Assembly (NCBI RefSeq): GCF_030055635.1
Contig: NZ_JASFYM010000017.1
Location: 1-46,841 of the forward strand
Direction of reading: 5' to 3'
DNA length: 46,841 nucleotides
DNA from: Methanothrix sp.
GTDB taxonomy: Archaea > Halobacteriota > Methanosarcinia > Methanotrichales > Methanotrichaceae
Under the pieces are notes generated by a model. That model did not search any database, was not told the DNA's origin, and was given only the letters and a program-made list of their open reading frames with translations. The position numbers and the translations under genes were made by a program. Below, in pieces: positions 1-46,841 of this stretch. Position 1 is the first letter of the stretch, and the number at the start of each line of letters is the position of its first letter.

Positions 1-174
1 TCAAAACAGTGTTTGGACCGAAGAATACCTGACATCAACAAACTGAGAGACGAAATCAATATCTGGCAACGGGAACGAAATGCGATCCGCGCAACTGTCC
101 GCTGGAAGTTCAGCAAAGACAACGCCAGAGCAAAACTCAAAAGACACTACAATATGGTTAAAAATAAATGTTAA
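1..174 (+). pseudogene. IS630-family transposase, C-terminal end (5' end outside window)
   Basis: An open frame enters from the left edge and stops at a TAA at 172-174, giving 57 residues. It reads QCLDRRIPDI near its start, followed by an amphipathic stretch with a WQRERN motif and a basic RAKLKRHY tail. This pattern matches the C-terminal end of IS630/Tc1-type DDE transposases as I know the family. Only the tail is visible, so I cannot tell whether the copy is intact upstream. No inverted repeat is obvious within the following 100 bases. Confidence 0.75.
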
Positions 175-183
175 AGAGCACTA

Positions 184-666
184 GTGATATTTACTCTCTT
201 AGTGATGTGTGTATGCAGTGGAGTTGAAACAAAAGCCTATGTGATCCAAGAGAAAAATATTTCATTCGATCTGCCAGGTGCGACAATAAAACGACAGGGT
301 TTTAATGTTTCAGGTGCAATGTTCTACGACTCTTTTGAGATAACGAAAGATAACGGCGTTGCTTATCTATATATGTACACAGTTGGGTCGCCTTGGAGCT
401 ATATGAGTTCTGAGGCCATAACCGATTTTCTTGTTGGTACAACTCGCGAAAACATGGAGAACGAAGGCTATATTGAAACCGGTAACTGGACATCTCAGGA
501 TCACTCTGGAAAATCTGTAACAGTATACAATTACTACCTGAAGGGTCAGCTGTTCGAAGTAAATCTTGCCATATGGCCACTAGAAGGTAAAAGATTTGCA
601 GAACTCTATGCCATACTAGATCGTGATTCTACAAATAAAATAATAAATACTCTAAAAGTTGAGTAA
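184..666 (+). CDS. Small secreted protein of unknown function
   Basis: This 160-residue ORF starts with GTG at 184, nine bases after the transposase stop. Residues 1-16 are hydrophobic (MIFTLLVMCVCSG) and look like a signal peptide, possibly a lipoprotein-like one because of the two cysteines, so the product is probably exported. The rest is rich in beta-forming and aromatic residues (Tyr, Trp), with no motif I recognise. The local sequence is more AT-rich than its right-hand neighbours, which fits recent acquisition together with the transposase remnant. Function unknown; it could also be the remainder of a larger gene if the true start lies upstream, but the transposase frame leaves little room. 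Confidence 0.6.
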   Translation: MIFTLLVMCVCSGVETKAYVIQEKNISFDLPGATIKRQGFNVSGAMFYDSFEITKDNGVAYLYMYTVGSPWSYMSSEAITDFLVGTTRENMENEGYIETGNWTSQDHSGKSVTVYNYYLKGQLFEVNLAIWPLEGKRFAELYAILDRDSTNKIINTLKVE

Positions 667-776
667 AGTAGAATAGGTCTGCATAATTATATTTTACATT
701 TTTCATCAAAAAGGTAATTTTCGGACCAAAGAAATCGTCTATCTCTGTAAGATGCCTATAGCTTCCGATTTTTCGC

Positions 777-2057
777 TCAGTCCGGCATGGGATCTCCACT
801 TATATGGCTCTCTTTCTCGAATATCGACTCGAAGAGGAAGTACTTCTCAACGTACGCCTTCAGCTCCTCGTCAGATATGCATGATCTCCTCTTCTCCTCA
901 TCATACAGCCTCTTTATCTCAGAGTGTATGAGATTGAGCCGCCAGTCGTCCTTGCTCACACTGACATCCATATCGATGAGCTCTCTCAGCGCCTCCTCGA
1001 CCTTGATCTTCAGAACCTCCCTGCCTGATGTCGGGCCTATCATGAGGCTTCTGGTGGCTCCCACGATCTCCGGCGGGTATGGCTCGTAGGTGAAGGGGTT
1101 CTTGATCACGCCAGCCGTGTGTATGCCGCTCTCATGCGAGAATATGTTCCTGCCAACCACTGCTTTGTTCCTCGGCACCCTTATGCCCACACGCTCCTCC
1201 ATGAACTGCGCGAACTCCGTCAGGCACGATAGATCGTACTTCTCGAAGCCCTCAACCCTGGTCTTCAGAAACAGCAGAACCTTCTCAAGCTCAGCGTTGC
1301 CAGCCCTCTCCCCTATGCCCAGAAATGTGAGGTTCGACCAGTTTGCTCCGTACCAGTAGCCGACGATGGAGTTCACCGTGCCGAAGCCGAAGTCGTCGTG
1401 GATGTGCGTCTCTATGTTCTTCACCCCCATCTCGCGCAGCCTCCGGACCATGTTTGGTATCGAGTACGGATCGTTCAGACCATCAAACGGCAGCCCGTAG
1501 CCGAGGGTGTCGCAGATGCGGATGGTACAATCCCTGTCTATATCGATTATCTCCCTAACAAGTGGGTACACGAAACCCTCCAGATCCGAGCGCGTGATGT
1601 CCTCCAGATGCGCTCTGGTTCTAAGACCATGGTCGACAGCATACTGAAGCGCATTTAGATACATCTCCCGCGCAGCCTCCCTTCCAGGAAGTCCCATCTT
1701 TATCAGCATGTGCGGATCAGAGATCGACATCAGTATGCCTGTCTCCCTGATCCCGTCCATCTCCAGAACAAGATCTATATCATTCGTGTTCGCCCTGCTC
1801 CAGCCTGTTACCTCCGGGTTGCACCCCCTGTCCAGCATCTCCCTTGCAGCCCTCTTGTCGGTGCTGCTGAACAGGAATACCTCCAGCTTCTCTATGCCTA
1901 TCCTGTGGAGGTACTCGTATATCCTCAGCCTGTCCCTCAGAGTTATGACTATCCCGGGCATCTGGGCTCCATCGCGAAGCGTGGAGTCGCTTATGTACAC
2001 ATCATTCCCGTTCGGCAATCTTATCTTCGGGAGATCCTCATAGGACATGAACCGCAT
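777..2057 (-). CDS. Homocitrate/isopropylmalate synthase family acyl transferase; candidate (Re)-citrate synthase
   Basis: This 426-residue protein has the DRE-TIM barrel metallolyase signature: STLRDGAQ near residue 25, a conserved ETHIHDDFG segment (metal-binding HxH) and a C-terminal SGIHTAG segment with a further His. The family condenses acetyl-CoA with a 2-oxo acid (2-oxoglutarate, 2-oxoisovalerate, pyruvate or oxaloacetate). The form STLRDGAQMPG, rather than the DGEQ of typical LeuA/AksA, and the lack of a long LeuA regulatory domain resemble the branch that includes (Re)-citrate synthase, so citrate formation is an inferred possibility. The ORF extends to a GTG at 2147, but I prefer the ATG at 2057, which has a GGAGG nine bases upstream. 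A TATA-like sequence lies at about 2194-2205. Substrate not proven. Confidence 0.8.
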   Translation of the reverse strand: MRFMSYEDLPKIRLPNGNDVYISDSTLRDGAQMPGIVITLRDRLRIYEYLHRIGIEKLEVFLFSSTDKRAAREMLDRGCNPEVTGWSRANTNDIDLVLEMDGIRETGILMSISDPHMLIKMGLPGREAAREMYLNALQYAVDHGLRTRAHLEDITRSDLEGFVYPLVREIIDIDRDCTIRICDTLGYGLPFDGLNDPYSIPNMVRRLREMGVKNIETHIHDDFGFGTVNSIVGYWYGANWSNLTFLGIGERAGNAELEKVLLFLKTRVEGFEKYDLSCLTEFAQFMEERVGIRVPRNKAVVGRNIFSHESGIHTAGVIKNPFTYEPYPPEIVGATRSLMIGPTSGREVLKIKVEEALRELIDMDVSVSKDDWRLNLIHSEIKRLYDEEKRRSCISDEELKAYVEKYFLFESIFEKESHISGDPMPD

Positions 2058-2362
2058 GCACATCAGCCTCCATTCAGGGCTCTGTGTTCGACGTGCTGTG
2101 GTGATCGGACAACCTCTAAAAGCAGGCATCAAAGCAGGAATCCACACATGCGCGAAGAAACAGGCCCTGATCCAGATAATAAGGTCGACGATGATATTTA
2201 TAAATTCTGCCCAATCTTAATTATAAAATTATATTAATATTATCAGGCGCTACTCTGTTAGGCTCTCTCATAAGATCGGGTGTATGAAGCAGGATTCCAA
2301 TGACTAAACACCGGATGCCATTATCCCAAAAGTAGAAATACGCATCGATCTAATTCACAATT
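2058..2362. promoter_or_regulatory. Divergent intergenic promoter region
   Basis: This 305-base stretch separates the synthase gene (minus) from the HTH-fen-dph2 operon (plus). It holds a TATA-like ATATTTATAAAT at 2194-2205 facing the minus-strand gene and a very AT-rich block at 2215-2245. The minus-strand leader would be about 110 nt if translation starts at 2057. I see no RNA gene, repeat or riboswitch in it. Confidence 0.45.
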
Positions 2363-2881
2363 ATGTCTCACGCCGACAGGATCATCAGGGCAGCATTCCA
2401 GTCGGATGAGGCTCTGAGGGAGGCTATAAGATCGGTCATCTCAGAGATGGGGATGAGCACCAGGGAGTTCAGCAGGATCTCATCAATACCCCAGAGCACC
2501 CTTTACAAGATACTCTCGGGGCACAGGGAGCCGAACATAACGACGCTCCGGCAGATCGTGAAGACCATCCGTGATCTCGAGGGCGGAGGCGAGAGGTTCA
2601 TAGCGATAATAGCCGCCAGGCCTGTTCTGGACAAGATCGAGGAGACCAAGATGCGCATCGGGGATAAGGTCTTCACGCTCCGCGAGTACTCAGCGACAAA
2701 TATCGAGGAGGCGATCATCGCTGCGGTCAGGGCAGAATCCGACGGCGCAGCCGCAGTAGTCTGTGCCCCGATCGTCAGCCCGACCGTTGAGAAACTCCTC
2801 ACAATACCGGTCGCCACGATAATACCCAGGGAGAGCGTAAAGAGGGCGATAGAGGTCGCGGCAAAGAAGATAGAGGTATGA
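2363..2881 (+). CDS. Predicted HTH transcriptional regulator (COG1709-like)
   Basis: A 172-residue protein. Residues about 30-60 form a Cro/C1-type helix-turn-helix (SRISSIPQSTLYKILSG), followed by a helix rich in R/K and then a C-terminal alpha/beta domain (residues 80-172) that carries a VVCAPIV segment and resembles a small-molecule-binding fold. Similar HTH plus sensor proteins are widespread in Euryarchaeota. It starts with ATG at 2363 and ends four bases before fen, so it is probably the first gene of an operon with fen and dph2. Whether it regulates that operon is unknown. The DNA-binding role is well supported, the effector is not. Confidence 0.75.
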   Translation: MSHADRIIRAAFQSDEALREAIRSVISEMGMSTREFSRISSIPQSTLYKILSGHREPNITTLRQIVKTIRDLEGGGERFIAIIAARPVLDKIEETKMRIGDKVFTLREYSATNIEEAIIAAVRAESDGAAAVVCAPIVSPTVEKLLTIPVATIIPRESVKRAIEVAAKKIEV

Positions 2882-2885
2882 GCGC

Positions 2886-3896
2886 ATGGGCGTCGATCTC
2901 GGGGACATTCTCACCAGAAAGAAGATCTCGATCGAGGATCTCTCGGGAAGCTGGATCGCAGTCGATGGATTCAACACCCTCTACCAGTTTCTCTCGACCA
3001 TAAGACAGCCTGACGGCACACCACTAATGGATTCTTCTGGAAGGATAACATCTCATCTATCAGGACTGCTCTACCGCATGACGAACCTCGTGGAGGCCGG
3101 GATCAGGGTTGCATTTGTCTTCGATGGCAGACCTCCAGAGCTCAAGGCAGGGACGCTTGCCGCCAGGGCCCAGATGAAGGAGATCGCGGAGATCCAGCTC
3201 CAGGAGGCGATAGCCACAGGTGCTGAGAGTTTCAGGTACGCGCAGGCCACAACGAGGATAAACAGCGAGATACTCCATGACTCCATCAGGCTCCTGGACG
3301 CCATGGGGATCCCGTATGTCCAGGCCCCCTCAGAGGGCGAGGCGCAGGCAGCCTTCATGGCGATCCGCGGGGATGTTGATTACGTCGCATCCCAGGACTA
3401 CGATTCCCTCCTCTTCGGAGCGCCCAGGGTTGTGAGGAACCTCGCGATCACAGGCAGGAGGAAGATGCCGAGGAAGAACGTTTACATCGAGGTCCCTCCT
3501 GAGGTAATCATCTTAGAGGATGAGCTCACCAGGCTCGGGATAAGCAGGGAGCAGCTCATAGACATAGGGATAATGTGCGGGACCGATTACAACAAAGGAC
3601 TCCAGAAGGTGGGTCCGAAGAGGGCGCTCAAGCTCATAAAAGAGCATGGATGCCTGGAGGCCGTGCTCGATGCGCTGGGGGAGAGCATCGAAAATCTTCA
3701 GGAGATACGGGATATCTTTCTGCATCCGGAGGTCACGGAAAGCTACGAGCTCAGGATGAAAAAGCCCAGTATCGATGAGATTGTCGGGTTTTTATGTAAC
3801 GAGAGGGACTTCTCGGAGGAGAGGGTCAGAAAAGCTGCGGAGCGCCTGAATGCATCGTTCCGCGCAGGGCAGTGCACACTTGAAAGGTGGTTCTGA
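2886..3896 (+). CDS. fen: Flap endonuclease 1
   Basis: This 336-residue enzyme is the archaeal FEN1, a structure-specific 5' nuclease that removes flaps during Okazaki-fragment maturation and base-excision repair. Visible active-site acidic residues are D27 (AVDGFN), the Asp in VFDGRPPE, the two Glu in APSEGEAQA, the two Asp in SQDYDSL and the Asp in CGTDYNKG. An HhH-type KVGPKRALKLI motif follows. The last eight residues, QCTLERWF, are a PCNA-interacting (PIP) box. Length is typical. It lies four bases after the HTH gene, and its TGA stop overlaps the ATG of dph2 by one base. Confidence 0.97.
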   Translation: MGVDLGDILTRKKISIEDLSGSWIAVDGFNTLYQFLSTIRQPDGTPLMDSSGRITSHLSGLLYRMTNLVEAGIRVAFVFDGRPPELKAGTLAARAQMKEIAEIQLQEAIATGAESFRYAQATTRINSEILHDSIRLLDAMGIPYVQAPSEGEAQAAFMAIRGDVDYVASQDYDSLLFGAPRVVRNLAITGRRKMPRKNVYIEVPPEVIILEDELTRLGISREQLIDIGIMCGTDYNKGLQKVGPKRALKLIKEHGCLEAVLDALGESIENLQEIRDIFLHPEVTESYELRMKKPSIDEIVGFLCNERDFSEERVRKAAERLNASFRAGQCTLERWF

Positions 3897-4894
3897 TGCT
3901 CATCTCAGGGTACGAGATCGATCTGGAGAAGGCGATCAGCATCATTAAAAGAGCGGGGGTCAGAAGGGTCGGCGTCCAGCTTCCCGATGGCCTGAAGAGA
4001 TCCGCTGCTGAGATCTCAGGGATCATAGCGGAGACCGGCGCTCAGGTTCTTGTCTCTGGGGATCCCTGCTATGGTGCATGTGATCTGGATCTCCAGCTGT
4101 GCAGCATGGTCGATCTGATGGTGCACATAGGCCACTCGGAGATGTGCGAGAGCCTGAGCGACAGGATTGTTTACGTGGAGGCGAGGATGCCATCTGATGT
4201 TGGAGATGTCGTGGAGAGATCCCTTGGATTCCTCACGAAAAGCAGGGTGGCTGTCTGCACAACCGTCCAGCATTCTCATATGATCGATCGTGTGATTGGG
4301 ATACTGAGATCTCACGGGATAGATGCCATCGCAGGCGGGCCGTCTCCGAGAACAAGGCACCGGGGGCAGGTTCTCGGCTGCTGCTACACAGCCGCCAGGG
4401 TCGGGGCAGAGGAGGCTCTCTTCATAGGCACCGGCAGGTTCCATCCTCTGGGCCTCTCGATGGCGACAGGCATGCGGGTGGTAGCAGCGGATCCTGTAAC
4501 AGGCTCGGTGGAGGAGATAGATTCGCAGGGTTTTCTAAGGTGGAGATACGGGATCATCGCCAGAGCATCGGATGCGAAGAGGATTGGGATCCTGATATCG
4601 AAGAAGCCGGGACAGAGGAGATGCGTGACCGCGAGGAGGCTCAGATCTCTCGGTAGATCTAAAGGAAAGAGCATGCTTGATGTCTACATAGACAGAATCG
4701 AGCCTGAGAGGATTCTCGATCTCGGCCTGGACGCGGTAGTCTCGACAGCATGCCCGAGAATCGCCCTCGATGACGCCCGCAGGTACAGCGTTCCCGTTCT
4801 GACACCGCCAGAGTTTGAAATGGCGCTTGGCACGAGAAACGATTACGTCTTCGACGAGATCCTCGAGGCATGCGGCGAGCCCGAAAGCACTTGA
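3896..4894 (+). CDS. dph2: Diphthamide biosynthesis enzyme Dph2 (2-(3-amino-3-carboxypropyl)histidine synthase)
   Basis: A 332-residue noncanonical radical SAM enzyme that transfers the 3-amino-3-carboxypropyl group of S-adenosylmethionine to a histidine of elongation factor 2, the first step to diphthamide. The protein shows the three-domain layout of archaeal Dph2 with one cluster cysteine per domain: GDPCYGACD near residue 58, LGCCYTAA near 160 and STACPRIALDD near 283. VQLPDGLK near the N terminus is also typical. The reading frame is open to a GTG at 3887, but ATG 3896 overlaps the fen stop (TGATG) and has AGGTGG just upstream, so I chose it. Last gene of the HTH-fen-dph2 operon. Confidence 0.95.
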   Translation: MLISGYEIDLEKAISIIKRAGVRRVGVQLPDGLKRSAAEISGIIAETGAQVLVSGDPCYGACDLDLQLCSMVDLMVHIGHSEMCESLSDRIVYVEARMPSDVGDVVERSLGFLTKSRVAVCTTVQHSHMIDRVIGILRSHGIDAIAGGPSPRTRHRGQVLGCCYTAARVGAEEALFIGTGRFHPLGLSMATGMRVVAADPVTGSVEEIDSQGFLRWRYGIIARASDAKRIGILISKKPGQRRCVTARRLRSLGRSKGKSMLDVYIDRIEPERILDLGLDAVVSTACPRIALDDARRYSVPVLTPPEFEMALGTRNDYVFDEILEACGEPEST

Positions 4895-4974
4895 TGGCCA
4901 GCAGGGGGCTCTCCGGAGAGCTTAGCACCGGAAGCGCGCGAGGATTCACTGTACCAGTCAAAGATGCACACAGG

Positions 4975-5010
4975 TTGATACGTATTTATATAAAAATACA
5001 TCAAAAATTG
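4975..5010. terminator. AT-rich hairpin between convergent dph2 and mfnA
   Basis: The sequence GTATTTATATAAAAATAC is an almost perfect inverted repeat and lies in a T/A-rich tract between the stop of dph2 and the stop of mfnA, which converge here. It is well placed to end transcription from both sides. The call rests on position and composition only. Confidence 0.45.
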
Positions 5011-5033
5011 TGTGCTTATGAAGCCTCGCGCCG

Positions 5034-6182
5034 TTAGCAGGACCTCCTGGAGGTGATCGCCTCCAGATCACTCAGGAACAGATCGAGGTTCTCCTGGGTC
5101 ATGTGCGGCATCAGTATGAGCCTCAGCGCCTTTGGCTCTCTGGTCATCGAGACGTGCCAGCCCCTCTCAAGCAGCGCCCTCCTGACCCCAGGCGGATCAT
5201 CGATCTTCAGCGCGACAACGTTCATCACAGGCTCTATGACTGGCTCGATGCCCATGGAACGGGCCTCTGAGACGAGATGCGCCGTCATCTCCATGCATCT
5301 CCTGACAACCTTCCTGTAACCATCAGTGCCGAGATGCATGATCACAGCGTATGTGGCAGCGGCTGCAGCTCCGCTCCTGGTGCCCGTCAGCGATGCCTGT
5401 CTCGCGACAGTCAGGTAGTACGTCTCTGTCTCAAGCCGTTTTACATGATCCGGACTCCTGAAGATCAAACCGCCGGCTGGAATCGGACTCATGCCCATCT
5501 TGTGCGGATCGATGGTTATCGACTGCACCCCCTCAACCCTGAAATCCCAGTGGTACTCTCTTTCAAGGAACGGCAGAACGAACCCGCCGAATGCTGCATC
5601 CACATGAAGAGGTATTCCGTTCTCGATCGCGAGCTCTGAGAGATCCTCAATTGGATCGACCTGGCCGAACTCTGTTGTTCCGGCGATGCCAACAACACAC
5701 ACCGTGTTCTCATCGATCAGCCTCTCGACATCCCCGACATCCACCCTGAGCATCTCATCGAGCTCTGCCTTCCGAACCTCCAGGTTGAGGAGATCCGCGA
5801 TCTTATCAAAGGAGAAGTGAGCCGATTTTGGAACGACTATGTTCCCGTCGCGCCTGCCGGATGAGTTCCTGGCGGCGCGTATCGCCTGGATGTTCGACTC
5901 GGTTCCGCCTGTTGATATGTAGCCTGATGCATCGGGGCATCCCAGTAGGGACCCAAGAATCCCAACAACCCTGCGCTCGATCTCCGATGTTCCTGGGAAC
6001 AACCCGGGATCGCCCAGGTTCGTCTCCAGGAACATGGTGTATGCCCGTACCGCCACGGGATGAGGGCGTGTGCACATTGTGGAGAGGAGACGTTCGTAGG
6101 AGGAGTCCCTCCCACGCATCTCCCTCAGGAGATCCTCGACGGTCTCCTCTGACAGACCTTTCTCCGGGAACGTGTACATCAT
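5034..6182 (-). CDS. mfnA: L-tyrosine/L-aspartate decarboxylase MfnA
   Basis: A 382-residue PLP-dependent group II decarboxylase. In methanogens MfnA makes tyramine for methanofuran and, in some lineages, beta-alanine from aspartate for coenzyme A. Visible features are STGGTESN, the HVDAAFGG segment with the PLP-pairing Asp, and DPHKMG with the Schiff-base lysine at about residue 228. The ORF runs on upstream to 6365, but the product MMYTFPEKG fits family starts and the ATG at 6182 overlaps the ppsA stop by four bases (ATGA) with AAGGA upstream. It is therefore translationally coupled to ppsA. Substrate choice (Tyr or Asp) cannot be read from sequence alone. Confidence 0.93.
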   Translation of the reverse strand: MMYTFPEKGLSEETVEDLLREMRGRDSSYERLLSTMCTRPHPVAVRAYTMFLETNLGDPGLFPGTSEIERRVVGILGSLLGCPDASGYISTGGTESNIQAIRAARNSSGRRDGNIVVPKSAHFSFDKIADLLNLEVRKAELDEMLRVDVGDVERLIDENTVCVVGIAGTTEFGQVDPIEDLSELAIENGIPLHVDAAFGGFVLPFLEREYHWDFRVEGVQSITIDPHKMGMSPIPAGGLIFRSPDHVKRLETETYYLTVARQASLTGTRSGAAAAATYAVIMHLGTDGYRKVVRRCMEMTAHLVSEARSMGIEPVIEPVMNVVALKIDDPPGVRRALLERGWHVSMTREPKALRLILMPHMTQENLDLFLSDLEAITSRRSC

Positions 6183-8443
6183 CGATTCCTTGCAGCCTCT
6201 AGGAGTATCGAGAGCTCCGCCCTTGCCACAGTCTCCCTCACAGCAGCCACCGCATCGATGTTCGCGGATATGCTGTCTATCCCGATCTCGACAAGCCGCC
6301 TGGCCATCTCCGGATATGATCCAGCCTGGCCGCATATCGATGTCTTGACACCGGCCTTCTTGCACCGCTCCACAACATACTCTATGAGCTTGATGACCGC
6401 TGGATGCATCTCAGAGTACAGGCCAGCGACGTTCTCGTTGTTCCTGTCCACGGCGAGCGTGTATTGGGTGAGATCGTTCGTGCCGAACGATATGAAGTCC
6501 AGTCCCTCCTCGATGAAGTCCTCGATTGTGAGCGCAGCAGCCGGCGTCTCGACCATTATCCCCACATCGATCCTGCTCAGATCCAGCCCTTCCTCGACCA
6601 TGATCTCTTTCGCCCGTTTGAGCTCGCTCACGTGCTGGACCATTGGAAGCATGATCCCCACGTTTGTGAGCCCGAGCTCGTGTAGCTTCTTGAACGCCCT
6701 TATCTCCAGCCGGAAGTGCTCCACCTCTGTGAGGTCCCTCCGTATCCCGCGCCAGCCGAGCATCGGGTTGTGCTCGATCGGCTCGTTCTCGCCGCCCTCC
6801 ATCGCACGGAATTCGTCCGTGGGCGCGTCCAGGGTTCTCACCCACACAGGCTTCGGGTAAAATGCATCTGCCACTATCTTGATGTTCCTGACGAGCTCAT
6901 TGACGTACTCCTCGCTCCGTCCTGATCGTATGTAATAACCAGGTGTCTTCCCCAGCCCCAGGATCATGTGCTCTATTCTGAGAAGACCCACACCGTCTGC
7001 CATCGTTGCGGCTGCAGCCTGTGCTCTCGTGGGCTCGCTGATGTTGACCTTGACCTCTGTCGCTGTCACCGGCTTGTAGGCCACAGCGACCGGCTGAGCC
7101 TTCTTCTCCTCGGCCACGGCCACCTTTCCCTCGTAGACCTGGCCCTTGGTGCCATCGACTGTGACAACCATCCCATCCCTGAGCACTTTTGTTGCGTTCT
7201 TTGTCCCCACAACCGCGGGGCAGCCGAGCTCGCGGCTCACTATGGCAGCATGACATGCCATGCCGCCCTCGTCTGTGACTATTGCTCCCGCGCGCCTCAT
7301 TGCAGGGACCATGTCGGGCATGGTCATGCGGGTGACCATTATGTCCCCGTCCTTTATCTTCTCCAGATCCCTGACTCCGGAGATGATCCTCACGGTGCCG
7401 GTGGCCGTGCCTGGAGACGCTCCGAGACCTGTGACCAGGACCCGGGCCGTGCCGGGAGCCTCTGCCGCGGCCTTTGCGGCGCTTTTTGCTATCGTTGTTA
7501 TCGGCCTTGACTGTAGGATGTATATCTTGTTCTTCTGCACGCCCCACTCTATGTCCTGGGGTATACCGTAGTGCCTCTCCAGGATCTCCGCATACTTCGC
7601 GAGATCCAGTATCTCGCTCTCGGTGAGAACCTGCGCATCCCTCTTCTCCGGTGGAACCGGTACTGTCACGGTCTTCGAGGTCACAGGATCCCTGACGATC
7701 ATGATCTCCTTCGTGGCGATCATCTTGTGGACTATCTTCTTGGAGGTTCTATCAACAACGTAGTTATCCGGAGACACACTGCCGCTGACAACCGCCTCTC
7801 CGAGACCCCATGCTGCCTCGATCACAACAAGCGGCTCTCCTGTGCTCGGCTGGGAGCTGAACATGACCCCTGACTTCTCCGAGTCGACCATCTTCTGGAC
7901 TATCGCGGAGAGGTTGACCTTCTCATGCTCGAAGCCCTGCTCGACCCTGTAGAATATCGCCCTCGCGCCGTAAAGTGATGCCCAGCACTTTTTAACGGCC
8001 TCGAACACAGCATCAGCGCCCCTGACGTTCAGGTATGTCTCCTGCTGGCCTGCGAAGCTCGCATCCGGAAGATCCTCTGCGGTCGCGCTGGATCTGACAG
8101 CGACGAAAACCTCCTCGCCCTCCCGCTCGCAGAGCTCCCTGTACCTCTCCTTTATCGCGTTCTCTATGTCCTTTGGAACCTCTGCATCCATCACGATCTT
8201 CTTGGCCCTGGCCTCTGCCCTCAGAAGCTCCTCAGGGTTGTTCACATCCACTTTCAGAGAGTCGAAGAGCTCTTTAGCAATGCCTGCACGCTCGATGAAC
8301 TGCCGGAAGGCCTGTGCCGTGACCGCAAACCCGCCAGGTACAGGAATGCCGATGTTTATCATCTCGCCCAGGCTCGCGCCCTTCCCGCCGACTACAGGTA
8401 TATCCTCCTTCCCCACCTCTTCAAGCCAAACAACGATCGCCAT
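6179..8443 (-). CDS. ppsA: Phosphoenolpyruvate synthase
   Basis: A 754-residue enzyme that converts pyruvate, ATP and water to PEP, AMP and phosphate, the entry to gluconeogenesis in an organism that builds pyruvate from acetyl-CoA. The N-terminal ATP-grasp part has GGKGASLGEM and RSSATAEDLP; the swivelling domain carries the phosphorylated histidine H398 in GGMACHAA; the C-terminal PEP-binding barrel has the acid/base cysteine C704 in SICGQAG. Length matches archaeal PpsA. A BRE/TATA pair lies upstream. It forms a two-gene operon with mfnA. Confidence 0.97.
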   Translation of the reverse strand: MAIVVWLEEVGKEDIPVVGGKGASLGEMINIGIPVPGGFAVTAQAFRQFIERAGIAKELFDSLKVDVNNPEELLRAEARAKKIVMDAEVPKDIENAIKERYRELCEREGEEVFVAVRSSATAEDLPDASFAGQQETYLNVRGADAVFEAVKKCWASLYGARAIFYRVEQGFEHEKVNLSAIVQKMVDSEKSGVMFSSQPSTGEPLVVIEAAWGLGEAVVSGSVSPDNYVVDRTSKKIVHKMIATKEIMIVRDPVTSKTVTVPVPPEKRDAQVLTESEILDLAKYAEILERHYGIPQDIEWGVQKNKIYILQSRPITTIAKSAAKAAAEAPGTARVLVTGLGASPGTATGTVRIISGVRDLEKIKDGDIMVTRMTMPDMVPAMRRAGAIVTDEGGMACHAAIVSRELGCPAVVGTKNATKVLRDGMVVTVDGTKGQVYEGKVAVAEEKKAQPVAVAYKPVTATEVKVNISEPTRAQAAAATMADGVGLLRIEHMILGLGKTPGYYIRSGRSEEYVNELVRNIKIVADAFYPKPVWVRTLDAPTDEFRAMEGGENEPIEHNPMLGWRGIRRDLTEVEHFRLEIRAFKKLHELGLTNVGIMLPMVQHVSELKRAKEIMVEEGLDLSRIDVGIMVETPAAALTIEDFIEEGLDFISFGTNDLTQYTLAVDRNNENVAGLYSEMHPAVIKLIEYVVERCKKAGVKTSICGQAGSYPEMARRLVEIGIDSISANIDAVAAVRETVARAELSILLEAARNR

Positions 8444-8498
8444 TAAAGTCAGCCTCTTAGCGTTATCATGAGAGATGGTGGTGCTTCAATTCGCGACC

Positions 8499-8518
8499 GT
8501 ATATTACTCTTTCCTTTC
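8499..8518 (-). promoter_or_regulatory. Promoter of ppsA-mfnA (BRE and TATA box)
   Basis: On the minus strand a purine-rich BRE (GAAAGGAAAGA) is followed by GTAATATAC, an archaeal TATA box. Transcription would start near 8478, giving a leader of about 35 nt before the ATG at 8443. Inferred from consensus and spacing. Confidence 0.5.
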
Positions 8519-8677
8519 AGATACAATGAGGTGGATGATCTCAAAATTACAGATCAGAATATGCTCGTCAGGGTCCAGAATTACTGATCAACGAAATCGC
8601 TATCATCCAAATCGGTCAATCATCAGACACTCTTCTAAGAATGCGATTTATCTCAACATATTGATCATGTTCGCAGA

Positions 8678-9337
8678 TCACCGGACCTGCAGCTCCCTGG
8701 CAACCTCCGCAGCCCTCCTGAGCGCCTTTATGGCATCCTCCCTCTTGAGATCCTCACGTCTGCTCTCAAGAAATCTCCTGAACTGTAGAAGCGTCTCCTC
8801 CGGAACCCTGCATCTGGCATCTCTTATCAGATTCTCATAGCTTCTGGAAGGAAAGTACCTGGCCCTCGCAATCTCCAGCAGATCTGCGGCGCTTTTCTCA
8901 TCGATGAGGCCCTCGTTCACAGCCAGCCTGAGGTTGTGGCGTATGTTGACCAGAGGCTCGGAGAGTGGCTCGAGCGTCACGGGATCGAAGACCAGGGCGA
9001 CCTCGTCGTCAGCGACTATCTCTCCGCTCTTATACGCACTGTAGATCTCGCCGACGCCCTCCATGCCATAGACATCCATCTCAGCTGCCCTCAGAGCTCC
9101 CATGCTTGAGGCGCCAATCACCCGCACGCCCATCTGGAGCGCCTCGAGGATCTCCTTGTGCGCCACAGAGGAGTCCTGGAAGAAGACGCCGTCTATCAGG
9201 CATATTATGTCCGCTCCATCTCTTGCAGCCGCGAGAACGTCTCCGCGCCTGGCTGGCGGCCTGTAATCCGCATCCAGGATGGAGCGCGCCTCATCATGAG
9301 GCATGCTTGGACCCAGAAACACGACGACTCTTGGCAT
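8678..9337 (-). CDS. tfuA: TfuA-like protein, partner of YcaO in McrA thioamidation
   Basis: A 219-residue TfuA-family protein ([11 protein letters not shown] near the N terminus; IDGVFFQ and IGASSMGALRAAEM in the middle). In methanogens TfuA works with YcaO to convert the backbone amide of a glycine in methyl-coenzyme M reductase alpha subunit to thioglycine; TfuA is thought to deliver or recruit the sulfur donor. That role is established for the family in Methanosarcina and reconstituted with archaeal proteins, and is transferred here by homology and gene pairing. It starts with ATG 9337, inside the last 44 bases of ycaO, so the two are translationally coupled. Confidence 0.93.
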   Translation of the reverse strand: MPRVVVFLGPSMPHDEARSILDADYRPPARRGDVLAAARDGADIICLIDGVFFQDSSVAHKEILEALQMGVRVIGASSMGALRAAEMDVYGMEGVGEIYSAYKSGEIVADDEVALVFDPVTLEPLSEPLVNIRHNLRLAVNEGLIDEKSAADLLEIARARYFPSRSYENLIRDARCRVPEETLLQFRRFLESRREDLKREDAIKALRRAAEVARELQVR

Positions 9338-10505
9338 CCCTGCACCGCTTGCCGACCCTCTCCGGATCCACAGCCGAGATCTCCAGCCCGGGCACTATCA
9401 CCCTGACCACGGGCACCATTATCTCAGGAGCCGTGAGATCCACAACTATCGCCCTCTCAAACCCGGCCGACTGAAGCCTATCGAGAATATGTTTGATATC
9501 ATCCAGAAAATCATCGGTATCATAAGACTTTATGGAGCTGAAATCCTCCTCGCGCTCGTACTCGAACCAGTGCCTGTTAAGGCGCTTCAGCCTTTCGTAT
9601 CCCATCATGCGCCTGAAATCCGCGCTCACAGTATCCTCCCTGGCGCCATGTATCTGTGTGAGCCGGCTCTGTGCGACCTCTGTGAGCGCTCTCAGAAGCG
9701 CCACCTCTGGGTCGGTGTGCGTGCCCATCCCTGCGGTCAGAAGCGCCGGATCCCTCAGCCTCACATCATCTGAGACCGCGGCGAATGTTGTAACGCCCAC
9801 ATCGCTTGTTATATCCCTCACGTAAACCCGGACCTCCGCGCGCTGGAACATACCAAGAAGCTCCCCTGCAAGGCCGTCACCGTTGTATCGAAGCAGCGGC
9901 CCCATGCTCCTGGTGTGTTCTGCGACCGACCACGCATCCCTCTCGACGACCTCTGCAAGCCCGTGGAAGATCGCCTCCTCCAGCTGGTTCCCGGATGCAA
10001 GGCCTGTGGTGTTTGTCCTGAACAGACGCGTGTAGCTCGAGGGAAGCGGATGAAATACTGCGTTCGCAGGAACCAGGATCTCCTCCTCCCCTATGAGATC
10101 ATATCCCCTCACCCACGGGATCTCTGCATCTGGATCAGCACCTCTCGGAAGTATGAGCTCCTCTGGATTTAACGCGTTCTCCCTGAGCTCCGAGAACCTG
10201 GCAGTTATGAGATCAGCATTGCGGACCTCTGCAGAGTATCTCTCGATGCCCTCCATTATGGCAGAGACCTTCGCCTCGGTCGGCGTGGCCCCCTTTCCAT
10301 TGTAAACGGATATCGCGCCCTTCTCTGCCGTCGGTCTTATCGATGTGAATACAGGTATGCCTATCCGGTCGAGGTTGGTTATGTCCGCAACCCTTGTTAT
10401 TCCGGCTGCGGGCATCTTTCTCTCCACAATCTCCAGCGTCTCCTCAGGAGGCAGAGCACGGTGTGTGTCCTTCTTGTACCTCTTCAGGCAGGATCTCAGT
10501 CGCAA
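9294..10505 (-). CDS. ycaO: YcaO-domain protein, McrA thioglycine-forming cyclodehydratase-like enzyme
   Basis: This 403-residue protein is the methanogen YcaO (methanogenesis marker 1 type). It activates a peptide amide with ATP so that sulfide can replace oxygen; with TfuA it forms thioglycine in McrA. Family motifs are the EGIERYSAE segment, [11 protein letters not shown] and a Pro-rich C-terminal region. The start is TTG at 10505, two bases after the stop of the upstream unknown gene, with GGAGATGGTGAG just before it; no ATG gives as complete a protein. Its 3' end overlaps tfuA. The cluster unknown-ycaO-tfuA has no intergenic space. Confidence 0.93.
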
Positions 10506-10506
10506 C

Positions 10507-11535
10507 TCACCATCTCCTGGCCGGTGATGGCTTCAGGATCCTCTCCGCGTCTCCCTTTAGAAGCATGTTGGTCAGGGCGCTCAGGGAGCAGAGTGTGCCG
10601 CGCCCCTCGATCTCCTCTCCAGCAAGCCTGGCGACTATGTAGCCCTCAGCCGAGACCTCGATCTCCGCGCCGATCTCTGTGAGCCGCTGCAGGATTATGT
10701 TTCCAGTGGCGCCCATGGACTTGTCCATCCAGCAGTGCTTGAACGGGCAGAGGTTGCAGTAGAGCTTGAACTGCTCTGCGCTCGCCTGCGGCACAAGCCC
10801 TGCGGCGATCTCAGCCTTCACAGTGGCGTATGCCATGCAGCATCCCAGAACCCTGCTGGCCAGAACCTCATCTCCCCTCGCCAGGGTGACACGGACGTGG
10901 CCGTGCTCTATCTCGTATCTGTTCTCTAGACCGAGATCGAGCTTCTTCCTCCCTGTGTTCGGCTTACCCTCAAGCGTTTTTTTAATATGATCAGCGATCT
11001 CCGGCGTGATCGCGGCGGCGATCGTGACCGCACATGTGGGGCAGTAGGATGGAGGAGATGATGTGATCACATTCCCCTTTGAGTCGAAGAATGTTGCCAC
11101 CACGCCCAGCCCCTCCCGCCTGATCAGTGTTCTCCCGCCCATCTCCTTCACCATGTTCAGCGCCAGGACCGCTGGGGTCACGACCCTGCCGTAGCCGAAG
11201 AGCGCTGCAACCCTCTCCACGATATCCTGGGTGCTGGTCCCATCTCTTCTGAGAGAATCCTCAAGATCAGCGGGCACTATCCCCGCATCCAGCTCAGCTG
11301 CAAGGACTGCGGGCGACCAGACGATGCCGAAACCCTCCCCGATCACCTCTCCTCTGTCGTCTGTTATCCTGGCGAGTATTCCTGAAGGACGCTCGTATGC
11401 GAGGATGGACCCCCCTGTGGCGCACACCTCCTCAGCTATGGCGTGGCAGGTGCCGCAAGCGCCCTCCCTGGGGCGGATCCTCCTCGCAACACGCTTCACA
11501 AGCTCGTCCATGTACATACTATTAGGAATTGTCAC
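10507..11535 (-). CDS. Unrecognised cysteine-rich protein at the head of the ycaO-tfuA operon
   Basis: I cannot assign this protein of about 342 residues. Visible are several paired cysteines in zinc- or cluster-like spacing: CGTCHAIAEEVC near the N terminus, CPTC in the middle, LGCC, and CNLCPFKHC near residue 270. Its stop lies two bases before the ycaO start. The frame is open to 11691, but the upstream part is cysteine- and aromatic-rich with no conserved look. I chose GTG 11535, preceded by GGAG, with a TATA-like TTATTATAGG about 35 bases upstream; ATG 11517 or 11511 are alternatives. By position it may supply sulfur or metal for McrA maturation, but that is inference. Confidence 0.7.
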   Translation of the reverse strand: MTIPNSMYMDELVKRVARRIRPREGACGTCHAIAEEVCATGGSILAYERPSGILARITDDRGEVIGEGFGIVWSPAVLAAELDAGIVPADLEDSLRRDGTSTQDIVERVAALFGYGRVVTPAVLALNMVKEMGGRTLIRREGLGVVATFFDSKGNVITSSPPSYCPTCAVTIAAAITPEIADHIKKTLEGKPNTGRKKLDLGLENRYEIEHGHVRVTLARGDEVLASRVLGCCMAYATVKAEIAAGLVPQASAEQFKLYCNLCPFKHCWMDKSMGATGNIILQRLTEIGAEIEVSAEGYIVARLAGEEIEGRGTLCSLSALTNMLLKGDAERILKPSPARRW

Positions 11536-11786
11536 GATGCTCCTATTAACTTTGTGGAGTGCCTGAGGCCTATAATAACATCCTCGCGACGTTACAGCGA
11601 TCACGAAAATCTCGCAGAAGTTGTTCCCAGCATTCCAGAGACATAGCAGCGCCTCTGTACAAAGGTCCTTCATGCATAGCAATTTTCCCAAGTGATCTCA
11701 TGCTACTGAATGCATGCGATCTGGCTTGATACTGACAGGTCTGCGTACTGCAAAACTCCAAGTACTATTAGCTCAACGTCACCAAT

Positions 11787-12236
11787 GTGTATATAGTCGC
11801 AGACGCCTCTGTGTTCATACTTGGAAAGCCGCTGAAGGGAGAGGTGATCACGGTTCCTGCGGTGGAGCAGGAGCTCAAGGACATCCGCTCGAGGATCAAG
11901 CTGCAGATCTCAGATGTGAGGATCGAACCACCCACAAAAGAGGCCCTTAAAAGGGCGACAGATGCGGCAAGGGAGACAGGAGATCTCTCAAGGCTCTCAC
12001 AGACGGATCTGGAGGTCCTTGCCAAGGCCATAGAGTATGATGCAGTGCTTGCCACAGACGACTACGCTCTCCAGAACGTCGCGGTCCATCTGGGTCTCAG
12101 GGTCGAGCCGGTCGTCCAGCGTGGAATAAGGCGGTTCATAAAGCGCACACAGAGATGCCCCGGATGCGGCAGAGCCTTTGAGGGAGATCTCTGTCCTGTA
12201 TGCGGAACACCTCCCAGAGGAAGGAAAAGGGGATGA
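11787..12236 (+). CDS. nob1: Nob1-type PIN-domain endoribonuclease
   Basis: A 149-residue protein with an N-terminal PIN domain (VADASVFILG with the first catalytic Asp; SQTDLEVLAKA and LATDDYALQN with further acidic residues) and a C-terminal zinc ribbon, CPGCGRAF...CPVCG. This combination is archaeal Nob1, which cuts the 3' end of pre-16S rRNA in late small-subunit assembly. The start is GTG 11787: the overlapping ATG at 11785 is in another frame and hits a stop at once. No Shine-Dalgarno sequence is visible, which fits a leaderless mRNA. It overlaps or abuts the next gene and is probably cotranscribed with it. Confidence 0.92.
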   Translation: MYIVADASVFILGKPLKGEVITVPAVEQELKDIRSRIKLQISDVRIEPPTKEALKRATDAARETGDLSRLSQTDLEVLAKAIEYDAVLATDDYALQNVAVHLGLRVEPVVQRGIRRFIKRTQRCPGCGRAFEGDLCPVCGTPPRGRKRG

Positions 12237-12241
12237 TAATC

Positions 12242-12853
12242 ATGAAGAGTATAGAGGATCTGATAAAGAAAGCCACAGAGCTCAAGTCTGAGGGCCTCTC
12301 AGAGGGCCAGATATCTGAGGAGCTGAACGTCTCCAGGGAGACCGTCACCTGGCTTCTAACGCACGCGGAGCGCGCCACCGTCCCCGGGCCGAAGGATATC
12401 TCGGTGGACTGGTCGATGATAGGAAGGAGCGCCTACAGGCTGAGCCACATAGCACAGGCGCTCTCAGAGATGATATTCGATGTCCTGGACGAAAAGGAGC
12501 TTGACATCGATATGGTCGTGGGCGTGGCGCTGAGCGGTGTCCCCCTCGCGAGCATGGTCGCGAACCATATGGGTGTTGGGCTCGCTGTCTACATGCCCAC
12601 AAAGCAGATGGCATCGCAGGATGTCAAACCCCATGGAAACCTGAGCACGAACTTCGCCGACGTCAATGGCAGGGAGTGCGTCATTGTGGATGATGTGATA
12701 ACATCTGGCAGGACCCTGGAGGAGGCGGTCGCATACCTGGATGATCACGGCGCCAAGACGAATGTCATAGCGGTGCTGATCGACAAGAGGGGCGTGGACA
12801 GCATCGCAGGCGTGCCGGTCTGCTCCCTGCTGAAGGTCATCAGGGTGAACTAG
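12242..12853 (+). CDS. gfcR: GfcR-type regulator: HTH fused to orotate phosphoribosyltransferase-like domain
   Basis: A 203-residue protein with an N-terminal helix-turn-helix (GLSEGQISEELNVSRETVTW) and a PRTase fold whose PRPP-binding loop is CVIVDDVITSGRT. This is the archaeal PyrE-like/GfcR family; the haloarchaeal member controls glycolytic genes by sensing a metabolite, and others may be catalytic. I chose ATG 12242, nine bases after AAGGGG; the ATG at 12233 overlaps the nob1 stop but has no spacing to that site. What it controls here is unknown. Confidence 0.88.
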   Translation: MKSIEDLIKKATELKSEGLSEGQISEELNVSRETVTWLLTHAERATVPGPKDISVDWSMIGRSAYRLSHIAQALSEMIFDVLDEKELDIDMVVGVALSGVPLASMVANHMGVGLAVYMPTKQMASQDVKPHGNLSTNFADVNGRECVIVDDVITSGRTLEEAVAYLDDHGAKTNVIAVLIDKRGVDSIAGVPVCSLLKVIRVN

Positions 12854-12868
12854 CGATCTTTATTTTTT

Positions 12869-12983
12869 TTGTGTCGGATATGTTATGAGAATCCGCAAGC
12901 AGAAGACGGTTCCAGGAATGCATGGAGAATCGATCGTAATCGATATCTGGAGAAGTTATCTAGAAAGGTTCTCAAACACAGCA
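12869..12983 (+). repeat. MITE-like inverted-terminal-repeat element, copy 1 (degraded)
   Basis: About 115 bases that align along their length with two other copies at 45429-45545 and 46560-46677, which lie in the opposite orientation. Shared blocks are the core ATCCGCAAGCAGAA, GGAGAATCGAT and the right end AACACAGCA. The left end (GTGTCGGATA) has diverged from the TGTTGGATAA of the other copies. It lies just after gfcR. It encodes no protein; the ORFs across it are chance. Confidence 0.8.
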
Positions 12984-13205
12984 TTTTTATGCTCTGTACG
13001 TGCAGCCAGCGCAAGGGAATTTTCTGTGCACGATCTCGAAAACGTATGCTGCGGATCTGGATTTTCAGAGCTCAGGAAATGCCCATCAGCATGCCTGTTC
13101 TCTGTAAACCGTTGCGCGCAGGACAGCAGTGTGATTCCTGCTGTAGTACTGATTTGCATGCCGTGACCCACTTTGACCCCCTTGCAGCTGCTCCGATAAC
13201 AAACT
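12984..13205. other. Intergenic region before the glycosyltransferase genes
   Basis: Together with the repeat this forms a gap of about 380 bases between gfcR and the GT2 gene. After the repeat I see no convincing coding sequence, RNA gene or hairpin terminator. Confidence 0.4.
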
Positions 13206-13213
13206 CTTATAAC
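13206..13213 (+). promoter_or_regulatory. TATA box of the glycosyltransferase operon
   Basis: CTTATAAC lies 25-30 bases upstream of the GTG start at 13236. At that distance transcription would begin at or next to the start codon, so the mRNA is probably leaderless, in line with the lack of a Shine-Dalgarno sequence. Confidence 0.45.
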
Positions 13214-13235
13214 TCCCTTATGACATTGGCCGTAT

Positions 13236-14360
13236 GTGCGCTCAGTCAGTCTCATAATACCCACCCTGAACGAAGCGGACACGATCGGCGAATGCATAAG
13301 GAGATCGCGCGCTGTCCTCCAGAGCATTGCCTCCGAGTGGGAGATAATCGTCGTAGACAGCTCTGATGATGAAACCCCAAGGATAGCTGAGAGACAGGGC
13401 GCCAGGGTGGTGAGATCCGAGGCTCTCGGATACGGAAGGGCGTACCTGAGGGGCTTCGGGGCGGCATCCGGGGAATACATCGTTCTCATGGACGGGGATC
13501 TGACATATGCACCTGAGGACATACCAAAGCTTCTGAAGCTGCTCGACGATGGCGCGGATCTGGCGATGGGCAGCAGGCTCCGCGGCAGGATACATCCAGG
13601 AGCGATGCCGGCGCTTCACAGATACATTGGAAATCCCGTTCTCACATGGATCCTCAACCATCTCTACTCCATCAGAGTCTCTGACGCACACTGCGGGCTC
13701 AGAGCGATAAGGAGGGATGCTCTTGAGAGGATGCATCTTAGAACCACTGGCATGGAGTTCGCCTCGGAGATGCTGGTCGAGGCATCCCGGCAGGGTCTCA
13801 GGATCGCCGAGGCGCCGATCGATTACTATCCACGGGGGAAAGGTGGATCGAAGCTCCGCTCGTTCTCAGACGGCTGGCGCCATCTGAGATTCATGATGCT
13901 CTATCAGCCGATCCCGTTTCTCGTAGCGCCCGGGGCGCTGGTGATGGCTCTGGGCATGATGCTCACCGCCGGGGTCCTTCTTGTATCCCGCTCCTCTGAG
14001 CTCCGTATGCACTCACTGATCCTTGGAATAATGATGCTCTTCATCGGATACCAGACGCTCCTGGCGGGCGTTCACTTCAGCATATTCGGCGCCATGCACG
14101 GAATCGCGAGCAGCTGGCTTGCAGATAGGCTGCTGAGCTATCACTCCCTGGAGAAGGAGATTCTTCTGGGGATGGCTTTCATAACCGCAGGCATCGCGAT
14201 CGGTGGTAGGGTGCTGATGAGCTGGATCAGCTCCGGCTTCGGATCGCTTGCGGAGGTCCAGAGCGCAATGATCGCGATGGTCTTCTCCATGATCGGGATC
14301 CAGACAATATTCTCAGGCATGCTCATAAGCCTCTTCCTGCTCACAGACGGCAGGGAGTGA
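13236..14360 (+). CDS. Family 2 glycosyltransferase with C-terminal membrane domain (dolichyl-phosphate sugar synthase-like)
   Basis: A 374-residue protein. Residues 1-215 are a GT-A fold: SLIIPTLNEADTI, VDSSDDET, and LMDGDLTY, which supplies the metal-binding DxD-like motif. Residues 225-370 contain four hydrophobic segments that anchor it in the membrane. Such enzymes pass a sugar from a nucleotide sugar to dolichyl phosphate or another lipid for cell-surface glycan synthesis. GTG at 13236 is the start. The GT4 gene follows 36 bases downstream and probably acts in the same glycan pathway. Donor and acceptor are not predictable. Confidence 0.9.
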   Translation: MRSVSLIIPTLNEADTIGECIRRSRAVLQSIASEWEIIVVDSSDDETPRIAERQGARVVRSEALGYGRAYLRGFGAASGEYIVLMDGDLTYAPEDIPKLLKLLDDGADLAMGSRLRGRIHPGAMPALHRYIGNPVLTWILNHLYSIRVSDAHCGLRAIRRDALERMHLRTTGMEFASEMLVEASRQGLRIAEAPIDYYPRGKGGSKLRSFSDGWRHLRFMMLYQPIPFLVAPGALVMALGMMLTAGVLLVSRSSELRMHSLILGIMMLFIGYQTLLAGVHFSIFGAMHGIASSWLADRLLSYHSLEKEILLGMAFITAGIAIGGRVLMSWISSGFGSLAEVQSAMIAMVFSMIGIQTIFSGMLISLFLLTDGRE

Positions 14361-14396
14361 TCTGAGCATGATCCTCTGAGGGCAGGGCGGATCGCC

Positions 14397-15488
14397 ATGA
14401 GAATCGCATATGTTTATGACGCAGTGTACCCCTGGATCAAGGGCGGGGCTGAGAGGAGGGTTTACGAGCTCTCGCAGAGGCTCGCCCGGAGGGGGCATGA
14501 GGTCCACTGCTACGGAGCCAGATGGTGGGGTGGAGAGAGGAGGATCAACCTGGGCGGTGTCTGGCATCACGGCGTCTGCCCGCCACATCCGTTATACATA
14601 AACAATAAAAGGTCGGTGAAGCAGGCCCTGCTCTTCTCGCTTGGCGTTCTCAGGAAGCTCGAGGGCGGATTTGATGTGATCGACTGCCAGGAGTTCCCGT
14701 ATCTCTCATGCTTCTCCGCAAGACTCCGCTCCGGAGGAGCATCTCTCTTCATAACATGGCACGAGATCTGGGGCGATTACTGGCTCGATTACCTGGGCAT
14801 CCTGGGTCATCTTGGAATGGCCGTTGAGAGAGCTGCTGCGATGCTTACCGGCAACAACATAGCTGTCTCTGAGATGACGGGGAGGGAGCTGATGAGGCTC
14901 GGGGCCGAGAGCACCGTGGTTCCGAACGGAATAGATTTCATGCATATTCAATCAATCATGCCCGCGGATTCTGAGCACGATCTTGTGTTCGCAGGAAGGC
15001 TGGTCTCCCACAAGAACCTTCACATGCTTCTGGAGGCCATCGCTCAACTTTCGGAGGTGAATCTACTCATAATCGGGGAGGGCCCGGAGGCGCCGCGGCT
15101 TCGCGCCCTCTCAAGATCGCTGGGTTTGGATAAGAGGGTGAGATTCAGCGGCTTCCTCAAATACGAGGACACCATCGCTCTGATCAAGTCCTCGAGGGCT
15201 TTCGTGCTCCCGTCAACGAGGGAGGGGTTCGGGATGGCCGCGCTGGAGGCTATGGCATGCGGGGTTCCTGTTGTCACGGTGCGCCACAGGATGAACGCCG
15301 CATGTGACCTTCTCACCCATGAGACAGGTGTGATCGCAGATCCCTCCCCGGGCTCGCTGGCAGGTGCAATCAGTACAGCGCTCGATCTACCAGGAAGCGC
15401 TGGCCAGAAGTGCAGGGAGATCGCCAGGCGGTACGACTGGGATGTGATATGCGGAGAGATCGAGAGGGTGTATGCCGCGGGCGTATGA
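14397..15488 (+). CDS. Family 4 glycosyltransferase
   Basis: A 363-residue GT-B enzyme. The N-terminal half begins RIAYVYDAVYPWIKGGAERRV, where the GGAE loop contacts the acceptor or donor. The C-terminal half has FAGRLVSHKN and the signature STREGFGMAALEAMACG with the EX7E motif that binds the nucleotide sugar. It is probably a retaining transferase that extends a lipid-linked or exported glycan. It follows the GT2 gene in the same direction. Specificity unknown. Confidence 0.9.
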   Translation: MRIAYVYDAVYPWIKGGAERRVYELSQRLARRGHEVHCYGARWWGGERRINLGGVWHHGVCPPHPLYINNKRSVKQALLFSLGVLRKLEGGFDVIDCQEFPYLSCFSARLRSGGASLFITWHEIWGDYWLDYLGILGHLGMAVERAAAMLTGNNIAVSEMTGRELMRLGAESTVVPNGIDFMHIQSIMPADSEHDLVFAGRLVSHKNLHMLLEAIAQLSEVNLLIIGEGPEAPRLRALSRSLGLDKRVRFSGFLKYEDTIALIKSSRAFVLPSTREGFGMAALEAMACGVPVVTVRHRMNAACDLLTHETGVIADPSPGSLAGAISTALDLPGSAGQKCREIARRYDWDVICGEIERVYAAGV

Positions 15489-15573
15489 GATGCTGCATCG
15501 AGGCCCCTGGAAAGCATGATACGACAGCGTCAAATCAATCCTTATTTATCGAGGTAACAGGGGGATCTATTCG

Positions 15574-16461
15574 ATGATCACCATCAGGACATCAGGAGAG
15601 AAATGCCTCTGCGATTTCACCTTCGATTTCTACTGGCAGCACAGAGGCTCGCGTTTCGATCCTGATGCTGAGATCGATGGATGGAGCTACAGGGCTCTGG
15701 TGGACGCGCTCAGGCGCGGCGGGACCGTGAGGATCTTGGGAGATGTGGGGAGCAGGCTCTGCTCCAGCATGGGAGTGGATCTGATGAGGCTGGGCGGGAG
15801 CGGTGGCGCTGTGGATGCAGGGAAGGTGATAGTGGATGGAGACGTGGGCCCGAGGATGGGGATCTCGATGATCCGAGGCACTATCTACGTTAGCGGCAGG
15901 GTCGAGGAGCCGCTGGGAAACGTCATCGAGGTTGAGAGCGATCTGTCTGGGTACAGAAGGTTTGTGTCCATAACAGAGCTTCTTGAGAGGGGGTATTCTC
16001 CCCTGCATCCGAACGAGCTGTCTGATGGCGTTCTCAGGATATCTGATGGCATAACCAGAGAGACGATAGGAGCGAGGAACTGCTCTCCCATGAGGATCGA
16101 GGTCTTCGGGAATGCGGGAATGAGCGCAGGAATCCTCATGCGCTTGGGGGTTCTCGAGATCCACGGCAGCTCGGGCAGGAACACAGGGGTTCTGCTCAGC
16201 GGTGGAACTGTGGTTGTGCACGGCGACACGGAGGATTTCACGGCGACAGAGATGAGATCTGGCGAGATCTTCGTGAAGGGAAACGCAGGCGGTTTTGCGT
16301 GCTCCAGGATGCGCGGTGGGTGTGTGTTTGCGAGGGAGTGCAGGCCGGTGCCTCCAGCCAGGAACACCTCACCCGGTCCGGATGATCTCCGGAGAATCTC
16401 GAGGATCTTCGGCATCAGCAGCATTCACGCGATGATGTACCGGAAAATTGTGCCTGTATGA
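15574..16461 (+). CDS. FwdC-like GXGXG-repeat protein (formylmethanofuran dehydrogenase subunit C paralogue)
   Basis: A 295-residue protein made of repeated beta-helix units of the glutamate synthase/FwdC type: ILGDVG, VDGDVGPRMG, VFGNAGMSAG, IHGSSGRNTG, VHGDTEDF and VKGNAGGFAC. True FwdC sits with the molybdenum or tungsten subunits of formylmethanofuran dehydrogenase, but here the gene stands alone, so I call it a paralogue. GGGGG precedes the ATG at 15574, and CTTATTTATC near 15540 looks like a TATA box. It could be a spare or alternative subunit, or a scaffold for another oxidoreductase. Confidence 0.75.
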   Translation: MITIRTSGEKCLCDFTFDFYWQHRGSRFDPDAEIDGWSYRALVDALRRGGTVRILGDVGSRLCSSMGVDLMRLGGSGGAVDAGKVIVDGDVGPRMGISMIRGTIYVSGRVEEPLGNVIEVESDLSGYRRFVSITELLERGYSPLHPNELSDGVLRISDGITRETIGARNCSPMRIEVFGNAGMSAGILMRLGVLEIHGSSGRNTGVLLSGGTVVVHGDTEDFTATEMRSGEIFVKGNAGGFACSRMRGGCVFARECRPVPPARNTSPGPDDLRRISRIFGISSIHAMMYRKIVPV

Positions 16462-16540
16462 TGCTGATCTCAGTGATTCGGGAAAAATCACCGTGTTCGC
16501 TCACATGGGGTCTCAGTATTCGAGGTGCTGGGAAGCAGCT

Positions 16541-16550
16541 AATTTTATAA
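16541..16550 (+). promoter_or_regulatory. TATA box for the small gene at 16580
   Basis: TTTTATAAT is followed about 30 bases later by AGGGTGG and the ATG at 16580. Spacing fits an archaeal promoter with a short leader. Confidence 0.45.
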
Positions 16551-16579
16551 TCCACATCTCACTCTCATAGGGTGGTACG

Positions 16580-16915
16580 ATGAGCGAGATGCGAGAGCTT
16601 GTCATAAACGAGGAGGAGATCCGTGACTTTCTTCTGGAGCGTCTCAGGCTTGAGGGAAAGAGCGCAGAGGCCCTCGATAAGCTGAGCCTGCCGTTCCTGT
16701 TCGCGTCGGGCAGCGAGCTCCTGCGCACATACATCCTGAACGCGTCGGGTTTTGCATCGACGCTTCCCGACAAGTACAAGATTCCACAGAGAGGATACAT
16801 CTGGTACATGTTCTCGCAGGCTGTCAGGGAGATAGAGGTGCGCCCAAAGGAGATTCTGATCAGATACGAGCTCCAGGACAGCTACATGCTCCCGTTCAGG
16901 CAGTTCTACCTCTAG
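16580..16915 (+). CDS. Conserved-looking small protein of unknown function
   Basis: A 111-residue protein, acidic and helical in the first half (NEEEIRDFLLERLRLEG), with a more aromatic second half (GYIWYMFSQAV, SYMLPFRQFYL). It has a good Shine-Dalgarno (AGGGTGG) and a TATA box, which supports a real gene. I do not recognise the family. Its last four bases overlap the 3' end of the radical SAM gene on the other strand, so the two converge. No transmembrane segment or metal motif is visible. Confidence 0.75.
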   Translation: MSEMRELVINEEEIRDFLLERLRLEGKSAEALDKLSLPFLFASGSELLRTYILNASGFASTLPDKYKIPQRGYIWYMFSQAVREIEVRPKEILIRYELQDSYMLPFRQFYL

Positions 16916-18033
16916 TGCAGCCTTCCCTTCAGCTTCCCGGCCAGCGCCAGCCGGCCCAGCCTGAGCTCCGCCTCCCTCAGGAGCGGCGATGGCTCCCGGG
17001 ATTCCAGCGGAGTTCCCGGCAGAGGCATGAACCTGTGGGCTCTGACCCTGCCCCCCATTCCCACTATCCTCTCAGCCAGCTCGACCGTGAGCATCTGGTC
17101 CTCCTCGCTCTCCCCGGGTAGGCAGAGTATCAGGTCGACATTCGGGATTATGCCATGGTCGATGCAGAGCTCGCATGCCATCTCGATATCATGCACAGAA
17201 TGACCCCTGTTGATCGATCTCAGAATCCTGTCGCTCCCCGACTGTCCGCCTATGCTGAGCGTTCGGTTCGTGCAGTATGTGTTTATGAGCTCAAGCGCTC
17301 TCTCTGATACGAAGTCAGGCCGCACCTCCGATGGGAACGTGCCGAAGTATACCGGCCTGCCGAGTTCTGAGAGCGTCCTCAGCAGCATCTCGACCCTCTC
17401 CAGTCTCGGTCTGAGACCGTCTGAGCCGTATGCGAGAGCGTTCGGGGACGTGAACCGGAGATCCATGTGCATCCTGGCATGGCTGAGGATCGATGGTATG
17501 GAACGATGGCGCATGACGCTTCCGCAGAGCCTTGGTGTCTGGCAGTATGCGCAGCCCCATGGACACCCCCTGCTTATCTCTATAGGCGCGAGGAGAGGGC
17601 GGGAGAATGAGGGATATAGATCGAGGTCCACGAAATCCCTGCGCTCCGTCACTACCAGCTCCCCGTCCTTCATGTATGCTATCCCCTTCACAGATCCCGG
17701 ATCGCGGCCCGATCGGAGAGCATCGATGAGCTCTGGCAGCGTCTCCTCGCCCTCTCCTATCACAACGTAATCGAAGTGCCTGAGGACCTCTGCAGGCCTT
17801 GCAGATGGATGTGGCCCACCAGCGATGAACAGAGATCTCATGCCTGAACTGCGAGCTGCATCTACCTCTCTGTAGACCTCCTCGGCCTGCGGGGTTGCAA
17901 TGCTGTAGAGCATGATTCCCGGCCTCGGGCCATCAGCAAGCCTGGCGCCGCTCACTAGCGGCAGCAGAGCTGCTATCGTGTACCTGTTCTTCCTGCTCCA
18001 CCTAAACCATACATCAGGCCCGGACATCGCCAC
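16912..18033 (-). CDS. B12-binding domain/radical SAM protein (MJ1487-like)
   Basis: A 373-residue protein. Residues 1-140 resemble a cobalamin-binding Rossmann domain (FIAGGPHPSARP, VVIGEGEETL, typical of this class). The radical SAM cluster motif is C157, C161, C164 in RGCPWGCAYC, followed by a TIM-barrel domain with SIGGQSGSDRIL and LILCLPGE. Such proteins often methylate unactivated carbons or form C-C bonds; the substrate is unknown. It follows adenine deaminase by three bases. Start is GTG 18033; ATG 18027 is equally possible. Confidence 0.85.
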   Translation of the reverse strand: MAMSGPDVWFRWSRKNRYTIAALLPLVSGARLADGPRPGIMLYSIATPQAEEVYREVDAARSSGMRSLFIAGGPHPSARPAEVLRHFDYVVIGEGEETLPELIDALRSGRDPGSVKGIAYMKDGELVVTERRDFVDLDLYPSFSRPLLAPIEISRGCPWGCAYCQTPRLCGSVMRHRSIPSILSHARMHMDLRFTSPNALAYGSDGLRPRLERVEMLLRTLSELGRPVYFGTFPSEVRPDFVSERALELINTYCTNRTLSIGGQSGSDRILRSINRGHSVHDIEMACELCIDHGIIPNVDLILCLPGESEEDQMLTVELAERIVGMGGRVRAHRFMPLPGTPLESREPSPLLREAELRLGRLALAGKLKGRLH

Positions 18034-18036
18034 CCT

Positions 18037-19740
18037 TTACTCCATAAATAGAGGAACGTGCCTGAACTCCCTCACATCCACAAGGCCTCTGTCTGTGATC
18101 CTGAGCTCGGGTACGACCGGCAGGGCTAGGAATGAGAGCGTCATGAAGGGATCGTCCAGCTCTGATCCAAGAGAGTGTGCTGCTGATACCACATTCTCCG
18201 CGTCCTCGACCACATCCTCCACACGCCTCTCGGATAACAGACCGGCGATCGGGAGGGGCAGCGAGGCGAGTGTTCTCCCATCGACAGCAACCCATCCACC
18301 GCCCGTTGATATCAGGGCTTCCACAGATCTGAGCATGCTCTCATCATCAGCTCCAACGACTGTGATGTTGTGGGAGTCGTGTGAGACGGAGCTCGCGATC
18401 GCGCCTCTCCTCAATCCAAACCCGCTGACGAGGCCGAGACCGACGTTGCCGGTGGCCCGGTGCCGCTCAACAACAGCTATCTTCAGGACGTCATCCGTGG
18501 TATCTGATACGACCTCCCCGTTCATCACAGTGGGGCGCGCTGCAATTGCCTCTGTCAGTATCTGGTCCGGCACAACGCGGATGACCCTGGCGATTCTGCC
18601 TGCTGCAGGGATTCTGAAGGATTCCAGCGTGAGGGGCCTGCGCACATTCATGCTGCTCTGTATCGGCAATCTCTTCGATTCAAACCCCGCTGTGAGCCTT
18701 CCCTCCCTGGCCACCTCCCTGCCCTCGAAGATAACGCGTCTCACATTAAAATCGTGATCCATAACGACGATGTCAGCCCTGTATCCCGGGGCAACAGCAC
18801 CTGTCCTGCGGAGCCCGAAGTGGCGCGCCGGGTTGATCGTGGCCATCTGTATCGCCGCGACAGGATCTACGCCTGCAGATACGATTCTTCTTATCATGTG
18901 ATCGATGTGTCTGTGCATGATATCTCTCGGGTCTAGGTCATCAGTGCAGAGCATGATGTTTGGTGTGTTGTGTTCTCCGATGATCTTCAGGAGCTCATCG
19001 AGGTTCCTCGCCGCGCTTCCCTCCCTGATCATTATGCATATGCCTGAGCGGAGCTGCTCCATCGCCTCCTCCGCTCTGGTGCACTCGTGGTCGCTCTCGA
19101 TCAGCGCGGCAGCATACGCGTGTAGATCCCTGCCCCTCAGCCCGGGAGCATGGCCGCAGATCGTCTTGTTCTTCGAGGCCGCGACCTCCAGCTTCGCGAG
19201 CACGGACTCATCCCCGTGTATCACTCCGGGATAGTTCATCATCTCCCCAAGGCCCACGACCCTGGGATCCTCAAGAAGCCTGGAGATCTCGCTCACGCCC
19301 AGAGCAGCGCCTGATGTCTCCAGCGGCGTCGCGGGCACGCACGATGGTGCTGTCACAAGAAACCTCATCGGGATGCCCTCGGCGCTTCTGAGCAGATATG
19401 ATATCCCCTCCACTCCCATCACGTTCGCGATCTCATGCGGATCCGCTATCACCGCGAGCGTCCCGCGCGGGACAACAGCCCTCGCGTACTCAGAGGGCAT
19501 CACCATGGAGCTCTCGATGTGAACATGTGCATCTATGAACCCAGGCGATATCAGATGGTCCTCGACCGGGATCACCTTTCTGGCGCTCGAGCAGTCAAAA
19601 CCTGCCACGTATCCGCCGTAAATCGAGATGTCAGCCCTATGTATTTCCCCTGAGAAGACGTTGACCAGCTCCCCGCCCTCCAGGAGCAGATCCGCCTCAA
19701 GCTCACCCCTCGCTGCGGCTATCAGATCACTGATCCTCAA
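18037..19740 (-). CDS. ade: Adenine deaminase
   Basis: A 567-residue amidohydrolase that converts adenine to hypoxanthine and ammonia for purine salvage. The metal-binding motif HVHIESSM is near residue 72, DPHEIANVMG and CTDDLDPRDI follow, and the C-terminal domain is the one specific to the Ade family. Length is typical. The start is TTG at 19740, preceded by AAGGTGATT, and the product starts MRISDLI as in homologues. It forms an operon with the downstream radical SAM gene. Adenine released by radical SAM and SAM-using reactions is one possible source of substrate. Confidence 0.95.
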   Translation of the reverse strand: MRISDLIAAARGELEADLLLEGGELVNVFSGEIHRADISIYGGYVAGFDCSSARKVIPVEDHLISPGFIDAHVHIESSMVMPSEYARAVVPRGTLAVIADPHEIANVMGVEGISYLLRSAEGIPMRFLVTAPSCVPATPLETSGAALGVSEISRLLEDPRVVGLGEMMNYPGVIHGDESVLAKLEVAASKNKTICGHAPGLRGRDLHAYAAALIESDHECTRAEEAMEQLRSGICIMIREGSAARNLDELLKIIGEHNTPNIMLCTDDLDPRDIMHRHIDHMIRRIVSAGVDPVAAIQMATINPARHFGLRRTGAVAPGYRADIVVMDHDFNVRRVIFEGREVAREGRLTAGFESKRLPIQSSMNVRRPLTLESFRIPAAGRIARVIRVVPDQILTEAIAARPTVMNGEVVSDTTDDVLKIAVVERHRATGNVGLGLVSGFGLRRGAIASSVSHDSHNITVVGADDESMLRSVEALISTGGGWVAVDGRTLASLPLPIAGLLSERRVEDVVEDAENVVSAAHSLGSELDDPFMTLSFLALPVVPELRITDRGLVDVREFRHVPLFME

Positions 19741-19937
19741 GGAATCACCTTCAGAACATCGTTCAGCCTGGGATATAGATCTGCTCTGAGCGGCTGCGGA
19801 TCGTCAGAGAACCTTAACAAACTGTTAGAACAAGAATGCAAAAAATACTACGGAGTGTTAAATGCGGAATGTGGGATGCCAGCTTGCCCTCATTTCCTTC
19901 GTGCTCACGCAGGGAATTGGTGCTTGCGCCCTGCTCT

Positions 19938-20999
19938 CTATAATGCTACAGGGCTCTTTGAGCCCCGCCGGGCTCCATCTATCCTTCTCAGAAGGTACGC
20001 GGTGGCAGCGCCTCCTGCGATCGTGAGGAACCAGAGCTGTATCAGCCTGGAGAGTATTGTTGCGGCGACAGCGTAGCTCGTGGGAACCCCTATGGCGCTG
20101 AAGAGCGTTATCATCACTATATCGACAAGCCCGATGCCGCCTGGAAGCACCAGAGGCAGCATCTGGATGAATATCATCACAGCATAGACCGCGAATATCG
20201 CCCACATCGATACCTCGATACCCATCGATCTGAAAGTGACAAACGCGACCAGATTCATGCAGAGCCAGGCTGCAAATGCCCAGGCTGTGCTCACAACGAT
20301 CGTCCACCTGTGCTCCGTGAATCCGCTCATCGCTGAGTGAAATCTGCGGACTATTCCGATGCACATGCTCCTGTCGACCCTGCGGTGGAACACCCTCTCC
20401 ACAAACTCGATCAGTTTGGATATGATACCCTCAAGCCAGCCGCTCGAGAAGCATATGCCAACGAATATCGCGTTGATGCCGAGAAGAACAACCGCAATCC
20501 CTGAGCATGTCGCGATCGCCCATGCCGGCGCGCTCGTCTCGAGCACCAGATAAGCCATGCCGATCACCACGCCAAAGAAGAACGGCACAGCTGTGATTAT
20601 GCGCGTCGCAGCGACCGTCGCCGATGATTTATCTATACCCGGAGATGCGATCTTTTCCAGGAAGTATATTCTTGCGGTCTCGCCCGAGAAGCTGCCAGAT
20701 GGTATCAGATTGTTCAGGAATATGCAGGAGAGGTACATGAGAAACGCGTCCGCTACCGACATCCTGCAGTCGAACTTGATGGCGACACGCCTCCAGGCGA
20801 GCCCGTCGAAGAACACGCCGAGAAGTGCCAGGATGAATCCGAGCGAGAATATGCGGATATCCACAGATCTCATGCTCTCCGCTATATCCGAGAATCCGAC
20901 GTGGTAGAGATAGATGAGATACAGTGCTGTGCCGATCACCACCAGTGCGACCGACTTTCTCGCATCCGGCGTGGGAAGCTCTATCCCGTCTCGATGCAC
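19938..20999 (-). CDS. Lysylphosphatidylglycerol synthase-type transmembrane protein (UPF0104 flippase-like)
   Basis: A 353-residue membrane protein with about eight hydrophobic segments spread from residue 20 to 340. NNLIPSGSFSGETARIYFL and VLPGGIGLVDIV are typical of the PF03706 family, known from the membrane half of MprF and from archaeal AglD-related proteins. The family is linked to lipid-linked sugar or lipid transport. GTG at 20999 is the start; the Shine-Dalgarno is weak. A GGGCTCTTTGAGCCC hairpin at 19950-19964 lies within the last codons. Function inferred only at family level. Confidence 0.85.
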   Translation of the reverse strand: MHRDGIELPTPDARKSVALVVIGTALYLIYLYHVGFSDIAESMRSVDIRIFSLGFILALLGVFFDGLAWRRVAIKFDCRMSVADAFLMYLSCIFLNNLIPSGSFSGETARIYFLEKIASPGIDKSSATVAATRIITAVPFFFGVVIGMAYLVLETSAPAWAIATCSGIAVVLLGINAIFVGICFSSGWLEGIISKLIEFVERVFHRRVDRSMCIGIVRRFHSAMSGFTEHRWTIVVSTAWAFAAWLCMNLVAFVTFRSMGIEVSMWAIFAVYAVMIFIQMLPLVLPGGIGLVDIVMITLFSAIGVPTSYAVAATILSRLIQLWFLTIAGGAATAYLLRRIDGARRGSKSPVAL

Positions 21000-21092
21000 A
21001 CCACAGGGGATGATCTGAAGATAAAAATAGCTTATCGTCGAAATGTTGCGAGGCTGTCAGAAGATCTCATCGGGCGGTCATACCGCTGTAGA

Positions 21093-21479
21093 TCACCGCA
21101 GCACGAGCTGGAGCGCGCGATGGGGGCACGCTGTCACGCACGCTCCGCACTGGATGCATTTTCCCGGGTCTGTCACGACCTTCCAGTCGTCGAACCTGAA
21201 TGTGCCGGTGGGGCATATCGCGATGCATGCGCCGCAGTGGACGCACTCCTCCTCGTTTCTCATCACGGGGATCTCGAGAAGTATGACATCAACGCCCCTG
21301 CGCTCGAATGCGTCTTTTACCTGCCTGCACTTATCATCTGAGACATCGAGGACTATCTCGCCGCTGACAGCATCTATGCTCGCCCTCTCGATGTTTATGA
21401 GCGCGCCGGTCTCCAGGATGACCGAGGCTATGAGAGGCTTTCTGACTATTCCAGGTGCGACCCTGAGCATCAGCTTCAT
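21093..21479 (-). CDS. NIL domain plus 2[4Fe-4S] ferredoxin, homocysteine biosynthesis
   Basis: A 128-residue protein. The first 75 residues form an ACT-like NIL domain. The rest is a two-cluster ferredoxin with CVHCGACIAICP and CIQCGACVTACP. Paired with a DUF39 protein, this is the system shown in Methanosarcina acetivorans (MA1821-MA1822) to build homocysteine from aspartate semialdehyde and sulfide. The ATG at 21479 overlaps the DUF39 stop by four bases, so the two are coupled. Confidence 0.92.
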   Translation of the reverse strand: MKLMLRVAPGIVRKPLIASVILETGALINIERASIDAVSGEIVLDVSDDKCRQVKDAFERRGVDVILLEIPVMRNEEECVHCGACIAICPTGTFRFDDWKVVTDPGKCIQCGACVTACPHRALQLVLR

Positions 21480-22987
21480 CTCGATCTCCTCCCGGCAAAC
21501 AGCCTGCTCAGGTCGTTGCTTGTTATCATTCCTATGACGCGATTGTCCTTATCCACAACGGGCAGCGCAGAGATGCTGTGGATATCCATCGTCCTGGCGG
21601 CCAGCTCTATCGGCTCATCCGGGGTCGCTGAGTACACCCTTCTGGTCATGATCTCCGAGACCCTTGAGATGTTGCCGTTTGCAACAGCCTTGGATATGTC
21701 CCATGTCGTTATTATGCCCATGAGCTTTCCATCCTCAGAGACCACGGGGAGATGATCGAACCTGCTTCCGACGATGACACGTGCTGCCTCAGGCACGCTG
21801 ATGTTCTCTCCCACTGTGACAACATCCCTGTTCATGACGTCCCCGACGTACGGGAGCTCCTTCGTCTGCTTCATCGGCCTGCTGACGCCACCTCTTGGCA
21901 GAGGCTCAGCCTGCTCTGTAAGTAAGAACTCCCCCCTCTCGATCCACTTCTTCAGGGTTCCTGCGACCATTCTGGCCATGTGGAAGCTTGATAGAGATGC
22001 TGTCGGAACCTCCTTTCCGTTTATCTCCACAAAGCCGGACCTCAGCTCCGCGTAGCTCACGCTCCTAAGCACAGGCCTGTCCCTTCGCTGCACCCCATAA
22101 TCGACGATCGGGACTGTTATGTCTTTATCCCGGACAGCAGTGCTCAGCGCGAGCCTCTCGTTCAGTATCGGTATCGGAACGCCAACGCCAACGTAAAGCG
22201 TCGGCCCGTACCTTGTGAACGTGGCTGCTCTCAGAAACTCGCTGCTCATCCTCTTTAGGTCCCCTGCGACCATGAGCGTGGCGAACCCGGTCTCAGGGCT
22301 GTGCTGTGTGCCGGGTCCCACGATGTAACCCTGCGCGCCGCCGAGGAATATCCTGACTCCAGTCCCTATGTACTCGAATCCAGGATCATTGGAGATCGGG
22401 TTGAGAACGCCCGCCCCGCTGTAATGTACATTCCCGAGGCGTGGAAGCAGCGTGCCCATGTATGTGTGAAGGGTCCTGTCAGAGGAGTTGGTGGCAGCAT
22501 TGTACCTCTGGTATGCGTTTCTTGGATTGACCATCAGCGCCTGGTTGAGGTCCTCCAGATGGAGGGTTGTCTCGATCTCCATCCTGGGGTAGCAGTCCGT
22601 GCCCACGCCCTCGCCCATCACATCGACAGCTCTTCCGGAAACCAGATCCTCTATGACGTGAGCACCGCCGTACTCTATGCCTCTGTCCTCAGATGGCTGG
22701 GTCGCTCCGAGAAAGAGATCAACCGCGGCGACCCCACCATATGCCTCAACCCGGTTCAGCCAGGCCCTCGAGATCTTTATCGGCGGATCGCTGTGCCCGA
22801 GGTTCAGGAAGACGCCGGAGGAGCACATCGCCCCGAAGGTGCCGGTGGTCACGACATCAACCTCGCGCACCGCCCCATCCGGACCCAGCTCCTCGACGAT
22901 GGCCGGCATCTCCTCTGCGGTCACAACCCTGACGCTTCCGTCACGTATCCGCTCGTTGATCTCGGATAGCGATTTCTCTGCTTCCAC
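21476..22987 (-). CDS. DUF39 (HcyS-like) homocysteine-forming protein with two CBS domains
   Basis: A protein of about 503 residues. The DUF39/COG1900 part (to about residue 375) contains GTFGAMCSSG, with a conserved cysteine, and GEGVGTDCYPR. Two CBS domains follow (VMNRDVVTV and IMTRRVYSAT), which usually bind adenine nucleotides such as AMP, ATP or SAM and may give feedback control. With the NIL-ferredoxin it makes homocysteine for methionine and SAM. The frame is open to ATG 23071, but the TATA-like TGGTATATGGG just upstream makes GTG 22987 (VEAEKSLSEIN, the usual family start) more likely. Confidence 0.88.
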   Translation of the reverse strand: MEAEKSLSEINERIRDGSVRVVTAEEMPAIVEELGPDGAVREVDVVTTGTFGAMCSSGVFLNLGHSDPPIKISRAWLNRVEAYGGVAAVDLFLGATQPSEDRGIEYGGAHVIEDLVSGRAVDVMGEGVGTDCYPRMEIETTLHLEDLNQALMVNPRNAYQRYNAATNSSDRTLHTYMGTLLPRLGNVHYSGAGVLNPISNDPGFEYIGTGVRIFLGGAQGYIVGPGTQHSPETGFATLMVAGDLKRMSSEFLRAATFTRYGPTLYVGVGVPIPILNERLALSTAVRDKDITVPIVDYGVQRRDRPVLRSVSYAELRSGFVEINGKEVPTASLSSFHMARMVAGTLKKWIERGEFLLTEQAEPLPRGGVSRPMKQTKELPYVGDVMNRDVVTVGENISVPEAARVIVGSRFDHLPVVSEDGKLMGIITTWDISKAVANGNISRVSEIMTRRVYSATPDEPIELAARTMDIHSISALPVVDKDNRVIGMITSNDLSRLFAGRRSR

Positions 22988-23110
22988 GGGTGGGGCTTGC
23001 ACCTTTTCCGATAAAAAGATATCCCATATACCACAGCGATCAATGATATCATTCCACATGCCTCCTGGCACGAACAGGGTTATATTCTACATCCGGAGAA
23101 GCCTCTACAG

Positions 23111-24604
23111 ATGTCTGGAAAGAGGATCGTCCTGACCAGCGACCGGACAATGATGTCCTCCTATCACGGTGGCGTTCTGCTCGGATTCGCCGCAATCATG
23201 CCCAGGGCAGTCATGCCCGAGTGGGTGCTGAGATCCCTATTCTGTCCTCCAGTGAGGGCGTATCCCGACGGCAGGGCAGTTTATGCGCCATGCGGCATGA
23301 GGAAGGTGGAGGCTGCGCTCTTGGATGCAGGTTTCTCCAGGGACGAGGTCATGGTTGCGCATCCCGACCACCTCGATAAGGCCATCGGCAGCGACACCGA
23401 GATCGTTGGCATAACACATGACGATCCTATGGGGAAGATAGCGGTCCGCGAGATCGAGGATATAATAAACCGGGGCCCGCCGCACAACAGGCACAGCTTT
23501 CTGAAGCTCATAAATAATCCTCTCATAAAAAAATACGATCCCGTGATCGTGGTCGGTGGCAATGGCGCATGGGAGCTCGCAGATGAGGATGTGAGCGTAG
23601 ATCACATCTACCTGGGCGAGGGCGAGAGCGAGTTTCCGGAGGTGTGCAGGGCGATCCTCGATGGGAGGAATGTCCCCAGGATCATACAGGGAACGCCTGT
23701 GGCCGGGGACAGGATTCCGGTGAACAGGGGCGCCACGATCGCAGGCATAGTCGAGATCGGAAGGGGATGCTGGCGCGGCTGTGCATTCTGCTCCCCGACG
23801 ATGAGGTCGCTTAGACACCGGCCGGTATCCAGCATTCTGGAGGACATCAGGGTGAACATGAGGGAGGGCATGAGGGATGTTCTCCTTCACTCAGAGGACG
23901 TTTTCACATACGGGTCCAGGGGAATGCGCCCTGAGCCTGATAGGGTGCTGGAGCTCTTCAGGAGCGTCAAGCAGCTCTCGCCGCACACAATAGATGTCTC
24001 GCACCTCAGCCTGGCGACCGTGCACCAGTCCATGGATCTCCTCAGCGATGTCTCTGAGGTGGTTGGCGTTGGCACAGATCAGAGATACATGTCAGCATGG
24101 ATAGGAATAGAGACCGGAAGCTGTCGTATCCTGGAGATGCACATGCCCAGGAAGGCGCTTCCGGAATCTCCTGATCGCTGGCCCGAGATCGTCAGGGAGT
24201 GCTACGCGCTCTTCCATGAGGAGCACTGGGTGCCGGTCGCGAGCCTTGTCCTGGGGCTGCCCGGTGAGACCGCTGAGGATGTTGTCAGGACCACGGAGCT
24301 CGTGGAGTCTCTTAAAGAATACACAGGTCTCATGCTGCCGCTCTTCTTCACCCCGATGGCAGGCACAGCGCTTGGCAGTTACAGAGGCCTCGGAAAGGAC
24401 AATGCCCTTCCCGAGCACTGGGAGCTGGTCGGGACCTGCATGGAGTACAACCTAAGACATCTCAGGAAGCTTCACAGCCTGTACAGAGAGCGCATGACGC
24501 CGAATCCGCTGGTGCACATGGGTCTGCGTGCCATTAACATAGCCGCAGATATAGTTCTCCCGAAATACATGAGAAGAATGAAAAGGGGAGAACCGCCAAA
24601 CTGA
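23111..24604 (+). CDS. Large B12-type radical SAM protein of unknown substrate
   Basis: A 497-residue protein. The N-terminal 190 residues have the look of a cobalamin-binding domain (VGITHDDPMGK, VIVVGGNGAWE, IYLGEGESEFPE). C220, C224 and C227 in GRGCWRGCAFC are the cluster ligands. The C-terminal half has IGIETGSC and LVLGLPGETAEDV, typical of COG1032. The first 60 residues (SSYHGGVLLGFAA) are unusual. It is divergent from the homocysteine operon, with about 120 bases between. Methylation or thiomethyl chemistry is possible; I do not recognise the substrate. Confidence 0.85.
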   Translation: MSGKRIVLTSDRTMMSSYHGGVLLGFAAIMPRAVMPEWVLRSLFCPPVRAYPDGRAVYAPCGMRKVEAALLDAGFSRDEVMVAHPDHLDKAIGSDTEIVGITHDDPMGKIAVREIEDIINRGPPHNRHSFLKLINNPLIKKYDPVIVVGGNGAWELADEDVSVDHIYLGEGESEFPEVCRAILDGRNVPRIIQGTPVAGDRIPVNRGATIAGIVEIGRGCWRGCAFCSPTMRSLRHRPVSSILEDIRVNMREGMRDVLLHSEDVFTYGSRGMRPEPDRVLELFRSVKQLSPHTIDVSHLSLATVHQSMDLLSDVSEVVGVGTDQRYMSAWIGIETGSCRILEMHMPRKALPESPDRWPEIVRECYALFHEEHWVPVASLVLGLPGETAEDVVRTTELVESLKEYTGLMLPLFFTPMAGTALGSYRGLGKDNALPEHWELVGTCMEYNLRHLRKLHSLYRERMTPNPLVHMGLRAINIAADIVLPKYMRRMKRGEPPN

Positions 24605-24642
24605 AAGAAATTTTTCAATCCAAGACTGAGGATGGCCTGAAG

Positions 24643-24945
24643 CTAGTAGTTCTCCAGCACCGATTTCACTATCATCTTGTGGTCGTTCTTCAGTGAGTAC
24701 ACGTTGTGGTCTCCGGATACATCTATGCTGAGAATTCCCAGGCGCGTGTTCATGAGTCCGACCATGGCAGACACACCGCGATAGCTTACATTGAAGCCCT
24801 CCTTCTCCAGATACGTGAAGATGTCCTCGGTCGTAAATGACGAATCGCTCAAGAACAACTTCAGCACCGCTTTTCTGATTCCTATACCATCTCGCTTCAG
24901 ATAATTCCTCAGCCGCTCCTGAATTCTCTCCTCAGCGCTCTCCAT
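24643..24945 (-). CDS. DUF2551-type small archaeal protein, probable winged helix
   Basis: A 100-residue protein with a helical N terminus (ERIQERLRNYLKR) and a winged-helix-like region (FTTEDIFTYLEKEGFNVSYRGVSAMVGLMNTRLG) ending in a beta hairpin (HNVYSLKND). It matches my memory of DUF2551, a family restricted to methanogens and relatives. A DNA-binding role is suggested only by the fold. The gene is convergent with the radical SAM gene to its left and follows, 38 bases later, the radical SAM gene on its own strand. Confidence 0.75.
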   Translation of the reverse strand: MESAEERIQERLRNYLKRDGIGIRKAVLKLFLSDSSFTTEDIFTYLEKEGFNVSYRGVSAMVGLMNTRLGILSIDVSGDHNVYSLKNDHKMIVKSVLENY

Positions 24946-24983
24946 CCAGCAAGCTCACCGGCCATAAAGAAGGATGCGATGGC

Positions 24984-26018
24984 TTATAAAGGTATTCTCT
25001 CCACGACCATCCTGTCAGCGGTTGGATACCTCTCAACTATGTGAGGCGATCCCATATGCCTCACCTCATCTGCGATCTCCTCCAGTATCCAGGCCGCGAT
25101 CTCTATTTCGTTATCTGAAAGCTCATACATGCTCTCAGGAACACCGAGATCCTTCAGCACTCTGATCGCGGCCTGCGGATCCGGAGCCAGGATGACTCCT
25201 GTCAGTAGAGTGCCATCATCGCTCACGATATCGAAGACCCTCCGGACCCTCTCAGCGCGCCGCTTCAGCCTCTCCCTGAGCTGGACAGAGTCCTTGAAGA
25301 TCGAGGAGCAGTAGTGTAGCTTTATCCCGTAGTGCATGAACGATCTCGCGATCGATTCGCTCCCGATCGCGGCGCACGATTCCGGGTCTGCCCTGAAACC
25401 CCTGGCTCTGAGCATATACGCATTGGTCTCGGAGAACTCTAGCTCATTTATGTTAAGAAAAGCACCGGCGCTCCGAACAGCCTCTGCGATCCACGGCGCA
25501 GGAGCGATCGCTGGGATCTCGACGCCGGCCTCGATCCCCAGATCCATCGCGGATTTAAGTGCTTCCGCGAGGCGGGCATCCTCACGCTCCAGATCTGGAT
25601 GCATCCTCAGCTCATCCAGACCTGCATCGCGAAGCCTTGAAAGCACACCCTCCTCCGGTATTATCCCAGTGTAGAGATGGATGTGATGCTCATTCCCCAG
25701 ATTCCTCTTCAGCATGTGAATTGTATCGAGAACCAGATCCAGCCTCAGCAGAGGCTCCCCTCCGGTTATGCCCGTCCCGAGGGCATCGATCGCCCGCGCC
25801 TCCTCCAGGATATCCTCCTGGGATGAGACGATCCGCTCGTTCGCGAAGATGATATCCCTGCCCCTGCGCTCCAGGGAGAGCGGACAGTAGAAGCATCCTC
25901 TGGCGCATACACCTGTTACGAACAGGACCAGAGATGCGCCCTGCCTGCAGATCTCACATCCATGAGGGAGGTAGTTGTGGAATGATCCGGTGCCGTCCTG
26001 AACCCACTCCTCAGGCAT
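24984..26018 (-). CDS. COG2108-like radical SAM protein
   Basis: A 344-residue protein related to pyruvate formate-lyase activating enzymes. The cluster cysteines are C38, C42 and C45 in GVCARGCFYC, preceded by a CEIC pair at 21-24 that could bind a metal. GITGGEPLLRLD and EIPAIAP follow in the barrel. This is the methanogen-conserved COG2108 type with no assigned reaction. ATG at 26018; no strong Shine-Dalgarno. The DUF2551 gene lies downstream on the same strand. Confidence 0.85.
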   Translation of the reverse strand: MPEEWVQDGTGSFHNYLPHGCEICRQGASLVLFVTGVCARGCFYCPLSLERRGRDIIFANERIVSSQEDILEEARAIDALGTGITGGEPLLRLDLVLDTIHMLKRNLGNEHHIHLYTGIIPEEGVLSRLRDAGLDELRMHPDLEREDARLAEALKSAMDLGIEAGVEIPAIAPAPWIAEAVRSAGAFLNINELEFSETNAYMLRARGFRADPESCAAIGSESIARSFMHYGIKLHYCSSIFKDSVQLRERLKRRAERVRRVFDIVSDDGTLLTGVILAPDPQAAIRVLKDLGVPESMYELSDNEIEIAAWILEEIADEVRHMGSPHIVERYPTADRMVVERIPL

Positions 26019-26047
26019 ACTTTATCAGGCGTCCTTTACGATCCTAA

Positions 26048-26233
26048 TGCGTTGCATTTCTGGGCATATCACACATAAACTGCGATTGTGATCCCGCGAG
26101 CAGCTTTTGCATTCATTGCTTTCTTGACCACCTCAAACCTGACGAGCTTAAGGCTGAGGTCTACGATCTCATTCTGGCGAGCTTTTTACATGAGATAGAG
26201 CTGACCGCAGGAGGGCACAGACACAGCTCTTAA
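26048..26233 (+). pseudogene. Protein-like 61-codon frame with CxC and CxxC motifs but no standard start
   Basis: Between two stops (TAA 26045-26047 and TAA 26231-26233) the plus strand reads ...CDCDPASSFCIHCF, then an amphipathic stretch that includes DELKAEVYDLILASFLHEIEL. The cysteine spacing is zinc-ribbon-like and the helix pattern is regular, unlike chance frames. The frame has no ATG, GTG or TTG; CTG at 26060 is the only near-start. An ATG at 26047 in the neighbouring frame gives MRCISGHITH and then stops, so one base of frameshift would join it. It is either a decayed gene or a real small gene with unusual initiation. Confidence 0.45.
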
Positions 26234-26245
26234 TAAAAATGAATC

Positions 26246-26285
26246 AAAAACGTTGACATGAGGCGGCTTCCTCACGCCCGCCTCA
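26246..26285 (-). terminator. Hairpin and T-run after the UspA-small peptide genes
   Basis: On the minus strand TGAGGCGG pairs with CCGCCTCA (26259-26285, 8 bp, 11-nt loop), followed by GTTTTTG at 26245-26251. The stop codon of the 38-residue ORF is inside the stem. This is a good intrinsic-terminator-like structure. Confidence 0.6.
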
Positions 26286-26399
26286 GCTGCCCCCTATCAG
26301 GCTTATGACCAGATAAGCCAGGAGCGTACCGACAACAAACACAACTGCAAATGCGCCAAAGACCATCGAATCCGCTATGACGAACTCTCCGCCAGTCAT
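26283..26399 (-). CDS. 38-residue single-span membrane peptide coupled to UspA
   Basis: ATG at 26399 follows the TAG stop of the UspA gene with no gap, and the frame ends at TGA 26283-26285. The product starts MTGGEFVIADS and continues with a hydrophobic helix (residues 12-35, VFGAFAVVFVVGTLLAYLV) and ends IGGS. It has one clear membrane span and almost no charge. Position directly after uspA and directly before a terminator hairpin argues that it is translated from the same mRNA by termination-reinitiation. It is too short for ordinary gene calling. Function unknown. Confidence 0.65.
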   Translation of the reverse strand: MTGGEFVIADSMVFGAFAVVFVVGTLLAYLVISLIGGS

Positions 26400-26831
26400 C
26401 TATCTCACTACCAGGACAGGAGTTGTTGCCCAATATAAGACTTTCTGGACCACGCTGCCTATGAGAAGCTTCGAGACGCCGCTCTCGCCGTGGCTGCCCA
26501 TCACGATGCAGTCGATGTTCTCGGTTCTGGCCACATCTATGATGACATTTGCGGGCGCACCGATCCTTATGACAGGCTCGACCTTGACGCCTATCTTCTC
26601 GCCCATCTCCTTTATGTCATCCAGGGCCTTCTCGCCCTGCTTCTGCAGCTTGGCCTCCACCTCTTTCTTGTCGGCACCCAGCTGCCTTACAGCGCTCGCT
26701 ATGACGACCTCGTTGACCACGTAAAGCGCCAGGACCTCCGCACCCAGAGCCTTCGCAAGCTCAAGCCCCTCCTGCGCAGCCAGTCTGGACTTGTCGGAGC
26801 CATCTGTGGCAATCAAAATACGCTTGTACAT
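26400..26831 (-). CDS. Universal stress protein (UspA family)
   Basis: A 143-residue USP of the ATP-binding type. It begins YKRILIATDGSDKS and ends with the nucleotide-binding GSHGESGVSKLLIGSVVQKVL, which includes the G-2x-G-9x-G(S/T) pattern. Such proteins are stress or energy sensors. AGGTGGGATT precedes the ATG at 26831. Its stop touches the start of a 38-residue membrane peptide, so the two form a unit. Confidence 0.94.
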   Translation of the reverse strand: MYKRILIATDGSDKSRLAAQEGLELAKALGAEVLALYVVNEVVIASAVRQLGADKKEVEAKLQKQGEKALDDIKEMGEKIGVKVEPVIRIGAPANVIIDVARTENIDCIVMGSHGESGVSKLLIGSVVQKVLYWATTPVLVVR

Positions 26832-26865
26832 CCTAATCCCACCTTTGTGACCTCTATCAACGGCT

Positions 26866-26877
26866 TGGTATAAATAG
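26866..26877 (-). promoter_or_regulatory. TATA box of the UspA gene
   Basis: Minus-strand CTATTTATACC lies about 40 bases before the ATG at 26831. Transcription would start near 26845, which leaves a short leader containing the AGGTGG site. Confidence 0.5.
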
Positions 26878-26883
26878 CTATCT

Positions 26884-27267
26884 TCAGGATTTTAGCATCC
26901 GCAGGGCCAGTAATGCGGCATTCTCTCCTGCATCTATTCCCACACATGCAACAGGCACCCCGGGGGGCATCTGGACTATGGAGAGCAGCGCATCTATCCC
27001 GAGAAGCTTCCCGCTCACCGGCACGCCTATCACAGGCCTCTCGGTCCTGGCAGCCACCGCTCCAGGAAGAGCAGCTGACATCCCGGCGACCGCTATGAAT
27101 ACCCTCGCATCCGAGCTCTCGATGTACTGATCGAGCTCCCTCGGGTTCCTGTGCGCGGATATGACCCTGTGCTCGTAGCTGACGCCCCTCTCCTCCAGGA
27201 CTCTCAGAATTCTGTCCACGACATTCTGATCAGATTTTGATCCTGATATGATCGATACGTCTGGCAT
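26884..27267 (-). CDS. purE: N5-carboxyaminoimidazole ribonucleotide mutase PurE
   Basis: A 127-residue protein of the PurE family, which makes CAIR in purine synthesis. SGSKSDQN near the N terminus binds the phosphate, ISAHRNP contains the catalytic histidine, and [13 protein letters not shown] is the usual glycine-rich loop. Length is slightly short but typical of archaeal PurE. AGAGGTAC precedes the ATG. It lies 33 bases after paaK on the same strand and may be cotranscribed. Confidence 0.95.
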
Positions 27268-27300
27268 GTACCTCTAAGAGTTCTGTGGTGGAGATGAACT

Positions 27301-28578
27301 TTATCCGCTCTGGCGCTTCACGTGGATCACCCTCTGGGCCTTGCCCTCGGTTCTCGGGAGAGATCCTATCGGGAAGACGTCCCCCTTCGGGCTGAAACCC
27401 AGCGCTTCCTTGAGCGCCTTCTCGACCGTGTACCCCGTCACCCCTGGCTCAGCCTCGACATTGATCCTGATATCCTTGACGCCATCAATATCCTCGACGA
27501 TGATCTGGTAGTTCGCCCCGACGCCCGGAATCTGCATCAACGCCTGCTCGACCTGCTTCGGGAAGAAGTTCACGCCCTTCACTATGATCATGTCATCCAG
27601 CCTGCCTGTTATGGGCGCTATCCTGATGTGCGTTCTGCCGCAGTCGCACCGCTCCCTCGAGACGATCCTGGTGAGGTCAGCTGTGCGAAAACGTATCACT
27701 GGAAGCGCCTCCCTTGTGATCGATGTCACGACAAGCTCCCCTGGCTCGTCATCCTCCACAGGCTCTCCTGTTCTCGGATCCACGATCTCCACTATGTAAT
27801 GGTCCTCCCAGACGTGTATGCCGTCGTGTACCGCACAGTCCATCCCGAGGGTCCCGACTCCTCCGGTCTCGGTCATTCCGTATATGTCGAAGACCTCCAC
27901 GCCGAGACCTGTGGATATCCTCTTCTTCATCGCATCCGAGAACGTCTCCGCTCCGAATATACCAATCTCGAGATCGGGAAGCTCCACGTTGAGCTCGTTC
28001 ATCACCTCTATCAAACGCACCCCGTAGCTCACAACGCCGGTGATGATCCTGGTCCTGAGATCTCTGGCGAGCCTGATCTGCCTTGCAGTGTTTCCAGGGC
28101 CTGCTGGTATGACAAACAGTCCTGCAGCCCTTGCGCCGTGGTACATGCCGAAGCCGCCGTTGAACAGCCCGAAGAGTGGCGTGATCTGCACAGCATCGCC
28201 CCTTCTGGCGCCGGACATCATGTAACACCTAGCCATGCACTCCGCCCACTGCGCGAGATCCCCCTCGGTGTACGGCATTATCACAGGTGTCCCAGTGGAG
28301 CCGCTAGACATGTGCATCTCCACGATCGACTCCCTGGGAGCACAGCTCAGCCCGAGAGGGTAGTTCTCCCTGAGCAGCTCCTTGTTCATCATCGGGAGCT
28401 TCTGTATATCATCAAGAGTTTTGATATCCTCAGGCGAGACGCCGTGAGAGTCGAAGAGCCTCCTGTAAACAGGATTCGATTCGTAAACGTGATGCACTGT
28501 TCTGCGGAGCCCTTTGGTCTGGATATCGCGCAGCTCCTCCCTGGATGCAGTCTCCATTCTTTTATTGTGGAACCTCAT
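27301..28578 (-). CDS. paaK: Phenylacetate-CoA ligase family enzyme
   Basis: A 425-residue AMP-forming acyl-CoA ligase of the PaaK branch. Motifs are SSGSTGTPVIMPYT (ATP-binding loop), DIYGMTETGG (adenine/aryl-binding), FRTADLTR and GRLDDMIIVKGVNFFP (hinge). In methanogens such enzymes activate aryl acids, so that indolepyruvate-type oxidoreductases can carboxylate them to aromatic amino acid precursors. iorA-iorB occur about 12 kb away in this window. ATG 28578 gives the usual start; M8 is an alternative. Confidence 0.9.
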   Translation of the reverse strand: MRFHNKRMETASREELRDIQTKGLRRTVHHVYESNPVYRRLFDSHGVSPEDIKTLDDIQKLPMMNKELLRENYPLGLSCAPRESIVEMHMSSGSTGTPVIMPYTEGDLAQWAECMARCYMMSGARRGDAVQITPLFGLFNGGFGMYHGARAAGLFVIPAGPGNTARQIRLARDLRTRIITGVVSYGVRLIEVMNELNVELPDLEIGIFGAETFSDAMKKRISTGLGVEVFDIYGMTETGGVGTLGMDCAVHDGIHVWEDHYIVEIVDPRTGEPVEDDEPGELVVTSITREALPVIRFRTADLTRIVSRERCDCGRTHIRIAPITGRLDDMIIVKGVNFFPKQVEQALMQIPGVGANYQIIVEDIDGVKDIRINVEAEPGVTGYTVEKALKEALGFSPKGDVFPIGSLPRTEGKAQRVIHVKRQSG

Positions 28579-28856
28579 TCAGATCACTCTACCTTTTACC
28601 GTCACTGACGGCAGACTCTTCTACCAGATTTTGACATCCATGGACAACTTTGTACAATCAAGGCCGCGGATGCTGAGAATCGGATTTAACGTTTGCGGTT
28701 GTTGTGGACGATCAGCACCAGTTCATGGGAGCAGGCTGTAGGTTTGAATAGCCGAATGGGCTCCAGGAGATCAGCATGCTGCGGAATCCGCGCACAACCT
28801 CGCATGTGAGAGGTCTCAATGATACAGGCGAGGTGGATTCGCATCCCTCAGGGAAG

Positions 28857-29276
28857 CTACCTCAGCATCCTCTCCCTTATATCTCTGAAGCTCCACATGC
28901 GACCTCGATCGATGCCAGGGCATCTTGATGCCTCGGAGAGCCATGATTCCCTGCTCTCCAGGATCTCCGCCCAGAACGGGTAGCTCCTGCACTGCAGAGG
29001 GCGTGCCGGGTAGATGATGCATCGGTCGCCCTGAAGCATCACACAGCTCATATCCAGATGGTCCCTCAGGACGAAGCCGTGCTCGCACTCCAGAAGATAC
29101 TCCCTGATGAGCACATCCTGAGAAACGCCCAGAAAATCCGCGATCGTGTTGCACTCCTCAGGCGAGATCCAGACGATGCCCTGCCCCCTGCAGCACCTCC
29201 CGCACTGGACGCACTCAAACCTCAGCCCCTCGCGGTACCACGGCTCTGGGTTCTGCTTTATGGTATGCACCACCAT
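28857..29276 (-). CDS. YkgJ-type cysteine cluster protein (CxxCxxCC family)
   Basis: A 139-residue protein with the motif CVQCGRCCRG near residue 23, then WISPEE, a second cysteine block in CVMLQGDRCIIYPARPLQCRSYPFW, and a final Cys near 117. This arrangement is the Pfam zinc- or iron-chelating YkgJ family (PF03692). Some members insert or carry metals; the role here is unknown. ATG at 29276. It stands alone with 250 bases to the next gene on each side. Confidence 0.9.
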   Translation of the reverse strand: MVVHTIKQNPEPWYREGLRFECVQCGRCCRGQGIVWISPEECNTIADFLGVSQDVLIREYLLECEHGFVLRDHLDMSCVMLQGDRCIIYPARPLQCRSYPFWAEILESRESWLSEASRCPGIDRGRMWSFRDIRERMLR

Positions 29277-29527
29277 TATGACTCACGAGATGCAAAGAGA
29301 GCCAATCCGACAGAACAGCTGAAGAGATGTTCAGGCATGCATTCCAGCCCTCCGCCAGCAAATTCACTGTGCTACAGAAAGTTTCGCAAAGATAGTAATC
29401 CCTTAAGCCCCATACGCATGTCCACATTGCTCGGACGAAGCCGATTCTTCATTGGATGCGCTTCCATCGCCCTATAATTGCATATTTCGCGTATCAAAGC
29501 TGGAAGGAAGTTTCTGCCACCACGCAC

Positions 29528-29845
29528 TCACCGCACCGAATCCTGTATCCATCTCAGATACGGCTCATGCCCGTCCGCGATCTCCAGAGCTATGATCTCG
29601 GGCAGCTGGTAGCTGTGGAGCTCCAGTATCCGCCTGCGGGCTCTCTCTGCTGCATCAGATGCTGTTTTCACGAGGAGCATCTCCTCGTTCTCTCTTGAGA
29701 GCTTTCCGTCCCAGATGAAGTGCGACCTGACCGGCATAACGCTGACACATGCTGCCAGATGCTCCTCAACGAGGGCCTGAGCTATGCGATCCGCATCTCC
29801 TGGAGGCGCTGTGGTTATTATCAGAATGCATCTCCCTTCACCCAT
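29528..29845 (-). CDS. cutA: CutA1 divalent-cation tolerance protein
   Basis: A 105-residue protein of the CutA1 trimer family: ITTAPPGDADRIAQALVEEHLAACV is shortened here to TTAPPGDADRIA, followed by AACVSVMP and a SYQLPEIIAL segment typical of the fold. The ORF extends to 29878, but ATG 29845 has GGTGGGAG just before it. It overlaps the 3' end of moaE by 25 bases. It is the last gene of the nadX to cutA operon. The family binds copper in vitro; its biological role is unsettled. Confidence 0.93.
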   Translation of the reverse strand: MGEGRCILIITTAPPGDADRIAQALVEEHLAACVSVMPVRSHFIWDGKLSRENEEMLLVKTASDAAERARRRILELHSYQLPEIIALEIADGHEPYLRWIQDSVR

Positions 29846-30219
29846 CTCCCACCCTCCTCCGTCAGCTCCTTCTTCCATATCGGAACCCTTCTCTTCAGCT
29901 CGTCGATGACATACTCACACGCCCGGAAGGCCTCCTTTCGATGAGCTGATGCGCACACCACCAAGACGATCACCTCACCCGGCGAGAGGCGCCCCTTCCT
30001 GTGCACCACATCCACTGATGAGACGCCGAAGCGGGCGATGGCCTCATCCTTTATCCTTCTGAGCTCCTCAACGGCTGCCTCATCATATACCTCCACCTCC
30101 ATGGCCCTGACGCCCGGATCGGCTCTCACGACCCCCACAAATGCGACCACAGCTCCAGCATCAGGTTTTATGGAGCGATGGAGCATCTCTCCCAGATCTA
30201 TCCCGCTGTCAGATATCAA
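29821..30219 (-). CDS. moaE: Molybdopterin synthase catalytic subunit MoaE
   Basis: A 132-residue protein of the MoaE family, which with thiocarboxylated MoaD adds the dithiolene sulfurs to precursor Z. Visible are GAVVAFVGVVR, an HRKGRLSPGE loop, and the KKELTEEGGRWV segment with the active-site lysines near the C terminus. The start is TTG at 30219, directly after the moaD TGA; it retains the N-terminal DLGEML helix. The pterin made here is needed by formylmethanofuran dehydrogenase. Confidence 0.94.
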   Translation of the reverse strand: MISDSGIDLGEMLHRSIKPDAGAVVAFVGVVRADPGVRAMEVEVYDEAAVEELRRIKDEAIARFGVSSVDVVHRKGRLSPGEVIVLVVCASAHRKEAFRACEYVIDELKRRVPIWKKELTEEGGRWVKGDAF

Positions 30220-30498
30220 TCAACCACCTGCCACAGGCGGGAATATGGCAACCTCGTCGTTGTCGTAAAGAGCTGCATTGAGATCCCCAGGAAGATCCAG
30301 CCTCCGCCGGTTGAGCATGATCATGAAGTAATCCCTGAGCTCTCCTGTATCGGAGAAGAGCGCCTCCCTGAGCTCCGGCTTGATCTCACAGAGGTGGTTT
30401 ATGAGATCCGATACCCTGGATCCGCTCTCAATCTCGACCATAATCTCCCTCCCCAGAATCTCCCTGAAGCTGGCGAACGCCCTGATCTTTATCCTCAT
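30220..30498 (-). CDS. moaD: MoaD/ThiS-family sulfur carrier protein
   Basis: A 92-residue ubiquitin-fold protein ending FPPVAGG; the terminal diglycine is the site of adenylation and thiocarboxylation. FASFREILGRE at the N terminus is typical of MoaD. Start ATG 30498 has GAGGT just upstream; the frame is open to 30513. The gene abuts moaE. A conserved 3' element (30514-30532) sits in the leader between the DUF1894 stop and this start. It could also serve other thiolation paths, as archaeal SAMPs do. Confidence 0.93.
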   Translation of the reverse strand: MRIKIRAFASFREILGREIMVEIESGSRVSDLINHLCEIKPELREALFSDTGELRDYFMIMLNRRRLDLPGDLNAALYDNDEVAIFPPVAGG

Positions 30499-30513
30499 GA
30501 TAACCTCTGCCAA

Positions 30514-30532
30514 GATTTTGCGCCCTGCTCGC
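30514..30532 (-). repeat. Short shared 3'-element, copy 3 (core only)
   Basis: Minus-strand GCGAGCAGGGCGCAAAATC lies two bases after the stop of the DUF1894 gene. The same core, with three extra bases in the middle, follows rlmE (37208-37253) and the HEAT-repeat gene (43091-43140), always in the direction of the upstream gene. Copy 3 lacks the longer G/C-rich tail of the other two. Confidence 0.6.
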
Positions 30533-30534
30533 CA

Positions 30535-30843
30535 TCAGCGCCTCTTTAGGGATCTCATGACCTCCTCCCTTCCCAGCTTCCTGACCCGCTCTGCCTCCGC
30601 CTCGTCCCTGTGCTTCAGCACGAATGTGCCGTGGCACGGCTTTGTGTAGGGGAACACAACGCTCCCGTCCTTCATGAGGCCAACAGCTATCGGCGGCACC
30701 CCGATTATGTACTCGCCGAACAGCTTGAACCCTGGCTGGAAATAGTAGTACTCGTCGCAGCTCGACTCTATGTACTCCCTCGCCTCTCTGAACGATATTC
30801 CTCTCAGAAGAACCTGGGGTTTGAGCATCTCTATACAGCCCAT
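30535..30843 (-). CDS. DUF1894-type methanogen protein
   Basis: A 102-residue protein with CDEYYYFQPGFKLFGEYIIGVPP and FPYTKPCHGTF; a small alpha/beta fold with a basic C-terminal helix. It fits my memory of DUF1894, found next to DUF1890 in methanogens. ATG 30843 overlaps the end of the DUF1890 gene by 13 bases and has CGGGGTG just before it. Function unknown. Confidence 0.7.
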   Translation of the reverse strand: MGCIEMLKPQVLLRGISFREAREYIESSCDEYYYFQPGFKLFGEYIIGVPPIAVGLMKDGSVVFPYTKPCHGTFVLKHRDEAEAERVRKLGREEVMRSLKRR

Positions 30844-31289
30844 GCCAGCACCCCGTCGATCTTTTTCTTCAGCCCGAGAGGGTTGTGGACCGCCTTCTCC
30901 ACGATCTTCTCCGCATCGAAATCCACATTGTCAGCAAGCTCCTCCGCGTTCCTGCCAAAGATTATCAGGAAGAACTTTGATTCCGGCAGCAGCGCCCTGA
31001 CAGTGGCAGCATATGTGATCCCTGCATCGTTGTGAGCTAATGCGAAGCAGATGTTGAAAGATCGCCTCTTCTCGACGATATCCGCTATCGTTCTATCAAG
31101 ATCGATCAATCTTCCCAGGTAGCATCTCTTACGATCCGCGACCCTGGCGAGGTTGAGCGCTGCAGGATTTCCAGCGATGAACACATCAGATCCTTTATCC
31201 CTTAGAGACCCGGAGAGGTAGAGCACAAGGCTCATCTGGACAGGCACCTCAGGGCAACCCATCAGAATAAGCGCTTCAGTGCTGCTCAT
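30831..31289 (-). CDS. DUF1890-type methanogen protein
   Basis: A 152-residue protein. It begins LILMGCPEVPVQMSLVLYLSG and continues with a Rossmann-like alternation of strands and helices (VFIAGNPAALNL; FALAHNDAGITYAAT; FFLIIFGRNAEELA). This matches DUF1890 (COG4081; MTH0777 type). A conserved Cys-Pro follows the first strand. It starts 10 bases after nadX and overlaps the DUF1894 gene. Its constant pairing with DUF1894 suggests a shared, still unknown, role in methanogen metabolism. Confidence 0.75.
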   Translation of the reverse strand: MSSTEALILMGCPEVPVQMSLVLYLSGSLRDKGSDVFIAGNPAALNLARVADRKRCYLGRLIDLDRTIADIVEKRRSFNICFALAHNDAGITYAATVRALLPESKFFLIIFGRNAEELADNVDFDAEKIVEKAVHNPLGLKKKIDGVLAWAV

Positions 31290-31299
31290 GCACCCTCCA

Positions 31300-32109
31300 T
31301 CAAGTGCCGATCCTGACGTTCAGCGTCGCGTTTCTCAGGGTCGCTATCGCTGAGAGGGCTGCGAGGTAACTCGTCCGCGGGTTCCTGGGTGATGGAACGT
31401 TCTCGACCCTCGTCACCATCCTGCCGAAATCGCCCTCCGCGACCACTTCGTGGATGTTCACCGTGGCGCTGGGATCCACAACTATCCTGACCCATGCATC
31501 CTGCCCGTATGTGAGGCTCAGGGTTGCAGCGACGTTGACGTTCGCCGGGAACGCCCTGACAGCCTCTGATGCTGGTCCTTCATAAATTAAAGTCGGCTCT
31601 CTGAACGAGCGGAGATCTATGTTGTTCTCAACGACGTAAGGCGCCCCCTCAAGGCCTGCAGGTGGCTTTGTGCTGGTGAGGACGACCCTTCTCAAGCGAC
31701 CGATCGAGGCGGACTTGAGCCCGTCGAGGCCTGCTATCGCGCCTGAGGGTATGTACACCCTGCCGCCGCTGGATTCAGCCATTGAGCATATCCTTCTGTA
31801 AAGCTCTCTGTCCATGAGCGCGCCCACAGACATGATCATGATATCCTTTCCGCGCTTGAGAGCAGCCTCTGCGACCTGGGGAACTGCAGCCTGGGATGCT
31901 GCCTCAACGACTATGTCCGAGAGCTCCACGAGCCTCTCGAGCTCCACGACCTCAGGCCTCTTTCTCAGGGCCTCTATGAGCCTTCTCATGTTCTTTGGGT
32001 TCCTGTCGAAGACAGCTGCGAGATCAGCATCGATCTCCCCACGGTCTATTGCAGATGCGATCTCAAAACCTATGGCTCCGCAGCCTACAAGGCCAACTTT
32101 TAGGGGCAT
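31300..32109 (-). CDS. nadX: L-aspartate dehydrogenase
   Basis: A 269-residue NAD(P)-dependent dehydrogenase that oxidises aspartate to iminoaspartate for quinolinate and NAD synthesis. GLVGCGAIGFEIA is the Rossmann fingerprint, AVFDRNP the second loop, VEAASQAAV, MSVGAL and the C-terminal NPRTSYLAALSA are typical of NadX. The frame opens at TTG 32112, but ATG 32109 directly follows and is preferred. It is the first gene of the run nadX-DUF1890-DUF1894-moaD-moaE-cutA. Confidence 0.93.
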   Translation of the reverse strand: MPLKVGLVGCGAIGFEIASAIDRGEIDADLAAVFDRNPKNMRRLIEALRKRPEVVELERLVELSDIVVEAASQAAVPQVAEAALKRGKDIMIMSVGALMDRELYRRICSMAESSGGRVYIPSGAIAGLDGLKSASIGRLRRVVLTSTKPPAGLEGAPYVVENNIDLRSFREPTLIYEGPASEAVRAFPANVNVAATLSLTYGQDAWVRIVVDPSATVNIHEVVAEGDFGRMVTRVENVPSPRNPRTSYLAALSAIATLRNATLNVRIGT

Positions 32110-32361
32110 CAAAGGCTATGAATCAGTTGGAGATCAAAGCCTTTGCGGTATGCTGCGGTATTTCTGATGCAAGGCAAATGAGCACTCAGGGGCTGAGATA
32201 CACAGGTCGCCCTGCGGTGCCAGGCGTTTGTGTGTCACATGAGCAGATCTCACCGTTTTCTTTTACCATGAAAGCACGACATGGAGGGTTGACCTTACTT
32301 CTCGGGTTGTTTGGACGAAACCAACCCGCATCTCAAACGCTTTCATCCTTTTGGCACGCCT

Positions 32362-33048
32362 CTAATGTCGCATGCAGCGTTTCAGAAGGAACGCGAGCAC
32401 CACGCATATCGATGCCGCGGCAGCTCCCGGGCCTGGCTGTGCAGCAGGAGCGCTCGCGTTCTGGGACAGGTTCTGCCCTGCAGGAGGTCTCCAGTATCCC
32501 CGGATCTTCAGGGGGAATGCGAGATCTCCGCCCGGTACCTCCCGATCGCCGATGACGAAGACGTATCTTCCCGCTCTACCCGAATCATCCCAGACAGCCA
32601 CAAGGTACTGGCCGTCGGTCGGGATTTTCACAATCTCTTTCTGACGTGTCCAGTACGATGTGCGGGTGAACGGTTCAAAGAACATGCTCGCGTTTGCCGG
32701 TGGCATCAGCACCATTGTGCCGTATCCCTCTGGTTTGAACACCCTGTCCGGAGGCCTGGCAGGAGCGAGACCGCGGCCCATCAGCGCCATTATGGGCGTG
32801 AAATTCTCATGCCCCTCGATCTGTGGGATGACAATGCTCAGCAGTACAGTCTGGCCCCGTGTGGCGTTGAACGAATAGTAATCCACGTCATCAGGACCAT
32901 CAAGGGTTGCATAAATCGCGGTCGAGATCGCCGGGTCCTTCACAAACCACGGATCATCTGCTTTGATATCCGCCTCCTCAAAGAAGGGCTGGTGGGCGGT
33001 TGCACCCGTGAAAAGCATCAAAAGCATCATGATAGCAGTAGATCGCAT
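32362..33048 (-). CDS. Exported surface protein with C-terminal membrane anchor (PGF-CTERM-like)
   Basis: A protein of about 228 residues. It starts MRSTAIMMLLMLFTGATA, a good signal peptide, and the mature part has several NxT/NxS sites (FNATRG, NASMF, LSQNAS). A low-complexity PAAQPGPG linker precedes a hydrophobic helix (AAAASICVVLAFLL) and a KRCMRH basic tail, as in archaeosortase substrates, though the usual PGF is PGP here. The middle resembles beta-sandwich domains of surface proteins (VDYYSFNATRGQTV). The frame extends to 33084, but the signal peptide decides the start. Substrate or partner unknown. Confidence 0.75.
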   Translation of the reverse strand: MRSTAIMMLLMLFTGATAHQPFFEEADIKADDPWFVKDPAISTAIYATLDGPDDVDYYSFNATRGQTVLLSIVIPQIEGHENFTPIMALMGRGLAPARPPDRVFKPEGYGTMVLMPPANASMFFEPFTRTSYWTRQKEIVKIPTDGQYLVAVWDDSGRAGRYVFVIGDREVPGGDLAFPLKIRGYWRPPAGQNLSQNASAPAAQPGPGAAAASICVVLAFLLKRCMRH

Positions 33049-33084
33049 GTCCCACATCTCCTCTGTAAAATTCGGCCGGTTCAC

Positions 33085-33497
33085 TGAAATAGTTATCGTC
33101 GAACTGAGCCGTGTGAGCTCCTCGCCGGCAGGAGGGCCGGAGCTTGCGGCCTGCTACCATCATGTCCGGCCTGCGATCTCAGTTCGTGTACTTGTATCAT
33201 TGGGTTCAGATGCATGCGATGCCATGGCATTATGTCAGTACGCACTGATTCCTGACAGCCTGTTCAGCTATTCGAGCACAAGGCCCGCTCTTTTGGTGAT
33301 CCAAGACGCGATTGTCTCTGGTCATGGTTCGATCCCTTGAGTCGAGCTCATGAGCCGTGAAGTCCCTTCCCTCGGGGTCACCCTAAAGAATTTATTTTTG
33401 CGCTCTGGCATAGGCTGGGATACAGGTTTCAGGGTTGGTAGCTGAAGACCAGCAGCAAGAGACCTGATCACTGGAGCGATACAGGCGGGGTGTTGGA
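33085..33497. other. Intergenic region before pgi
   Basis: About 410 bases between the divergent surface-protein and pgi genes. GAATTTATTTTTGC at 33387-33400 looks like a TATA box for pgi and would give a leader of about 80 nt. I see no coding sequence, tRNA or repeat. Confidence 0.4.
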
Positions 33498-34223
33498 TTG
33501 CTGACTCTCGAGATTGGAGGCAGGCGGTGGGAGCCTGATATCAGGCGATTGAGCGATATGCGCGACCTTCTCTGCGATACAGAATGGGCATCATCCGCTG
33601 AGGATTTGGATCTCTACTACATGTACAGGGATCTTTACCTGAGCAGGGCGGATCGGAGCAGGCTCATAGAGCATGATCTGCGGTATGACATAACAATCAT
33701 ACCTCCCAGAATGCTCGGCAGGGAGTATGTGAAGACAGCGGGCCACTACCATCCGAAGGTCCCTGGCACGGATGTGACATACCCGGAGGTATACGAGGTC
33801 CTGGAGGGCGAGGCGCTTTACCTTCTCCAGAACGAGGACGCGAGCTCTGTCGTGTGCATAGCAGCCTCTGAGGGCGATAAGGTCATCATACCTCCTGGCT
33901 ACGGTCATGTCACAGTAAACCGCTCGAATAAGCGTCTGAAGATGGCTAACTTTGTATGCAGGAGCTTCTCGTCGATCTACGGCCCGTACAGGGATCTGCG
34001 CGGAGGAGCATACTACTGCACAAGAGATGGTTTCGTGAAGAACCCCAGGTACAGGGATCCTGCGCCCCTCAGGCGGCTGGACGCCCCGGATGATGGGGTG
34101 CTGAAGAGATTCGGGCTCAGCCGCAGCAGGGAGATGTACTCAGCTCTTAAGGAACCCGACAGGCTGGAGTTTCTGACAAAACCACATGATCACCTGAGCC
34201 TCTTCGAGGGCATTCTGGGGTGA
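33498..34223 (+). CDS. pgiA: Cupin-type glucose-6-phosphate isomerase
   Basis: A 241-residue protein of the archaeal cupin PGI family (PF06560), which interconverts glucose 6-phosphate and fructose 6-phosphate. The metal site is visible as GHYHPK, the Glu of PEVYEVLEG and the His of GYGHVTVN. It starts with TTG at 33498 after a GGGGTG; no ATG gives the N-terminal strand. Its TGA overlaps the GTG of the next frame and lies a few bases before the UbiA-type gene, so the two are likely one operon. The C-terminal 50 residues are longer than the cupin core. Confidence 0.92.
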   Translation: MLTLEIGGRRWEPDIRRLSDMRDLLCDTEWASSAEDLDLYYMYRDLYLSRADRSRLIEHDLRYDITIIPPRMLGREYVKTAGHYHPKVPGTDVTYPEVYEVLEGEALYLLQNEDASSVVCIAASEGDKVIIPPGYGHVTVNRSNKRLKMANFVCRSFSSIYGPYRDLRGGAYYCTRDGFVKNPRYRDPAPLRRLDAPDDGVLKRFGLSRSREMYSALKEPDRLEFLTKPHDHLSLFEGILG

Positions 34224-34228
34224 TTTTC

Positions 34229-35119
34229 ATGGATGTGAGGGCATACCTGGAGCTGCTCCGCCCCCCGCTGGCGCCCATGGATCTCGCACTTCCTGCTGCA
34301 TCAGCTCTTCTCTCCGCGTATGCAACCACAGGCTCGCTTCCAGGAGCAGCACCATTTCTGATAGCGACGATCGGAGCATACTTTGCGATAACCAGCTCAT
34401 ACGTCTTCAACGATTACGTGGATGTTGATGTTGACAGGGTGGCGATGCCGGGCAGGCCCCTCCCCTCGTCCAAGGTCAGCAGACGCGGCGCCGGCATCTA
34501 CGCCGTTATGCTTCTCATGCTCGCGGCTGCTGCAGCGGCATACCTCAACCCTGAGAGCCTCGTGATGCTCTTCGCCGCCACCGCGATCATAACCGCTTAC
34601 TCTGCATGGGCGAAGCGTAGAACGCCGCTGAGCTGGATATTCGTCGGGCTCGCCTATGGGATGGTTCCTGTTGGCGTCTGGCTCGCCATATCGCCTGCAG
34701 GATACCTCATGCCCGGCCCGGGTTTTCATCCTGCAGCCCTCATCCTGGGCCTCATGATCTGCATAACAGACTGGGGGTTCACGAACTGTGATGCATCCAG
34801 GGATGTCCCCGGGGATCGGGCAAAGGGCATACCAACAACCCCTGCCACTTATGGGATACCCCTCACATCGAAGCTCGTGGCAGCCTTCTGGACCGCGGGC
34901 GTGATTCTGTCGCTGCTGCTTGGCATGCTCTCAGGACTTGGAATTCTCTACCACGCAGCAGCTCTCCTCTCAGGCATATGGATGCTCCTCCAGTGCGCAG
35001 ATTTCGTCAGGAACCCCACGCCCTCACGCGGTGAGAGGCTCTTCTACCAGGGCGCAAACTACAGAGCTGTGCTATTCGCAGCGCTGATGCTCGATGTGAT
35101 CATCGGCGTGATGATCTGA
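34229..35119 (+). CDS. UbiA-family prenyltransferase
   Basis: A 296-residue membrane protein. YVFNDYVDVDVDRVAMPGRPL carries the first Asp-rich NDxxDxxxD motif and DASRDVPGDRAKGIPT the second, both for Mg-diphosphate binding. About eight membrane segments are spread along it. It attaches a prenyl chain to an acceptor in the membrane (quinone, chlorophyll-like or lipid acceptor); the acceptor cannot be told from sequence. It starts at ATG 34229 after GGGTGA and partly overlaps the frame of pgiA. A second UbiA-family enzyme at 37321 is the lipid one. Confidence 0.85.
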   Translation: MDVRAYLELLRPPLAPMDLALPAASALLSAYATTGSLPGAAPFLIATIGAYFAITSSYVFNDYVDVDVDRVAMPGRPLPSSKVSRRGAGIYAVMLLMLAAAAAAYLNPESLVMLFAATAIITAYSAWAKRRTPLSWIFVGLAYGMVPVGVWLAISPAGYLMPGPGFHPAALILGLMICITDWGFTNCDASRDVPGDRAKGIPTTPATYGIPLTSKLVAAFWTAGVILSLLLGMLSGLGILYHAAALLSGIWMLLQCADFVRNPTPSRGERLFYQGANYRAVLFAALMLDVIIGVMI

Positions 35120-35266
35120 ATATCCCTGCCGGAAGACGGGAGCTTCATCCACACCGGGAGAAGCCTGTGAGATCAGATCTTGACAGGCCTAAAAAACTGT
35201 GAGATGCTGGCAGAGCAGGGCTTTTCGCAGGTGTTATGAACCTGGACGGTAGATACTGTAAGGAGC

Positions 35267-36367
35267 ATGACACGAACCGGAACCGCGGATCTCCCGCTCC
35301 ATGATGGTAAAGCGCCGCCATGGCTCTTCAGGAGGATGCAACTTCTTGCCGGCGAGATAGCCAGGGCGATCATATACGAACACGGCGAGAAGGAGCTTTT
35401 GCGCAGGATCTCAGATCCATTCTGGTTCCAGGCGTTCTCCTGCGTTCTCGGTTTCGACTGGCACTCATCAGGCACGACGACCACAACCACCGGAGCGCTG
35501 AAGGCCTCTCTTCGTCCCGAGGATGGTGTGGTTGTGGCTGGCGGAAAAGGAGCAACATCTCTGAACGCCCCTGAGGAGATCCTGCGCTACGGGGAGATCT
35601 TCTCTTTATCGGAGAGAAAGATCGAGGAACTCATAAGGGCGAGCAGGCTCTCGGCGAAGGTCGATAACGCCCTCGTGCAGGACGGTTACCGGCTTTACCA
35701 CCATTCATTCATACTGACATCGAACGGCGACTGGGCTGTGGTCCAGCAGGGGATGAGCGAGAGGTACGCGCGCAGGTACCACTGGCTTTCAGATGGTCTG
35801 TGCAGCATGATCGAGGAGCCGCACACAGCCATATGCGCACAGCGCCTCGAATCCAGGGTTCTGGATCTCACATCGAGGGAGAGCAGGGAGAACAGGCAGG
35901 CCACGCTCGATCTCATCAGGGATGGTCCTGCACACATCAGGAGGTACACAGCACAGCGGAGCCTCGAGGACTTCTCGCCGGTGCTGAGGATGCCTGCGAG
36001 GCACCAGATACTCCCTGTGGATATCGGCAGAGATGGCCTCAGGATACTCCAGGCAGCCTACGAGCTGCAGCCATCAACTTACGAGGAGCTGATGGCTCTC
36101 AGGGGGATGGGCCCGAAGAGGATACGCGCCTTATCCCTGATAGCAGAGCTTATTTTCGGGGCACCGCCGAGCTGGAGGGATCCTGCGAGGTACAGCTTCG
36201 CCCACGGCGGGAAGGACGGGCATCCGTATCCGGTGGACAGGGAGAACTACGATCGGAGCATAGAGCACCTCAGAGAGGCGCTTAAGGAGGCGAAGCTGGG
36301 AGATAGGGAGAGGTACGGGGCTATGAAGCGGCTCTCAGAATTCATCAGCAGATCGCGTTCTGGGTGA
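35267..36367 (+). CDS. DUF763 protein with helix-hairpin-helix motif
   Basis: A 366-residue DUF763 protein. GTADLPLHDGKAPPWL at the N terminus, the glycine/threonine string HSSGTTTTT and RYHWLSDGLCSM are typical of the family. Near residues 275-300 an HhH motif (LMALRGMGPKRIRALSLIAEL) suggests DNA binding. A basic C-terminal tail ends at the stop. AAGGAGC precedes the ATG at 35267. rlmE follows four bases later. The family has no assigned activity; a nucleic-acid role is inferred. Confidence 0.88.
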   Translation: MTRTGTADLPLHDGKAPPWLFRRMQLLAGEIARAIIYEHGEKELLRRISDPFWFQAFSCVLGFDWHSSGTTTTTTGALKASLRPEDGVVVAGGKGATSLNAPEEILRYGEIFSLSERKIEELIRASRLSAKVDNALVQDGYRLYHHSFILTSNGDWAVVQQGMSERYARRYHWLSDGLCSMIEEPHTAICAQRLESRVLDLTSRESRENRQATLDLIRDGPAHIRRYTAQRSLEDFSPVLRMPARHQILPVDIGRDGLRILQAAYELQPSTYEELMALRGMGPKRIRALSLIAELIFGAPPSWRDPARYSFAHGGKDGHPYPVDRENYDRSIEHLREALKEAKLGDRERYGAMKRLSEFISRSRSG

Positions 36368-36371
36368 ACTT

Positions 36372-37139
36372 ATGGCCAGAGATCAGAGGGACTACTACTA
36401 CAGGAAGGCGAAGGAGGAGGGCTACCGGGCGAGGTCAGCTTACAAGCTGAAGCAGATAAATGACAAGTTTCACATCATCCGCAAGGGATCAAAAGTTGTC
36501 GATCTCGGCGCAGCGCCCGGCGGCTGGCTGCAGGTAGCGAAGGAGCTCTCCGGCGGCACTGTTGTGGGGGTGGATCTGGAGAGGATAGAGCCGGTTGAGG
36601 GCGCTGTGACGATACAGGGGGACATCACGAAGGAGGAGACCCTGGAGGCGATAGCAGCTGCTCTAGGAGGGCAGGCGGACGTTGTGATATCGGATGCTGC
36701 CCCGAACCTCTCAGGTATATGGGATGTTGACCATGCCAGATCGATAGACCTCTCGAGGGCAGCGCTCAGGATAGCGAAGCGTCTTCTGCGGCCTGGCGGC
36801 AGCTTTCTCGTGAAGGTCTTCCAGGGGGATATGTTCGATGACTACATAGAGGAGGTGAAACGCGAGTTCAGCTCAGTACATGCGTACACACCACCTGCAT
36901 CCAGGAAGGAGAGCGCTGAGATCTATGTGATAGGGAAGAAGCTGCTCAGCGCGCCTGTGAGAGCCGGTGAGATCTACGAGGTCACGATAGAAACCGCTGG
37001 ACGCACCGGCGACGGGATAGCGATGATCAAAGGCTTCGCTGTGATCGTGAAGGATGCCTCCCCGGGAGAGAGGCTCAGGATAAAGATAGGAGCTGTCAAG
37101 CAGAGGTTCGCCTTCGCATCGATAGTGGAGAGGCTTTGA
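36372..37139 (+). CDS. rlmE: RlmE/FtsJ-type 2'-O-methyltransferase with TRAM domain
   Basis: A 255-residue SAM-dependent methyltransferase for 2'-O-methyluridine of 23S rRNA (E. coli U2552 homologue). It begins ARDQRDYYYRKAKEEGYRARSA, shows the SAM site DLGAAPGGWLQ and the K-D-K-E catalytic pattern (K in YKLKQ, DAAPNLSG, FLVKVFQG, SAEIYVIG). Residues 195-255 form a TRAM domain, a common archaeal addition that binds RNA. GGGTGAACTT precedes the ATG. Second gene after DUF763. Confidence 0.94.
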   Translation: MARDQRDYYYRKAKEEGYRARSAYKLKQINDKFHIIRKGSKVVDLGAAPGGWLQVAKELSGGTVVGVDLERIEPVEGAVTIQGDITKEETLEAIAAALGGQADVVISDAAPNLSGIWDVDHARSIDLSRAALRIAKRLLRPGGSFLVKVFQGDMFDDYIEEVKREFSSVHAYTPPASRKESAEIYVIGKKLLSAPVRAGEIYEVTIETAGRTGDGIAMIKGFAVIVKDASPGERLRIKIGAVKQRFAFASIVERL

Positions 37140-37207
37140 GTCTGCTGAACAGCCCGCTGCCTCACGCTTCATGCGTCCCCCATACCCGAACCGGTTCCGC
37201 CCTGATA

Positions 37208-37253
37208 GCGAGCAGCGGGGCGCAAAATCCCCGGGGAGGATGTCATGTCCCCA
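37208..37253 (+). repeat. Short shared 3'-element, copy 1
   Basis: About 70 bases after the rlmE stop lies GAGCAGCGGGGCGCAAAATC followed by CCCGGGGAGGATGTCATG. The same order of blocks follows the HEAT-repeat gene at 43091. GGGG and CCCC flank the CGCAAAAT core and can pair. It is not coding in the sense of the upstream gene. Confidence 0.6.
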
Positions 37254-37320
37254 CCACATGAGAAAACATTCCGCCGCATATCCGGGCCGTCTCGTACTGA
37301 GCACATTTGTGGCTCAGATG

Positions 37321-38124
37321 CTACACCAGAGACCCCAGCATGAATGCGAGGAGCGCCAGGGCCATTCCAATCTTTATACACCTCTGAGATCCGGATGCAT
37401 CGCCGCGGAGCATTCTGTTTACGGATACCAGAAACGCAAGATTTGCTATGCTGACCGTAGCCATGTATTCGATCCCCAGCGGTACAAGATAGCTCAGCAT
37501 TATCGCCATGATCAGAGCAAGAGATGCCAGGACGAATGATCTTCTCTCTCCAATGAACGCAGGAAGCGTTTTCGCGCCATGTGCAAGATCTCCTGGAAGA
37601 TCCTCGATGTCCTTGACGATCTCCCTGCTCAGGGTTGCGAGGGCTGAGAGGATGGAGAGAAATGCTGTTACGCTCGATGGCACTGCGGCAAGCCCACCGA
37701 AGAGGAAGGTTGTGCCTGTGAGATACGAGACCGCGATGTTGCCCGCGAGAGGCAGACCCTTGAGCCTAGCAGCGTAGATGACGAGCACGGACGAGTTCAG
37801 CAGGGCCAGCGCCATGCACATCTGATTTATCAGTCCAGAGATAGCGCATCCCGCTACGAAGAGCGTAACCGACCACATCAGAGCTGCACGCGGGGAGAGC
37901 CTGCCGCTCGGTATCGGCCGCTCAGGACGGTTTACTGCATCGATCTCTCTATCAAAGAAGTCGTTTACCGCATTGCCCCCGCCGGTTATCAGAAACACCG
38001 CAGAGAATACAAGAGCAGCCACATGCAGCGACTGCGGGGGTGCGCCTGATGCGATCATGCCTATGAGAGATGCAGCTCCTGCCATAGCGCAGTTCGCAGG
38101 GCGCATGATCTCCAGCAGGATCAA
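37321..38124 (-). CDS. Digeranylgeranylglyceryl phosphate synthase (UbiA family)
   Basis: A 267-residue membrane enzyme that adds the second geranylgeranyl chain to geranylgeranylglyceryl phosphate, a core step of archaeal ether lipid synthesis. GGGNAVNDFFDREIDAVNRPERP holds the first Asp-rich motif and SREIVKDIEDLPGD the second; MRPANC at the N terminus is typical. The ORF opens at 38319, but the TTG at 38124 has GGAGG eight bases upstream and overlaps the stop of the preceding HTH gene (TTGA), so I chose it. The HTH gene upstream may control it. Confidence 0.9.
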   Translation of the reverse strand: MILLEIMRPANCAMAGAASLIGMIASGAPPQSLHVAALVFSAVFLITGGGNAVNDFFDREIDAVNRPERPIPSGRLSPRAALMWSVTLFVAGCAISGLINQMCMALALLNSSVLVIYAARLKGLPLAGNIAVSYLTGTTFLFGGLAAVPSSVTAFLSILSALATLSREIVKDIEDLPGDLAHGAKTLPAFIGERRSFVLASLALIMAIMLSYLVPLGIEYMATVSIANLAFLVSVNRMLRGDASGSQRCIKIGMALALLAFMLGSLV

Positions 38125-38438
38125 GAAGAGCGCCTCCGATTTTTGGTACTGAGGGAAGAGCTCACAAGGAAAAAGACATAGAGCTCCGCTAAGTAACTGT
38201 CGATCGGCCTTCTCTGCGAGGCGTTCATCTTTACCAGGTAGGTCCTCCTCCCCCTGAATGTGGTCCTGCTCCTTTTCACGAGCCCCTTCCTCTCCAGGCT
38301 GCAAACAATACGCGAGCACCTGCTGCTGCTTATGCCGAGAAGCCTAGCCAGCTCAGACTGCACGATCCCATCGCTGCCGATCAGGGCCAGAACTCCCTCC
38401 TCGAGCGGTCTGCAGTGCCTCAACCCTGCACCACTCAA
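38121..38438 (-). CDS. Winged-helix (MarR-like) regulator coupled to the lipid prenyltransferase
   Basis: A 105-residue protein with a winged helix: GVLALIGSDGIVQSELARLLGIS, then SSRCSRIVCSLERKGLVKRSR, then GRRTYLVK as the wing. The longest frame starts at 38543, but TTG 38438 has GGAGG seven bases upstream and lies about 17 bases after the start expected from the TATA box at 38479-38491. Its TGA overlaps the TTG of the lipid prenyltransferase by four bases. It may sense membrane or lipid signals, which is inference from position only. Confidence 0.75.
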   Translation of the reverse strand: MSGAGLRHCRPLEEGVLALIGSDGIVQSELARLLGISSSRCSRIVCSLERKGLVKRSRTTFRGRRTYLVKMNASQRRPIDSYLAELYVFFLVSSSLSTKNRRRSS

Positions 38439-38478
38439 TCCCACGCCTCCGATGCAGGAGCATCTAGAAGATTTTCTG

Positions 38479-38491
38479 AATATATATTTTT
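38479..38491 (-). promoter_or_regulatory. TATA box of the HTH-lipid synthase operon
   Basis: AAAAATATATATTC on the minus strand, about 45 bases before the preferred TTG start at 38438. It is a strong archaeal TATA match and supports the short form of the HTH protein. Confidence 0.55.
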
Positions 38492-38794
38492 TACCTAGCA
38501 GCCAATTGGTCTGTCTGGAGAGGCAGATGGACTCCTGAACCATGTATCTTTATACGAAAAACAACCTCGGTATACAAATCCACACCCACCGGCGTAGTTA
38601 CGTTCAGTGAATTCTACTTTCGGGAACGATGCCCAACACCAGTAGCACATCCATTAAATTCCGGATGCTCTTGATATCTATGATAGCGGGTGCATGCTGA
38701 CGCACGCATAAGACAAAATTATTTGCTCAGGAGTAAACTTTTTTGTTTAAAAATCTTTAAATAAAAATTTGTTCCCTCTGGTAGCGGTGATCGC

Positions 38795-40078
38795 ATGGGC
38801 ATGCTTGAGGATGCAGCAGCCGGAAGGCTGAATGACGAGATGAAATATGTGGCGCAGGCTGAGGGGAAGACCCCTGAGTTCATATGCAGAGGTATCGCAA
38901 CCGGAAGAATAGTGATACCCGTCTCCCCATACAGAGAGACCAGGCCGGTGGGTATAGGAAAGGGTCTGCGAACAAAGGTGAATGCATCCATAGGTACAAG
39001 CTCCGATATTGTGGATGTGGATGTGGAGGTCGAGAAGGCGCGCGCTGCAGAGGGCGCAGGGGCTGACACGCTGATGGAGCTCTCGACAGGCGGAGACCTT
39101 CGCGAGATCCGGAGGAGGGTGATAGAGGCGACGAGCCTCAGTGTGGGAAGCGTGCCGCTTTATCAGGCCTTCATCGAGGCGATAAGAAAGCACGGCGCCG
39201 GAGTTGACATGACAGAGGATGAGCTCTTCCGGGCGGTGGATGAGCAGGCGAGGATGGGCACGAACTTCATGGCTATACACACAGGCATAAACAGAATCTG
39301 CCTGGAGCGTCTGAAGGCGCAGGGCGGCAGGTTCGGAGGGCTCTGCAGCCGAGGCGGCGCCTTCATGATAGCCTGGATGATTCATAACGAAAAGGAGAAC
39401 CCGCTGTACAGCGAGTTTGACTATCTTCTTGATATACTGAAGGAGCATGAGGTGACCCTGAGCCTTGGAAACGGCCTGCGTGCAGGTGCGATTCACGACT
39501 CGACAGACAGGGCTCAGATACAGGAGCTTATAATCAATGCGGAGCTCGCGGACAGGGCGCAGGCTGCGGGCGTCCAGACGATCGTCGAGGGGCCGGGGCA
39601 CATACCCATTGATGAGATAGAGGCGAATGTCAAGGTGATGAAGCGCCTCACAAATGAGCGGCCGTTCTACATGCTGGGTCCTCTGGTGACAGATATAGCT
39701 CCGGGCTACGATCACATCGTGGCTGCTGTCGGGGCGAGCCTCTCCAGCGCATACGGCGCGGACTTCATCTGCTATGTCACACCTGCGGAGCACCTCGCGC
39801 TTCCCACTCCTGAGGATGTCAGGGAAGGGGTCATCGCAGCGAGGATCGCTGCTCACATCGGGGACATGATAAAGCTCGGCATCAGAGACCAAGATCTGGA
39901 GATGGGCAGGGCGAGGAGAGACCTGCTCTGGGAGAGGCAGTTCGAGCTCGCTTTGGATCCGCAGAGAGCCAGGCAGATCAGAGCTGAGAGGGAGCCCGCG
40001 GATAGCAGGGTCTGCACGATGTGCGGCGACTACTGCGCTCTGAAAATAATAAAGAGCAGCATCGATCTTAGCAGATAG
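38795..40078 (+). CDS. thiC: Phosphomethylpyrimidine synthase ThiC
   Basis: A 427-residue radical SAM enzyme that turns aminoimidazole ribotide into the hydroxymethylpyrimidine phosphate of thiamine. Visible are [45 protein letters not shown] and, at the C terminus, the cluster motif CTMCGDYC, all typical. GGTGAT lies near the ATG at 38795. The AT-rich leader (38735-38790) contains TTTAAAAATC, a TATA-like tract. I looked for a thiamine pyrophosphate riboswitch and found no paired CTGAGA and ACCTGA blocks. Confidence 0.96.
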
Positions 40079-40253
40079 CTTCCAGGATCCGGCGGGATGT
40101 TTATGCAAGCCCATTCGCAGCGTATGGATCTGCCAATGTCCCGTTCTCTTAGAGGTGTTCGCGGTGCCTGCAGCATCTACCCTATGGGTCTGTTGATCCG
40201 GCCACTGGATCTATAAATCATAAGCACAGGCTACCACCCGGGAAGGGCTTTCC

Positions 40254-42038
40254 ATGCGAGAATATCTTCTGGGCAACGTGGCAATCGCAAGAGGGATCCT
40301 GGAGGCCGGTGCAGGTCTTGTGGCCGGATATCCAGGAACCCCATCGTCTGAGATCATAGATACCCTTTCAGGTATCGCATCCAGGTATGACATCCATGTC
40401 GAATGGTCTGTCAATGAGAAGGCTGCTCTTGAGGTCGCAATAGGCGGGTCCTGGGCCGGAACGCGATCCGTCGCGACGATGAAGCACGTCGGCCTGAATG
40501 TAGCAGCCGACCCGTTCATGACGCTGGCGTATCTAGGGGTCGACGCCGGGCTCGTAATAGTCTCTGCTGATGATCCTTACTGCCACTCGTCTCAGAACGA
40601 GCAGGACACGAGGCGGTATGCGCAGTTCGCATCTGTTCCCTGCCTCGATCCCGCTGACCCGCAGGAGGCGAAGGACATGACGGTCTACGCATTCAGCCTA
40701 TCAGAGCGTTTCAGCGTGCCGGTGCTCCTCCGCCCCACGACACGCGTATCGCACGCGAGATCTGATGTGGAGCTCGGCGAGATACCTGATGGCAGGAGAA
40801 GGGGCCGTGGATTCAGAAAGGATCCTGCGCGGCGTGTCTCCCTGCCCGTAAATGCGAGGCGTCTCCACAGGGAGCTGATCGATAAGCAGAGGGATATCGA
40901 GAGAGAGCTCGAATCCGCCCCCTGGAACAGGCTTGCGCTGAGAGGGGATGTGGGTGTGATAGCCTCAGGCATAGCGGGTCTCTACGCAGAGGAGGCTCTG
41001 GCAAATCTTGGTGAGGACCTCTCCCTGCTACGTATAGGCACATATCCAGCTCCATCGCGCATGATCGAGGAGATCGTGAAGCACACATCCAGGGTCATGG
41101 TGGTCGAGGAGCTCGAGCCGGTCATTGAGGAGCAGGTCGAAATGGTGGCGAAACGCTTCAATCCGGAGCTGGAGATCCTGGGGAAGAGAAGCGGTGATAT
41201 CCCCAGAGCTGGCGAACTGGATCTCCTCACGGTGAGAAATGCGATCGCCAGGATGCTCGGCATGAGCGTTACAGTGCCTGGAGATCTCCCCGGCGCTGAG
41301 ATCGTCCCGCCCAGGCCGCCATCGCTCTGCCCTGGATGCGGGCACAGAGCTGCATACTACGCCATGCGAAAGGCCTTCGGAAAGGACGCGATATACACAA
41401 ACGACATCGGATGCTACACCATTGGGGTCTCAATGGGCACCGTGGACACATGCCTGTGCATGGGCGCCAGCATCACAATCGGCTCAGGCATAAGGTTCGG
41501 CGGCGATGAGCGCCCGGTTTGCTGCTGCATAGGCGACTCGACATTCCTGCATGCTGGGATGACAGGATTGTTAAACGCAGCATACAACAGATCCAGAATG
41601 ACCGTGGCGATACTAGACAATTCGACCACAGCGATGACCGGCCACCAGCCACATCCCGGTACAGGAATCACAGCGACAGGCGAGGAGAGTGTGCGCATCT
41701 CCCTGGAGGGGATCGCGAAAGCTCTCGGCGCGGGCCATGTCGAATGCGTTGATCCGTACAATCTGGAGGAGAGCATAGGCGCCTTCACGCGCGCACGGGA
41801 TTTCCCCGGGCTCTCTGTGGTCGTATCGAGAGCACCATGCAGGATACTCCTCAGAAGGAAGGGCGAGAGGTTCAGGCGCTACAGGGTCACCGATGAGTGT
41901 GTGGGATGCAGGCAGTGTGTTGAGTTCAACTGTCCGGCCATAGAGTTCGATGAGAAGGCGGCCATCAACCAGCTCTGCACCGGATGCGGGGTCTGTGCGC
42001 AGATCTGCCCGAAGGGCGCGATAGAGGTGGTGAAATGA
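40254..42038 (+). CDS. iorA: Indolepyruvate:ferredoxin oxidoreductase alpha subunit IorA
   Basis: A 594-residue subunit. The N-terminal pyruvate-oxidoreductase-like part shows LVAGYPGTPSSEI; the thiamine diphosphate site is PSLCPGCGHRAAYYA and IGDSTFLHAGMTGLLNAAYN, and the C terminus has two ferredoxin motifs, CVGCRQCVEFNCP and CTGCGVCAQICP. Together with IorB it oxidises aryl pyruvates to aryl acetyl-CoA or runs in reverse to build aromatic amino acids in methanogens. Its TGA overlaps the iorB ATG. Confidence 0.96.
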   Translation: MREYLLGNVAIARGILEAGAGLVAGYPGTPSSEIIDTLSGIASRYDIHVEWSVNEKAALEVAIGGSWAGTRSVATMKHVGLNVAADPFMTLAYLGVDAGLVIVSADDPYCHSSQNEQDTRRYAQFASVPCLDPADPQEAKDMTVYAFSLSERFSVPVLLRPTTRVSHARSDVELGEIPDGRRRGRGFRKDPARRVSLPVNARRLHRELIDKQRDIERELESAPWNRLALRGDVGVIASGIAGLYAEEALANLGEDLSLLRIGTYPAPSRMIEEIVKHTSRVMVVEELEPVIEEQVEMVAKRFNPELEILGKRSGDIPRAGELDLLTVRNAIARMLGMSVTVPGDLPGAEIVPPRPPSLCPGCGHRAAYYAMRKAFGKDAIYTNDIGCYTIGVSMGTVDTCLCMGASITIGSGIRFGGDERPVCCCIGDSTFLHAGMTGLLNAAYNRSRMTVAILDNSTTAMTGHQPHPGTGITATGEESVRISLEGIAKALGAGHVECVDPYNLEESIGAFTRARDFPGLSVVVSRAPCRILLRRKGERFRRYRVTDECVGCRQCVEFNCPAIEFDEKAAINQLCTGCGVCAQICPKGAIEVVK

Positions 42039-42622
42039 GAACATCGAAGTGCGATATGGTGATTGTTGGTGTTGGTGGACAGGGCGTGATTCTGATCTCG
42101 GAGATCATAGGAAGGGCAGCGCTCAGGGCGGGCATTCCTGTCAGAGCTGCGGAGACACACGGCATGGCACAGCGCGGCGGTAGCGTCATAAACCACACGC
42201 GTCTCGGATGCGTCTACGGCCCGATGGTTCCCGAGGGCGGCGCTGACATCCTCCTGGCTCTGGAGCCGGCTGAGGCCCTCAGGTACGGAAGGTATCTCTC
42301 CCGCGGCGGAGTCGCTCTGGTGAACACAAAGCCCGTGCTCCCCACCACGGTCACCACGGGCCAGTTCAGGTATCCGGAGATTGAGGAGATACTTGCTCCG
42401 CTGAGAGGCATCGCACGCGTGATACCCATGAATGCAACAGAGATCGCGGAGAGGGCCGGAAGTTCACAGGCGGCAAACATCGTGATGCTCGGAGCCATGT
42501 CCAAGTTCATGCCGATCGGGGAGGCTCTGGTCCTGGAGGCGCTAAGGGACTCAGTTCCAAGGAAGTACATCGATGTCAACCTGAAGGCCTTCGAGCTGGG
42601 AAAGGCTGAAGTATCCGGATAG
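42035..42622 (+). CDS. iorB: Indolepyruvate:ferredoxin oxidoreductase beta subunit IorB
   Basis: A 195-residue protein of the pyruvate ferredoxin oxidoreductase gamma type: VIVGVGGQGVILISEIIGRAAL near the N terminus and ETHGMAQRGGSVINH after it. It pairs with IorA. The longer frame from 41984 runs inside iorA; ATG 42035, overlapping the iorA stop (ATGA), is the natural start. The HEAT-repeat gene follows 14 bases later. Confidence 0.95.
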   Translation: MRTSKCDMVIVGVGGQGVILISEIIGRAALRAGIPVRAAETHGMAQRGGSVINHTRLGCVYGPMVPEGGADILLALEPAEALRYGRYLSRGGVALVNTKPVLPTTVTTGQFRYPEIEEILAPLRGIARVIPMNATEIAERAGSSQAANIVMLGAMSKFMPIGEALVLEALRDSVPRKYIDVNLKAFELGKAEVSG

Positions 42623-42636
42623 CTGTATTTTTTATT

Positions 42637-43086
42637 ATGGAGATTAACCCCGATAAAAGGAGCGATGAGCCCGAGATCCCAGAGGTCATGCCCGACGAAT
42701 CATGGCCAACGGATCGTCTCATAGAGGCCACCAGAGACAGGAACATGCTCGTCAGGTCGAACGCTGTGAGCATTCTCGCCACCAGAGACGGGCCGGAGGT
42801 CATCGAGGCCCTCATCCAGGCGATGAGGGATGAGGATCATATTGTGAGAAGCAACGCGATGGTCAGGCTCTCCGAGAGGGGGGCGGCAGTACTCGATAGA
42901 GTTCTTCAGGCCCTGGATGACCCGGACGAGAATATACGGGCCGGGGCTGCATGGGTGCTCGGTGAGCTGAAGGATCCCAGGGCGATAGAGCCGTTAAAGA
43001 ACGCGATGAGCGATGAGAATATTGTCGTCAGGATCCAGGCGAGGGCGTCGCTGATGGCGATGGGGGTCGTTGGCCAGAAGAAGTGA
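42637..43086 (+). CDS. HEAT-repeat protein (PBS lyase-like repeats)
   Basis: A 149-residue protein with a charged N terminus (about 25 residues) and three to four HEAT-like repeats: LVRSNAVSILATRDGPEVIEALIQAM, IVRSNAMVRLSERG, IRAGAAWVLGELKDPRAIEPL and IVVRIQARASLMAMG. Such short repeats bind proteins or lipoyl/bilin-type lyases; here the partner is unknown. It follows iorAB in the same direction and may be cotranscribed. A hairpin terminator lies at 43217-43249. Confidence 0.85.
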   Translation: MEINPDKRSDEPEIPEVMPDESWPTDRLIEATRDRNMLVRSNAVSILATRDGPEVIEALIQAMRDEDHIVRSNAMVRLSERGAAVLDRVLQALDDPDENIRAGAAWVLGELKDPRAIEPLKNAMSDENIVVRIQARASLMAMGVVGQKK

Positions 43087-43090
43087 CATA

Positions 43091-43140
43091 GAGCAGCAGG
43101 GCGCAAAATCTCCCCCGGAGAGAATGTCACCGGTGGGGCG
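43091..43140 (+). repeat. Short shared 3'-element, copy 2
   Basis: GAGCAGCAGGGCGCAAAATC begins four bases after the HEAT-gene stop, followed by CCCCCGGAGAGAATGTCA. It matches copy 1 at 37208 block by block and copy 3 at 30514 in the core. It is in the sense of the upstream gene. Confidence 0.6.
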
Positions 43141-43216
43141 CATAGGGTCGGCGGCTCCGTTATCTGTGGATTTTATGGATTGCCCTCCCTGCGGGTGTTT
43201 GTTTTGGAATGTGATG

Positions 43217-43249
43217 CGCGTCCGGCCGCCTTGGCCGACGCGGTTTTTT
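43217..43249 (+). terminator. Intrinsic-type terminator of iorAB-HEAT
   Basis: CGCGTC pairs with GACGCG and GGCC with GGCC around a GCCTT loop, followed by GTTTTTT at 43243-43249. The stem is G/C-rich and the T-run follows at once. It ends the plus-strand operon just before the converging xseB gene. Confidence 0.7.
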
Positions 43250-43255
43250 CGCATT

Positions 43256-43471
43256 TCACTCGAGCAGATCCTCGGGTATCACTCCTGTGAGCGATTCTAT
43301 TCTGCGCTCTGCGCTCTCAATCTTAGAGCTGCAGATCCTCACAAGACGGATGCCCCGCTCGAATAGCTCCAGGCTCTCGTCGAGCGATAGCCTGCCTGAC
43401 TCGAGCTCCCTGACGATCTCCTCCAGCTCGTCCAGAGCGCTCTCAAGGGATTGCTCCGATATCTCAACCAC
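43256..43471 (-). CDS. xseB: Exodeoxyribonuclease VII small subunit XseB
   Basis: A 71-residue protein: SLESALDELEEIVRELESGRLSLDESLELFERG is the family signature, followed by a second helix pair and a short tail. It is the small subunit that with XseA digests single-stranded DNA. The start is GTG at 43471 with AAGGAGC before it. No xseA is present in the window; upstream lies the TnpB gene. Length is typical. Confidence 0.92.
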   Translation of the reverse strand: MVEISEQSLESALDELEEIVRELESGRLSLDESLELFERGIRLVRICSSKIESAERRIESLTGVIPEDLLE

Positions 43472-43618
43472 GCTCCTTCACATTCCAGGCCGAGTTATGT
43501 GTCTCAAACAGCCGGTAGCGGGTCCTGCAGAGGCACATACTGCACCGCCGACGCTGTTTTGAGATCTCCCATTGTGCGGCTGCGCTGACAGCACTGGATA
43601 TTATCTGGACTTAATGTG

Positions 43619-43660
43619 ACTTCCTCCCTTCCCCTGAAGGGGAAGGGCTTCCTGCGCTTC
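43619..43660. repeat. Right-end hairpin of the TnpB element
   Basis: CCCTTCCCC pairs with GGGGAAGGG around TGAA, and is followed by CTTCCTGCGCTTC. The left-end copy at 44946-44986 has the same order of blocks in the same orientation. Subterminal hairpins of this kind mark the ends of IS200/IS605 elements. Confidence 0.65.
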
Positions 43661-43789
43661 GACTTTGTCGAAGCCTCTCGATTGTATCGAGAGCCGTCGA
43701 AGCCCTTCGACGAAGTCGAAGGTTTCATAGATCCTGTTATCCAGTATGCTTCTACTAACGTAGAAGCAGCGGCTACTTCAGTAGCCGCT
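43626..43789 (-). ncRNA. Probable TnpB guide-RNA scaffold: six perfect hairpins in the 3' end of tnpB
   Basis: Six stems occur in 164 bases (9, 8, 8, 8, 8 and 9 bp, all without mismatch): 43626-43647, 43656-43674, 43675-43693, 43695-43712, 43748-43767 and 43768-43789. TnpB guide RNAs are known to overlap the 3' end of the gene and to use the right end of the element as scaffold. The tail of the ORF is coded by these hairpins. The transcribed strand and end points are inferred. Confidence 0.6.
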
Positions 43790-44945
43790 TCTCCACAGGC
43801 ACTACCCCTCAGTCCGAGGGTGAGAATGTTCAACGCTGCATTATGATCTCTGTCCAGCTTGATCCCGCATCGCGGGCACTCGTGGACTCGATCCTCAAGC
43901 GTTTTCGGTACGATGATACCACAACCTGAGCACCGCTGTGACGTATATCTGGAATCGACCAGCTCAACAGACTTACCAGCCCTTGCAGCCTTGTAAGTCG
44001 TGTATTGAATCAATCGACCCCAGGAGTGATCTAAGATGTGTTTCGCTAGGCTGTGGTTCCTGACCATGCTCTTGATATTCAGATTCTCAAACACTATGAG
44101 ATCCGCTTTATCCACGATCTTCTTAGAGATCTGATGCAGAAACTCATTTCTGAGATTCCTGATCTTCTTATGGATCTTAGCGACCTTCAGCTTCTGCTTG
44201 ATCCAGTTCTTCGAGCCCTTGATCTTCCGAGAGAGACAGCGCTGTGCAGCAGCCAGCTTCTTCTCCATCCGTACGAGATATCGCGGGTAGCTGAACGTCT
44301 CGCCGGTTGAGAGCGTTACAGCGTTCTTGATACCTACATCGACGCCTATCGCAGTCTCAGGCTCGACCTTCGGCGGTTCCTCTTCTGTATCGGTGGAGAA
44401 GATCGCATACCATGCACCGGTGCTGTCGCGCTTAATTGTGCATGTCTTGATTTTGCCCTCGATCTCTCGATGCTTGAATATCCGGATGGCACCTATCCTG
44501 GAGAGTATCAGTTTTGAGCCATCCAGCCTGAATCCGCTTTGCGGATACGTGAACGACTTGTACCATCCTCGGCCCTTGAACCGTGGATAGCCTGGTTTCT
44601 CTCCGCTCTTCACCCGCCTGAAAAAGTTCTGAAACGCTCTGTCAACACGTCTGAGTACATCCTGGAGAACCTGTGAGTGAACTCCAGCAAAGTTTCCTCT
44701 CTTCTTCTCGACTACCAGCATTGTAGCCTGATCCTTGTACGTCCGGCTGATTTTTTCGTTGCTGTATGCGTTCTTCCTATCTTCAAGCGCCCAGTTATAT
44801 AGCTGCCTGCAGGTCTCCAGAATCTCCTCTAAGCGCTTGGCCTGATCCTCAGTCGGATACAGCCGGAACTTGTAGGCAGATCTCATTTCCCTCCCAAATG
44901 AAGACTAGCCAAAAGTATATCTAGTTATCCCGAAATCGTACGGCA

Positions 44946-44986
44946 TTCATCCCTCCCCTGAAGGGGAGGGGTCTTCTGCCTGCTCT
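44946..44986. repeat. Left-end hairpin of the TnpB element
   Basis: CCCTCCCC pairs with GGGGAGGG around TGAA (44951-44970), followed by GTCTTCTGCCTGCTCTTC. It matches the right-end block at 43619-43660. The tnpB start lies about 60 bases away, so this marks the left border of the element. Confidence 0.65.
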
Positions 44987-45337
44987 TCTATAAATCTGTT
45001 TGTCCAATGATTAGCAGTGTACTCGAATCATTGAGATCAACAGCATGTGACATCGCTGACTCCATGAGGTAATGCGCCTAAAGGGACTGTTCCAGTGATA
45101 CGAGTAAACGATCGAGGCTCATCCAAACGAATTAGTGGAATGTTTAGAATGGCGAAAAGAGAAGCTTCAACGGTACCGAAAATCCAGCTCAATCAAGCTT
45201 TCCGATAATTAGCGGAGATGAGCCACGATCGATAGTTCCAACTGCATACAATTGGAACGGCGGCGATATCATGACTCCACAGCTCAGTCTCCTGAGAGAA
45301 AGTTTTATCTCCGATTACAGACTCGATCTCCTCGCGC
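44987..45337. other. Intergenic region between the TnpB element and tRNA-His
   Basis: About 350 bases with no clear gene. An ORF at 45008-45073 (MISSVLESLRSTACDIADSMR) ends at TAA and recalls the start of RraA-like proteins; the next frame continues MRLKGLFQ, so it may be a decayed fragment. A 7-bp hairpin GTTCCAA/TTGGAAC lies at 45234-45257. TTTTATC at 45303-45309 may be the tRNA promoter box. Confidence 0.35.
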
Positions 45338-45409
45338 GCCGGGATAGGGTAGTGGTCATCCTGCGGGACTGTGGATCCCTCGAGCCGGGTTCGAATCCCG
45401 GTCCCGGCC
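45338..45409 (+). tRNA. tRNA-His (anticodon GTG)
   Basis: Folded by eye: acceptor stem GCCGGGA with TCCCGGC, D arm GGGT-loop-TCCT, anticodon stem CGGGA with TCCCT around loop CTGTGGA (anticodon GTG), T arm CCGGG-TTCGAAT-CCCGG, discriminator C73, CCA not encoded. Two points are odd: base -1 is C rather than the G that identifies tRNA-His, and pair 27-43 is C-T. No intron is visible. The gene lies between the TnpB element and a repeat copy. Confidence 0.9.
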
Positions 45410-45428
45410 TAGGAATATCGCTTTTCGC

Positions 45429-45545
45429 TGCTGTGTTGGATTACCTCCCGTGATGACGTCTCAAGATATCGATTCCGGTCTATTCTCCATGCATTCCTGA
45501 AATCGTTTTCTGCTTGCGGATTTTCATGACTTATCCAACACAGCA
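45429..45545 (-). repeat. MITE-like element, copy 2
   Basis: A 117-base element whose ends are inverted repeats: TGCTGTGTTGGATTA at the left and TTATCCAACACAGCA at the right. It aligns over its full length with copy 3 (46560-46677), in the same orientation. It begins about 20 bases after tRNA-His and ends 68 bases before moaA. No transposase is encoded, so it would depend on one in trans. Confidence 0.85.
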
Positions 45546-45613
45546 CTTTTTGCGCGTTACCGCTTCTTTTGGTCCTGTTTGCATGATGGATAGACCGCAG
45601 ATCACTCCACCGC

Positions 45614-46513
45614 TCAGCGGCCTGCATGTGCCCTTCCATCGAAAAACGGCGCTCTTCTCCTCACAGCCTCCACGATCAGCATCTCGATCTCATCCGGATC
45701 CGTCGATCCTATCTCCAGCAGATTGTCGTTTCTCAGGAGGCATGGCTTCAGCCTTCCATCGGAGGTCACCCTTAGCCGGTTGCAGTGAGCGCAGAACTCA
45801 GTGTTGTCCATGGGCCTGACGATCTCAACAACAGCGCCTTTAATAAAGTACTTCCTGCGCCTGTGCATCTCTCTCGTCAGAACCCCATCCGCCTCAGCCT
45901 CAAGCATCCTCTCAACACTCTCCAGATCACCCTTCGGCCCATCCCCGAGCAGCTCGATGAGCTGGAGGATAATGCCGTTCTTCCGGGAGAACTCGATCAT
46001 ATCCGGGATCTCGCACTCGTTCTCCCTCAGAACGACCATGTTGAGCTTTACAGGTCGCAATCCCGAGATCAGAGCAGACTCAATCCCGCAGAGAACCCTC
46101 TCCAGATCGCCCTCTCTGGCGCCGGTGATGCGCCTGTACCTCTCAGGATCCAGCGAGTCCAGGCTTATGTTAGCTCTCGAGAGCCCGGCTGCTGCGAGCC
46201 GGTCAGCCCGCTCCTTCAGATATACACCATTGGTGGTGATCGAGATCTCGATCCCGGGCGCGACCTCCTTGAATCCGGCTATCATCTCCTCAAGATCAGT
46301 GCGCATCAGCGGCTCTCCTCCAGTTATCTTAACACTCCTCATGCCGAGACGTGATGCAGCGCTCACCACATTCACCGCCATCTCCCTGGAGATCTCGCGA
46401 TCTGCCGGCATCTCACCCTCATGATGACAGTAGATGCATCTGAGATTGCATCTGGATGTAACTGACATGCGCAGACCTGTGACCTTACGTCCGTATGGGT
46501 CTATGAGGACCAT
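45614..46513 (-). CDS. moaA: GTP 3',8-cyclase MoaA
   Basis: A 299-residue radical SAM enzyme, first step of molybdenum cofactor synthesis. N-terminal cluster C22, C26, C29 (RCNLRCIYC) binds SAM; C-terminal cluster C241, C244, C258 (CAHCNRLRVTSDGRLKPC) binds the substrate. GGEPL and TTNG are also visible. It ends RAHAGR rather than the C-terminal Gly-Gly of bacterial MoaA, as in many archaea. A TATA-like CTAAATAGTATC lies just upstream, next to a repeat copy. moaDE are 15 kb away. Confidence 0.95.
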   Translation of the reverse strand: MVLIDPYGRKVTGLRMSVTSRCNLRCIYCHHEGEMPADREISREMAVNVVSAASRLGMRSVKITGGEPLMRTDLEEMIAGFKEVAPGIEISITTNGVYLKERADRLAAAGLSRANISLDSLDPERYRRITGAREGDLERVLCGIESALISGLRPVKLNMVVLRENECEIPDMIEFSRKNGIILQLIELLGDGPKGDLESVERMLEAEADGVLTREMHRRRKYFIKGAVVEIVRPMDNTEFCAHCNRLRVTSDGRLKPCLLRNDNLLEIGSTDPDEIEMLIVEAVRRRAPFFDGRAHAGR

Positions 46514-46533
46514 TGTGCTGAAGAATCGGCTGA

Positions 46534-46546
46534 TACTATTTAGCGG
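46534..46546 (-). promoter_or_regulatory. TATA box of moaA
   Basis: Minus-strand GCTAAATAGTATC lies about 25 bases before the ATG at 46513, so the mRNA is probably leaderless. The end of repeat copy 3 begins about 14 bases further out. Confidence 0.45.
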
Positions 46547-46559
46547 ATTTGCTGTGCAC

Positions 46560-46677
46560 TGCTGTGCTGGGGAACTTTCTCAAAATCACGTCTCCAGATG
46601 TCGATTCCGATCTATTCTCCACACATTCCCGGAATCACCTTCTGCTTGCCGATTTTCATTACTTATCCAACACAGCA
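46560..46677 (-). repeat. MITE-like element, copy 3
   Basis: A 118-base copy of the element at 45429: it starts TGCTGTGCTGGGGAA and ends TTATCCAACACAGCA. It lies between the moaA promoter and a tnpB fragment. Its right end touches the tnpB frame, so the element may have entered that gene. Confidence 0.85.
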
Positions 46678-46678
46678 C

Positions 46679-46841
46679 GGCGAGAAGCTTCTGGAGACCA
46701 GAGAACGACTCGACTCGCTCAGAGCCAGGCTCCAGAGTGTGGGTACCAGGTCTGCTAAAAGGCATCTCAAGAAGCTCTCCGGCAGGATGAAGCGATTCAC
46801 CAGGGATGTCAACCATCGCATCTCCAGGCATATAGTCGCGA
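46679..46841 (+). pseudogene. tnpB fragment, interrupted on its 5' side by a repeat element
   Basis: The plus-strand frame from 46679 to the window end reads KLLETRERLDSLRARLQS, then TRSAKRHLKKLSGRMKRFTRDVN and HRISRHIV, the central part of an IS1341/IS605-type TnpB of a different subgroup from the gene at 43504. Upstream the frame enters the repeat copy and has no start. It continues past the edge, so the RuvC motifs cannot be seen. Confidence 0.8.

Follow-up and report, generated by a model that had tools for sequence, protein, structure and literature searches.

The stretch of DNA analysed here, 46,841 nucleotides from Methanothrix sp. and called the window throughout, carries on its minus strand a mobile element with a tnpB gene, inserted upstream of an xseB-like gene. 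A tRNA-His gene (GTG) is found at 45338-45409 on the plus strand, some 350 bp away from the element's left end. The main parts of the element are:

43616-44988, minus strand: tnpB-only element of the IS200/IS605 type (IS1341-like), 1373 bp, borders good to about 1 nt from a comparison with empty sites
44989-44994, minus strand: TTTATA flank directly 5' of the left end, a candidate TAM/target motif, found in the empty sites too
44950-44969, minus strand: left-end hairpin CCCTCCCC ttca GGGGAGGG, which recurs in the left ends of short derivatives in genome G044
43504-44886, minus strand: present tnpB reading frame, 460 aa, with catalytic residues D183, E267 and D347

The site is unoccupied in four related species (G042, G043, G045 and G046), where it reads ..CAGATTTATA|GTAATCCTTGA.., and G044 keeps a degenerate remnant of a tail immediately upstream of the empty-site sequence. 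The unoccupied sites delimit the element to 43616-44988 and place its insertion 3' of TTTATA without target duplication; roughly half of the left ends that were identified have TTATA in their flank. The element thus has hairpin ends, inserted 3' of a short motif and did not duplicate its target, and its protein has the domains and the catalytic D/E/D of the TnpB of IS200/IS605-type elements, which confirms both the identity of the protein and the positions of D183, E267 and D347 given in an earlier note on this DNA. A relative in G006 (L051) has a tnpA gene directly before tnpB and a right end which is 93% identical over 41 bases, so the window element is a tnpB-only member of the IS200/IS605 superfamily.

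The genome which the window comes from (G000; 1.76 Mb in 33 contigs) contains many tnpB copies and fragments. Contigs C1, C5, C7, C9, C12, C14, C15, C18 and C28 have ends inside tnpB fragments; the assembly was therefore probably broken at the tnpB repeat, and copy numbers are lower bounds. Two further copies, L010 (C15:33802) and L011 (C5:98887), are only about 31% identical to that of the window, and L011 has a left-end motif, GCAGGCAGAAGAC, similar to the one of the window element. A TnpB search of genome contigs, from which the own genome and close ones were possibly excluded, returned mostly distant relatives.

Within the 3' end of tnpB the minus strand 43789-43626 contains six mismatch-free stems in succession. 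They are listed here together with the two modules, A and B, to which we assign the first five:

43789-43768, minus strand: hairpin 1 (H1), AGCGGCTAC/GTAGCCGCT, 9 bp, mismatch-free
43767-43748, minus strand: hairpin 2 (H2), GCTTCTAC/GTAGAAGC, 8 bp, mismatch-free
43722-43704, minus strand: hairpin 3 (H3), 8 bp stem, mismatch-free
43693-43675, minus strand: hairpin 4 (H4), 8 bp stem, mismatch-free
43674-43656, minus strand: hairpin 5 (H5), 8 bp stem, mismatch-free
43626-43647, minus strand: hairpin 6 (H6), 9 bp, followed by AGGAAGTCAC and the right border; common to the family
43747-43789, minus strand: module A, hairpins 1 and 2, 43 bp, inserted after GTGGAGA and bypassing the native stop
43656-43722, minus strand: module B, composite, hairpins 3-5, inserted between TGAA and GCAGG

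The six perfect stems of 8-9 bp which the earlier note reported are real, and both the fold z-score and synonymous shuffling place them beyond chance. The minus strand 43560-43800, the segment that the note had proposed for folding, has a fold energy of -107.2 kcal/mol (z = -7.5), and none of 200 shuffles was equally stable. Among 2000 synonymous shuffles, in which protein and codon usage were kept, 1767 had no such stem, 227 had one and six had two, never more, while a non-overlapping scan finds five in the native sequence (H1 and H2 compete by one base). Elsewhere in the 46.8 kb window no stretch of 190 nt contains two or more such stems, and a search of Rfam gave no family for the hairpins.

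The origin of the stems becomes apparent when other copies of the element are compared. Siblings L002 (C1) and L003 (C5) have a tail without hairpins 1-5 in which only the equivalent of hairpin 6 is kept, and in tails from other genera (L050, L051, L059 and L061) both modules are missing and the tail is contiguous. Hairpins 1-5 are thus insertions, and hairpin 6 is native. The native stop of L002 reads ..LGLRGRACGDTG* (..GLRGRACGDTG*), and siblings without H1 and H2 stop about 12 nt past the start of H1. Since the 43 bp of module A shift the frame beyond the native stop, the apparent protein tail coded by hairpins, which the earlier note took to be coding, is not ancestral: from about codon 369 the frame is a by-product of the insertion of A and continues past the element's border. 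We rejected the idea that the long C-terminal tail is real protein, because siblings stop earlier and its own stop codon, at 43504, is beyond that border.

A consensus fold was derived from nine un-inserted tails. Besides hairpin 6 it has three stems, namely stem I (CCCTC/GAGGG), an inner stem and a closing stem (CCTGT/GCAGG), and it gives the following features in the window:

43806-43820, minus strand: core stem I of the predicted guide-RNA domain (CCCTC ggact GAGGG)
43795-43799, minus strand: 5' strand of the core closing stem, CCTGT
43651-43655, minus strand: 3' strand of the core closing stem, GCAGG

The last ~100 nt of the element form a conserved RNA-like fold which ends in hairpin 6 and is predicted to be the guide-RNA domain. 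Covariation in hairpin 6 was counted in those copies whose stem has no bulge (13 of 24); 21 doubly changed cells were found against a shuffle mean of 5.2, and none of 1000 shuffles scored as high. In L003, for instance, the equivalent hairpin is CTCCGGCC/GGCCGGAG where the window has CCCTTCCCC/GGGGAAGGG, a different sequence with the same pairing. Judged by these comparisons hairpin 6 is the element's own right-end hairpin, putatively that of the guide RNA. The RNA role which the earlier note gave to the tnpB tail is supported, at the level of a conserved fold, for the last ~100 nt, and the covariation it looked for is found in H6 as a part of the element; H1-H5 are not native, and their covariation is confined to the dispersed repeat families to which they belong.

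Modules A and B are both placed within the domain closed by CCTGT/GCAGG; A follows GTGGAGA, and B immediately precedes GCAGG. Forcing the window RNA to form the closing stem costs 3.5 of 112.5 kcal/mol in the folding model. The guide RNA might still be able to fold, with A and B as additional hairpins at its periphery. Two outgroup copies, L061 and L068, have extra length near the insertion site of A, so this spot tolerates changes of length.

Module A has been found at three sites in tnpB copies, always as a clean difference of 43-44 bp without target duplication: after GGTATA (C7, +44 bp, frame shifted), after AATGCAG (the same position in C18 and C5; +44 bp, frame shifted) and in the tnpB tail (+43 bp). 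The basic unit of module B is two hairpins of 38-39 bp together. Tails with both A and B are present at three different loci of the own genome (the window, C18 and C2), which suggests that such elements were copied after the modules had been inserted. The content of modules otherwise varies from one tnpB copy to the next, some having neither, some A only, some B only and some both.

The earlier note saw the six stems as one long and regular guide-RNA scaffold, which would be functional and under selection as RNA. The perfect stems, the strong fold, the position of A and B inside the core-closed domain and the three loci which have both could be quoted for it. The scaffold is nevertheless very improbable, because hairpins 1-5 are missing from the tails of siblings and outgroups and have inserted independently elsewhere in the genome, unrelated genes and other mobile elements included, and because a recent insertion of a palindrome predicts perfect pairing equally well. 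Hairpin chains in tnpB tails cannot safely be called guide-RNA scaffolds unless sibling copies are compared. A milder version, in which the inserted hairpins 1-5 were co-opted, now tune the stability or processing of the guide RNA and are kept for that, we consider unlikely: A and B do lie in a part of the tail that tolerates length, and two outgroup copies have other extra sequence nearby, but the presence of the modules copy by copy fits neutral cargo. The reading which we find very probable is that of a nested structure, a tnpB element invaded by the palindromic elements A and B.

The two modules belong to two families of short two-hairpin palindromes. Members of the A family are 43-44 bp long and follow the pattern AGYGGCTAC..GTAGCCRCT, then GCTTCTAC..GTAGAAGC, then A; the B unit follows CTCTCGAY..RTCGAGAG, then GCTTCGAC..GTCGAAGC. 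Pieces of the hairpin array are found at about 25 places in the own genome. A covariance model of module A (R1) matched all six genomes of the Methanothrix-like genus and none of 44 other genomes of the family among the candidates scored; on the same terms the model of module B gave strong matches only in the genus and weak ones elsewhere. These counts were made with stricter filters and with a limit on the candidates scored, and are lower bounds; many B matches were counted on both strands. Palindromes of the A and B families are thus scattered across all six genomes, and both families show compensatory changes in their stems. In G046 (L132, C1:732300-733900) two A-type modules are about 110 bp apart, and in one of them both stems have changed with the pairing kept (CAGCAGATACT/AGTATCTGCTG). 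Viral contigs gave no exact match to the pattern of either module.

It has to be considered whether the palindromes were formed locally, by template switching or hairpin-templated repair, their dispersal being convergence. Correction templated by a hairpin could yield compensatory stem changes, and H3-H5 looks internally duplicated; near-identical sequences of 38-44 bp with sharp borders at unrelated loci, however, speak against it, and we regard local origin as very improbable.

Two kinds of short repeats in related genomes also contain B. In G044 several elements (L153, L156, L158-L162, L044 and L063) consist of a left end, a B-type palindrome and a right end without tnpB; they look like internally deleted derivatives of the element which have spread through that genome. 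A different repeat of about 200 bp, with inverted ends CGCTCTTAT...ATAAGAGCG, is present in many copies in G044 and G045 (L244-L279; for example L248, ~1100-1330) with B-type palindromes in its centre. It looks like a separate MITE which B invaded and rode on.

The palindromes might also be worn ends of the tnpB element, or MITEs derived from it, moved by the same TnpA. Element and modules are alike in having hairpins and in inserting without target duplication, and the short derivatives of G044 combine B with both element ends. This explanation is nonetheless an unlikely one: no sequence likeness between the modules and the element ends is seen by eye, and B is found both on its own in host genes and centrally in the unrelated MITE whose ends are CGCTCTTAT.

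In the genus module B is present in frame in protein genes. The family-B DNA polymerase has an extra B peptide in G000, G043 and G046, and orthologues free of B are found in G042, G044, G045 and other genera. The peptide in G000 reads FER-ASTPSKPSDSVEGSESV-WRDRIK where G042, G044 and G045 have FERASESGWRDRIK or similar, and at the DNA level the difference is +36 bp in G000 and G043. The same three species, G000, G043 and G046, have sequence derived from B in frame in a gene for an RPA-like OB-fold protein, which had no match in Pfam or NCBIfam and is named by its sequence only. An IS256-type transposase gene of G000, named from sequence motifs only, contains a 39-bp B in frame, here the H4+H5 unit inserted alone. 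A dihydroorotate-dehydrogenase-like ORF in G045 has a B-derived peptide at its end. Of 19 B sequences, eleven have no stop codon in any of the six frames, compared with 9% of random 38-mers and 15% of random double hairpins, an excess which is descriptive only since the B sequences are related to each other; A sequences are not open in this way. Module A breaks the frame at two of its tnpB sites, and insertion in frame is no general rule.

In G005, from another genus, an IS256-type transposase gene (L218, L231) contains a different double hairpin which shifts the frame there, within ~10 nt of the site of B in the own genome (L034, G000 C1:159980). The near coincidence of the sites would be a hot spot or a shared preference. 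The double hairpin of G005 is a related one, so that the wider family of modules is not strictly confined to the genus.

A Y1 transposase (PF01797) is missing from five of the six genomes of the genus, namely G000 and four others, the complete G046 included. The single Y1 gene of G042, which was checked as a possible mobiliser, has no module beside it and appears to precede another tnpB. By analogy with bacterial REPs and Rickettsia palindromic elements (RPEs) A and B would be non-autonomous mobile elements, which probably move as single strands folded into hairpins, by means of an enzyme provided in trans, and which would persist in tolerant loops of host RNAs or proteins. We offer only tentatively, as a possibility with the odds against it, that they make up a lineage-specific archaeal family of mobile palindromes which is tolerated in frame in proteins and within a nuclease guide RNA and spreads without a Y1 transposase, with sites that include a replicative-type DNA polymerase and a single-strand-binding-type protein.

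If the nested structure is the right reading, archaeal proteins, the family-B DNA polymerase included, carry peptides which come from palindrome insertions, and the guide-RNA gene of a TnpB has tolerated two palindromic invaders, a natural test of how much added structure such an RNA can carry. The insertion sites present in three species and absent in three could be used for studying the mobility of a palindromic element. Palindromes that code for protein are known from Rickettsia and from some bacterial REP families (PMC10969869, PMC3733652); the literature searched contained no account of such elements in Methanothrix or archaea. A 2025 survey of REPs includes archaea with no Methanothrix listed in the part available to us, and its tool targets intergenic regions (PMC12306157).

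The RPEs are in-frame palindromes of about 150 bp in protein genes (PMC10969869). Like them, B is a palindromic repeat which sits in frame in functionally unrelated genes and is read in more than one frame, and it is missing from orthologues in the case of the polymerase and the RPA-like gene (for the IS256-type gene the comparison is by motif only); A does not behave in this way. Unlike RPEs, the modules are archaeal two-hairpin units of 36-44 bp, so they work like an RPE but are not classed as one; the comparison is one of length. The REP/BIME repeats of the GTAG and CGTC classes are, like A and B, short, dispersed and paired palindromes, and the modules agree with the usual description of palindromes of 20-40 bp which are often paired. 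Intragenic REPs have been reported in replication and repair genes by a survey, and the CGTC class is apparently without a dedicated transposase (PMC3733652). The modules differ in being archaeal and in that the Y1 transposase (RAYT-type), which accompanies GTAG REPs in their genomes, is missing from five of the six genomes; by eye, GTAG in A and GTC in B appear to lie within the stems, whereas the REP tag is at the palindrome end. Their size and the lack of Y1 in five genomes make the modules distinct from both RPEs and REPs. With prokaryotic MITEs they share being short non-autonomous repeats, but the A and B units are two back-to-back hairpins with neither terminal inverted repeats around a core nor target duplication. 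The element which hosts them resembles the TnpB/omega-RNA elements (ISDra2-like, and tnpB-only of the IS1341 type) in belonging to the guided_TnpB family and in having the catalytic D/E/D, ends with hairpins, a TA-rich 5' flank, no target duplication and a structured right end overlapping the 3' end of tnpB; it departs from them in that its right-end RNA domain holds two kinds of invading palindromes and its native stop is bypassed.
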